From: Desulfosarcina sp.
GTDB lineage: Bacteria > Desulfobacterota > Desulfobacteria > Desulfobacterales > JAFDCJ01
DNA length: 45,950 bases
NCBI GenBank assembly: GCA_029288035.1
Contig: JARFPZ010000527.1
Coordinates: 1 to 45,950 of the forward strand
Direction of reading: 5' to 3'
Each line of letters opens with the position of its first letter. The first letter of the stretch is position 1. The notes under the pieces were generated by a model. That model was not told the DNA's origin. It did not search any database and saw nothing but the letters and a program-made list of their open reading frames with translations. Shown here piece after piece: positions 1 to 45,950 of this stretch. Position numbers and translations under genes: made by a program.

Positions 1-90
1 TTCCAGCATGGCCTGGGATATTTTGGCTTTGGATAATCCTACATTCATTCCTGCTCTTCTCATCTCTCCGAACATTTTTTTGCTGAACAT
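1..90 (-). CDS. partial ORF running off the left edge (MFSKKMFGEMRRAGMNVGLSKAKISQAMLE...), probable gene of a fifth cassette
   Basis: ATG at 88-90 (minus) preceded by GGAGGTGGCA Shine-Dalgarno; open to the window edge; lies downstream (minus sense) of attC-D. Confidence 0.4.
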   Translation of the reverse strand, partial: MFSKKMFGEMRRAGMNVGLSKAKISQAMLE

Positions 91-210
91 TGCCACCTCC
101 TTAGCGATGATTGGGAAATGCATATGTTTATTTGGGTAGGCCTAACGAAAAGTTCAGTTGCAGGCAGGGAATGATGGCCTTTTTAAAAGAGACGGAAACT
201 CCGAATTGAA

Positions 211-262
211 TTATAACGCAACCGCTCGCCCCTGCCTGTCAAACTGAAACGAGATGTTAGGG
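211..262 (-). repeat. attC-D, degenerate integron attC site
   Basis: Minus strand CCCTAAC (R'') ... GTTATAA (R'-like) directly after the stop of the 264-887 ORF; R'' is the exact reverse complement of the GTTAGGG at the 5' end of the same cassette. Confidence 0.55.
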
Positions 263-263
263 T

Positions 264-887
264 TTATAGTTTTTTGACATAGCATTCAAAATGCGGTTTT
301 TCCCTGAAGACTTTATCGTGTCTTCTTGGTTCACCACCTACAGCATGGATTAATTTAACAAGACGTTCAGCAGTGTAGCCCTCTGGCATATCAAAAAACA
401 TGGTGTGAAATGTGGTTCCAAAGCAATAATCAGAACCATCGTCCATAACACCAGTAAATTCTGTCCAACCCATTGATGTTTCTCCACCCATTTCACTAAT
501 TCGGGGGACAGGAATTGCATATGGACTTTTATCTAAACTTTTAACATCATAGTCGTTCAAACGGTTACCGGAGCAAACAAATGATTCTACAATTGATCTA
601 TACCCTGCGGATTTGTGGAGTTTCTTGACTTTACGAGTTTCATCAAATCGTTTAATTGCAAGATCAACACATATTTTCGTACTTTTTATAGCAACACATG
701 GAAGATATAACCCGTCATTCAGTATTGCTGAGCATCTATATAAGGGAGAACCATCATAGTCCTTTAAAGGCTTGATGCTCTTTTTCACGTATTTGATAAT
801 CTCTTTACTTTCCATAAATATCGGAACCCTAACGTCTAAGCTGACCGACGCGCGGTAGCGCGTTCGGTCCAGCGCCTTGTTCGACAA
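264..887 (-). CDS. hypothetical cassette-borne protein; likely true start at 815 (MESKEIIKYVKKSIKPLKDY...) because the 5' part of the ORF overlaps attC-C
   Basis: ORF track; first ~24 codons translate through the attC site. Confidence 0.6.
   Translation of the reverse strand: MSNKALDRTRYRASVSLDVRVPIFMESKEIIKYVKKSIKPLKDYDGSPLYRCSAILNDGLYLPCVAIKSTKICVDLAIKRFDETRKVKKLHKSAGYRSIVESFVCSGNRLNDYDVKSLDKSPYAIPVPRISEMGGETSMGWTEFTGVMDDGSDYCFGTTFHTMFFDMPEGYTAERLVKLIHAVGGEPRRHDKVFREKPHFECYVKKL
827..885 (-). repeat. attC-C (59 bp) after sulfatase 1
   Basis: Minus strand GTCGAAC-AAGGCGCTGGACCGAACGCG...CGCGTCGGTCAGCTTAGAC-GTTAGGG: R''/R' boxes plus imperfect inverted L''/L' arms (GGCGCTGGACCGAACGCG vs CGCGTCGGTCAGC). 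Confidence 0.8.
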
Positions 888-944
888 TTTGGTTTTCTGT
901 CCGTTGTATCAGCTTAGGCCTTGGCCGGCAGGGATTGGTTACAA

Positions 945-3311
945 TCAGCGAACAAGCCTCACGTGGAACTTGTTGATTTCTCCTTCCAATTCGAAGGGCC
1001 GGCGGTCCATGTAGTCGAGCGAGACGGTCGATCCAAGGTCGGCACCAACGTCGAAGGTTTCACTGGCGGAGAAGGCGGCGGGCACGGTGCGTTTGAGCTC
1101 GGTCTTTCCGACCTCCCGGTCATTCACGAATAGGGTGACGGTGCCTTCCCGGCCGGGACCCGCGATGTCGGTGTTCACAACGATCTTGTGCCTGCCGGCG
1201 CTGAGCGGCTCGCGGCTACGCGTCTCGTGCTGTTCGATGATCATCATGTTGTAGAGATAGACGAGGTGTCCGTCCTCAAGGTATAGCGTCACCCCGCCCG
1301 CCGAGCCGCCCAGGGCGTAGAGCACGCCGTTGGCCTTCTCCGGCACCTCGAGCTCGATTTCGACGATCGTGCTTTCGCGTCCGACGCCGGGAGCGGTGAA
1401 CTCGGGCATTCGGCGGGTGTTGGCGTTGAAGGTCCATTGGGAATAGGGAGTCTTCACGCGGTCCTCCGGATGCATGCGCAGCCAGTTGCCGGCACCGATC
1501 GGGAAGCCCTGATTCTCCTCGGCGAGGGCAAGGAACTCCTTCTTCAGTTCCTCAAGCTTGTCGGGATGCTCGGCAGCGAGGTTGCGGGCTTGGGAGAAGT
1601 CCCCGGCCACATGGTAGAGCTCCCACTCATCGGTTGCGGAGTCCCACTGGGCGATGCGCGGAGCCGACGCCGCGGTGTTCCACGGTAGCAGGGGGCCAAA
1701 GGTGCAGGCGACCCAGCCGTCCTTGTAGATCGCGCGGCTGCCGTTGTTGTCGAAATACTGGATGGCGTTGGTCGACCCGGCGTCGGCGTCGCTGAAGGTG
1801 TAGGCCAGGCTGGCCCCGTCGATCTTGATCTGGTCATGGCCGTTGACGATCTCCGGCGGGTCGATGCCGAGGATCTCGTAGATGGTCGGGGCGATGTCCA
1901 CCACATGGTGGAACTGCGAACGCATCCGCTTGTCCGGCTGGATTCCCTTGGGCCAGGAAACGACCATCGGGTTGCGCGTGCCCCCGAAGTGGGAGGCAAC
2001 GAGCTTGGTGGCCTTGAACGGCGTGCTGCCCGCCCAGGCCCAGCCGGCGTGATACATGTTGTCGGTCTTCGGCGAGCCCAGCGCCTCGAGCCCGCCAAGT
2101 TTGTCCAGAGCGGCGAGCTGCTGCTCGACGGTGTTGGAGATGTTGTTCTGCGCGAGCAACTCGCTGATCGACCCCTCCTGGCCCTCGGCGCTCGATCCGT
2201 TGTCGCCGAAGATGTAGAAGATGAGTGTGTTCTCGCGCAGCCCGCGCTGGTCGAGCCCCTCGACCAGGCGGCCGACCTGGACGTCGGTGTGCTCGACGAA
2301 GCCGGCGAAGATTTCCATCCCGCGGCGCTGGAAGGCGCGCTGGTTCTCGGGGATGTCGTCCCAGGCAGTCATCGTCTCGTCGCGAGGGGTCAGCTCGGTG
2401 CCGGGCGGGATGATGCCCATCTCGAGCTGGCGCTGGTGGACCCGCTCCCGGTAGGCTTCCCAGCCGTCGTCGAACTTGCCTTTGTATTTGTCGGCCCACT
2501 CCGACCAGATGTGGTGCGGCCCGTGGGCCGCGCCGGGTGCCCAGTACATCAGGAACGGCTTGTCGGGGGCGAAGGACTGGTGCTGGTCGAGCCAGGTGAG
2601 CGCCTTGTCCACCATGTCCTCGGTGAGGTGATAACGTTCGTCGTGGGGCGGCTCGACGGTGTCGTAGTTTTCGACCAACCGCGGTTCCCACTGCGAGGTT
2701 TCACCGGCGAGGAAGCCGTAGAAGTACTCAAATCCGTAGCCGTTCGGCCAGCGGTCCTTGGGGCCGATCGCCGTGGTCTCAGTGGCGGGCGTGTTGTGCC
2801 ACTTGCCGAAGGCCGAGGTGTGGTAGCCGTATTGCTTGAGCACCTCGGCGACGGTGGCGGCCGACTTGGGGATGATGCCGGTGTAGCCGTCGAAGGCGAC
2901 CGCACGCTCGGCGATCGTGCCGGAACCGACGCGGGTGTGGTTGCGCCCGGTAAGCAGCGAGGCACGGGTCGGCGAGCAGATCGCGGTGGTGTGAAAAGAA
3001 TTGTAGCTCAAGCCCTCGTCGGCGAGCTTGCTCAGGGTTGGGGTGTGCACCTCCCCGCCGAAGGTGTCGGCGACTCCGAAGCCGACGTCATCGATCAGCA
3101 CGATCAGGATGTTGGGTGCGTCAGCGGGCAGGCGGGAGGGTTCCTGCGGCCATTGCATTTTCGAATCCTGCAGGCGTGGCTTGGCCACGCTGGCGCTCAT
3201 CGGGGTCGGTGGAAAGGGGAGGACCGAGCCGTCGTTTGGAGTTTCCGCGACGGCCCCGGTGGTCAGTGCGAGGAGGGTGAGCAGTGTTTTCACGATGGGC
3301 TTGGGTTTCAT
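945..3311 (-). CDS. arylsulfatase (type I, formylglycine-dependent), predicted exported
   Basis: Signal peptide MKPKPIVKTLLTLLALTTGAVA; NILIVLIDDVGFG metal-binding motif; CSPTRASLLTGR sulfatase signature (C-X-P-X-R); C-terminal beta-rich domain. Confidence 0.92.
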   Translation of the reverse strand: MKPKPIVKTLLTLLALTTGAVAETPNDGSVLPFPPTPMSASVAKPRLQDSKMQWPQEPSRLPADAPNILIVLIDDVGFGVADTFGGEVHTPTLSKLADEGLSYNSFHTTAICSPTRASLLTGRNHTRVGSGTIAERAVAFDGYTGIIPKSAATVAEVLKQYGYHTSAFGKWHNTPATETTAIGPKDRWPNGYGFEYFYGFLAGETSQWEPRLVENYDTVEPPHDERYHLTEDMVDKALTWLDQHQSFAPDKPFLMYWAPGAAHGPHHIWSEWADKYKGKFDDGWEAYRERVHQRQLEMGIIPPGTELTPRDETMTAWDDIPENQRAFQRRGMEIFAGFVEHTDVQVGRLVEGLDQRGLRENTLIFYIFGDNGSSAEGQEGSISELLAQNNISNTVEQQLAALDKLGGLEALGSPKTDNMYHAGWAWAGSTPFKATKLVASHFGGTRNPMVVSWPKGIQPDKRMRSQFHHVVDIAPTIYEILGIDPPEIVNGHDQIKIDGASLAYTFSDADAGSTNAIQYFDNNGSRAIYKDGWVACTFGPLLPWNTAASAPRIAQWDSATDEWELYHVAGDFSQARNLAAEHPDKLEELKKEFLALAEENQGFPIGAGNWLRMHPEDRVKTPYSQWTFNANTRRMPEFTAPGVGRESTIVEIELEVPEKANGVLYALGGSAGGVTLYLEDGHLVYLYNMMIIEQHETRSREPLSAGRHKIVVNTDIAGPGREGTVTLFVNDREVGKTELKRTVPAAFSASETFDVGADLGSTVSLDYMDRRPFELEGEINKFHVRLVR

Positions 3312-3573
3312 GATGCTTTTGACCTTTTTTAATATATTTTGTTAATTTTATGAGCTTTTTTTCATCAAGTCGATCTTCAATCATCCACGACTCGAGATAG
3401 TCAGCTTGGTCATAGAGAATATTTTGAGCAAAGGTAAATGCCTTATTAAGATATTCTTTTTCGTTTTTACATTTTGTGGCAAGAACTCCAAAATCAGTTT
3501 TCATGAAATCTGATATTTCATTTGCCAAAACAATAATTTGATAGGATTCAATACTTAGATCATCGGTGTCCAT
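3312..3573 (-). pseudogene. 5' part of a small cassette ORF (MDTDDLSIESYQIIVLANEISDFMKTDFGVLATK...), apparently truncated by fusion to sulfatase 1
   Basis: ORF 3121-3573 reads out of frame into the sulfatase 1 coding sequence from about 3311-3340; abrupt change from AT-rich to GC-rich. Confidence 0.55.
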
Positions 3574-3581
3574 TTTTTTAT

Positions 3582-3685
3582 TGCTAACGTCGCCGGTGAG
3601 CAGCGGCCCAAATTCATATCAAACCTGCACGGACTTTACGTAAAACCGCGATCTTCACGCCGTCTGCTTAACTGGCTTGTTGGGC
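3582..3685 (-). repeat. attC-B (about 104 bp) after HigBA
   Basis: Minus strand GCCCAAC-AAGCCAGTTAAGCAGACG ... CGCTGCTCACCGGCGAC-GTTAGCA; arms GCCAGTTAAGCAG / CTGCTCACCGGC pair imperfectly. Confidence 0.85.
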
Positions 3686-3979
3686 AACATGCTCAGACCA
3701 AGGCTTAATTTTTTGTATTACATTATCCAAAGTACGTTCTGCAACTTCAGTATCGTGTGCTGCTTGAGCCCGCAGCCAATACCCATTGGACAAACCGAAA
3801 AAACGACATAACCGCAAATCGGTATCGGCTGTGACCGAACGTTTTCCAGATACAATTTCGCTGATGCGCTGGGCAGGAACACCAATTTCCTTGGCCAAAC
3901 GATACTGGCTAATACCCATAGGTTTGAGAAACTCTTCTAAAAGAATTTCACCAGGAGTGATAGGTTTAAGTTGGTTCAT
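3668..3979 (-). CDS. higA: HigA-family addiction-module antitoxin (XRE HTH)
   Basis: ITPGEILLEEFLKPMGISQYRLAKEIGVPAQRISEIVSGKRSVTADTDLRLCRFFG is typical of HigA. Confidence 0.9.
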   Translation of the reverse strand: MNQLKPITPGEILLEEFLKPMGISQYRLAKEIGVPAQRISEIVSGKRSVTADTDLRLCRFFGLSNGYWLRAQAAHDTEVAERTLDNVIQKIKPWSEHVAQQAS

Positions 3980-3991
3980 AGTAAATCCTCC

Positions 3992-4270
3992 TCAGTGGCA
4001 ATCAACTATTTCCACATCTTCCGCACCTGCATTCGTCCAACAAAAACAGACACGCCACTGATTATTAATGCGAATGCTATGTTGGCCGGAACGGTCACCT
4101 TTGAGTGCTTCAAGATGATTTCCGGGCGGAACTTTCAAATCATCAATTCGATTAGCGATCTCAAGCTGTCTGAGCTTACGCCGTGCAACATTTGCAATAT
4201 TTACAAATTGTTTGACATGCTGGCCTTTTGAGAGCGCTTCTGTATATTTGCATTTAAAGGATTTTATCAT
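3992..4270 (-). CDS. higB: HigB/RelE-family toxin
   Basis: IKSFKCKYTEAL...RKLRQLEIANRIDDLKVPPGNHLEALKGDRSGQHSIRINNQWRVCF; adjacent to higA. Confidence 0.9.
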   Translation of the reverse strand: MIKSFKCKYTEALSKGQHVKQFVNIANVARRKLRQLEIANRIDDLKVPPGNHLEALKGDRSGQHSIRINNQWRVCFCWTNAGAEDVEIVDCH

Positions 4271-4318
4271 GTGATATAATAACGCATAGCATGATTAACG
4301 TCAAGCGTGACTATTGAT

Positions 4319-4393
4319 GCCCAACGCTCAGCATAGCCGGCTGGTAATGGAGCGCAGCGAAATTGCCAGTCCGAGTTAATACGATTGTTCGAC
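4319..4393 (-). repeat. attC-A (75 bp) after sulfatase 2
   Basis: Minus strand GTCGAAC-AATCGTATTAACTCGGACTGGCAAT...ATTACCAGCCGGCTATGCTGAGC-GTTGGGC. Confidence 0.8.
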
Positions 4394-4438
4394 AATAGTT
4401 GCCAATAGGGGACTGAGCGTAATATACGACTGTTTACT

Positions 4439-6016
4439 TTACAGCCCGATGTTCTTGGGCGGATAATTCTTGAAGGTGGCACCGTGTTCCTTCAACTTTC
4501 CGAGTACCGTCGCCATCCAAGGGTCAAGGCGGTGGCCGACGGTCATCTCCTCCTTTGGGTCAAGGTAGAGATTGAAAAACCACGGTGCAAGACCGACATC
4601 GTGAACAGTAGAGAGGTCGATGTGCATGTGCGGAGCCTGGGGCATGATGACCTTCGTGTGCACTTTATACTCCTTCATGCGACACGCCATAAGCTCTTTA
4701 CCCCACCAAAAATAAACAGCTTCTCGCTTTGATCTGCCATCTTCGACGAGAAGGAATGATGTCTGATCGATAAAATCGTAGTATTTATCAGTCGGTAGCT
4801 TATCTGTGGAGACACCGGCGATGTTAAGTCCGACGCCAAAAAGGTCCATCAGGTCGAAGAGCCCGTCACTGGTTCGACCGGGTGCGATCATTCCTTCCCA
4901 ATAGGCAATGCCCGGAACGCGAACCCCACCTTCCCAAGTCGTGCCCTTTGCACCGCGAAATGGCGTGTAGCCCGCGTCCGGCCATCCATCCATTTGTGGG
5001 CCATTGTCAGAGGTGAAAAAGACCAGTGTATTATCAAGCACACCTGCGTCGTCAAGAGTCTTGAGGATGGCTCCAACATGGGCGTCCACCTCATGGACAC
5101 CGTCTTTATATGGATACTTCGCTTCACTTTTTCCGGCATAGTCGGGGTGGGCAAAATTATCGCTATGGACTTTCATGAAGCAGTGTTCAATAAAAAATGG
5201 CTTTTCTCCGGCAGCGAGTTCCTTAATCCGCTGAACGGTGAAGTTTGTCAGCACCTGGTCAGCTTTGCTCATGTCTTCAATCGATTTTATCTGCTTCAGC
5301 TCTTCAGTCTTACCTCCCTTGAATCCGTGGGTGAGATAATCTGTAGGACCAACCGCCTCAAAGGCAGCCATGCGCTTAGGGTTGAGCACAAGGCCGGGGA
5401 AGCGCCGGCTGTCGACGCGCTGGGAGATTTCCTTTTGGGCAGGGTAATACCCGTAGTATTCGTCGAAGCCAATGTCGTGCGGTCTCATGCCTATGGACTC
5501 ACCAACGTGCCACTTTCCGGTGAGAAGGGTGAAGTAACCGGCTTCGCTCAATAGCTTTGGCAGGCTGATCTCGTCCGCCCAGGGATTGACGGTAATCTTG
5601 TCGCCAGCAAGAATTGGCCGTATAAGGCCGGTGCGCACTGGTAGTCGACCGGTAAGGATAGCCGACCGGGTTGGCGTGCAGGTCTGCTGAGAGTATGTGG
5701 AAGTAAGCTTCATCCCCTTTGCAGCAAGTTTGTCGATATTCGGTGTCGAGGCGCCTGCCAGGGCACCTCCTCCATAGGTGCCAGGATCGCCAAAGCCCAT
5801 ATCATCGACAACGAGCCATACGATATTGGGCCGCTTGCCTTTCTTTTTTTGCAGTGCAGCAAGTTTTTCTTCAGCGATCTTATCTTGCTCAGGACGAGGT
5901 ATAGCTGTTTCGAAGTTATCAGCGAATCTCACTGAGAGGTCGAACTTGGGTACTTCCTGACCCCATCCATTTACCGAAACACAAAGGGTGACTAGTACAA
6001 TCAAATATCGATACAT
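4439..6016 (-). CDS. arylsulfatase (type I, formylglycine-dependent), predicted exported
   Basis: Signal peptide MYRYLIVLVTLCVSVNGWG; NIVWLVVDDMGFGDPGTYGGG; CTPTRSAILTGRLPVRTG signature; TSDNGP motif. Confidence 0.93.
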   Translation of the reverse strand: MYRYLIVLVTLCVSVNGWGQEVPKFDLSVRFADNFETAIPRPEQDKIAEEKLAALQKKKGKRPNIVWLVVDDMGFGDPGTYGGGALAGASTPNIDKLAAKGMKLTSTYSQQTCTPTRSAILTGRLPVRTGLIRPILAGDKITVNPWADEISLPKLLSEAGYFTLLTGKWHVGESIGMRPHDIGFDEYYGYYPAQKEISQRVDSRRFPGLVLNPKRMAAFEAVGPTDYLTHGFKGGKTEELKQIKSIEDMSKADQVLTNFTVQRIKELAAGEKPFFIEHCFMKVHSDNFAHPDYAGKSEAKYPYKDGVHEVDAHVGAILKTLDDAGVLDNTLVFFTSDNGPQMDGWPDAGYTPFRGAKGTTWEGGVRVPGIAYWEGMIAPGRTSDGLFDLMDLFGVGLNIAGVSTDKLPTDKYYDFIDQTSFLLVEDGRSKREAVYFWWGKELMACRMKEYKVHTKVIMPQAPHMHIDLSTVHDVGLAPWFFNLYLDPKEEMTVGHRLDPWMATVLGKLKEHGATFKNYPPKNIGL

Positions 6017-6029
6017 TTTCCCTCCTTTT

Positions 6030-6036
6030 GTCGAAC
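6030..6036 (-). other. first cassette insertion point / attI core (G|TTCGAC)
   Basis: Minus GTTCGAC 13 bp upstream of the sulfatase 2 ATG; exact reverse complement of the R'' box of the same cassette in attC-A (GTCGAAC). Confidence 0.65.
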
Positions 6037-6156
6037 AATTGAGTAGTGCGAAAAAGGTCGCAATATCAACAACGAAAATCCAATTGTAAAAATAAATGTT
6101 TAATTAATATTTTTACATAAACGACATCCGATAACATATTGAAACCGGAAAAATGC

Positions 6157-6252
6157 GAATTTTTTCTCAATATCCCAATATGCGGGAATTTTTTCTCGAT
6201 ATCCACTATATCCGGGTGATATTGAGAAAAATTGCGTCATATTAAGAAAAGG
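6157..6252. promoter_or_regulatory. repeated operator-like elements in the attI / PintI / Pc region
   Basis: GAATTTTTTCTCAATATCC (6157-6175), GAATTTTTTCTCGATATCC (6186-6204), inverted GATATTGAGAAAAATT (6218-6233), weaker CATATTAAGAAAAG (6239-6252). Confidence 0.5.
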
Positions 6253-6399
6253 CTTGCATTTTTAATTTATATAATGTAAATATATATGTCAATAATTAAT
6301 TACACTAAATGTGTTTACACATAAGGTTTGTTTCATTTTTTAGCTGTCAGGATAATAACTATTATAATCAATTAACTACCTAAAAATCAAGGAGATATT

Positions 6400-7045
6400 A
6401 TGGAAAGACCACCGGCCAAGCTGCTTGATAGAGTCAGGCATCGTATTCGGCTAAAAGGTTATTCCATTCGCACCGAACAATCTTATGTTAGCTGGGTTCG
6501 GCGATTTATCCTCTTCCATAATAGGCGTCATCATGAACGAAATCATGGTCCGTGATGGAAAAGGAAAAATAGATCGTGTTACCATACTACCCAATGACAT
6601 AAAGGAGTCTCTGCAAAAGCATCTTATATTCATAAAACAGTTGCATGAAAACGATTTTTCGAAAGGATTTGGTCGCGTTTATCTACCCTATGCATTGGCA
6701 AAAAAATACAAAAACGCCGACAGGGAATTCGCCTGGCAATATGTGTTTCCAGCCAAGACCATTTCCATTGACCCAAGAAGCGGTATCAAGCGGCGTCATC
6801 ACATTCATCAGAGTAGTTTAAATAAAGCGGTCAAGAAGGCTGCGAAAATGGCCCGGATTAATAAACTTATCAGCTGTCACACCTTTCGTCACAGCTTCGC
6901 CAGCCATCTTTTACAGGACGGATATGATATCCGCACGGTGCAAGACCTCCTAAACCACAAAGACGTCAGCACCACCATGATTTACACCCATGTTCTCAAT
7001 CGTGGCGGTAGAGGAGTGAGAAGTCCACTGGACGTCGGGCAATAA
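6400..7045 (+). pseudogene. intI: integron integrase IntI, inactivated by an internal deletion plus frame change
   Basis: N-terminus [45 protein letters not shown] (frame of 6400, stop at 6553-6555); C-terminal half in another frame: [19 protein letters not shown]...[25 protein letters not shown]...[52 protein letters not shown]. Confidence 0.92.
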
Positions 7046-7100
7046 CACAGATGGGTCTGACTTATGTATTTACAATTCACCTTAACATTAAATCACAAAT

Positions 7101-7832
7101 TTACTCGGGGTTCGCTGTCTTTTTCAGGTTCTTCTTTTCCAACAACCTCCGCAGATCGGCAATATGCCTTGCCGGATAAACTTTGGTGGGGCACACGCGG
7201 CTGCAGTTCACGGCTCGTTCGCACAAGTGCTCACCGCGCTCACCGCCGGCGATAGACAGAAGATCTTCTGATTTTTGCGAAGATTTCTTCAGCTCGTTGT
7301 TCAGAGCGGAGAGTACGGCGGGTCCCAAGAAGGTGTCGTTCTTGTGGGTGATCGGGCAGGCCGAGAGGCAGGCACCGCATTCGATGCAGTTTTCAAAGCG
7401 GGTAAAATGGCTGATACCGGCCGGGGGTTGGGAAGATGTATTTTCAGATCGCCTGATGTAACTCCAGTCTTCTGAGTAGTCTTTATAGAAATGAGTTACA
7501 TCCACTACCAGGTCCCCGATGGGCTCGAAACCCGCCAGGGGCGTGAGGGTGATGGTGTCTTCTGCCAGATCTGTAACTCTAGTAATGCAGGTTAAACGCT
7601 CCTTACCGTTGATTCTACAGGCACACGTCCCGCAGGAGGAATGATGGCAGGAGTGGCGGTACATCAGGGTGTTGTCCTGCTCGAGACGAATTTTTTCTAG
7701 CGCGTCAAGTACACTCATCTCCGGCTCAGCATGAAGGGAGAAATCCTGGTAACGGGGGGGCTCGATCCGGTTGGGTTTGTAGCGCAGGATTCGGATTGTA
7801 ACGGTTTTGGAAGTAGATTGAATGGATTCCAT
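7101..7832 (-). CDS. succinate dehydrogenase/fumarate reductase-type iron-sulfur subunit
   Basis: 2Fe-2S motif CHHSSCGTCACRINGKERLTC; 4Fe-4S motifs CIECGACLSACP and CSRVCPTKVYP. Confidence 0.9.
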   Translation of the reverse strand: MESIQSTSKTVTIRILRYKPNRIEPPRYQDFSLHAEPEMSVLDALEKIRLEQDNTLMYRHSCHHSSCGTCACRINGKERLTCITRVTDLAEDTITLTPLAGFEPIGDLVVDVTHFYKDYSEDWSYIRRSENTSSQPPAGISHFTRFENCIECGACLSACPITHKNDTFLGPAVLSALNNELKKSSQKSEDLLSIAGGERGEHLCERAVNCSRVCPTKVYPARHIADLRRLLEKKNLKKTANPE

Positions 7833-8159
7833 TTTTAATTACTTTATTTTGACAGGATTTACAGGATCAACTGGATATTTATTTAAAGGTTGAATGGTTC
7901 AAAATTCAACGTTCCGGGTTGAATAAACTCAGACGGAACCGTTCACAGGTTTAGGGTTCAACGTTCAGGGTTAAGGACAAAGAAGACATTGAAGACCCGA
8001 GTTCCTCGTTAATAATTCTCATTTTCCCAATTAATTACCAATTTTTCTCCAAATTTTGGATCAGACCTAACGAAGCTGACGGTTTTCTTGTAAACACGCA
8101 TCTCAACTGCAGTCCAGAGACGAGAATGGAACCCTGAACCCCGAACCTCTCGGTTTAGA

Positions 8160-9317
8160 TTATTTATAAAAATGCCGGTAGTGAAACAACTTTTCAGTCG
8201 TCGTTTTACAGGTAATATTCCTGCCTATTTTGCGACAAATCAAATCAGCCGCTTTTTCGGCCATGGCCCGCAGGGTGGTGGCCTTGCCGCCGATAATCGA
8301 CACCAGTCCCTCCAGGTTGTCTCTTTGCTTGTGGTCATAGCAGTCAAAGGTACGACTGATTAGCTGGGGTTCTTTGGCCTGCTTTTGCTCGATCAAAGGC
8401 CGCGAGGCACTCCAGACCGAACGGATGGCCTTTTCTTTGACCGCCGGGACCATTTGTGCACAAAGATCGATGATTTTTTGAACATGGTCGGACGGCGATT
8501 CAATCCTATCCGGGTCTTCTGCCAGCCAGAGGGTAGTTCCCAGAACCGAAAGTTCTCTTTGGGGCACGATGATATCACCTTCGCCGGCTTGGTGAAGCCG
8601 GTTGATGACCATATCCGTCAATCGGGGTTCGACGGCCACCATCACGCCGGGTCCCGGCTGAATCGGCAAAGGGATATCCGCCAAGGCGCAAATTTTGCCG
8701 GCCCAGGCGCCGGCCGCATTCACAAATAAATCTCCAGAGACATCGTATTCGCGCTCGGTCTGATGATCGAAAATGCGAACTCCCGTGATGGTGCAGTTAG
8801 ATTTTTGAAAACCGATGGCTTGGGAAAAGTTGTGAATCCTGGCGCCGTTGGCTTTGGCGGTGGCATAAAAATACAGCGGGAGCCGCCAGGCATCCAGGGT
8901 CGCATCGGGCAACCGGACGGCTGCTTTCAGATCCGGATGCAGGGCGGGTTCGATAGCCAGGGCCTGGGCGGCGGTGAGTTCTTCGGTAGGAATGTCAGAT
9001 TGTCCACATTTTTCCAAGAATGCCGGCCGGTAATCCATATCGCTATCATTTAGCGCCACGAAAAGCCCGTCGTTTTGTTCGATGGCCTCGGGGGCGATGC
9101 GTCGCAGGATGTTATTTTCCCGGATACACTCACGGGCCGCCTCCGGATCGTCGACTGCATAGCGGCCGCCGCTGTGCAAGAGTCCGTGGTGCCGGCCGGT
9201 GGCGCCGGACAGCAGCTCGCCGCGTTCAAACAACGAGACCTCAAATCCTCGCAATACCAGGTCGTGAGCCAGGGCGGCCCCGGTGCCGCCGCCGCCGATG
9301 ATAACGATGTGTTCCAT
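8160..9317 (-). CDS. FAD-dependent glycerol-3-phosphate dehydrogenase-like oxidoreductase (GlpA/GlpD family)
   Basis: N-terminal VIIGGGGTGAALAHDLVLRGFEVSLFERGELLSGATGRHHGLLHSGGRYAV; ends before a C-terminal bfd-like domain. Confidence 0.85.
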   Translation of the reverse strand: MEHIVIIGGGGTGAALAHDLVLRGFEVSLFERGELLSGATGRHHGLLHSGGRYAVDDPEAARECIRENNILRRIAPEAIEQNDGLFVALNDSDMDYRPAFLEKCGQSDIPTEELTAAQALAIEPALHPDLKAAVRLPDATLDAWRLPLYFYATAKANGARIHNFSQAIGFQKSNCTITGVRIFDHQTEREYDVSGDLFVNAAGAWAGKICALADIPLPIQPGPGVMVAVEPRLTDMVINRLHQAGEGDIIVPQRELSVLGTTLWLAEDPDRIESPSDHVQKIIDLCAQMVPAVKEKAIRSVWSASRPLIEQKQAKEPQLISRTFDCYDHKQRDNLEGLVSIIGGKATTLRAMAEKAADLICRKIGRNITCKTTTEKLFHYRHFYK

Positions 9318-9319
9318 AA

Positions 9320-10774
9320 TTACTCACTACCATACGACTCTAAAAGTGCCACCATAAACTGCCACACCTTACCAAGAGACGGAATGTAGAGCCCTTCGTT
9401 GGGTGAATGGGGGTCTCTTAGATCCGGGCCAAATGATATCATGTCCATACCCTCGTATTTATCTCCGATGATTGCGCACTCCAGTCCTGCATGAACCGAT
9501 TTAACTTCGGCCTCCCGGTTGAAAACCTGTGTATAAGATTTGCGGCAGCGCTCAAGCAGAGCGGATTGCATATTCGGTGTCCAGGGGGGATATTCACTGT
9601 CGCAGCGGGTGTTCGTGCCGGCAATGGCCGCTGTTGCATTAATGGAATTGGTAATCTCGTCCAACCTTGATTTGGTCAGGCTGCGCTGGCTGGTCAATAT
9701 TTTCAGGGTGTCGTCTATTATCGCAATTGTTGCCAGGTTGTTGGAGGTTTCAACCAAATCGGGGAATACCGCCGACATCCCCATCACCCCATGGGGCAGG
9801 GATAGCAGCAGGTTGATGACGTCCCTTGTTTCCGCCGCGGTCAGCGCTGTTTTTTTCTGTGCAGCGGATTCTGCTGCCGTCAGTTTTATGGCCAAATTAG
9901 ATTCGATGTTGCCATATTCAGTTTGGACGGTGCCTTCGAATTCGGCAACCATCCCGGCCAAGTCACTGGAATTGTCGGCGGCACAGGCGAAGACGGCATC
10001 CGCATCCCGGGCAATGGCATTATGAGCGGTTCCACCTTTGATGGATACCAGCTGAAGGTCGCATGCAACGGCTAGGCGGTGCAGGGTGCGCGCCAGAATT
10101 TTATTGGCGCTGGCCCGCTGCTTGATGATATCGATGCCCGAATGGCCGCCGTGCAATCCGCTGATATTCAAATTGAAAAGTTGACTGCCTTCAGCAATAT
10201 CGGTCAACGTCAGCTTACGGGAGATATGGGTGTGTCTTCCGCCGGCGCAGCCGACAGTGAAAACACCTTCGGTTTCCGAATCAACATTAAGCAGCACCTG
10301 GCCTTCGATGAATCCGGGCTCAAGCTCTTTGGCACCGTTTAATCCGGTTTCCTCGTTCACCGTAAACAACAGTTCCAGGGGCGGATGGGCAACGCTTTCA
10401 TCGCTCGCCACCGCCATTGCCAGCGCCACGGCTATGCCGTTGTCCGCTCCCAGGGTGGTGTTATCTGCCCGCAGCCAATCACCATCGATGATATTTTTGA
10501 TGGGATCTTTGGAAAAATCATGCGTCGAATCCGGCGTTTTTTCGCAGACCATGTCCGTATGGCCTTGAATCACAATGACCGATGCATTTTCATACCCGGG
10601 GGTCGGCGGCACTTTGACCAGCAGGTTGCCTGCGGCATCCTTTTTCACCGCAAACTGTTTTGTCTCGGCCCAATGTTTCAGCCACAGACCTATTTGTTCT
10701 TCATTTTTAGAACATCGCGGGATGGCATTAATCTGTTCGAAGTAGTCTAATATTGATTTTACTTTTTCTTCCAT
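9320..10774 (-). CDS. pepD: aminoacyl-histidine dipeptidase (Xaa-His dipeptidase, M20 family)
   Basis: IQGHTDMVCEK, TTLGADNGIAVA, TVNEETGLNGA, HGGHSGIDI motifs. Confidence 0.93.
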   Translation of the reverse strand: MEEKVKSILDYFEQINAIPRCSKNEEQIGLWLKHWAETKQFAVKKDAAGNLLVKVPPTPGYENASVIVIQGHTDMVCEKTPDSTHDFSKDPIKNIIDGDWLRADNTTLGADNGIAVALAMAVASDESVAHPPLELLFTVNEETGLNGAKELEPGFIEGQVLLNVDSETEGVFTVGCAGGRHTHISRKLTLTDIAEGSQLFNLNISGLHGGHSGIDIIKQRASANKILARTLHRLAVACDLQLVSIKGGTAHNAIARDADAVFACAADNSSDLAGMVAEFEGTVQTEYGNIESNLAIKLTAAESAAQKKTALTAAETRDVINLLLSLPHGVMGMSAVFPDLVETSNNLATIAIIDDTLKILTSQRSLTKSRLDEITNSINATAAIAGTNTRCDSEYPPWTPNMQSALLERCRKSYTQVFNREAEVKSVHAGLECAIIGDKYEGMDMISFGPDLRDPHSPNEGLYIPSLGKVWQFMVALLESYGSE

Positions 10775-10875
10775 TTAATCTCTCCTGGGTTTAATTCCCC
10801 GCAGCTTGCTGCGATAAAAGTGAGTTGAATCCTAAAAACATGATACTCCGTGGCTTGCCGCGGAGAGATTTCATT
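10774..10875 (-). repeat. dispersed intergenic repeat copy 1 (two hairpins plus RBS-like segment)
   Basis: Near-identical (96/102 by hand alignment) to 35624-35725. Confidence 0.85.
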
Positions 10876-10932
10876 TTTCCCCTATCGTTTAGCTTCAAAC
10901 CTCGCTGACTAGTTGACTGGTTGATTAGGTAT

Positions 10933-10954
10933 ATACTGAAATTCATTTCAGTAT
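10933..10954. promoter_or_regulatory. perfect palindrome ATACTGAAAT-TC-ATTTCAGTAT in the divergent pepD/HD-gene intergenic region
   Basis: 10-bp perfect inverted arms. Confidence 0.5.
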
Positions 10955-11244
10955 GATACGATAGTTGAAACATCAAGTGACCAATTATATTTCAAATATA
11001 GGATGAATCCATATTTGCAACCATTTAACCAATCAACTAATCAACCAATTAGGGCAGTGGCGTGGCTATCAGGAGTGACCGGTTCTGTTTTAGGGATCTT
11101 CGGCCCTCTTGTCAATATTTTACTTTTCGCCTTGATTTTACATATTGACAGATTAATGTTAGGAAATAAAGGCTGTCGAATAATTCCCTGTTTTTCAATG
11201 TCGATCAGGGAATTTCCGGTTTATCCGGCAACGGGGAGGGGAAG

Positions 11245-12405
11245 ATGCCGCTTTTTGATCTGACCGAATTTTTTAAACTGTCATCAGTGTTAAACTACAA
11301 TCTGAGCGCTGCATCTTTAAACCGTTACAATGTATTGATGTATATCATCGGCAATAGGCGCTTGGATGCCGACGAGAAGAAAGACCGCGAACAAAAAGGT
11401 ATCCTGATGGAAGCCCTGGGGTATTTGTTCAGTGTATACAGTCAGAAACGGCGGCGTTTAGGCCCCATGGCCGTTCTGCACCCCTTGCGGACCGCAGCCC
11501 TGTTTACGCGATCCCAGGGCGATCCCAATTTGGTAGACCTGCTCGCCGTGTTGTTCCACGATATCCTCGAAGACATCAAACCGGTAGACTATCAGATACG
11601 ACAATGGGCATCCATGGAAGACCAGTTGTACAGACTTATGGAACGTCTGGAGACCGAAGATGAATCCAGGTTAGTGACGCGTCTGACCTCTCTGACCCGC
11701 GTTGAAAATGAATCCTATTACCAATATATCGGCCGGCTGCTGAATAATACCCAAAATTATCCCGAAATTGTACAAATAAAGCTGGCAGATCGGCTGGACA
11801 ATACTTTGGACATGCGCATTGACCTCGAAGATCCGCTTGCCGGCGTGGATTTTTTTGAAACCGTTTTTCAAATCATGTTTGTCAATAACTATCCGGGTTA
11901 CCGTCCGAAAATGGAACATGCACCGACAACAGCCATAAACGGTGCCAGGCGTTTATACCAGCTATTTAAAAATGCCGTGCTGTTATCATTGATCCGCCAG
12001 CAAGTGCCAGCATCGGCTCGGCAGGAATTAAAAATACTTTTCGATGCCTTGTCGGAGGCCGGCCTGAAAGAAGCGCAGCGCACATTGATCCATTTATTTA
12101 GCTACCATGTTAAGGATTTGAACACTCAACGCGGCCTTGTGCTCGAAGCAATGCGATATTGTTACAGCGGCAGAAGCGACCTGGTAACCATGCCGGACGG
12201 CAGCAAGTTGTTAGACGGTTTCTTTTCGACATATTTCGGTAATAGCGTAAAAAAGATCCGTCACAAGCAGTTGGATGTTTTATATCAGAACAAACCCCTG
12301 ATGCTGGAAGCCTCGGTAGCTTTCATTGTCATATTTTTAAGCTTTTTAAACGACCAAGATTTTTATATTCGGGGAATTAGTGCAGCGGGTATTGAGCCGA
12401 GTTAG
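11245..12405 (+). CDS. HD-domain protein, RelA/SpoT hydrolase-like arrangement
   Basis: HPLRTAALF...LLAVLFHDILEDIK...IKLADRLDNTLDMR resembles the H...HD...D metal site of SpoT-type HD domains. Confidence 0.65.
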   Translation: MPLFDLTEFFKLSSVLNYNLSAASLNRYNVLMYIIGNRRLDADEKKDREQKGILMEALGYLFSVYSQKRRRLGPMAVLHPLRTAALFTRSQGDPNLVDLLAVLFHDILEDIKPVDYQIRQWASMEDQLYRLMERLETEDESRLVTRLTSLTRVENESYYQYIGRLLNNTQNYPEIVQIKLADRLDNTLDMRIDLEDPLAGVDFFETVFQIMFVNNYPGYRPKMEHAPTTAINGARRLYQLFKNAVLLSLIRQQVPASARQELKILFDALSEAGLKEAQRTLIHLFSYHVKDLNTQRGLVLEAMRYCYSGRSDLVTMPDGSKLLDGFFSTYFGNSVKKIRHKQLDVLYQNKPLMLEASVAFIVIFLSFLNDQDFYIRGISAAGIEPS

Positions 12406-12875
12406 TTTCCAGGATCACGCAGTATTTTATCCACGTTAAATTGGCTGACCCGCATTGACGCCAAGTGGTCGGCGATCTCACCGTCTTCGATTTGCAGCTG
12501 GTGGTCGATTTTTTTATCCAGTACGGAGTCGCGACCGCGATAGGCGCCAGCTAAATCCGGATCTATTTCAATAGCTTGATCAAAATCACGGAAGGCAGGG
12601 GCAAAATCTCCCATCTTTTCGTAGGCCAAGCCACGAAAATGATAGGCGCGAGCGTATTTCGGGTTCAATCGAATTGCACGGGAAAAGTCGGAGATCGCTT
12701 TTTTAAATTTCTTTAGCTTCAGATGTGCCGTACCGCGGCCGGAATAAACCAGAGAATATTTACGATCGTATTTTAGGGCCTGAGTAAATAGTTTTATGCT
12801 TGTGTGGTAGTCCTGCTTGAGATAGGCGGCGGCACCCTCATCAAATAGTTTTTTCGCCATGTAATTTTCGGACAT
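12402..12875 (-). CDS. tetratricopeptide repeat protein
   Basis: Consecutive 34-residue repeats (DYHTSIKLFTQALKYDRKYSLVYSGRGTAHLKLKKFKKAISDFSRAIRLNPKYARAYHFRGLAYEKMGDFAPAFRDFDQAIEIDPD). Confidence 0.92.
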   Translation of the reverse strand: MSENYMAKKLFDEGAAAYLKQDYHTSIKLFTQALKYDRKYSLVYSGRGTAHLKLKKFKKAISDFSRAIRLNPKYARAYHFRGLAYEKMGDFAPAFRDFDQAIEIDPDLAGAYRGRDSVLDKKIDHQLQIEDGEIADHLASMRVSQFNVDKILRDPGN

Positions 12876-13215
12876 GTGTAGGTTCTCCTAACTCAATTCA
12901 TAAGCCATCGCCGGTGGGAATTTAAAAGGTTGCGCCGTTACCGCGATGGTAGGCTTCATGGTGCAAATCTGATCGATGCCGGCGGCTTATGAATTGTCGA
13001 TCGTATCAGGGAAAAGCCAAATAGGTTAATATGCACTTGAAATAATAAATAATCCAAGCACTTTAGTAAGTTTAATGTAGTCATCCCCCGGAGCTGTGTC
13101 AACCGATGCCGGTCGCGCTTGAAAATCTTTACCTGTTGGGTTGCCTCTTTTAATGGTAACGAAAAAGCATGTCGACGCCAGAAATTATTGCCGATTTTAG
13201 GTTGTTGAAAATTTG

Positions 13216-14025
13216 TTATTTTAAGTAGATGACAGGGCTGGAAGTGTTCTGATCGGCCACATACAGCTTGGCACTGCAACGAGTAAGCGCTCTTGCGACT
13301 TCGTTATACGCCAATTTAGGGGTATTGTTGATTTCGCTTAAGTGGGCCAGGATAACATGCTGCAAATTTTCGTGCTGCAATTCCTCGAGCAGGATCTTTG
13401 AGGAGGTATTTGAAAGGTGGCCGGTTCTGCCTTTGATTCGCTGTTTCAGGGGCCAGGGGTAGGGGCCGTTTTCCAGCATCTGGGGGTCGTGATTGGCTTC
13501 AAGAATCAGCAATGCACAGTGTTTTAAATGCTCCTTGACCATCGATGTTGCGATTCCCAAATCGGTGGCAATGGCAATCGTGGTTCCGTTTTGACCGATG
13601 GTAAAACCGACCGGATCTTCAGCATCATGAGATATCGAAAAAGGATGGATGGTCAGATTGCTGATGTGAAAGGTCTGGCCGCATTCAAACGATTTGGTTT
13701 CATGCAAGCTGCCAATTCTGGGAGAAGCCTGATAGGTTTTTTGATTGATGTAGACGGGCAGCTTGTAGCGGCGGGAAAGAATACCGACACCCTGAACATG
13801 GTCGGAATGTTCGTGGGTGACAATGATGGCATCCAGATGTTCGGGGTCCAGATCTCTTGAAACCAATCTACGCTGAAGCTCGACGCCCGATAGACCGGCG
13901 TCGATGAGAATAGAGGTGTCACCGTCGCTGATATAGGTCGCATTGCCCTTGCTACCGCTGGCCAGCATACAGACAGCGAGGTTGTAGTCGCAAGAACGTC
14001 GTGGTTTTTGATCTTTCGGTTTCAT
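13216..14025 (-). CDS. MBL-fold metallohydrolase (YycJ/WalJ-like)
   Basis: LASGSKGNATYI...LIDAGLSG...VTHEHSDHVQGVG. Confidence 0.9.
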   Translation of the reverse strand: MKPKDQKPRRSCDYNLAVCMLASGSKGNATYISDGDTSILIDAGLSGVELQRRLVSRDLDPEHLDAIIVTHEHSDHVQGVGILSRRYKLPVYINQKTYQASPRIGSLHETKSFECGQTFHISNLTIHPFSISHDAEDPVGFTIGQNGTTIAIATDLGIATSMVKEHLKHCALLILEANHDPQMLENGPYPWPLKQRIKGRTGHLSNTSSKILLEELQHENLQHVILAHLSEINNTPKLAYNEVARALTRCSAKLYVADQNTSSPVIYLK

Positions 14026-14090
14026 AATGCTGATTTGCTTTATTGGATGTTAAGATCTGTATTACCAACCCGGATAAACCAGATATAATT

Positions 14091-14163
14091 GCCACAAAGG
14101 CACCAAGACACAAACAAAAACTTTTTATGAGAATTTAACTTCGTGTCTTGGTGCCTTGGTGGC
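14091..14163. repeat. intergenic inverted repeat / hairpin
   Basis: GCCACAAAGGCACCAAGACAC ... GTGTCTTGGTGCCTTGGTGGC. Confidence 0.85.
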
Positions 14164-14230
14164 GAAAATATTCTGTTAAATAACGTAAACGGAACAAAAT
14201 TAAAAGTCTAAAAAAGGTATGATCGGTTAA

Positions 14231-14695
14231 ATGAATTCAATCAATATTGAAACAAAAATCGTAAACCCCCTCATGGGGGAAGGCACTCCCCTGCCTTCAT
14301 ACGCCACCGATGGGTCGGCGGCCATTGACCTGAGGGCCTGCCTCAAGGAACAGATCGGCATTCAACCGGGGCATAGCGTCTTGGTTGGCAGCGGGATTGC
14401 GATTAACATCAAAGATCCCAACATCGTCGGCATCATCGTGCCTCGCTCCGGTCTGGGAATAAAAAAGGGTATCGTCCTGGCCAATACCATTGGGGTGATT
14501 GATTCGGACTATCAGGGTGAAATAAAGATAGGCCTATATAACCGGAGTCAAAACCAATACACAGTAAAACCGGGTGAGCGAATCTGCCAGATGCTGTTTA
14601 TACCGGTCATCCATGCCACCTTAAAATTGGTGAAAGATTTCAGCAACACGACCTATCGGGGCAGTGGCGGGTTTGGGCATACCGGGAGGGATTAA
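14231..14695 (+). CDS. dut: dUTP diphosphatase
   Basis: ATDGSAAIDLRA, PRSGLGIKKGI, GVIDSDYQGEIKI, RICQMLFIPV, RGSGGFGHTG motifs 1-5. Confidence 0.96.
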   Translation: MNSINIETKIVNPLMGEGTPLPSYATDGSAAIDLRACLKEQIGIQPGHSVLVGSGIAINIKDPNIVGIIVPRSGLGIKKGIVLANTIGVIDSDYQGEIKIGLYNRSQNQYTVKPGERICQMLFIPVIHATLKLVKDFSNTTYRGSGGFGHTGRD

Positions 14696-14833
14696 AGATT
14701 GACGAATGACGAATGACGAATTAAGGAATTCTATCTATATTCATATTTGGGGACCTTACACGGGCCGTAATTATGATCTTATAAGTCGCACCAGGGCGGG
14801 CTGAACCGTTTAACCTATATATGAGGAAAAACA

Positions 14834-16078
14834 ATGAATGAAAAAGAAAATAAAAATTCTCGACGCGATTTTCTAAAAACCGCCGGTGCCATCGGTGCCG
14901 CACCAATAATTGCTTCCCTGGCACCTTTCGCCAGTGCTGCCGATAAGCAAAATTCAAAATCAAGCGACCCCACGATCGTACCGACGAGACCGTTTGGGAA
15001 AACAGGCGAAAATGTCTCTATTCTCTCTCTCGGTGGTGTGTTGGATACGTCGGACCTGCTAATATTCAGGCAAGCGATGAAAATGGGCGTAACCTACTGG
15101 GATACGGCCGATAGCTATGGAGGCGGCAAAAATGAGAAGGCCATCGGCAAGTATTTTACTAAATTCCCGAACGACCGGAAAAAAGTCTTTCTTGTCACCA
15201 AAGCGGCGACTTCCGATCCGAACAAATTAACTGAAAAACTGAATGCCTCACTTGAAAGAATGAAAACGTCTTACGTCGATTTGTACTTCATCCATTATGT
15301 CAAAGATGTAAAAGATGAATTGACAAATGATGTCAAATCCTGGGCTGAAAAAGCCAAAGCCGAAGGAAAGATTCGTTTTTTTGGCTTCAGCGCGCATAAA
15401 AATATGGAAAATAGTATGCTGTCAGCCGCTAAACTTGGGTGGATCGACGGCATCATGATGAGTTATAACTACAGACTCATGGTAAAAGATGAGATGAAAA
15501 GAGCTGTTGATGCCTGTACGAAAGCCGGAATCGGCTTGACGGCTATGAAAACACAGGCTGCCTTCTTTGCATGGTTTTATGCATCCATTGGATCTGAAAC
15601 GAATGATGCGCTGAATATGACCGAAAATTTTTTGAAAAAAGGATTTACGGAGGAACAGGCGAAACTAAAGATCGTCTGGGAGAATCCAAATATTGCCAGC
15701 ATTTGTTCAGCAATGCCCAATATGACCATCCTGCAGGCCAATGTCGCCGCCGCCCTGAACAAGACTAAGCTATCTTTAAAAGACAGACAGCATTTTGATC
15801 AATATGCAAAAAAAACTGCAGGCGGTTACTGCGCCGGCTGCGCAGATATTTGCGAATCAATGGTGGATTTCAAAGTACCGATCAGTGATGTATTGCGTTG
15901 TTCCATGTATTATCACAGCTATGGAGATCGGGACAAGGCTCTGGCACTATTCAATGCCTTGCCAACAAGTGCGATAGAAAATATTTGCAAGACAGACTAT
16001 ACCAAAGCAGAAAAAAAATGCCCCCAAAAGATACAAATTGGCAGCGTTTTGAAAAAAATCCATCAAGATTTAAGCTGA
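14834..16078 (+). CDS. Tat-exported aldo/keto reductase-family protein with C-terminal cysteine cluster
   Basis: Tat motif SRRDFLKTAG; FGKTGENVSILSLGG; YWDTADSYGGGKNEKAIGK; C-terminal GGYCAGCADICE. Confidence 0.9.
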   Translation: MNEKENKNSRRDFLKTAGAIGAAPIIASLAPFASAADKQNSKSSDPTIVPTRPFGKTGENVSILSLGGVLDTSDLLIFRQAMKMGVTYWDTADSYGGGKNEKAIGKYFTKFPNDRKKVFLVTKAATSDPNKLTEKLNASLERMKTSYVDLYFIHYVKDVKDELTNDVKSWAEKAKAEGKIRFFGFSAHKNMENSMLSAAKLGWIDGIMMSYNYRLMVKDEMKRAVDACTKAGIGLTAMKTQAAFFAWFYASIGSETNDALNMTENFLKKGFTEEQAKLKIVWENPNIASICSAMPNMTILQANVAAALNKTKLSLKDRQHFDQYAKKTAGGYCAGCADICESMVDFKVPISDVLRCSMYYHSYGDRDKALALFNALPTSAIENICKTDYTKAEKKCPQKIQIGSVLKKIHQDLS

Positions 16079-17350
16079 TGAACGCTTAGGGTCAAACAAT
16101 ATCGCTTCAATTTCTTCTTTATCGTTATTTACCGGCCCCAGTAGGGTCAATGCCATCTGGCGGGGGTGGAAAAGATCGTTGGCCAGGGCCAGGATATCCT
16201 CCCGGGTGACAGCCTCGACTTTTGCGATAATTTTTTGCAATGGAATTTCGCATCCAAAATGTATTTCGTTTTGGGCGCTTCGGACCATTTGATTGTCAAT
16301 GCTTTCTGAGGCCAGCATGAGACCGCCTTTGGTATACTCGATAGCGCCTTTTAACTCTGAATCATCGACCCGTTCCTTTCGCAGCCTGTGAATTTCGTCT
16401 AAAACCAGCTGGGTTGTTTCCTGAGCTCGTTCGGGTGCAACTCCCACATAAACACCGAACATACCGGTATCCCCATGGGAAGAAATGAATGAATACACCG
16501 AGTAGGCCAGTCCCCTTTTTTCCCGCACTTCCTGAAACAGCCTTGAGCTCATATTGCCACCCAGGATGGTATTTAAAATGGAGAACGTGTAACGGCGCGG
16601 ATCGGTGATGGATAATCCTTTTGCACTCAGACAGATGTGCATCTGTTCTAAATCCCGGTGGGTGAGGTCTACCACGGAGCAGCCTTGGGGGGTAATTCGC
16701 TGCGGAATGCCGTTGCCGGGTTGGATGGTCTCAAATGCCGGCTGCACCAGATCCACCAAATGATGGTGGTCGAGTTTTCCGGCGGCTGAAATCACGATGC
16801 GTTCGGGCTGGTACAGGCGGCTGAAAAATTTCTTTATCATCGGGGCATCAAATTGGATGATGTTCTGCGGAGAGCCTAGAATCGATCGCCCCAATGGATT
16901 ATCGCCCCAAAAATTATGGCCCGAAAGCACGTGAACATACTCTTCCGGGCTGTCTTCCACCATTCCGATTTCCTGCAAGATAACGGGTCGTTCTTTGTCG
17001 ACCTCCGCAGGATCGAATACCGAATTGATAAAAATGTCGGATAGGACATCCACCATGGTTCCCGTATGGGTATCCATGACGCGGGCATGGTAGCAGGTAT
17101 TCTCCATGGCCGTAAACGCATTGGTATGACCGCCGATGGCATCAAATTCTTTGGCAATCTGAAAAGCGGAGCGTTTGCGGGTGCCCTTAAAAATCATATG
17201 TTCGATAAAATGAGAAAGTCCGCTCTCAAGTTCGGACTCATCCCGGGCACCCACATTGACCCACACTCCCATGGACACCGAACGGGCGTGGGGCATTGTT
17301 TTGCTGACAATTCGAATACCGTTGTTAAGGGTAGTTTTATCGACGGTCAC
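16070..17350 (-). CDS. M16-family zinc peptidase
   Basis: [11 protein letters not shown] (HxxEH) and [21 protein letters not shown]; overlaps pnp stop. Confidence 0.93.
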
Positions 17351-19436
17351 CTTTTTTTTCCTCTTCTAGAACGGCTTTGTGGCTCAGTCGGATTTTTCCA
17401 TCCCGGCTGATTTCAAGCACCTTGACTTTGATCGTGTCCCCTTCTTTGACGATGTCGGACACCTTGGTTACCCGGTGGTGGGCCAATTGAGATATATGCA
17501 CCAGACCGTCGGTACCGGGCATTATCTGGACAAAAGCCCCGAAATCCATGATTTTAACAACTGTACCCTCGTAGGTCGCACCAACTTCCGGCTCCTTGGT
17601 AAGGTCTTCAATCATTTTAATGGCGGCATCACCTTCCTCTTTTGAGATGGCGGCGACTTTAACCACACCGGAATCTTCAATCGCGATATTGGTGTTGGTT
17701 TCACTCTGGATGCCTCGAATTATTTTGCCGCCGGGGCCAATGACTTCGCGGATTTTGTCGGGATGGATCTGGATGGTAGTGATGGTCGGCGCATAGGGAG
17801 AAATTTCCTGACGGGGTTCGCTTAACGCTTCGGCCATTTTTTTGAGAATATGCAACCGTCCGTCCTTAGCCTGGGCCAGGGCCTTTCCCATGATGTCCTT
17901 GGAAAGCTCAAGGATTTTAATATCCATTTGCAGGGCCGTAATACCTTCCGCAGTGCCGGCCACCTTGAAGTCCATGTCTCCGGTGTGATCCTCATCTCCC
18001 AAAATATCGGAAAGGACCGCAATCTGATCACCCTCCTTGACAAGTCCCATGGCAATGCCGGCCACCGGGGCCTTGATGGGAACACCGCCGTCCATTAAAG
18101 CCAGGCAACATGAGCATACCGTTGCCATGGAGGAAGATCCGTTGGATTCAAAGACCTCGGATACCAGTCGAACCGTATAATCAAAATTTTCTTTATCAGG
18201 CAGAATTTTTTCGATGGCCCGGGTGGACAATCCGCCGTGACCGATGTCTCGGCGACTGGGACCTCCAATGCGTTTGACTTCGCCGACGGAATAGGGGGGG
18301 AAGTTATAGTGCAGCATAAAGGGCCGTAATTCTTCACCGCCAAGGGTTTCGACGCGCTGTTCATCCTGGCCGGAGCCCAGGGTTAATACGCCGAGGACCT
18401 GGGTTTCTCCCCGGGTAAAAAGGGCACTGCCGTGGGGACGCGGCAGGATGCCGGTTTCACAACTAATTGGCCGAATTTCGTCGAATTGTCGACCATCGAT
18501 TCGGCGGCCTTCTTTCAATATGAGATCCCGGCTGATTTTCTTTTGTAGATCGTTCAGAATGTCGTAAACTTCATCTTCTCGATCGGCATAGGCTTCACCT
18601 AAGTTTTCAAACTGCTGCGCTTTAAGCTCGCGCAAAGCCGCATAGCGTTTCATCTTCTCAGGGATTGCAATCGTGTCGCGGAGGCTAGCAGAGGCCTGGG
18701 TTTCCAGCAGACCGGCCAGATTTTCATCTTTTGCCGGCGGAGAATAGGGCCGTTTGGCTGCACCGTGGGTTTCCTGCAGTTGGATTTGTATATCGATGAG
18801 GGGCTGCATGGCCTCATGGGCGAAAAATATGGCCTCCAGCATGTCCGCTTCGCTGATCAGGTCTCCGCCGCCTTCGACCATGACGACACCGGTCTTGGAG
18901 CCTGCCACGATGATATTGAGATCGCTTTCTTCCCAATCCGGGATGCCGGGATTTATTATCAGCCGGCCGTTTAAACGTCCGACCCGCACACTTGCAATGG
19001 GGCCGGCAAAAGGGATGTCCGAAATTGTAAGAGCCGCCGAAGCCCCTAGCATCGCCAGTGTATCCGGATCATTTTCCTGATCCATGGACAGCACGGTCGC
19101 AATTACTTGGGTTTCGCAACTGTATTTTTTAGGAAACAGGGGGCGAATGGGCCTGTCGATCAAACGGGCTGTCAGTGTTTCTTTTTCAGAGGGCCGGCCG
19201 ATTTCACGACGAAAATAATTACCGGGTATCCGGCCGGCGGCATAGATCTTTTCCTGATATTCAACAGAAAGCGGCAAAAAACTCGATGGTCTTTCTTTAT
19301 GGGCGGATACGGTCGTGACAAGTACAATAGTATCGCCGTAACGGACCACAACCGACCCGGATGCCTGTTTGGCAACTTTGCCGGTCTGAATGCTGATTGT
19401 TTTTCCGCCGACTTCTGCTTTAAGCGTAGTTTCCAT
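17337..19436 (-). CDS. pnp: polyribonucleotide nucleotidyltransferase
   Basis: Full-length PNPase with KH and S1 domains ([47 protein letters not shown]). Confidence 0.98.
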
Positions 19437-19643
19437 GTTTATCTCCTGGATGTATGCGACGCTGAATTTTTACCTGCTCGATGTTATCAAAAATTTTCAA
19501 ACGAATACCGTCAGCACGTCGCCTGCTGCCGGAGCGCTCGCGGTCTTTCTAATACCGAAATCACTGAAATAACATTTCAGGAACCACCAAGTCCAAAAGC
19601 ACGCTAGAGTGAGTCGGTATTCAGATTGGCAGCAACCGGCTGC

Positions 19644-19913
19644 TTACCTTTTTAAGCCCAGCGTTTCAATGATGGTACGGTAACGATTTACGTCTTTGAA
19701 CTTCACGTAATTAAGAAGCCGGCGGCGTCTGCCGACCAGCATCAGCAGTCCTCTGCGGGAATGATGATCCTTTTTGTGAATCTTTAAGTGTTCGGTGAGA
19801 TAGGAAATTCGGTGAGTCAAAAGTCCAACCTGAACCTCCGGAGATCCGGTATCGGACTCATGCAATTTGAATTTCTCGATCAGTTTTTTCTTATCGCTGG
19901 TTGTGAAAGCCAC
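19644..19913 (-). CDS. rpsO: 30S ribosomal protein S15
   Basis: [54 protein letters not shown]. Confidence 0.98.
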
Positions 19914-20015
19914 TTTCTTTTCTGCCTCCTCTGTTAATTAGTATCTAAATTCGCTTGGTTGAATAGGTTATTGGTTGAATGGTTGACTATTCAAATTATC
20001 GTCATAGTTACAAAA

Positions 20016-20050
20016 TGAGACGATTGCTGAAACATGAAGTGTCCAATTAT
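20016..20050 (+). repeat. dispersed intergenic repeat copy B (copy A at 10954-10988)
   Basis: TGAGACGATTGCTGAAACATGAAGTGTCCAATTAT versus TGATACGATAGTTGAAACATCAAGTGACCAATTAT. Confidence 0.6.
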
Positions 20051-20057
20051 TTCCGGT

Positions 20058-21003
20058 CTAACCGATTTGGCGTTTGTACTGTTTGGGAAACACACAGTGG
20101 TACGCCAAACGGTGACCGGGTTTTTTATGCTTCAATATTGCAATAAGATCTCCTTCCCAGTCAACTACTTTTATTTCGGAACCGGCATCATGGGCTCCGA
20201 CAATGCTGTTTGATCCGATCAGATCTCCGCTTGAAATCATTTTACCTTGCTGTATTTTTTCAGCCAACCGCACGCCAGCACGAAGTTGCGGCATGTCCGG
20301 CAAAGCGTCTGCCATAGGAATGATATGTGCCGACAGCTTAGTGCTGTCTTTCAATTTTTCAAGTTCGGTCAGCGATATTGCCTGCCTCAGGGTAAATCCA
20401 CTGCTTTCAAGCCGCTTTAAGGCGGTGAGATGCCCACCGCAACCCAGGGATTTTCCGATGTCGGCACTCAATGTACGGATATAGGTTCCAGCCGAACAGG
20501 TCACCTCAAAACGAATGAGTGGAAGTGAAATTTCCCGTATGGTGATGTTGTCAATTCGGACACACCTAGGTGGCTTTTGAATTGGTGTGCCGCGGCGCGC
20601 CAGCTTGTAAAGCGGAATACCTTTGTGCTTCAATGCTGAATAAACCGGTGGTAGCTGCTTAATGGACCCTTCAAACTTTCTGAAAACATTTTGTATGGTT
20701 TGCGGTGAGAAATCAACCGGTTTGCCGGTCGAAACAGATGTTCCGGTTAAATCTTGGGTGTCCGTTTCTTCTCCTAATTTGAGCACACCGGCATATTTTT
20801 TTTTGCCGTGTAGTAAAAATCCTGCAAGCCGGGTCGCCTGATTTAAGCAGCAAATCAGCACTCCTTCGGCAAAGGGGTCCAGCGTACCGGCGTGTCCTAC
20901 TTTTTTGGCCTTGAGCGTTTTTTTAACAAATCTTACAACACCGGCGGATGAGATATTGCCGGGTTTATCAATAACGATAATTCCGTTAATCGGTATTTCC
21001 CAT
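20058..21003 (-). CDS. truB: tRNA pseudouridine(55) synthase; start region appears frame-disrupted (see findings)
   Basis: In-frame upstream sequence gives INGIIVIDKPGNISSAGVVRFVKKTLKAKKVGHAGTLDPFAEGVLICCLNQATRLAGFLL; the ORF track starts too late, at GTG 20861. Confidence 0.88.
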
Positions 21004-21974
21004 CACAAATCATTGGACAGCGTAATAATTTCGGATTTCAGTTTTGCCATGGACATTTCAACCTGAAATCCCGCTGCATTGGAATGCCCGCCACCCCCAA
21101 AAGCGCCGGCGATGGCCGCCACATCGACCGTTCCATCGGAACGTAGGCTTACATGAAAATTTCGTAACTTGTCTGAATTCGTGCCACCGTTTTTTTGTTC
21201 TTGGATCAGGGCGGCCACTTTGACGTCTTCGATTCGTCTGGCATAATTGATGATGCCGTCGACATCTTCCGGCTGGGTTCCGGTTTCTTCAAACATGGCA
21301 TTGGTAAGCGTCATAACCGATAATTTACCGTTATCGGAAATCTCTATAGAATCCAATGCCAGGTTTAACAGTTTTATACGTCCCAGGGAGTAAGTCCCAA
21401 ATACGTGTTGGGCAACATTATAAGGCTTGACTCCGTTTTGAACCATCTCCTGGCTGATGGCAAAGGCTGCCTGGTTGGTGTTTGAAAACCGAAACGATCC
21501 CGTGTCGGTCAAGATGCCGGTGTATATTGACGTTGCAATTGCTTTGTTTATGGGAGCGTTTAAAGCTTTTATCAAGCGGTAGACGATTTCCGCGGTGGAA
21601 CTGGCATCCGGGTCGATGAGCTGAATGTGGCCAAAGCGGTTATTTGTGATGTGGTGATCGATATTGATGATGACCGGGATTTGACTGACGACCGAGTAAG
21701 CTTCGCCAACCCGTGACACATGGCCGCAATCCAGAATGAGCGCCGCATCATAGGTCGCTGCTTTTTCAGTATGCCTGACGATACGCTCCACTGCGGGCAG
21801 AAATCGGTAGACGGCCGGAATGGGGCTGGCGTTGTATAGGGTAACCTTTTTATTCAGTTTGTCCAAGGCCAACCCCATGGCCAGCAACGAACTGATTGCA
21901 TCCCCATCCGGATCGCAGTGGGAGGCCAGTAAAAGATGTTGCGCTTTTTTAATTTGAGTGATTATTTCGTCCAT
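21003..21974 (-). CDS. nrnA: DHH/DHHA1 phosphoesterase (NrnA-like oligoribonuclease/pAp phosphatase)
   Basis: HCDPDGDAISS, LDCGH, NIDHHITN, GGGGHSNAAGF. Confidence 0.88.
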   Translation of the reverse strand: MDEIITQIKKAQHLLLASHCDPDGDAISSLLAMGLALDKLNKKVTLYNASPIPAVYRFLPAVERIVRHTEKAATYDAALILDCGHVSRVGEAYSVVSQIPVIINIDHHITNNRFGHIQLIDPDASSTAEIVYRLIKALNAPINKAIATSIYTGILTDTGSFRFSNTNQAAFAISQEMVQNGVKPYNVAQHVFGTYSLGRIKLLNLALDSIEISDNGKLSVMTLTNAMFEETGTQPEDVDGIINYARRIEDVKVAALIQEQKNGGTNSDKLRNFHVSLRSDGTVDVAAIAGAFGGGGHSNAAGFQVEMSMAKLKSEIITLSNDL

Positions 21975-22320
21975 TTTCCGTCTTTATTTTCTTCAGCAAT
22001 TCGTCAATATGAGATCCGTAGTCTAAAGAGTCGTCATAAAAAAAAATCAGATCCGGCATATAGCGCAGACTGAGTTTGGGTGCAAGACTTCTTTTAATGA
22101 AACCGCGCGCGCTTTCAAAACCTCTGGCAGTGGCTTCCACCTTAGCGCTGCCACCGTGAATTGAAAAATAAATACGGGCCAGTTTCAAATCCCGCGACAT
22201 TTTTACATTTGTGATCGTTGCCATTTGCAAACGGGGATCGTGGATGTCCTTTTTTAACAACTCCGACAAGACTTCCTGAATTAAACCGCTGACCCTGTCT
22301 GCCCGGGAAAAGGATATCAT
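21949..22320 (-). CDS. rbfA: 30S ribosome-binding factor A
   Basis: RADRVSGLIQEVLSELLKKDIHDPRL...MPDLIFFYDDSLDYGSHIDELL. Confidence 0.95.
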   Translation of the reverse strand: MISFSRADRVSGLIQEVLSELLKKDIHDPRLQMATITNVKMSRDLKLARIYFSIHGGSAKVEATARGFESARGFIKRSLAPKLSLRYMPDLIFFYDDSLDYGSHIDELLKKIKTENGRNNHSN

Positions 22321-22604
22321 AAATGAATTATTTCCATTTCGGTATCGACTATTTCCGCCAGCCCCATATCTTCGGCCAGATTGAAAAGTTTGTCGATTTT
22401 AGAGTTAATCAGCCCCGCATCATTCCCGACCAGTGAAAAGCCGATTTCCGCTTTTTGGTAGATATCGTTTGATCCCACTTCGGACACCGATGCATTAAAA
22501 TTGTTACGCAAACGGTTGATCATGGATTTGACAACTTTGCGTTTGGCCTTCAAAGAGCGGCAATCATGCAGCCTCAAGGTGATAAGTCCGGTCCCGACAA
22601 CCAT
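22317..22604 (-). CDS. DUF503 (YlxP-like) protein
   Basis: LRLHDCRSLKAKRKVVKSMINRLRNNFNASVSEVG; located between infB and rbfA. Confidence 0.92.
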   Translation of the reverse strand: MVVGTGLITLRLHDCRSLKAKRKVVKSMINRLRNNFNASVSEVGSNDIYQKAEIGFSLVGNDAGLINSKIDKLFNLAEDMGLAEIVDTEMEIIHL

Positions 22605-22609
22605 ATTCG

Positions 22610-25327
22610 TTATTCAATCGCCGGCTTAATTTCTTCCAGGTAATAGCACTCCAGGACATCGCCGACTTTGATATCATTGAAATGTTCAATCCCGATCCCG
22701 CATTCGTAACCGGCTTGGACTTCTTTGACGTCGTCTTTAAACCGCCGCAGGGAAGAATTTTTGCCTTCATACAATACAACGCCATCTCTGACAACACGGA
22801 TCTTCTGCCCACGTTCAAATTTGCCATCGTTCACATGACAACCAGCGATGGTACCGACTTTGGGTATCTGAAATAGCTCGCGTACATCCGCTGAGCCCAA
22901 AATGTGTTCTTTATAGGTGGAATCCATCAGACCCACCATGGCGCCTTTGACATCTTTGATGACGTCATAAATGACACTGTAAAAGCGCATATCGACATTT
23001 TCTTCGGCGGCGATCGCCTGAACCTTTGTTGTCGGCCGCACATTAAAACCAAAGATGATTGCATTGGACACTGCCGCCAGGGGAATGTCCGATTCGGTAA
23101 CGGTTCCGGTAGCGGAATGCACGACATTAACTTTTACTTCTTCATTGGAAAGCTTCGTTAACGCCTCGGTGAGGGCTTCAATCGAGCCGTGAACATCCGC
23201 TTTGATAATAAGGTTTAAATCTTTAACATCGCCCTGCTGCATCTGTTCAAAAAGATTTTCCAGGCTAACTCTATTGGATTGGGCCAATTCTTTGGATCGC
23301 TGCCGTTGAACGCGATGCATACTGACCTGTCTGGCAATCTTTTCATCGTCGAGGGCAATCATCTCATCACCGGCCACAGGCACTCCGGACAAGCCCAGGA
23401 TTTCAACCGGTATGGAAGGACCGGCTGATTCCACCTGAACCCCCTTGTCGTCCAGCAAGGCGCGGATTTTACCGAAGTGAATACCGCATACCACCGCATC
23501 GCCATTTCGCAAAGTTCCGTCCTGTACGAGAACAGTGGCCACCGGTCCCCGGCCGGTATCTATCTTGGCTTCAACTACGTGACCGTATGCCAGTTTGTCC
23601 GCATTTGCTTTTAGTTCCAGCACTTCAGATTGCAGTGATATCATTTCCAGCAATTCGTCGATGCCCTGTTCCTGCTTTGCGGAAACTTGGATAAAAATCG
23701 TATCACCGCCCCAATCTTCCGGGGTCAATCCATTCTCGGCCAGTTCTCGTTTAACCCGGTCAGGATCGGCATTGGCCTTGTCGATCTTGTTGATTGCAAC
23801 AATAATAGGAACATTCGCCGCCTTGGCATGGTTGATGGCTTCAATTGTCTGCGGCATGACACCGTCGTCGGCGGCGACCACCAAAATGACAATATCGGTG
23901 ACCTTGGCCCCCCGGGCCCGCATGGCGGTGAATGCCTCATGACCGGGCGTGTCAAGAAACGCTATTTGACCCTTATCGGTAACAACACGATAGGCGCCAA
24001 TGTGCTGGGTAATACCGCCGGCTTCCGTCTGGGTTACGTGGGTTTTTCGGATAACATCTAGCAGGGAGGTTTTGCCATGGTCGACGTGGCCCATAATGGT
24101 AACCACCGGTGGTCGTTCCTGTAAGTTTTCCGGGCCGTCGGTTTTCTGTTTAAGAATTTCTTCCTCTTCAAAGGTAGCGCGTTCTACTTCATAATCAAAT
24201 TCGGCGGCAACCAGGACCGCGGTGTCATAGTCGATGCTCTGATTGACAGTCGCCATAACCCCCATGCCCATGAGGGTTTTTATCATTTCGCCGGATTTAA
24301 TTCCCATTCTTTTAGCCAGCTCAGAGAGAATAATGGCATCATCAATTTTGATGCGCCGTTTGATGGCTTTGGCTGTTGTAATTTGAGTTTTTTGTCCGGT
24401 GGCAACCGCTTTGCCCTTGGCACCCTTGCGCGGTTTACGGGTTCGATAGCCACTATCGTATAGGGCTGCACCCTCGATGACCGATTTTTTACGAAATGAG
24501 ATTTTCTTTTTTAAGAATTTTTTGTTTCCCTCAATATCTTCGGCATGCTTCTGTTTAGATTTCTTTTTCTTGATTTCTTTGGCAAGTACTTCCTGCGGTG
24601 GAACGACCGGTTTGGCTGCCGGTGGTCGCGACGGCATCCGCCTAACTTTACCCTTGGGTTTTTCAAGCGCAGCGACTTTTTTCTCCGGTGTTTTTTCCAC
24701 CGGCTTTACAGGCAGCTGGATAATTTTGGCGGCGGATTCTTTTTTCGGTTTTTTAACAACTTTTTTAGGCTTCTTCTCCTTAAGGGTAACCGGTTTTTCC
24801 ACCTGGTCTACCGGAGCCTCCTGACTTTCCGGCGTTTCCGGCACCGGTTCCGCAACAAGCTCTTCTGTCGGCTCCCCTTCTGTCAGTTCTTCAGCAACTT
24901 TCTCATCAACCTTTTCCAACAGCTCAGAAGGTTTTTTATCAGTGGTCTCTATTTCTTCGACGGCTTCGGCTGGCATTTCAACGGTTTCGGCTGACGTTTG
25001 TTCCACAGGGGCCTCTTCACTCTCGACAACTTCTGCAGCGGTCTCCTGTTCGGCAGCTACTTCGACGTTATCTGCTGTGGGTTCGGCCACGACTTCGAGC
25101 GGGACTTTTTTCCTGCGTCTGCGAATGACGGTCGGTTTTACACGGGTTTCTTCGATGGATACTTCTTTTTTCCCAAAAATCACAGTTTTCACCTTGGCAA
25201 CGGCTTCATCGTCCAGAGAACTCATATGACTCTTGACAGAGATATCTAGTTCATTCAGCTTACTCAGCAGAATTTGGTTTGTCAGGTTGAGGTCTCTTGC
25301 GAGTTCATATACCCTGGTCTTGGCCAT
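22610..25327 (-). CDS. infB: translation initiation factor IF-2
   Basis: [41 protein letters not shown]. Confidence 0.99.
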
Positions 25328-25364
25328 TAGTTCCCCCTAAGGTTCCCTTATTTACCCTATCAAT

Positions 25365-26771
25365 CTATTTTTTATCCGATTCAGCCTCATCCGACGGCGG
25401 TTCGGATTGCGGCGAATCTTCTATATCGTTGTTGCCGTTTTCATCGGGTTGCGGAGTGACGCCTTCTTCACCGAGATCGTTATCGTTATTCGCCTCGGTT
25501 TCGACGGAGGTCTCATTGTCCGCTTCTGCTTCGGCCTGTGCGACCGCATTGCGTGCCGACTCGAGAAGTTTTTCTGCCTTATCTTCCCCGATACCTCGAA
25601 TTTGAATCAAATCTTCGATGGCTGCCTGGCTGATTTCTTCAGCCGAGTAAAAGCCGCTCTCATATAATGCATCGGCTAAACCGATGCCAACCCCCGGCAA
25701 CGCCACAAGTGAGTCATACCCGATCTGCATGGCCTGACTGTAGCGCGTTTCATTTTTAACATCCAGATGCCAGCCGGAAAGCTTGGATGCCAACCTAACG
25801 TTTTGGCCTTTTTTACCGATGGCGATGGATAAGTACTCGTCCGGGACGATAACTTCCATCGAACGATTGTCTTCGTCTATTATAACCCTTGAAATCTCAG
25901 CGGGGGCCAGTGCGTTGCATACAAATTTAGCCGGATCCAGATGCCATGGAATGATGTCGATTTTTTCGCCACGGAGTTCTTGCACGACGTTTTGCACCCG
26001 GCTGCCTTTCATACCCACGCAGGCACCGACAGGGTCTATGTCGGAATTATTCGAGGCCACCGCAATTTTTGCGCGCACACCGGGTTCACGAGAAGCGCCC
26101 ATGATGGTTACGATACCCTCACTTATTTCCGGCACTTCGGTCCGGAAAAGATCAATCAAAAAGTTTGGATGTGTCCTGGAAAGAACAATTTGAGGGCCAC
26201 GTGATTCCTGTAGCACATCCAGAATATAGGCGCGAATGCGATCTCCCCGACGATACGATTCCCTCGGCACCTGTTCGCGGGACGGAACGATCCCTTCAGT
26301 GTGCCCCAAGTTGACAATGATATCGCCCCGATCGATCCGTTGCACGATGCCGTTTAAAATTTCCCCTTTACGGTCAATGAAATTGGCATAGACAGCATCT
26401 TTTTCGGCATCCTTCATTTTTTGGATGATGACCTGTTTGGCCGACTGCGCGGCGATACGACCGAAAGTGGTGGCATCCATCTTGGTGCCGAGGCTGTCGC
26501 CGACCTCGCAATCGGGGTCCAGCTTGCGTCCTTCCTCAAGGCTGATCTGAACAGCAGGCTCACTGATCTCTTCGGTGACCTCCATAAACTGGAAGACCTC
26601 AATCTCACCGCTTTCATCATTGTATTGAACTTCGATATCCAGTTTGTTGCCAAACTTTTTTCTGGCGGCAGATCGCAAAGCTTCTTCCAGAGCCCTGATA
26701 AGGACTTCGCGGTCAATACCTATATCTCGGCTAACCTGTTCAACGACACGTTTTATGTCTGAGACAAACAT
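25365..26771 (-). CDS. nusA: transcription termination/antitermination factor NusA
   Basis: S1/KH architecture, [29 protein letters not shown]. Confidence 0.98.
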
Positions 26772-26824
26772 CAGATTGCTCCATTCATATTTAGTTTTTC
26801 CACGGGATTTAATTTCTAACCGGT

Positions 26825-27373
26825 CTAACCTGCAAGTCGTGCCTTCAATATATCCTGATTTGGAATGGCAACAATTTGTTCGTCTAGCTGCAGATTCACC
26901 TGTCCGCTGGAAATCCCTAATAGGATGCCCTTAAAATTTTTTTGCCCGTTGATCGATCGAGTCGTTTTAATTTTTACCCGGTTTCCTTTATATTTATTAA
27001 AATCCTCTGTTGAAGCCAGCGGCCTTGAGGGTCCCGGAGAGGTAACTTCGAGATTGAACGGCCCGATATCTCCCAGGTTGACATCTATGATGTCCCCCAT
27101 TTGGCGGCTGACATTGACACAATCATCCAGGTTGATCCCTTCCGGCTTATCTATATACAGGCGCAGAATTCGACCTCCTGACTCGCGCTGATACTCAACG
27201 TGAATCAGCTCCAGACCTTCGGACTCACACACCGGCTTGGCCAGTGCTGAGACCTGGGCGGCAATTTTTTGTAGGTTGGCCGGTGAATGACGGCGGTCCA
27301 CCGGCCTGGACCTTTTCTTAAATTGATGCTTCTTTTTTTTCACCGTACTGCGAACGCCCTCTTTAAAACGCAA
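26825..27373 (-). CDS. rimP: ribosome maturation factor RimP (annotated TTG start overlaps a terminator hairpin; true start likely downstream)
   Basis: LELIHVEYQRESGGRILRLYIDKPEGINLDDCVNVSRQMGDIID. Confidence 0.93.
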   Translation of the reverse strand: MRFKEGVRSTVKKKKHQFKKRSRPVDRRHSPANLQKIAAQVSALAKPVCESEGLELIHVEYQRESGGRILRLYIDKPEGINLDDCVNVSRQMGDIIDVNLGDIGPFNLEVTSPGPSRPLASTEDFNKYKGNRVKIKTTRSINGQKNFKGILLGISSGQVNLQLDEQIVAIPNQDILKARLAG

Positions 27374-27393
27374 AAACGGGCTATCGCCCGTTT
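27370..27393 (-). terminator. putative intrinsic terminator between tRNA-Gly and rimP
   Basis: Minus strand AAACGGGC-GATA-GCCCGTTTTTG. Confidence 0.6.
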
Positions 27394-27537
27394 CCTCATG
27401 TTTCAGGTAGACCTTTATTGATGCACAGCGAGATAGTTTATCTGTTCATACCAATAACCATAAGGAAAAAGTTAAGTTCATCCCACAATACAATCCTACC
27501 ACCGCTGCCCATGCGTAAGGATAAGGCGAATTCTAAC

Positions 27538-27613
27538 TGGAGCGGGCAACGAGATTTGAACTCGCGACACCAAGCTTGGGAAGCTTGTACTCTACCAACT
27601 GAGCTATGCCCGC
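27538..27613 (-). tRNA. tRNA-Gly(CCC), CCA encoded
   Basis: GCGGGCATAGCTCAGTTGGTAGAGTACAAGCTTCCCAAGCTTGGTGTCGCGAGTTCAAATCTCGTTGCCCGCTCCA folds as a cloverleaf; anticodon loop TTCCCAA. Confidence 0.96.
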
Positions 27614-27678
27614 TCGTTTACCGCTTAAATTAGTATAATTAAGACAAATTTTCATGGTTGTCAATAATTTTCATCAAA

Positions 27679-28029
27679 CTAATTATTGTCGAGCATCTTC
27701 CTAATGCTTGACAGTTCCGTTCTCAGGTCCTCCAAGAACCGCCTGGTGGCTGGGGATTCAGCCTCGGCCTTAGCGTTTATAAATTTACGGGCGCCGTCAA
27801 TGGTAAATTTTTTTTCGTAAAGCAGATGCTTAATCTCAAGGATTATTTCAATATCTTTTTTTGTGTACGACCGTTGTCCCGATTCGGTACGCCGTGGCTT
27901 TATTCTTTTAAATTCAGTTTCCCAGAACCGTAACACGTGGCTCGGTAGCTCGGCGATTTTGCTGACCTCACCAATTTTAAAATAGAACTTATCAGGTATT
28001 TTTATTTGATAAGGTTTTTGATCTTGCAT
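27679..28029 (-). CDS. MerR-family transcriptional regulator
   Basis: FKIGEVSKIAELPSHVLRFWETEFKRIKPRRTESGQRSYTKKDIEII. Confidence 0.93.
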   Translation of the reverse strand: MQDQKPYQIKIPDKFYFKIGEVSKIAELPSHVLRFWETEFKRIKPRRTESGQRSYTKKDIEIILEIKHLLYEKKFTIDGARKFINAKAEAESPATRRFLEDLRTELSSIRKMLDNN

Positions 28030-28058
28030 TGTGAACCCATGGACCTGCGCTGAGCGGG

Positions 28059-30482
28059 CTAGGGTAAAGTGGCACCGAACGCTTTTAAAAGTTTGTCTGT
28101 AATCGCCCTGTGCAGGTCATTTACATCATCGTCTTCCAAGGTTTTGGTGGATGACCGATAGGTCACTCGAAACGAAACACTTTTTTTGCCGGCAGCGATG
28201 GGATCGCCCTCAAAGACATCGAATAAATGCAACCGTTCCACCAGGTTTTCACCGATATCATCAACCGCTTGCAGTACTGTTTGGGTCTCAATTCCCCGGT
28301 CTATAATGATGGTAATGTCTCTGTAGATAGCTGGGAACCGGGGGATCGGTCTCGAGACCGCATCCGACGGAATCAGCAACATAATTTTGTCCAGCTCCAG
28401 TTCAAAGATAAATGCCGTTTGCTTTAAATCAAAGTTATCCCGGACCAGAGGATGAATCTCACCCACGATCCCCACTTGTCGGCCTGCGATTATAATTTGC
28501 GCCGTGTATCCGGGTCTGGTGTATTCACAGCTTTCGTCGGGTAACTTAGTAAACCGGACCTTATCTATTTTCAACGCCCGAATCAGCGCCTCAACGCACC
28601 CCTTGATGTCATAAAAATCACAAGGGATTTCCCCTTGGTGCCATGAGGTGTCACTTCGTGTTCCGGTCCACAGGGCTGCCAGAATCTCCGGCTCCAGGGG
28701 TAAGTCCTGCCGATCTGATTTAATATATATTCTGCCGACTTCAAATAATTTTAAACTCTTAACCTGACGCGCGATATTGTGGACCGTAGCTTCGATTAGA
28801 CCCGGCACCAGCGATGTGCGCATGATCGTCTGGTCTTCAGTCAAAGGATTTAAAATATGAAGGTAGTTTCGCCGGGCATCCTGGTCTTTAAGCCGGAGGC
28901 GGTCGCCGGTCCGTTCGGAAGCAAAACTGTAGGTGATCGCTTCCGTGAAACCAAAGCCGTTCATTAATCTTTTTATCCGGTTTCTGAGTCCCAAAGAGGG
29001 ATCCGAAGTTCGACCTTCGGCAGGCATCGCTGGAAACGTCGTCGGGATATTATTATACCCCGAAAGTCTGGCCACTTCCTCCATCAGATCCTCTGGCCTT
29101 GAAATATCCACTCTGAAGGCTGGTGGAACGACGGTCAGACGTTCGTCACCATCTTCGGACCTCATGTTTTCAATCTTAAACTCAATCGATTCGAGGAGAT
29201 TTTTAATTTGTCCGGTGTCCGGTGTGATTCCCAGCAGTCGATGCGTCCGTTTTACACTCAGATCGACGCTATTTAAGGTTTGGGGTTTTGGGTATTCATC
29301 GATAATTCCTTCAACAAGACTTCCCCCGCCGAGTTCTACCATGAGTTTTGCGGCCCGGTTGACGGCCCGGACCGTACCCTGGGGGTCCACGCCGCGTTCA
29401 AAGCGATGGGAAGCATCTGTGCCTAAACCCAACTTTTTTGATGTTTTTCGGATGCTTACCGGATTGAAATAGGCACCTTCGATGAGTACCCGGGTGGTGG
29501 TCGTTTCAATTTCCGAGTTGAGACCACCCATGACGCCGCCGATGCCAACGGCTTGTGCGCCATCACAGATCATAAGCATCTCCGAACCTAGTGTCCGTTC
29601 TTTCTCATCCAAGGTGACAAATCTTTCACCTTCGGCGGCGGTGCGAACGACGATTCGATTTTCTGCCAAAAAATCAAAATCAAAGGCGTGCAACGGTTGA
29701 CCGGTTTCCATCATGACGAAATTGGTGATGTCGACGATATTATTGATCGGACGTAGTCCAATGGACAACAGCCTATCCTGAAGCCAGAACGGAGATGCCT
29801 CCACTTTGACCTTTTCCACGAGCCTGGCAGAATAGCGTGGACAGTGGTCCGGTGCCTCAATCTTTACCGACGAGATATTATGGATGGCATTGGCTTTATC
29901 CTTAATGGTGTAATCGGGATAATTTAAGGGTGTTTTTTGAATTGCAGCTATTTCACGGGCGATGCCAATTACGCTGAGACAATCCGGTCGATTGGGCGTC
30001 AGATCAAATTCAAAAACAATATCATACAGGCCGAGGGCGTCGGCCAGCCGGTCTCCAACTTTCAATGACAAATCAAGGGCTTTGATACCGCTGCTGTCGA
30101 TGCCAAGGCCTAGCTCCGCATCGCTGCAGAGCATCCCTTCGGAGCTTACTCCCCGGATCACGCTTTTTTTCAGTTGAGATCCGTCCGGGAAGACGGTACC
30201 GGGTTTTGCCAGGGGTGCCAACATGCCTGGTTGGACATTGGGTGCGCCACACACCACCGACGAAATTTGATCTCCCGTATTGACCCGGCAGATTTTTAGT
30301 TTGTCGGCATTTGGGTGTGGACTCACATCCTCTATTCGGCCCACAACGACACTGCCCAAATAGTCATAGCGATCTGCAACCGACTCCACTTCCAGACCGA
30401 CCATGGTAAGGGCATCGGCCAAATCGGCCGTATCCATATTGATGGTAATATAATCTTTTAGCCAACTCAGGCTAACCTTCAT
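28059..30482 (-). CDS. pheT: phenylalanine--tRNA ligase beta subunit
   Basis: MKVSLSWLKDYITINMDTADLADALTMVGLEVES; tRNA-binding, B3/B4 and FDX-ACB domains. Confidence 0.98.
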   Translation of the reverse strand: MKVSLSWLKDYITINMDTADLADALTMVGLEVESVADRYDYLGSVVVGRIEDVSPHPNADKLKICRVNTGDQISSVVCGAPNVQPGMLAPLAKPGTVFPDGSQLKKSVIRGVSSEGMLCSDAELGLGIDSSGIKALDLSLKVGDRLADALGLYDIVFEFDLTPNRPDCLSVIGIAREIAAIQKTPLNYPDYTIKDKANAIHNISSVKIEAPDHCPRYSARLVEKVKVEASPFWLQDRLLSIGLRPINNIVDITNFVMMETGQPLHAFDFDFLAENRIVVRTAAEGERFVTLDEKERTLGSEMLMICDGAQAVGIGGVMGGLNSEIETTTTRVLIEGAYFNPVSIRKTSKKLGLGTDASHRFERGVDPQGTVRAVNRAAKLMVELGGGSLVEGIIDEYPKPQTLNSVDLSVKRTHRLLGITPDTGQIKNLLESIEFKIENMRSEDGDERLTVVPPAFRVDISRPEDLMEEVARLSGYNNIPTTFPAMPAEGRTSDPSLGLRNRIKRLMNGFGFTEAITYSFASERTGDRLRLKDQDARRNYLHILNPLTEDQTIMRTSLVPGLIEATVHNIARQVKSLKLFEVGRIYIKSDRQDLPLEPEILAALWTGTRSDTSWHQGEIPCDFYDIKGCVEALIRALKIDKVRFTKLPDESCEYTRPGYTAQIIIAGRQVGIVGEIHPLVRDNFDLKQTAFIFELELDKIMLLIPSDAVSRPIPRFPAIYRDITIIIDRGIETQTVLQAVDDIGENLVERLHLFDVFEGDPIAAGKKSVSFRVTYRSSTKTLEDDDVNDLHRAITDKLLKAFGATLP

Positions 30483-31489
30483 TAAAACTGCTCCAGAAAC
30501 CTTATATCGTTTTCAAAAAACTTGCGGATGTCATCGATGCCGTACTTCAGCATGGCAATTCTATCCACCCCCATGCCAAAGGCAAATCCGGTATAGCGAT
30601 CGGCATCGTATCCCACATTTTCATACAGCGCCGGGTGTACCATCCCCGAACCGAGAATTTCAAGCCATCCGGTGTGCGAGCAGACCCGACACCCCTTGCC
30701 CCGGCAGATTACGCATAGGATGTCCACTTCAGCGCTGGGTTCTGTAAACGGGAAGAAACTGGGTCTAAATCTGAGGCTCGTTTGTTCATCAAACAATTGA
30801 TGTACAAAAGTTGTCAGGATCCCTTTGAGATCACCGAAAGATATATTTTCATCAACCAACAACCCTTCCACCTGATGAAACATAGGGGTATGGGTCAGGT
30901 CCGAATCACACCGATAGACTTTGCCCGGCACAATGATTCTTACCGGCGGCGATTGTTTCTCCATACTTCTAATTTGATTGGGTGACGTATGGGTTCTTAA
31001 AACAATGTCGTCGGTGATAAAAAAGGTGTCTTGCATATCCCTTGCGGGGTGATCCTTGGGAAAGTTCAGTGCCTCAAAGTTGTAATAGTCTGACTCCACC
31101 TCCGGTCCCTCAGCGATATCAAACCCTAAATTTGAGAAGATGTCACAAATTTGCTGATTGATTTGGGTAATCGGATGTAAAGCGCCGCATGCTACTGCTC
31201 TGCCGGGCAGAGATACATCAATGGCTGCCTCCGCAGCCTGATCCTGGGATTCAAGCTTTTCGGCGGCCACCTTGAAGGCCTTTTCCAACAACCTTTTGAT
31301 CTCGTTTGCCTTTTTCCCGGCCGCCGGTCTCTGCGCGACTGGCAACTTGGAAATATTCCGCAAAAACTGGGTCAAAATACCCTTACGGCCCAGATAGCGC
31401 ACGGAGAGATCCTGGAGGTCATCGGTGTTTTCAAGCGCCGCCAGATCTTTGAGCGCTTGCTGATGGATGTGATCTAAGTTGTCTTCCAC
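30482..31489 (-). CDS. pheS: phenylalanine--tRNA ligase alpha subunit
   Basis: GRAVACGALHPITQINQQICDIFSNLGFDIAEGPEVESDYYNFEALNFPKDHPARDMQDTFF. Confidence 0.98.
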   Translation of the reverse strand: MEDNLDHIHQQALKDLAALENTDDLQDLSVRYLGRKGILTQFLRNISKLPVAQRPAAGKKANEIKRLLEKAFKVAAEKLESQDQAAEAAIDVSLPGRAVACGALHPITQINQQICDIFSNLGFDIAEGPEVESDYYNFEALNFPKDHPARDMQDTFFITDDIVLRTHTSPNQIRSMEKQSPPVRIIVPGKVYRCDSDLTHTPMFHQVEGLLVDENISFGDLKGILTTFVHQLFDEQTSLRFRPSFFPFTEPSAEVDILCVICRGKGCRVCSHTGWLEILGSGMVHPALYENVGYDADRYTGFAFGMGVDRIAMLKYGIDDIRKFFENDIRFLEQF

Positions 31490-31523
31490 AATTCGTCAGT
31501 CTTCACTTGTCATTAGATATTTA

Positions 31524-31874
31524 TTAAAGTTGCTGCGCCGCCAATTTAGCGACTTGCTTAAATCCGGCAGGATCGGAAATTGCCAGCTCGGCGAGAACTT
31601 TGCGATCAAGCTCAACCCGGGCAAGCTTCAATCCGTGAATGAACTTGCTGTAGGACAGGTCGTTCAGCCTGGCGGCGGCATTGATTCTGGCAATCCAGAG
31701 TTGTCTGAAATCCCGCTTACGCGTTCGGCGATCACGGTAAGAATACATCAGGGCTTTATCGACGGCATCTGCCGCAGTGCGAAATAATTTGCTGCGGCCG
31801 CCGCGAAAACCTTTGGCCAGTTTCAAAATCTTCTTACGACGTCTTCTGGCTTTGAATCCGCGCTTCACTCTCAT
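31524..31874 (-). CDS. rplT: 50S ribosomal protein L20
   Basis: [69 protein letters not shown]. Confidence 0.98.
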
Positions 31875-32029
31875 TTTGTTTACCTCTATATTGGTTAAAT
31901 TGTTGGTTTGTTGATTAAGTTGACTGGGGAAAAGGATTAATTCCTAATGTCTTTTGTTTATCCATCCCGCAATCCGAAATCGAATATTTTCCCATTCGCC
32001 CTTCCGCATTCCGCCTTCCCACTTCCAAG

Positions 32030-32227
32030 TTATCCGTTGGGTAGCAGCAATTTTATTTCTCTGCGGTCGGATTTGGCGATGAGATGTGCCTGCCGCAGTG
32101 TTCTTTTGCGCTTGGTAGTTTTTTTTGTCAGGATATGGCTGGCACAGGATTTCCGGTAAACAATTTTTCCACTACCGGTTTTTTTAAACCGTTTGGCCGC
32201 CGCTCTATTGGTTTTAATTTTGGGCAT
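32030..32227 (-). CDS. rpmI: 50S ribosomal protein L35
   Basis: [42 protein letters not shown]. Confidence 0.97.
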
Positions 32228-32437
32228 AATTTCTTCTCCTCAATCTTAAATATCGCTCTGATAATGTGACACCGCAGCATCAGTAACGTTGGATTCAAGT
32301 GCAATAAATCGAATCGGGTTAACGAATATAAATAAAAGTAGATGGCGTGAGCTATCGCAACCCGGCCCACGCCACCAAATGCTATTTCTATAACAGCTTG
32401 CTAAAAAGACTAATTGTATGCGAAGCGAACTAGACGC

Positions 32438-32977
32438 TCATTTCGGTGCCAGCATCATGACCAGGGTTCTGCCTTCAAATTTGGGATGCTGCTCCACCAC
32501 CGCAATTTCTTCAGTTTCCAGGGCTATTTTTTCGAGCAATGCCATACCAAACCGGGAAAGTGTGATTTCGCGTCCGCGAAATACGACGGTCACTTTAACC
32601 TTGTCTTTTCTTTCAATGAACTTCTTTATATGACCGATTTTGGTCTGCAGATCATGTTCACCGGTTTTCGGACGTACCTTAATTTCCTTTACTTGAAATG
32701 AGCTCTGCTTCTTTTTTGCTTCCTGCTTCTTTTTGGTCTGTTCATAGCGATAGCGGCCATAATCCATGATCTTGCAAACGGGCGGTTTTGCATTGGGAGA
32801 AACCTCTACCAGGTCGAGACCGAATTCAGACGCCGTTTCCAGGGCTTGTCTTGTAGGAATAATACCGATTTGTTCGCCGTCAGGGTCTATTACCCTCACT
32901 TCTCTAGCCCTGATGTCTCTGTTGATGTTCGTTCTATCTGATCGAATGGGTCGATGGGGTCGTTTTGGTGCAGCTAT
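32438..32977 (-). CDS. infC: translation initiation factor IF-3, AUA start
   Basis: ORF extended 26 codons upstream: (I/M)AAPKRPHRPIRSDRTNINRDIRAREVRVIDPDGEQIG; ATA at 32975-32977 preceded by GGAGG with 6-nt spacing; in-frame TAG just upstream. Confidence 0.93.
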   Translation of the reverse strand: MAAPKRPHRPIRSDRTNINRDIRAREVRVIDPDGEQIGIIPTRQALETASEFGLDLVEVSPNAKPPVCKIMDYGRYRYEQTKKKQEAKKKQSSFQVKEIKVRPKTGEHDLQTKIGHIKKFIERKDKVKVTVVFRGREITLSRFGMALLEKIALETEEIAVVEQHPKFEGRTLVMMLAPK

Positions 32978-33292
32978 GTCCTACCTCCTCGTTTTAACAT
33001 TTGTGGATTAGATTTGCGCATATGCACAAATATTGCAAAGGCTTGCCGGTCCTTGAAAATTGTTCGTAAACAGCCGACAGAAACCTCCTTGGTTCAATAT
33101 TCATATCGAGATACATCCATCCAATTGAATATATAACAAAATTAAGAAATGCAAGTAAAAAATGCAAGTAAAACTATCTTAATTTGGACATTAAAATTGG
33201 TACAACCATGAAATACAAGAAACACACGAAATATTTGTAGCATAGAATTTGTATTTATTACCAAGGTTGAACCTTGAACCGCTCAACCTAGA

Positions 33293-33844
33293 TTAAAGTC
33301 TGCATACATTCTCATCACACGGACAGCTTCCATCCACCTCATAGCAATACAAGATTCTCGACTCCATTTCCACCCGTACGGCCGAAATTCGGTTAAAAGG
33401 ATCTGCACCCATAATTTCTACCAATTGTTCCCTGCTCGGTATCGTTTCCAGACCACGTGAAATGACCCTGCCCGAAGCCCCTTCAAGGACTTCGGCATCT
33501 TCACCGTTGGTCACCACTGCAATGGGAATCTGGTAGGGGGTTAAAACCCGCGATACCGCCAGCAACGGTCTGCGCCGTGTGACAATTGAACCGGGGCCGA
33601 ATTTAACTATCATGCAAACTTTGCCCAAAAGATTGACTAAAAAATCAATTTTTATGACAGCCCTGTTTTCTCCGGCCCGCACCGGTAGTTCTTTACGTGG
33701 TTTAATATCAGATTTTTGATACCCTTTGTGATTGATAAGCAGACGGGCGATTTTTTGCCGGTAGCGTTCATCATGGGTGTCCGGTACGGTTTCACCGGTA
33801 ATAAAATCGGTTCGTTCACCGAGTATCAAATGATGACCAGCCAT
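33293..33844 (-). CDS. type I restriction HsdR N-terminal-like domain protein
   Basis: RQKIARLLINHKGYQKSDIKPRKELPVRAGENRAVIKIDFLVNLLGKVCMIVKFGPGSIVTRRRPLLAVSR. Confidence 0.7.
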   Translation of the reverse strand: MAGHHLILGERTDFITGETVPDTHDERYRQKIARLLINHKGYQKSDIKPRKELPVRAGENRAVIKIDFLVNLLGKVCMIVKFGPGSIVTRRRPLLAVSRVLTPYQIPIAVVTNGEDAEVLEGASGRVISRGLETIPSREQLVEIMGADPFNRISAVRVEMESRILYCYEVDGSCPCDENVCRL

Positions 33845-34281
33845 TCCAGGTTCTAAGGTTCAGGGTTCACATGTTAAAACAGATAAGTCTTTACAACAAA
33901 GTACGCTTTCGATTAACATAACCTCTTTTTTTATTTTGTTAAGTCAGGATCCCTTTGATATTTGTAAAAAAATTGAGTGAGCTGCAGATGCACGGCGTCA
34001 ATGATGTTGATCAACCCAAAGGGCGGACTGTTTGCGACTTCATCGCCTCTATGACGGATCGCTACGCCATGAATCTGTATAGAAAGATCTTTTTCCCGTC
34101 TCCTCTGGTGTAAAGGCGGCCGAACCCGGATAAGCTGAAATTGAAAAGTGAAGATTGAAGATTTGTGGATGTCGCTTCGCTCTGTCCTTTTTATAATCTT
34201 CAATCAATGGTATTTGTGATTTGCTGAAACCTTCTATTTCTTACAACATGTTGTCAGAAAAAATGGACTAAGGACCTAAAC

Positions 34282-34875
34282 TTGACACATCTACCCGTTA
34301 AAATTGACGATCCTATTTTGACCGTTTTTTTTGATCGGCTGTACGGTATTTTTGCCGACATGGATCGACAATATGCCGAGGCGGCCAAACACTACGGATT
34401 TCACTGTAGCGGATGTGAGGACAATTGCTGCCGGACCCGTTTTTTTCATCATACCTATTTGGAATTTCTATATATTCATGCGGGATTGAATACACTGGAC
34501 CTTCCTAGACGACAGGCAATCCAATCAAGGGCAGCATGGGTCTGCCGGGAAACCGCAAAAGCGGTTCAAAAGGAAAGGCCCGTGAGACTGATGTGTCCGC
34601 TCAATTCCGATGGACTCTGCATGCTTTATGCGTATCGCCCCATGATTTGTCGTCTGCACGGCATTTCCCACGAGCTCCGAAAGCCGGGACAAAACGTTAT
34701 CCACGGCTCGGGCTGCGGGATGTTTGATCGCCGCTGTTCAAATCAGAGCTATCATAAATTCGATCGTACGCCGTTTTATTTTAAAATGGCCAGGGTGGAA
34801 GGTGAATTCAAACAGGCAATCGGTCTATCTGACAGGTTTAAGATGACCATCGCAGAGATGATCATGGCCGAATGA
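34282..34875 (+). CDS. YkgJ-like cysteine-cluster protein
   Basis: HCSGCEDNCCRTRFFHHTYLEFLYI...CPLNSDGLCMLYAYRPMICRLHG. Confidence 0.85.
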   Translation: MTHLPVKIDDPILTVFFDRLYGIFADMDRQYAEAAKHYGFHCSGCEDNCCRTRFFHHTYLEFLYIHAGLNTLDLPRRQAIQSRAAWVCRETAKAVQKERPVRLMCPLNSDGLCMLYAYRPMICRLHGISHELRKPGQNVIHGSGCGMFDRRCSNQSYHKFDRTPFYFKMARVEGEFKQAIGLSDRFKMTIAEMIMAE

Positions 34876-34888
34876 CCGACGTCAGAGC

Positions 34889-35605
34889 TCATAATTCTTG
34901 ATCAGATGGTACGGCTAAAATACGGGGCAGGCGGACATGGTCCGGCTGTTCCAAAATAAACCGCACTACTCGAGCAATATCTTCCGGTTGCAGCGGCCGT
35001 GGGATGTTGAGGCTCTGGGCCGGTGGAACCGGCCACTCCCGGTGAAGATCGGTCTGCACCAGGCCGGGCTCAACACATGACACGCCGATATTGGTTTTGG
35101 CTAGTTCCAGCCGCAAGGCTTCTGTCAGTGCCTCGATTGCGAATTTTGTTCCGGCATAAGCACCGGCCGTCGGCCGGACTTTTGTGCCGAGCACACTGGA
35201 AGTGTTTAGCAAGTAACCTGAACCGGTAGATTTAAAATGCTTTACCGCAACATAAGCCATCCGAAAAGCGGCTTCCACATTGACTCGCACCATGTAACAC
35301 ATGTCTTCAATATCGATATCATCAATGCTTCCCGCTTTGATAATTCCGGCATTGTTAAAGACGATGTCACAGCGCCCGAAAGTGTCCAAAGCGGCTGCCA
35401 GCAAACTTTGCGGCATCCCATCCTGACTGATATCGCCCGTCAGAATAGCCGCATGCGCTAATTCGTCTTTTAACTCTGTAAGATGATTCTCCCTACGTCC
35501 GGTCAGAATGAATTTTACGCCGACTTCATTCAAATTACGTGCGACGGCCCTGCCAATGCCGCTACTGGCACCGGTAATAATTGCAACTTTGTCTTTTAGA
35601 TCCAT
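34889..35605 (-). CDS. SDR-family oxidoreductase
   Basis: VAIITGASSGIGRAVARNL; FNNAGII; SSVLGTKVRPTAGAYAGTKFA. Confidence 0.95.
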   Translation of the reverse strand: MDLKDKVAIITGASSGIGRAVARNLNEVGVKFILTGRRENHLTELKDELAHAAILTGDISQDGMPQSLLAAALDTFGRCDIVFNNAGIIKAGSIDDIDIEDMCYMVRVNVEAAFRMAYVAVKHFKSTGSGYLLNTSSVLGTKVRPTAGAYAGTKFAIEALTEALRLELAKTNIGVSCVEPGLVQTDLHREWPVPPAQSLNIPRPLQPEDIARVVRFILEQPDHVRLPRILAVPSDQEL

Positions 35606-35623
35606 GCTTTGCTCCTTTTTTGG

Positions 35624-35725
35624 TTTAATCTCTCCTGGGTTTAACTCCCCGCAGCTTGCTGCGATAAAAGTAAGTTAAATCCTAAAAACATGATACTCCG
35701 CGGCCTGCCGCGGATAGATTTCATT
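35624..35725 (-). repeat. dispersed intergenic repeat copy 2
   Basis: Near-identical to 10774-10875. Confidence 0.85.
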
Positions 35726-35799
35726 GGTGTTGATCGTCAAATTATTCATTGGCCTAATCCATGGCGGATTTGAAATAAAAAAGAATTTTTGCTTACGCT

Positions 35800-36579
35800 T
35801 CAAAACACCCCTTGTTTACGTCCCTGTCCCGGACCTCCGGCGTAGGCTTGGGCGATTGACATCCATTGTTTGGCAATTTCACCCCTGGTGTTAAGATTGG
35901 TATCGGCAACATGGCATCGCTGGACCACCACCAGACAGAAATCTATGGCCAAACCTTTAACCCTATTTTTGGCTTCCGGTGGACCCCAGACCCACAGATC
36001 GCCTGAGGGAGCTCGGAGTTCGACCCGCACCGTTGTGTCGGGGACATCCATTTGTCGATTGACATAACTCCAGCCAAATGTGCTCACTCCCAGGTGGGCA
36101 ACGTGAAGCAGCCGGTCGGTGGGCTTTCGCGTTTTACCCAAGGCGTCTAGGATATCCTGGCCATGGGCCCAGGTCTCCATAAGGCGTGCGGTCGCAAAAG
36201 ATATCACACTCATATCGGGTCCATACCAGTGCAACCTGTGCTTGCGATCCATGGGCTCAAGAACTTTAAGCAGAGCACCACGTTCTTCCCGCCACCATTT
36301 CAGGGTTCCTTTTGCACTCAGATCCTTTCCTGTTTCCTCAACGTGTTTGCGAAATCTATCTGAATCTTGCTGGATCTCGGCCAGCCATTGTTTAAAGGAC
36401 CCCGGGTCAGAAGCCGCCAGCCGTGCTCTTTCTTCATAATAGGCCAAGTGCCGAATTTGATCTTTGATGGTCCATCCCTCTGCGGGCGTCTGGGTGTTCC
36501 AGCCTGCTTCATCCAGATCTGCAACGAATCCATCGAGCTCATCTTGTTCTGCTGCCAAATCAGCACACATGTTCTTCAT
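35800..36579 (-). CDS. TIGR03084-like / DinB-type maleylpyruvate isomerase-family protein
   Basis: LAAEQDELDGFVADLDEAGWNTQTPAEGWTIKDQIRHLAYYEERA...MSVISFATARLMETWAHGQDILDALG. Confidence 0.8.
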   Translation of the reverse strand: MKNMCADLAAEQDELDGFVADLDEAGWNTQTPAEGWTIKDQIRHLAYYEERARLAASDPGSFKQWLAEIQQDSDRFRKHVEETGKDLSAKGTLKWWREERGALLKVLEPMDRKHRLHWYGPDMSVISFATARLMETWAHGQDILDALGKTRKPTDRLLHVAHLGVSTFGWSYVNRQMDVPDTTVRVELRAPSGDLWVWGPPEAKNRVKGLAIDFCLVVVQRCHVADTNLNTRGEIAKQWMSIAQAYAGGPGQGRKQGVF

Positions 36580-36610
36580 TCGTCAATCCATGTAGTTTCA
36601 TATGAGCGGC

Positions 36611-37696
36611 TCATTGTCCGCTCTTGCTGTCGTCACGCACCGGAACGCTGGTTTGTTGGACCGGAACTGAATAAATTTCTCGCCGGGCAGAGGTGACGGC
36701 CCGGTTGGCGATATCCTGAACTTTTTCGTAGGCCAGTTCATTCTTTTTAGCCAAATCGTTGATTTGTGATGCCTGTGACGCCACCGTCTTCTCAAGCGCT
36801 TCGATTTTTCCCATAAGAACGTTTCTTTCGCCCTCGAATCGGGCTTCCATGAGCGCTTGGTCACTCTTAAAATTCCGAGTAATACTCTCCGTGGTATCGG
36901 CCACCGCCTTTTGAACGGCGGCTTCGTTGCGTTTTTGGAAGCTATCGACCTCCTTTTGCAGGCTCTCCATATCGTTTTCGCGGCTGGCAATCGCTTTTTC
37001 CCTGGCGTCGAGCTCGGCCGTTCGGTTTTGAGCTTCGGCTTCGAATGCGCTTCGCTTTGCGATGAGCTCTTTTTCAAGGGCCTGCAACTCATCGTTCAAG
37101 GTATTTTTACGCTGGGCTTTATCCCGCGCAAAGTTATACTCATACTCCTCCTTCTCCCTTTTGCGCTGCTTGTCGATGGCTTCGGCCTGCTCCTTAACGC
37201 GTCGTTCCCGATCAGTCCTTTCACGCTGCCATTGGGTGCGTATTTCCTCCATCTCTGCTTCGAAGGCCTCCTTTTGATCTTGCATCTGCCGCTCGAATCG
37301 CTCTTTCTTCACCCGCTGGGCGTCGATCAGGGCGGCCAGGTCAGAGGCAGCCGTTTCTACCTCGTAAATGGTGTTGAGCTCCTCCTTTTTAGATTCGATC
37401 GCAGACTGGATCTTTCGGTAGGTCTCAATTTCGGTTTCGAAACGTTCTGCCAGTCCGGTCAGCTCCCGGCTGATGGCGCCCCGCAGATCATGGAGGCGCT
37501 TCAACGGATCCTGCGCTGCCTGGGAATCGGCCGTCGCCGCCGCCACTTTTTTTTCCAGCCGCTTGCGGGCCTTTTCGGCATCCAGCAAATCTTTGCTCAG
37601 ACTTTCGAACTGCTCTTTGGCTTCTTCATAGGCCTCCAGGAGTTCTTTCTTTGTGTTGGCCATGGAAACATTCGGAAGATCAGTATTCTCGGACAT
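36611..37696 (-). CDS. long coiled-coil protein of unknown function
   Basis: Heptad-rich KELLEAYEEAKEQFESLSKDLLDAEKARKRLEKK... over most of the 361 aa. Confidence 0.75.
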   Translation of the reverse strand: MSENTDLPNVSMANTKKELLEAYEEAKEQFESLSKDLLDAEKARKRLEKKVAAATADSQAAQDPLKRLHDLRGAISRELTGLAERFETEIETYRKIQSAIESKKEELNTIYEVETAASDLAALIDAQRVKKERFERQMQDQKEAFEAEMEEIRTQWQRERTDRERRVKEQAEAIDKQRKREKEEYEYNFARDKAQRKNTLNDELQALEKELIAKRSAFEAEAQNRTAELDAREKAIASRENDMESLQKEVDSFQKRNEAAVQKAVADTTESITRNFKSDQALMEARFEGERNVLMGKIEALEKTVASQASQINDLAKKNELAYEKVQDIANRAVTSARREIYSVPVQQTSVPVRDDSKSGQ

Positions 37697-38052
37697 GATA
37701 CGCCCCCTATCGTAGAATTAATAAAGCACCCATTCACCGAACCAATACCTTTTCGGATAGCTGAAGCGGGTTTTGTTGTCAAGGTTAATATGGTTGCGGA
37801 CGTTCACGGGGTTAAAGATTTTAAAACCTGCTGTTGCCAGGATTCGCTGTAGTCATCTGCTTCGGCAATGCCGTTCTTTTTTAGCGTGTGGGCAAAATTG
37901 ATACGAACGAAATCCCGGAATCACTCGCTTTGCCGAGTTGAAGGCATGCGGCCAGCAGAGGCAGGTTCACGACCGCACCGTCAATGACGGACGCATCTGA
38001 TTGAAGATGTGGCCGGTCAAAGACCACCAAATTATAAAGACAGAGGGAAAAA

Positions 38053-38889
38053 ATGAGAGCCAAACTTACTATATTATTGACGATCGCAATTCTGTTTTTT
38101 CAAGATTCGCAAGGGTACGCCCAGCATGACTGGACGGAAAAAATAGCAGCCCTCAAGCCCACGGTCGTCAATATTGAGCGGTCTTCTGAAATTGTTTTCG
38201 AAACGGAGAAGCAAGGCAAATCCTATGGTACGGGCTTCATTATCGATGCCGACAAAGGTATCATTGCCACCAATGCGCATGTAACGGGCATCAGCCCGTC
38301 AAATGTCAGCATCAATTTTTATAACGGGAGTATTACCCAAGCCAAAAAATTATATTTCGACCCCGTGCATGATTTTGGATTTTATCAACTTGATCCGCAG
38401 AAATTGGAATTCAAATTACAATTCGTTGAATGCGGTTCTTGGAACGACTTGTCCATGGGTGACGAGCTGCTTTTTATCGGTAATAACGAGCGGGAAGAAT
38501 ATTCGGTCAAATTCGGCACCGTGGCGAATATAAACATCAACATGTCTTTTGCGGCGGACGGCAGCAGTTTCTCACAGCTTGGATACAGAGACAAAAAGAA
38601 TCGATTTTTTAGAGTGATTATCACCGAGTTTGATGGACGCTCGATAAAAAATATAGACGATTTTATCAATGTCTGCGCTGATATCAAGGACGGACAAAAC
38701 ACCTTTGTGATCGTCCGGGATTTTATGCAGTTTAATACATCCCTGAAGCCCAAGAGCTTGACCGTAAATTTAAAGTACGGGCCATTGGAATTATTTTCAT
38801 GGACGGCAGAATCATTGGATTGGCAGAAAATAGAAGCGCTTCCGCTGAAAAAGAAAATCGTCGATACGGACGCCACCTTAAAATCCTGA
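38053..38889 (+). CDS. exported HtrA/trypsin-like protein, apparently lacking the catalytic-serine segment
   Basis: Signal peptide; GTGFIIDADKGIIATNAHV (His), DPVHDFGFYQLD (Asp); no GNSGSP-type motif before PDZ-like VIITEFDGRSIKNIDDF. Confidence 0.7.
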   Translation: MRAKLTILLTIAILFFQDSQGYAQHDWTEKIAALKPTVVNIERSSEIVFETEKQGKSYGTGFIIDADKGIIATNAHVTGISPSNVSINFYNGSITQAKKLYFDPVHDFGFYQLDPQKLEFKLQFVECGSWNDLSMGDELLFIGNNEREEYSVKFGTVANININMSFAADGSSFSQLGYRDKKNRFFRVIITEFDGRSIKNIDDFINVCADIKDGQNTFVIVRDFMQFNTSLKPKSLTVNLKYGPLELFSWTAESLDWQKIEALPLKKKIVDTDATLKS

Positions 38890-38984
38890 TAGAATCCGAA
38901 GAATCAGCGATCACCAGCAGAGAATGGCTCCGCGGCTCCTTCAAGGTGCCTTCCTGTGAGCCCAACTCTGCTGGTGGTTGCTGA

Positions 38985-39686
38985 TTAAGCCGATTCCTTA
39001 AACATGGACATCAACTGTTGTTGCATTTTCTGAGTGACTGCCATGCGATCATGACCGTTCCGTAGGCGTTGACCTAACAATTTGCCGGCGGCCGCGGCCG
39101 ATTCGATAACCACCGACTGCTTGGTCACATCCGGAATCATATCCGGTGTGATTTTAACGCCCTCACCATACAGCAAGGTGGGAACGCCCACCTTACAAGT
39201 TTCGCCATAGCCGCAGGAAAAACAGGAGGCAGCGCCCTGACCGGCTACTTTAGCGACGGTTTCAACGAAATTGTAAAGAAAGAGCTTTTCAATCTCGTCG
39301 GCGGGGTATTGACCGCTGGTACCACCAACCCCGACGGCCACCCCTAATTTACCCCAAAGGGTGTCGCCTTCCTGATGCCGAAACTGATACCATCTTTCCA
39401 ATAAGGCATGGGTCGTGGCATTCATGGCGGAATAAAAGTTGGGGGCGCCGATCACGTAGGCATCCGCCTCAACAATTTTAGCGCGTAGGTCGACCAGGTC
39501 GTCTTGCACTTTGCAGATATTATCCTTGACACACCCCAAGCAGGCAATACATCCTGCTATTTTTTTTCCTCTTAAAGAAACGAGTTCGTAGCTACAGTCC
39601 GTATTTTCAAGCACGGTTTTGACGAGCTTTGATGTCCCGGAAACATCGTCTTTCCGGGTACTGCCTGAAATCCCCAGTATTTTCAT
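38985..39686 (-). CDS. NAD(P)H-dependent FMN reductase / flavodoxin-fold protein with cysteine motifs
   Basis: MKILGISGSTRKDDVSGTSKLVKTVL; CIACLGCVKDNICKVQDDL; GAPNFYSAMNATTHALLERW. Confidence 0.9.
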   Translation of the reverse strand: MKILGISGSTRKDDVSGTSKLVKTVLENTDCSYELVSLRGKKIAGCIACLGCVKDNICKVQDDLVDLRAKIVEADAYVIGAPNFYSAMNATTHALLERWYQFRHQEGDTLWGKLGVAVGVGGTSGQYPADEIEKLFLYNFVETVAKVAGQGAASCFSCGYGETCKVGVPTLLYGEGVKITPDMIPDVTKQSVVIESAAAAGKLLGQRLRNGHDRMAVTQKMQQQLMSMFKESA

Positions 39687-39834
39687 TGGTACCTCCCTAT
39701 TAGAATGGTTTCTGACGAAAATCCATATCTATAGACTCTGAAATGGCGTGTCAATAGACCGGTGAATCATTTAAAGAAAACAAAGCGAATTTGCTCATAG
39801 TTTGCGATTGAAATGTATCGGAGCAGCCAAAGCT

Positions 39835-40041
39835 TCAAAAAAACATCCTGGAGTTTTTCGCGTTCAATGTTATGATCTCATGCTCCTGGTCGGTTTCCTC
39901 GGCTTGCTCCAAGGCACTGGTCAGTATGAAATGACTAACCGTTCTATCCTCAAAACTGGCAGCACGCGCTATGAGGCTCTTTGCACTACTTTTCAAACGG
40001 AGATTGAGCCGTTCGTTTTTATTTTGGGTAGTCGCATCCAT
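39835..40041 (-). pseudogene. DUF1778/TacA-like antitoxin, C-terminally frameshifted remnant
   Basis: NERLNLRLKSSAKSLIARAASFEDRTVSHFILTSALEQAEE...LNAKNSRMFF then stop; +1 frame continues EALAAPIHFNRKL*. Confidence 0.7.
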
Positions 40042-40222
40042 GGTAAATCATCCTTGTGGTAGTTTTAGTCATGCTTTATAAACGTACGTCAAAAAGGTGC
40101 CTTTATCAAAGAAGATGATAAAATTTTCCCTGGACCGGGGACGGATCATCCGCGCTGGGCGATGAGGGTTCATCATAGCCCGGGGTCGCGTCATTTAAAC
40201 AGGTAATCGATCATTGACAAAT

Positions 40223-40340
40223 TCGTAAAAAGTCTGAAATCCTTTTGAAATGTCATTCCGGCGAAGGGGGAATCCAGTGATTTCAATATGTTCTGGATGC
40301 CGGATCAAGTCCGGCATGACGAACTTGGGACTTTTTGCGA
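40223..40340. repeat. MITE-like palindromic intergenic repeat
   Basis: Outer arms TCGTAAAAAGTC / GACTTTTTGCGA; inner GTCATTCCGGCGAAGGGGGAATCCAG / CTGGATGCCGGATCAAGTCCGGCATGAC. Confidence 0.8.
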
Positions 40341-40581
40341 GACCATTATCATTGGAATTTTGATATTATTCGTATTTTGAGTATTGTGATTTGGGATTTT
40401 AGTGCCATATCCGGGAAAGTAAATTGCTTCTATCTGCACCAGTTAGAGTTGACTCTGACGTTTCCCTGCATCATCGCCGATAAGGGTTTCAGTTTTTTTT
40501 TATCGATGGTATAACGTTTTGCGAGCTAATTTTCATTAACAACGCTATGCCCCATGCGCTAAGCTTGATGTCCTGTGAGCC

Positions 40582-41364
40582 ATGAAGCACGTTGACGAAG
40601 ATCAGATAAATAAATTGCCCGGAATACGGATCAAGGAAAACGACACGTTCTGTTTTCGCTGTCATCCGGAGGTCGCGTGCTTTAACCGCTGCTGCCGCAA
40701 TTTGAACCTTTTTTTGTATCCTTACGATGTCCTCCGGTTAAAAAACGCTTTAAGCCTTTCCTCAGACGAGTTTCTGGACCGACATGTCGATATTGTTATG
40801 CGACCCGGCAATTTTTTTCCGGATGTGCTGTTGCGCATGGCCGAGAATCCGCAAAAAACCTGCCCGTTTTTGACTGAATCCGGCTGTCGGGTGTATCCGG
40901 ATCGTCCGGATACCTGCAGAACATTTCCCATCGAGCAGGGCATGCTGTATGATGCCGATCGAAAAAAGGATGCGCCCCTTCATTTTTTCAGACCGCCGGA
41001 TTTTTGTCAGGGGCAGTTCGAAAAAAAAGAATGGACCGTAGCTGAATGGACCCGGGATCAGGAGGCCGAATTGTACCACCAAATGACGTTGCGGTGGGCC
41101 GGGCTCAAGCGGCTGTTCCAAAAAGATCCCTGGGGAATTGAAGGCCCCGAAGGACCCAAGGCAAAGATGGCCTTCATGGCCACCTATAATGTCGACCGAT
41201 TCCGGGATTTTGTGTTTCAAAGCAGCTTTTTAAAACGGTACAAGGTAAAATCCGCGATGCTCAAAAAACTGAAAACGGATGACGTCCAATTGTTGAAATT
41301 TGGATTTGAATGGGTGAGAGTCTTTGTGTGGGGTCAGGAAAGTAAGCGGATTCGGTTGCGATAG
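40582..41364 (+). CDS. YkgJ-like cysteine-cluster protein (paralog 1)
   Basis: FCFRCHPEVACFNRCCRNLNLFLYPYDVLRLKNALSLSSDEF...CPFLTESGCRVYPDRPDTCRTFP. Confidence 0.85.
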   Translation: MKHVDEDQINKLPGIRIKENDTFCFRCHPEVACFNRCCRNLNLFLYPYDVLRLKNALSLSSDEFLDRHVDIVMRPGNFFPDVLLRMAENPQKTCPFLTESGCRVYPDRPDTCRTFPIEQGMLYDADRKKDAPLHFFRPPDFCQGQFEKKEWTVAEWTRDQEAELYHQMTLRWAGLKRLFQKDPWGIEGPEGPKAKMAFMATYNVDRFRDFVFQSSFLKRYKVKSAMLKKLKTDDVQLLKFGFEWVRVFVWGQESKRIRLR

Positions 41365-41539
41365 CTTGACCCGGACAGGCCGAATTTGACTATTGATGAT
41401 TGAAAGCTGTTTTGGTCATAGAGCAAATAAAAAATAAGAAATAAAATTCAGAACGATTCGACCGAGATCCAGTATTTTTGGCGCGACCACAGACATTTGA
41501 ACTGCATCGGAGAATATGACATGGCAGTGGTTCTGAATT

Positions 41540-43825
41540 TTATGGACACCTCTTTCTTGCATTTAATTCAACCCACTGTTCTGCCGGCGTTTCCAAAAGA
41601 TGCGGCATTTTGTTTTCTATTTCATTAAGTAGGATCGCATCGAGATCTGCCTTATAGAGGGTTTTTACGGCAGCTAGCTTCTTGGCCGTCAGATTTTTTG
41701 CGCCCGCTAATTTGGCGCATCGCAGATCAGCATCATGGAGATTGACTTCCTCTAAATCTGCTCCAGAGAATTGCGCCAATCCGAGGTTTGCATTTTGAAA
41801 CTGCGCGCCGACCAGAAGCGCATTCATTAGGTTGGCTTCCCTGAGGTCTGCGCCCTTAAGGTTGGCCCCTGTGAGGTCCGAGTGTTGAAGATTTGCCTGT
41901 CTCATGTCGGCAGCTTGAAAATTGACTTTTCTGAGTCTGGCGCCTTCCATGTTTACCCGTCTGAGAATCGCTTTGGCGAGAAACGCTCGAAACATATCTG
42001 CATATCTCAGGTCTTTCTTTTTGAGAAAAGCACCTGTAACGGAATTTATCCGATCTAGTTCATTTTCGATTCTCCAGAAATCCCCTGGCCTGGATGAAAC
42101 ATCGACCTCCCTGATATCTGCGAATACATCGTAGCCAAGCTTAAGAAAGAGCCATGGCACGGTGCTTTTTAAGTTCGTAAAATCGGGCTGATCGGATCGA
42201 ATGCCGTTGATTGCACCATAGGAGAGAACCCACATAAGGATTCCCGCGGTTCCAAGAATTAGGCCATAACGAAATTTTCTGAAGCGCCAGACACTGCTGA
42301 AACCAAAGCGACGGTTAGCGGTTCCATTTAAATTGTTTACAGATAATTGATAAAAGCCGAGGGCGGCTGCGAGTGCAGCAAAAAATAATAGGATGTGAAG
42401 TCCTGTGCCGATCCAATCGCGTCGCGGAAGATACCTTATCCAAAACCCCATCAGCGTAATCGGAACGGCCCACCAACCAATCAGAATTGCCGATTTTTCT
42501 TCCAATTTGGCAATTATCGAACGCTGTTTTTTCAAAATTTTGAAATTACGGCGGACAAAGCAATTCAAAAACCAGCGATGCAACTTCTTGGGTAACGATG
42601 CTCCATCAGGAAATATTGCCGGCAGGGTACCCATGCTTTCCCAAATGCGCTGCATATAGAGATGGAAGAATACATAAATGGATATCAGAATTAATGGCAC
42701 GACCATATATAAGGGTTGCGTCAGAAATTGGTCACCGACCAGCGGCAGATACATCGAAGACGTATTGGTGAATAGTCCAACATCGGTGGTTTTTACGATA
42801 ATTAACCAAGAAAACGCACATACTATAATTAATGCATAAAAAATTTTGCGCGCACTTTTGGATGCTTCCTCAATGAGGTTCAACGTATTGAAATTGCCGA
42901 TATCTTTTGGCAATTTGGCTCTGGTGAGATCGGAACGCGCAAAATCAGCACTGAGAAGTCCACTGGCGCCTTCAAAGTCAGCACCAGATAGGTTTGTATC
43001 ATCCAGCCCGATGACGCCGGCCAAATTTGCGCCGCTGAAATATGTTTCAAGGAGTAAGGCATCTTTTAGGTTGGCATTGCTTAGATTGCTGTCCTCTAGG
43101 TTGGTTCTTGTCAGAATCGCCTCGGTCAAGTTGGCACTTTCTAGGTTGGCTTTGCTTAGGTTCGCCCCAGCCAAATCGGCCTTGGCTAAATCAGCGTCGG
43201 ACAGATTGAGCCTCGATAAATCAGCATTTGCAAGATCGGCTTGTTGACCTTCCTCGGATCCACTTTTGATCCATCTGGAATGCTTTTCCAAGATAGACGC
43301 TAACTCTGATTGTCCAATTTTTTTCACAGCAAGAGGCCTTGCTGAGTCATCCGGCAAAGGGGGCTCCGTGCGTTGATCGATGGGAGTCTCTCCGCCCTCG
43401 GTGCGTTCGTCATTGTTTACATCGGTGGATGGCGGTTGTGCGAGGATTTGAGCCACATTTTCGATTAGGAATTGAAAGTTTTGAGATGCTTCGGCCGGAT
43501 CCCATTTTATTAGATCTACAGCCTGAATGCGACGAAAACCCATTGGAAGCAAAACGTCTTCGATTATTACTGGAATCAGAATCTCTTTATTAAGTCCCTC
43601 ATCTGCCTCTTCTTTTACCCAATTACTTTTTACTGAATGCTTTGACCATGCCACCACTACGCAGCGTGCGTCCGCAAGTTCTTCTTCAATCACTTGGGAA
43701 AACGTTTTTCCGGGTGGAATCTTTCGATCCCACCAGACCGACCAACCTTGATTTTCGAAGCCCTTTGCAAGTGCTTCTATCTTTTTTCGATCTTCCCGAG
43801 CGTAGCTGATAAAAATATCGCTCAT
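41540..43825 (-). CDS. TIR-domain / pentapeptide-repeat / multi-TM / pentapeptide-repeat protein
   Basis: TIR: SDIFISYAREDRKKIEALAKGFENQGWSVWWDRKIPPGKTFSQVIEEELADARCVVVAWSKHSVKSNWVKEEADEGL; pentapeptides ADLAKADLAGANLSKANLESANL; ~5 hydrophobic helices; second block MRQANLQHSDLTGANLKGADLREANL. Confidence 0.92.
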   Translation of the reverse strand: MSDIFISYAREDRKKIEALAKGFENQGWSVWWDRKIPPGKTFSQVIEEELADARCVVVAWSKHSVKSNWVKEEADEGLNKEILIPVIIEDVLLPMGFRRIQAVDLIKWDPAEASQNFQFLIENVAQILAQPPSTDVNNDERTEGGETPIDQRTEPPLPDDSARPLAVKKIGQSELASILEKHSRWIKSGSEEGQQADLANADLSRLNLSDADLAKADLAGANLSKANLESANLTEAILTRTNLEDSNLSNANLKDALLLETYFSGANLAGVIGLDDTNLSGADFEGASGLLSADFARSDLTRAKLPKDIGNFNTLNLIEEASKSARKIFYALIIVCAFSWLIIVKTTDVGLFTNTSSMYLPLVGDQFLTQPLYMVVPLILISIYVFFHLYMQRIWESMGTLPAIFPDGASLPKKLHRWFLNCFVRRNFKILKKQRSIIAKLEEKSAILIGWWAVPITLMGFWIRYLPRRDWIGTGLHILLFFAALAAALGFYQLSVNNLNGTANRRFGFSSVWRFRKFRYGLILGTAGILMWVLSYGAINGIRSDQPDFTNLKSTVPWLFLKLGYDVFADIREVDVSSRPGDFWRIENELDRINSVTGAFLKKKDLRYADMFRAFLAKAILRRVNMEGARLRKVNFQAADMRQANLQHSDLTGANLKGADLREANLMNALLVGAQFQNANLGLAQFSGADLEEVNLHDADLRCAKLAGAKNLTAKKLAAVKTLYKADLDAILLNEIENKMPHLLETPAEQWVELNARKRCP

Positions 43826-44577
43826 AGAATTTCAGCCTTTCTTTTGCTTTGTTCTGGGTTCAACAGATTACGCTCCACCCATTGAATTGCGAGATCCAGC
43901 AACGCGACATCATCCCTGAGCGCCGCATCCATGATCCTGGAATTTAGTCGAAAATTAGCCAATAGGTCCGTATGTTGAATTTGCGATCTGAAATTATCCA
44001 GGTCATATAGGGCGGCATGAAAGCGACGTCCGGATTCATGGTCGAGTGCACCCCGGATCAGTCGGTTTTTCAGGCTGATAATCTTCATAAGTTTATCATT
44101 GTTCTCATTGTAGACGGCCAATCCCTGTTCATCGGTCCATTGCCGCGGACTCTGGGTTCGGCCCTTTTCAAAGCCAAGGCAGTGAGGTTCCCTTAACACC
44201 ACGTAGTGTGCCGTCAACTCACCGGTCGATCTCGATCGGGAGACGGCTCGCATCAACGGATAAGTTCGGCAAGAAGACGGACGATTTTCATATACCCGGC
44301 AGCCGGTATCCGTGACAAACGGGCAGATTAATTTGTGGGGATCCTTTGGTTTCAGGGTTACGATGGGCAGGCCCGATTCGGGCCCGATGTGAAGGGATGT
44401 ATACTGTCGCAGGAAATTCCCGGATGACAGACCGAGGTGGTTTTTTAAACGCAGGATGTCATAGGGCGTTAAAAATTGATTTAAATCCCGGCAACACTCG
44501 TTAAAACAAGGCACATCCGGTGAACATGAAAAGCAAAATGATTCCTGTAGCGATATCGGAGTTAGATCAGGTTCCAC
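43822..44577 (-). CDS. YkgJ-like cysteine-cluster protein (paralog 2), 4-bp overlap with the TIR gene
   Basis: FCFSCSPDVPCFNECCRDLNQFLTPYDILRLKNHLGLSSGNF...CPFVTDTGCRVYENRPSSCRTYP. Confidence 0.87.
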   Translation of the reverse strand: MEPDLTPISLQESFCFSCSPDVPCFNECCRDLNQFLTPYDILRLKNHLGLSSGNFLRQYTSLHIGPESGLPIVTLKPKDPHKLICPFVTDTGCRVYENRPSSCRTYPLMRAVSRSRSTGELTAHYVVLREPHCLGFEKGRTQSPRQWTDEQGLAVYNENNDKLMKIISLKNRLIRGALDHESGRRFHAALYDLDNFRSQIQHTDLLANFRLNSRIMDAALRDDVALLDLAIQWVERNLLNPEQSKRKAEIL

Positions 44578-44905
44578 AATAGCACCTTATCGGGTTTTAT
44601 CCGAGAACATCTTGACAGAAAAGTAAAGCTTCCCCGCTTACGCTTCGCTTCAGACGGGATCGTAGACAGGTGTCGGTGTTCAGATTTCAGCGATTAGATA
44701 ATTTCCGGTTCATCCATATTAAGAATTCTTCTAATTTATCCCGGGCCACGAACGTCCCTCCAACAAACCGCATGCCGACCTGTCTTTTATCCCATCTTTG
44801 CAGTTGTATCAAGGGCCGCATCCATTAAATCAGGTAATCGTTTCAATATTACACTACATCTGGTGGCAAATTTCGGTCCCCTATCCAGATGTTGTAAGGT
44901 AATCA

Positions 44906-44985
44906 AACCAAACGGAAGGCGGGTTATTTTTTGTCATTTCGTTTGGTTAAAAACACTTGACAAGGCTAAAGTTGGATGATATTCT
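44906..44985 (+). promoter_or_regulatory. putative aprBA promoter with upstream inverted repeat
   Basis: IR AACCAAACG (44906-44914) / CGTTTGGTT (44940-44948); TTGACA (44957-44962)-17 bp-TATTCT (44980-44985). Confidence 0.55.
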
Positions 44986-45247
44986 CTCTCCCTTACACAC
45001 TCATATCATATTGAATTTATAGGAAATTTGCTGTTTTGTGCTGATGATTATCCATGAGTTTAACCGGTCGGGTTCCGGTTGTTATTGCCAAAAAAACCCA
45101 GATATAAAGCCAAAATCAACCCAAGCGTTCATTTTTTGGGTAAACACTATGAAGGGAGGTGTAAATTAGCAAGGGAACTTTTTCATCACTAACTGGTAGG
45201 TTAAAGGAATCATAATCTAAGTTAACAAATTTTAGGAGGTATACTAA

Positions 45248-45691
45248 ATGCCAAGTTTCGTAATTAATGAAAAATGCGACGGCTGTAAGGGCGGGGATAA
45301 AACCGCTTGTATGTACATTTGCCCCAACGATCTGATGGTTTTAGAACCCAATGAGATGAAGGCTTACAACCAAGAGCCCGATCAATGCTGGGAATGCTTT
45401 TCCTGTGTTAAAATTTGCCCCACCCAAGCTATCGAAGTCAGAGGCTATGCGGACTTTGTTCCTCTGGGAAGCAGCGTCATGCCGATGCTCGGTACCGAGG
45501 ATGTCATGTGGACCTGCAAGTTCCGAAACGGCCTCATCAAACGCTTTAAGTTCCCCATCCGGACGACCCCCGAAGGACAGGCCAATGCGTATCAAGACCT
45601 AAAAGGTCAGGATCTCGAAGGCGAGCTGCTGTCAACCGAAGAAGCAGACGGCGCCGCACTACGTACCCCTGATGCAGGGCAATTGTTTTAA
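45248..45691 (+). CDS. aprB: adenylylsulfate reductase beta subunit
   Basis: MPSFVINEKCDGCKGGDKTACMYICPNDLMVLE...CWECFSCVKICPTQAIEVRGYADFVPLG. Confidence 0.98.
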   Translation: MPSFVINEKCDGCKGGDKTACMYICPNDLMVLEPNEMKAYNQEPDQCWECFSCVKICPTQAIEVRGYADFVPLGSSVMPMLGTEDVMWTCKFRNGLIKRFKFPIRTTPEGQANAYQDLKGQDLEGELLSTEEADGAALRTPDAGQLF

Positions 45692-45764
45692 ATTCAAAGA
45701 TCCTGTTAAAGAAACCGTTTATAACAATATTAAAATTCAATATGTGATTTAAGGAGGATGCAAT

Positions 45765-45950
45765 ATGGCATTACCAAACAAACCTTTGGGTGAACTCAAG
45801 GCTGTAAGGGACCCGGAAGTCGAAGAAAGAGAAGTTGATGTTTTGATCGTCGGTGGCGGCATGGCTGCCTGCGGGGCCGCGTTTGAAGTTAAAAAATGGA
45901 TGTCCGACGACCAGAGCGTGCTGCTGGTGGACAAGGCCGCGCTGGAAAGA
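45765..45950 (+). CDS. aprA: adenylylsulfate reductase alpha subunit (partial, runs off right edge)
   Basis: MALPNKPLGELKAVRDPEVEEREVDVLIVGGGMAACGAAFEVKKW; RBS AAGGAGG. Confidence 0.96.
   Translation, partial: MALPNKPLGELKAVRDPEVEEREVDVLIVGGGMAACGAAFEVKKWMSDDQSVLLVDKAALER

Follow-up and report, generated by a model that had tools for sequence, protein, structure and literature searches.

Desulfobacterota is a known host phylum of sedentary chromosomal integrons (PMC8618304, PMC9668308), and integrase genes have decayed so commonly that about one third of the intI genes surveyed are pseudogenes (PMC2426708). As for cargo, the sulfatase cassette described here, at 1.7 kb, comes close to the upper end of the annotated sizes that PMC8352920 implies. 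The closest described relative of its product by structure is PsFucS1 (PDB 7AJ0), the first characterised S1_13 sulfatase, which is active on fucoidan oligosaccharides and whose description places it in a Pseudoalteromonas genome and not in a cassette (PMC8484680). In the open-access literature searched, no description of a cassette with a full exported sulfatase was found. The way in which free genes are turned into integron cassettes has, to our knowledge, long been an unsolved question.

The locus analysed here lies in a window of 45,950 nucleotides, which is the whole of one contig (C517) of a MAG that totals 6.68 Mb over 689 contigs, with a completeness of 93% and an estimated contamination of 6.7%. 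It resembles sedentary chromosomal integrons in having an intI gene, an array in one orientation, a lineage-wide attC type, a toxin-antitoxin cassette and an integrase pseudogene. It differs from them in that its cargo is a large, probably exported, carbohydrate-type sulfatase, which widens the known range of cassette cargo, and in that a short array mixes several unlike attC types. The best explanation of the whole is very probably that a chromosomal integron captured a planctomycete-type sulfatase cassette and that the local intI died thereafter.

The sulfatase cassette and its attC site

The stretch 4325-6035 (minus strand, 1,711 bp) is a genuine, horizontally acquired, single-gene integron cassette in first position. 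Its limits, taken from cut point to cut point, are set exactly by the core boxes, since GTTCGAC, the 5' box, begins at 6036 and GTTGGGC, the 3' box, stands at 4325. All seven bases of the R'' box GTCGAAC (4393-4387) complement the cassette's own R' GTTCGAC, so that the matched core boxes reported in an earlier note on this DNA are upheld; cassettes 2 and 4 likewise show perfect R''/R' pairing. Against the RYYYAAC/GTTRRRY consensus, the R'' and R' of cassette 1 each deviate at one position. The cassette lies beside the attI region, and the array is read away from intI on the minus strand. A ribosome-binding site, given earlier as GGAGGG, is present as AGGAGGG ahead of the sulfatase ATG, which is 13 nt beyond the core but 19 nt from the cut point; the earlier distance of 13 nt is thus right only when counted from the core. 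Likewise, the sulfatase is alone in its own cassette but not in the array, where cassette 3 carries a second one of 788 aa (945-3311). The neighbouring HigBA cassette (cassette 2) recurs in a genus-mate (G005) with unrelated DNA upstream, and the homology ends at the GTT core at 4325; the comparison of the two arrays exposes a recombination junction for the 3' boundary of cassette 1 only. Complementary cores, a recognised attC family and a junction against another array together bear out the proposal that a complete, probably exported sulfatase occupies a true first-position cassette.

The attC of this cassette (attC1, 4319-4393, minus strand, R'' GTCGAAC ... R' GTTGGGC) belongs to a phylum-wide family. 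As a scan for cores plus stem gave 36 matches in the chromosomal part of the window and was insufficiently specific alone, attC sites were called with family models instead. An HMM trained on 11 attC sites that came from other genomes, with the window copy left out, had its sole match in the window at 4393-4321 (E=2e-23). When attC1 and attC3 were joined as a query, with two candidates scored per genome, 62 of 396 host-phylum genomes were matched, mostly to attC1, and the best relatives showed 85-91% identity over about 70 nt; judged by these matches, the attC1 type is widespread in the host's own phylum. Copies from many genera are conserved in their inner part and variable in the outer core letters, which is the pattern expected of attC sites and supports the identity of the family. 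Several genomes with attC1-like sites have a further attC at that locus, as arrays do, and no sulfatase cassette was present among the other attC loci retrieved. A search of 72,556 plasmid records gave one attC match, a partial one in Geoalkalibacter (Thermodesulfobacteriota), and an Rfam search of the array gave no match. The family consensus folds into a hairpin whose 5' arm has three bases left unpaired (columns 17, 21 and 25). In attC1 itself several of the family's base pairs are broken; folded as a single sequence, attC1 is no better than its shuffles (z 0.52). This unremarkable folding and the many scan matches in the rest of the window are what one would expect if attC1 were a chance palindrome and the sulfatase an ordinary chromosomal gene. 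Such a reading, to which we give practically no weight, is refuted by the independent and, within the window, unique HMM match, by the conservation of the family with variable ends across genera, and by the junction seen in the genus-mate.

The chromosomal site, the integrase and the rest of the array

On the other side of the attI region lies an intI pseudogene (6401-7045, plus strand). Compared with the intact 334-aa homologue of G005, it keeps residues 7-44 and 154-320, lacks the 109 residues from 45 to 153 and is frameshifted, and it matches the integron-integrase profile in two frames, at profile positions 1-41 and 147-313; the deletion is known from one MAG assembly. The missing segment includes the region of the first catalytic Arg. 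The locus thus lacks the intact intI of a complete functional integron, and the earlier view of the cassette as mobile finds no support in the present state of the adjacent integrase. With its frameshift and large deletion, the gene is not unusual among known intI pseudogenes (PMC2426708). It is unlikely, though not far-fetched, that the cassette still moves, with the array as an active platform served in trans by an intact integrase encoded elsewhere in the genome: two further intI fragments, on contigs C303 (193 aa) and C139 (105 aa), have the usual C-terminal motifs, and attC copies occur on two other contigs, but both are truncated at contig ends and share only 52-56% identity with the local intI, and the pairing of attC1 is weakened.

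The stretch from intI to the first cassette (6036-6400, minus strand, junction at 6036) holds the presumed attI, which is assigned by its position; a short motif, GACCTTTTT, is shared with G005. A TTGACA-type promoter-like site stands at 6292-6264, and the totals of such sites are not clearly above those of shuffled sequences, so that the claim of best expression in first position comes down to one consensus match. In the same gap, GATATYGAGAAAAA occurs in three identical copies within 6161-6231, two of them on the minus strand and one on the plus strand, where 0.05 would be expected by chance allowing one mismatch; they are possibly an operator for intI or Pc.

The chromosomal setting is shared with relatives. 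G005 carries its intact intI beside equivalent sdhB-like and DAO genes, a second genus-mate (G001) has an attC remnant at the sdhB-DAO locus, and in two others (G002 and G007) neither intI nor attC is found beside it. Read from these relatives, the genus has a chromosomal integron site at this locus, which is decaying in the window genome. The same comparison bears on whether the contig might be misbinned or chimeric and the sulfatase foreign to the host, a suspicion that the contamination estimate of the MAG might raise. It is very improbable, as the flanking pair, sdhB and DAO, shows synteny with genus-mates (69-85%), attC2 belongs to a family of the genus, and the HigBA cassette is held in common with G005.

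Cassette 2 (3588-4324, minus strand) encodes a HigB toxin (3992-4270) and a HigA antitoxin (3668-3979), and its counterpart on contig C867 of G005 is 93.8% identical over 742 bp. Its attC (attC2, 3582-3688, minus strand) is a member of an attC family present in six of the genus's eight genomes and matched 33 times in G005. Within the MAG, further copies of this family were found on contig C330 (two) and on C546 (a partial one); the two on C330 (G000, 563-1359, loci L132 and L136) are 0.7 kb apart and represent another piece of a cassette array. Cassette 3 (833-3587, minus strand) begins with GTTAGCA, followed by an AT-rich small ORF (32% GC) and then by the 788-aa sulfatase, which has 64% GC as against 48% for the window, is unrelated to the first sulfatase and has arylsulfatases such as 4cxk and 1hdh as its nearest PDB entries. 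Because its R'' box, GTCGAAC, is mismatched to its own start and fits that of cassette 1, cassette 3 looks like a fusion and is probably a mosaic. Its attC (attC3, 827-885, minus strand) folds better than 198 of 200 shuffles. Cassette 4 (146-832, minus strand), taken together with its attC (140-262, minus strand), contains a 207-aa frame (264-887) of unknown family whose start reaches into attC3, and of cassette 5 (1-145, minus strand) only the start remains, cut by the contig end.

Origin of the sulfatase gene and of its attC

A scan of 85,462 species yielded 50 loci with homologues of the 525-aa sulfatase, the best of them full-length, 82% identical and from Planctomycetota. In the tree the protein is nested in a five-member planctomycete clade (support 99/96, 82-83% identity), with that of Rhodopirellula sallentina as the nearest. 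The planctomycete sulfatases (L025-L028, about 82%) are the same protein, alignable over all 525 residues, but they stand without cassette boxes and without an attC of the attC1 type nearby. Among 58 host relatives, the best homologues outside the host's own genome reach 47% and 35% identity, and the same sulfatase as a fixed gene free of attC and attI, which the earlier note had named as evidence against a cassette, is therefore not found in the kin of the host. The near homologues belong to other phyla and are ordinary genes there, which indicates capture and not a false cassette. On plasmids no close relative of the sulfatase was found, the one homologue having 63% identity. Against four planctomycete homologues, dN is about 0.10-0.12 and dS at least 1.8 where computable, which shows purifying selection along the compared branches, of which most of the length may predate the transfer.

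The attC appears to have a different history. None of the 50 homologue loci has a site of the attC1 family around the sulfatase gene, and the 26 genomes bearing homologues gave only weak short matches and no attC1-type site; gene and attC are thus apparently of different origin, and the comparison suggests that they come from different phyla. The attC-like matches of the core-plus-stem scan near three of the homologues (L025, L033 and L048) are very probably due to chance, given that the model of the attC1 family finds none in the 50 loci; beside a homologue, an attC of some other family is still conceivable. Around the homologues, the noncoding sequence has diverged too far to place the site of capture. 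As the relatives of the cargo lie in one phylum and those of the attC in another, it should in principle be possible to bracket the event that joined the two.

A chromosomal integron beside an sdhB-like gene, in a genus of a sulfate-reducing order, would then have gained the planctomycete-type sulfatase as a cassette bearing an attC of the type widespread in the host phylum. Insertion at attI would have put the sulfatase first in the array, in an orientation readable from an upstream promoter. The local intI would later have lost about a third of its length together with its reading frame, leaving the cassette frozen, presumably, unless it is moved in trans by an integrase from another part of the genome. 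We offer it only as a tentative idea that the joining of a planctomycete sulfatase to a host-phylum attC is a traceable birth of a cassette and a route by which genes for polysaccharide desulfation enter sulfate reducers, with two unrelated sulfatases in one array reflecting selection for desulfation. Under the same idea, the sulfate released could serve sulfate reducers as an electron acceptor. The purposeful shuttling of sulfate-ester catabolism by the integron, which had been proposed earlier, is speculation.

Predicted function and genomic setting

The sulfatase gene (4439-6016, minus strand) is an intact ORF for a probably exported S1-family protein of 525 aa with a hydrophobic N-terminus, a Pfam Sulfatase domain (PF00884, E=1e-47) and the signature CTPTRSAILTGR. 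The S1 signature C/S-x-P-x-R is present as CTPTR at 113, and the metal-binding residues are D71, D72, D337 and N338. PsFucS1 is by far the best PDB match (E=8e-167); the homology runs over the full length, and its calcium and nucleophile residues Asp69, Asp70, Cys111, Asp334 and Asn335 correspond to D71, D72, C113, D337 and N338 (PMC8484680). By this likeness in sequence the protein, if it is expressed, exported and matured to formylglycine, is most likely S1_13-like and would act outside the cytoplasm to strip sulfate groups from sulfated sugars.

Maturation is the doubtful step. The earlier note had looked to a formylglycine maturase (anSME or FGE) elsewhere in the genome, and no canonical one was recognised by motif and profile tests in the 93%-complete MAG: there is no anSME above the cut-off, and of six PF03781 matches, five, inspected across their GGS-type motif, have no FGE cysteine pair, and in the sixth no such motif was found. 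A Cys-type sulfatase may therefore stay immature in this host. It is conceivable, but rather doubtful, that the sulfatase is dead cargo, gained by cassette exchange, never matured and retained by the dead integrase and the stabilising toxin-antitoxin cassette. The want of a recognised maturase, the broken intI and the HigBA genes of cassette 2 would fit such a fate; against it speak the intact ORF with all signature residues, the several further sulfatase genes of the same MAG, and a dN far below dS in the comparison with planctomycete homologues, though most of that branch length may predate the transfer.

The host, which looks like a sulfate reducer, most likely belongs to the order Desulfobacterales. 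The order is regarded as sulfate-reducing because dsrA is above the cut-off in 50 of its 57 genomes; in the window MAG itself dsrA was not found. The earlier placement of the cassette near sulfur-metabolism genes is not supported. The neighbours are an sdhB/frdB-like gene, an FAD oxidoreductase and a peptidase, followed by the housekeeping genes pnp, infB, nusA and pheST, and the only sulfur gene recognised among the window genes scanned is aprB at 45248, 39 kb away, the rest being housekeeping or unrelated. The remainder of the window holds an intergenic repeat of about 215 bp (7937-8150) with many copies of up to 89% in its own and related genomes, a 32-bp inverted repeat (14083-14171, 84% complementary, 25 bp apart), and a gene for a 761-aa pentapeptide-repeat protein (41540-43825) whose N-terminus weakly matches TIR-type defence models.
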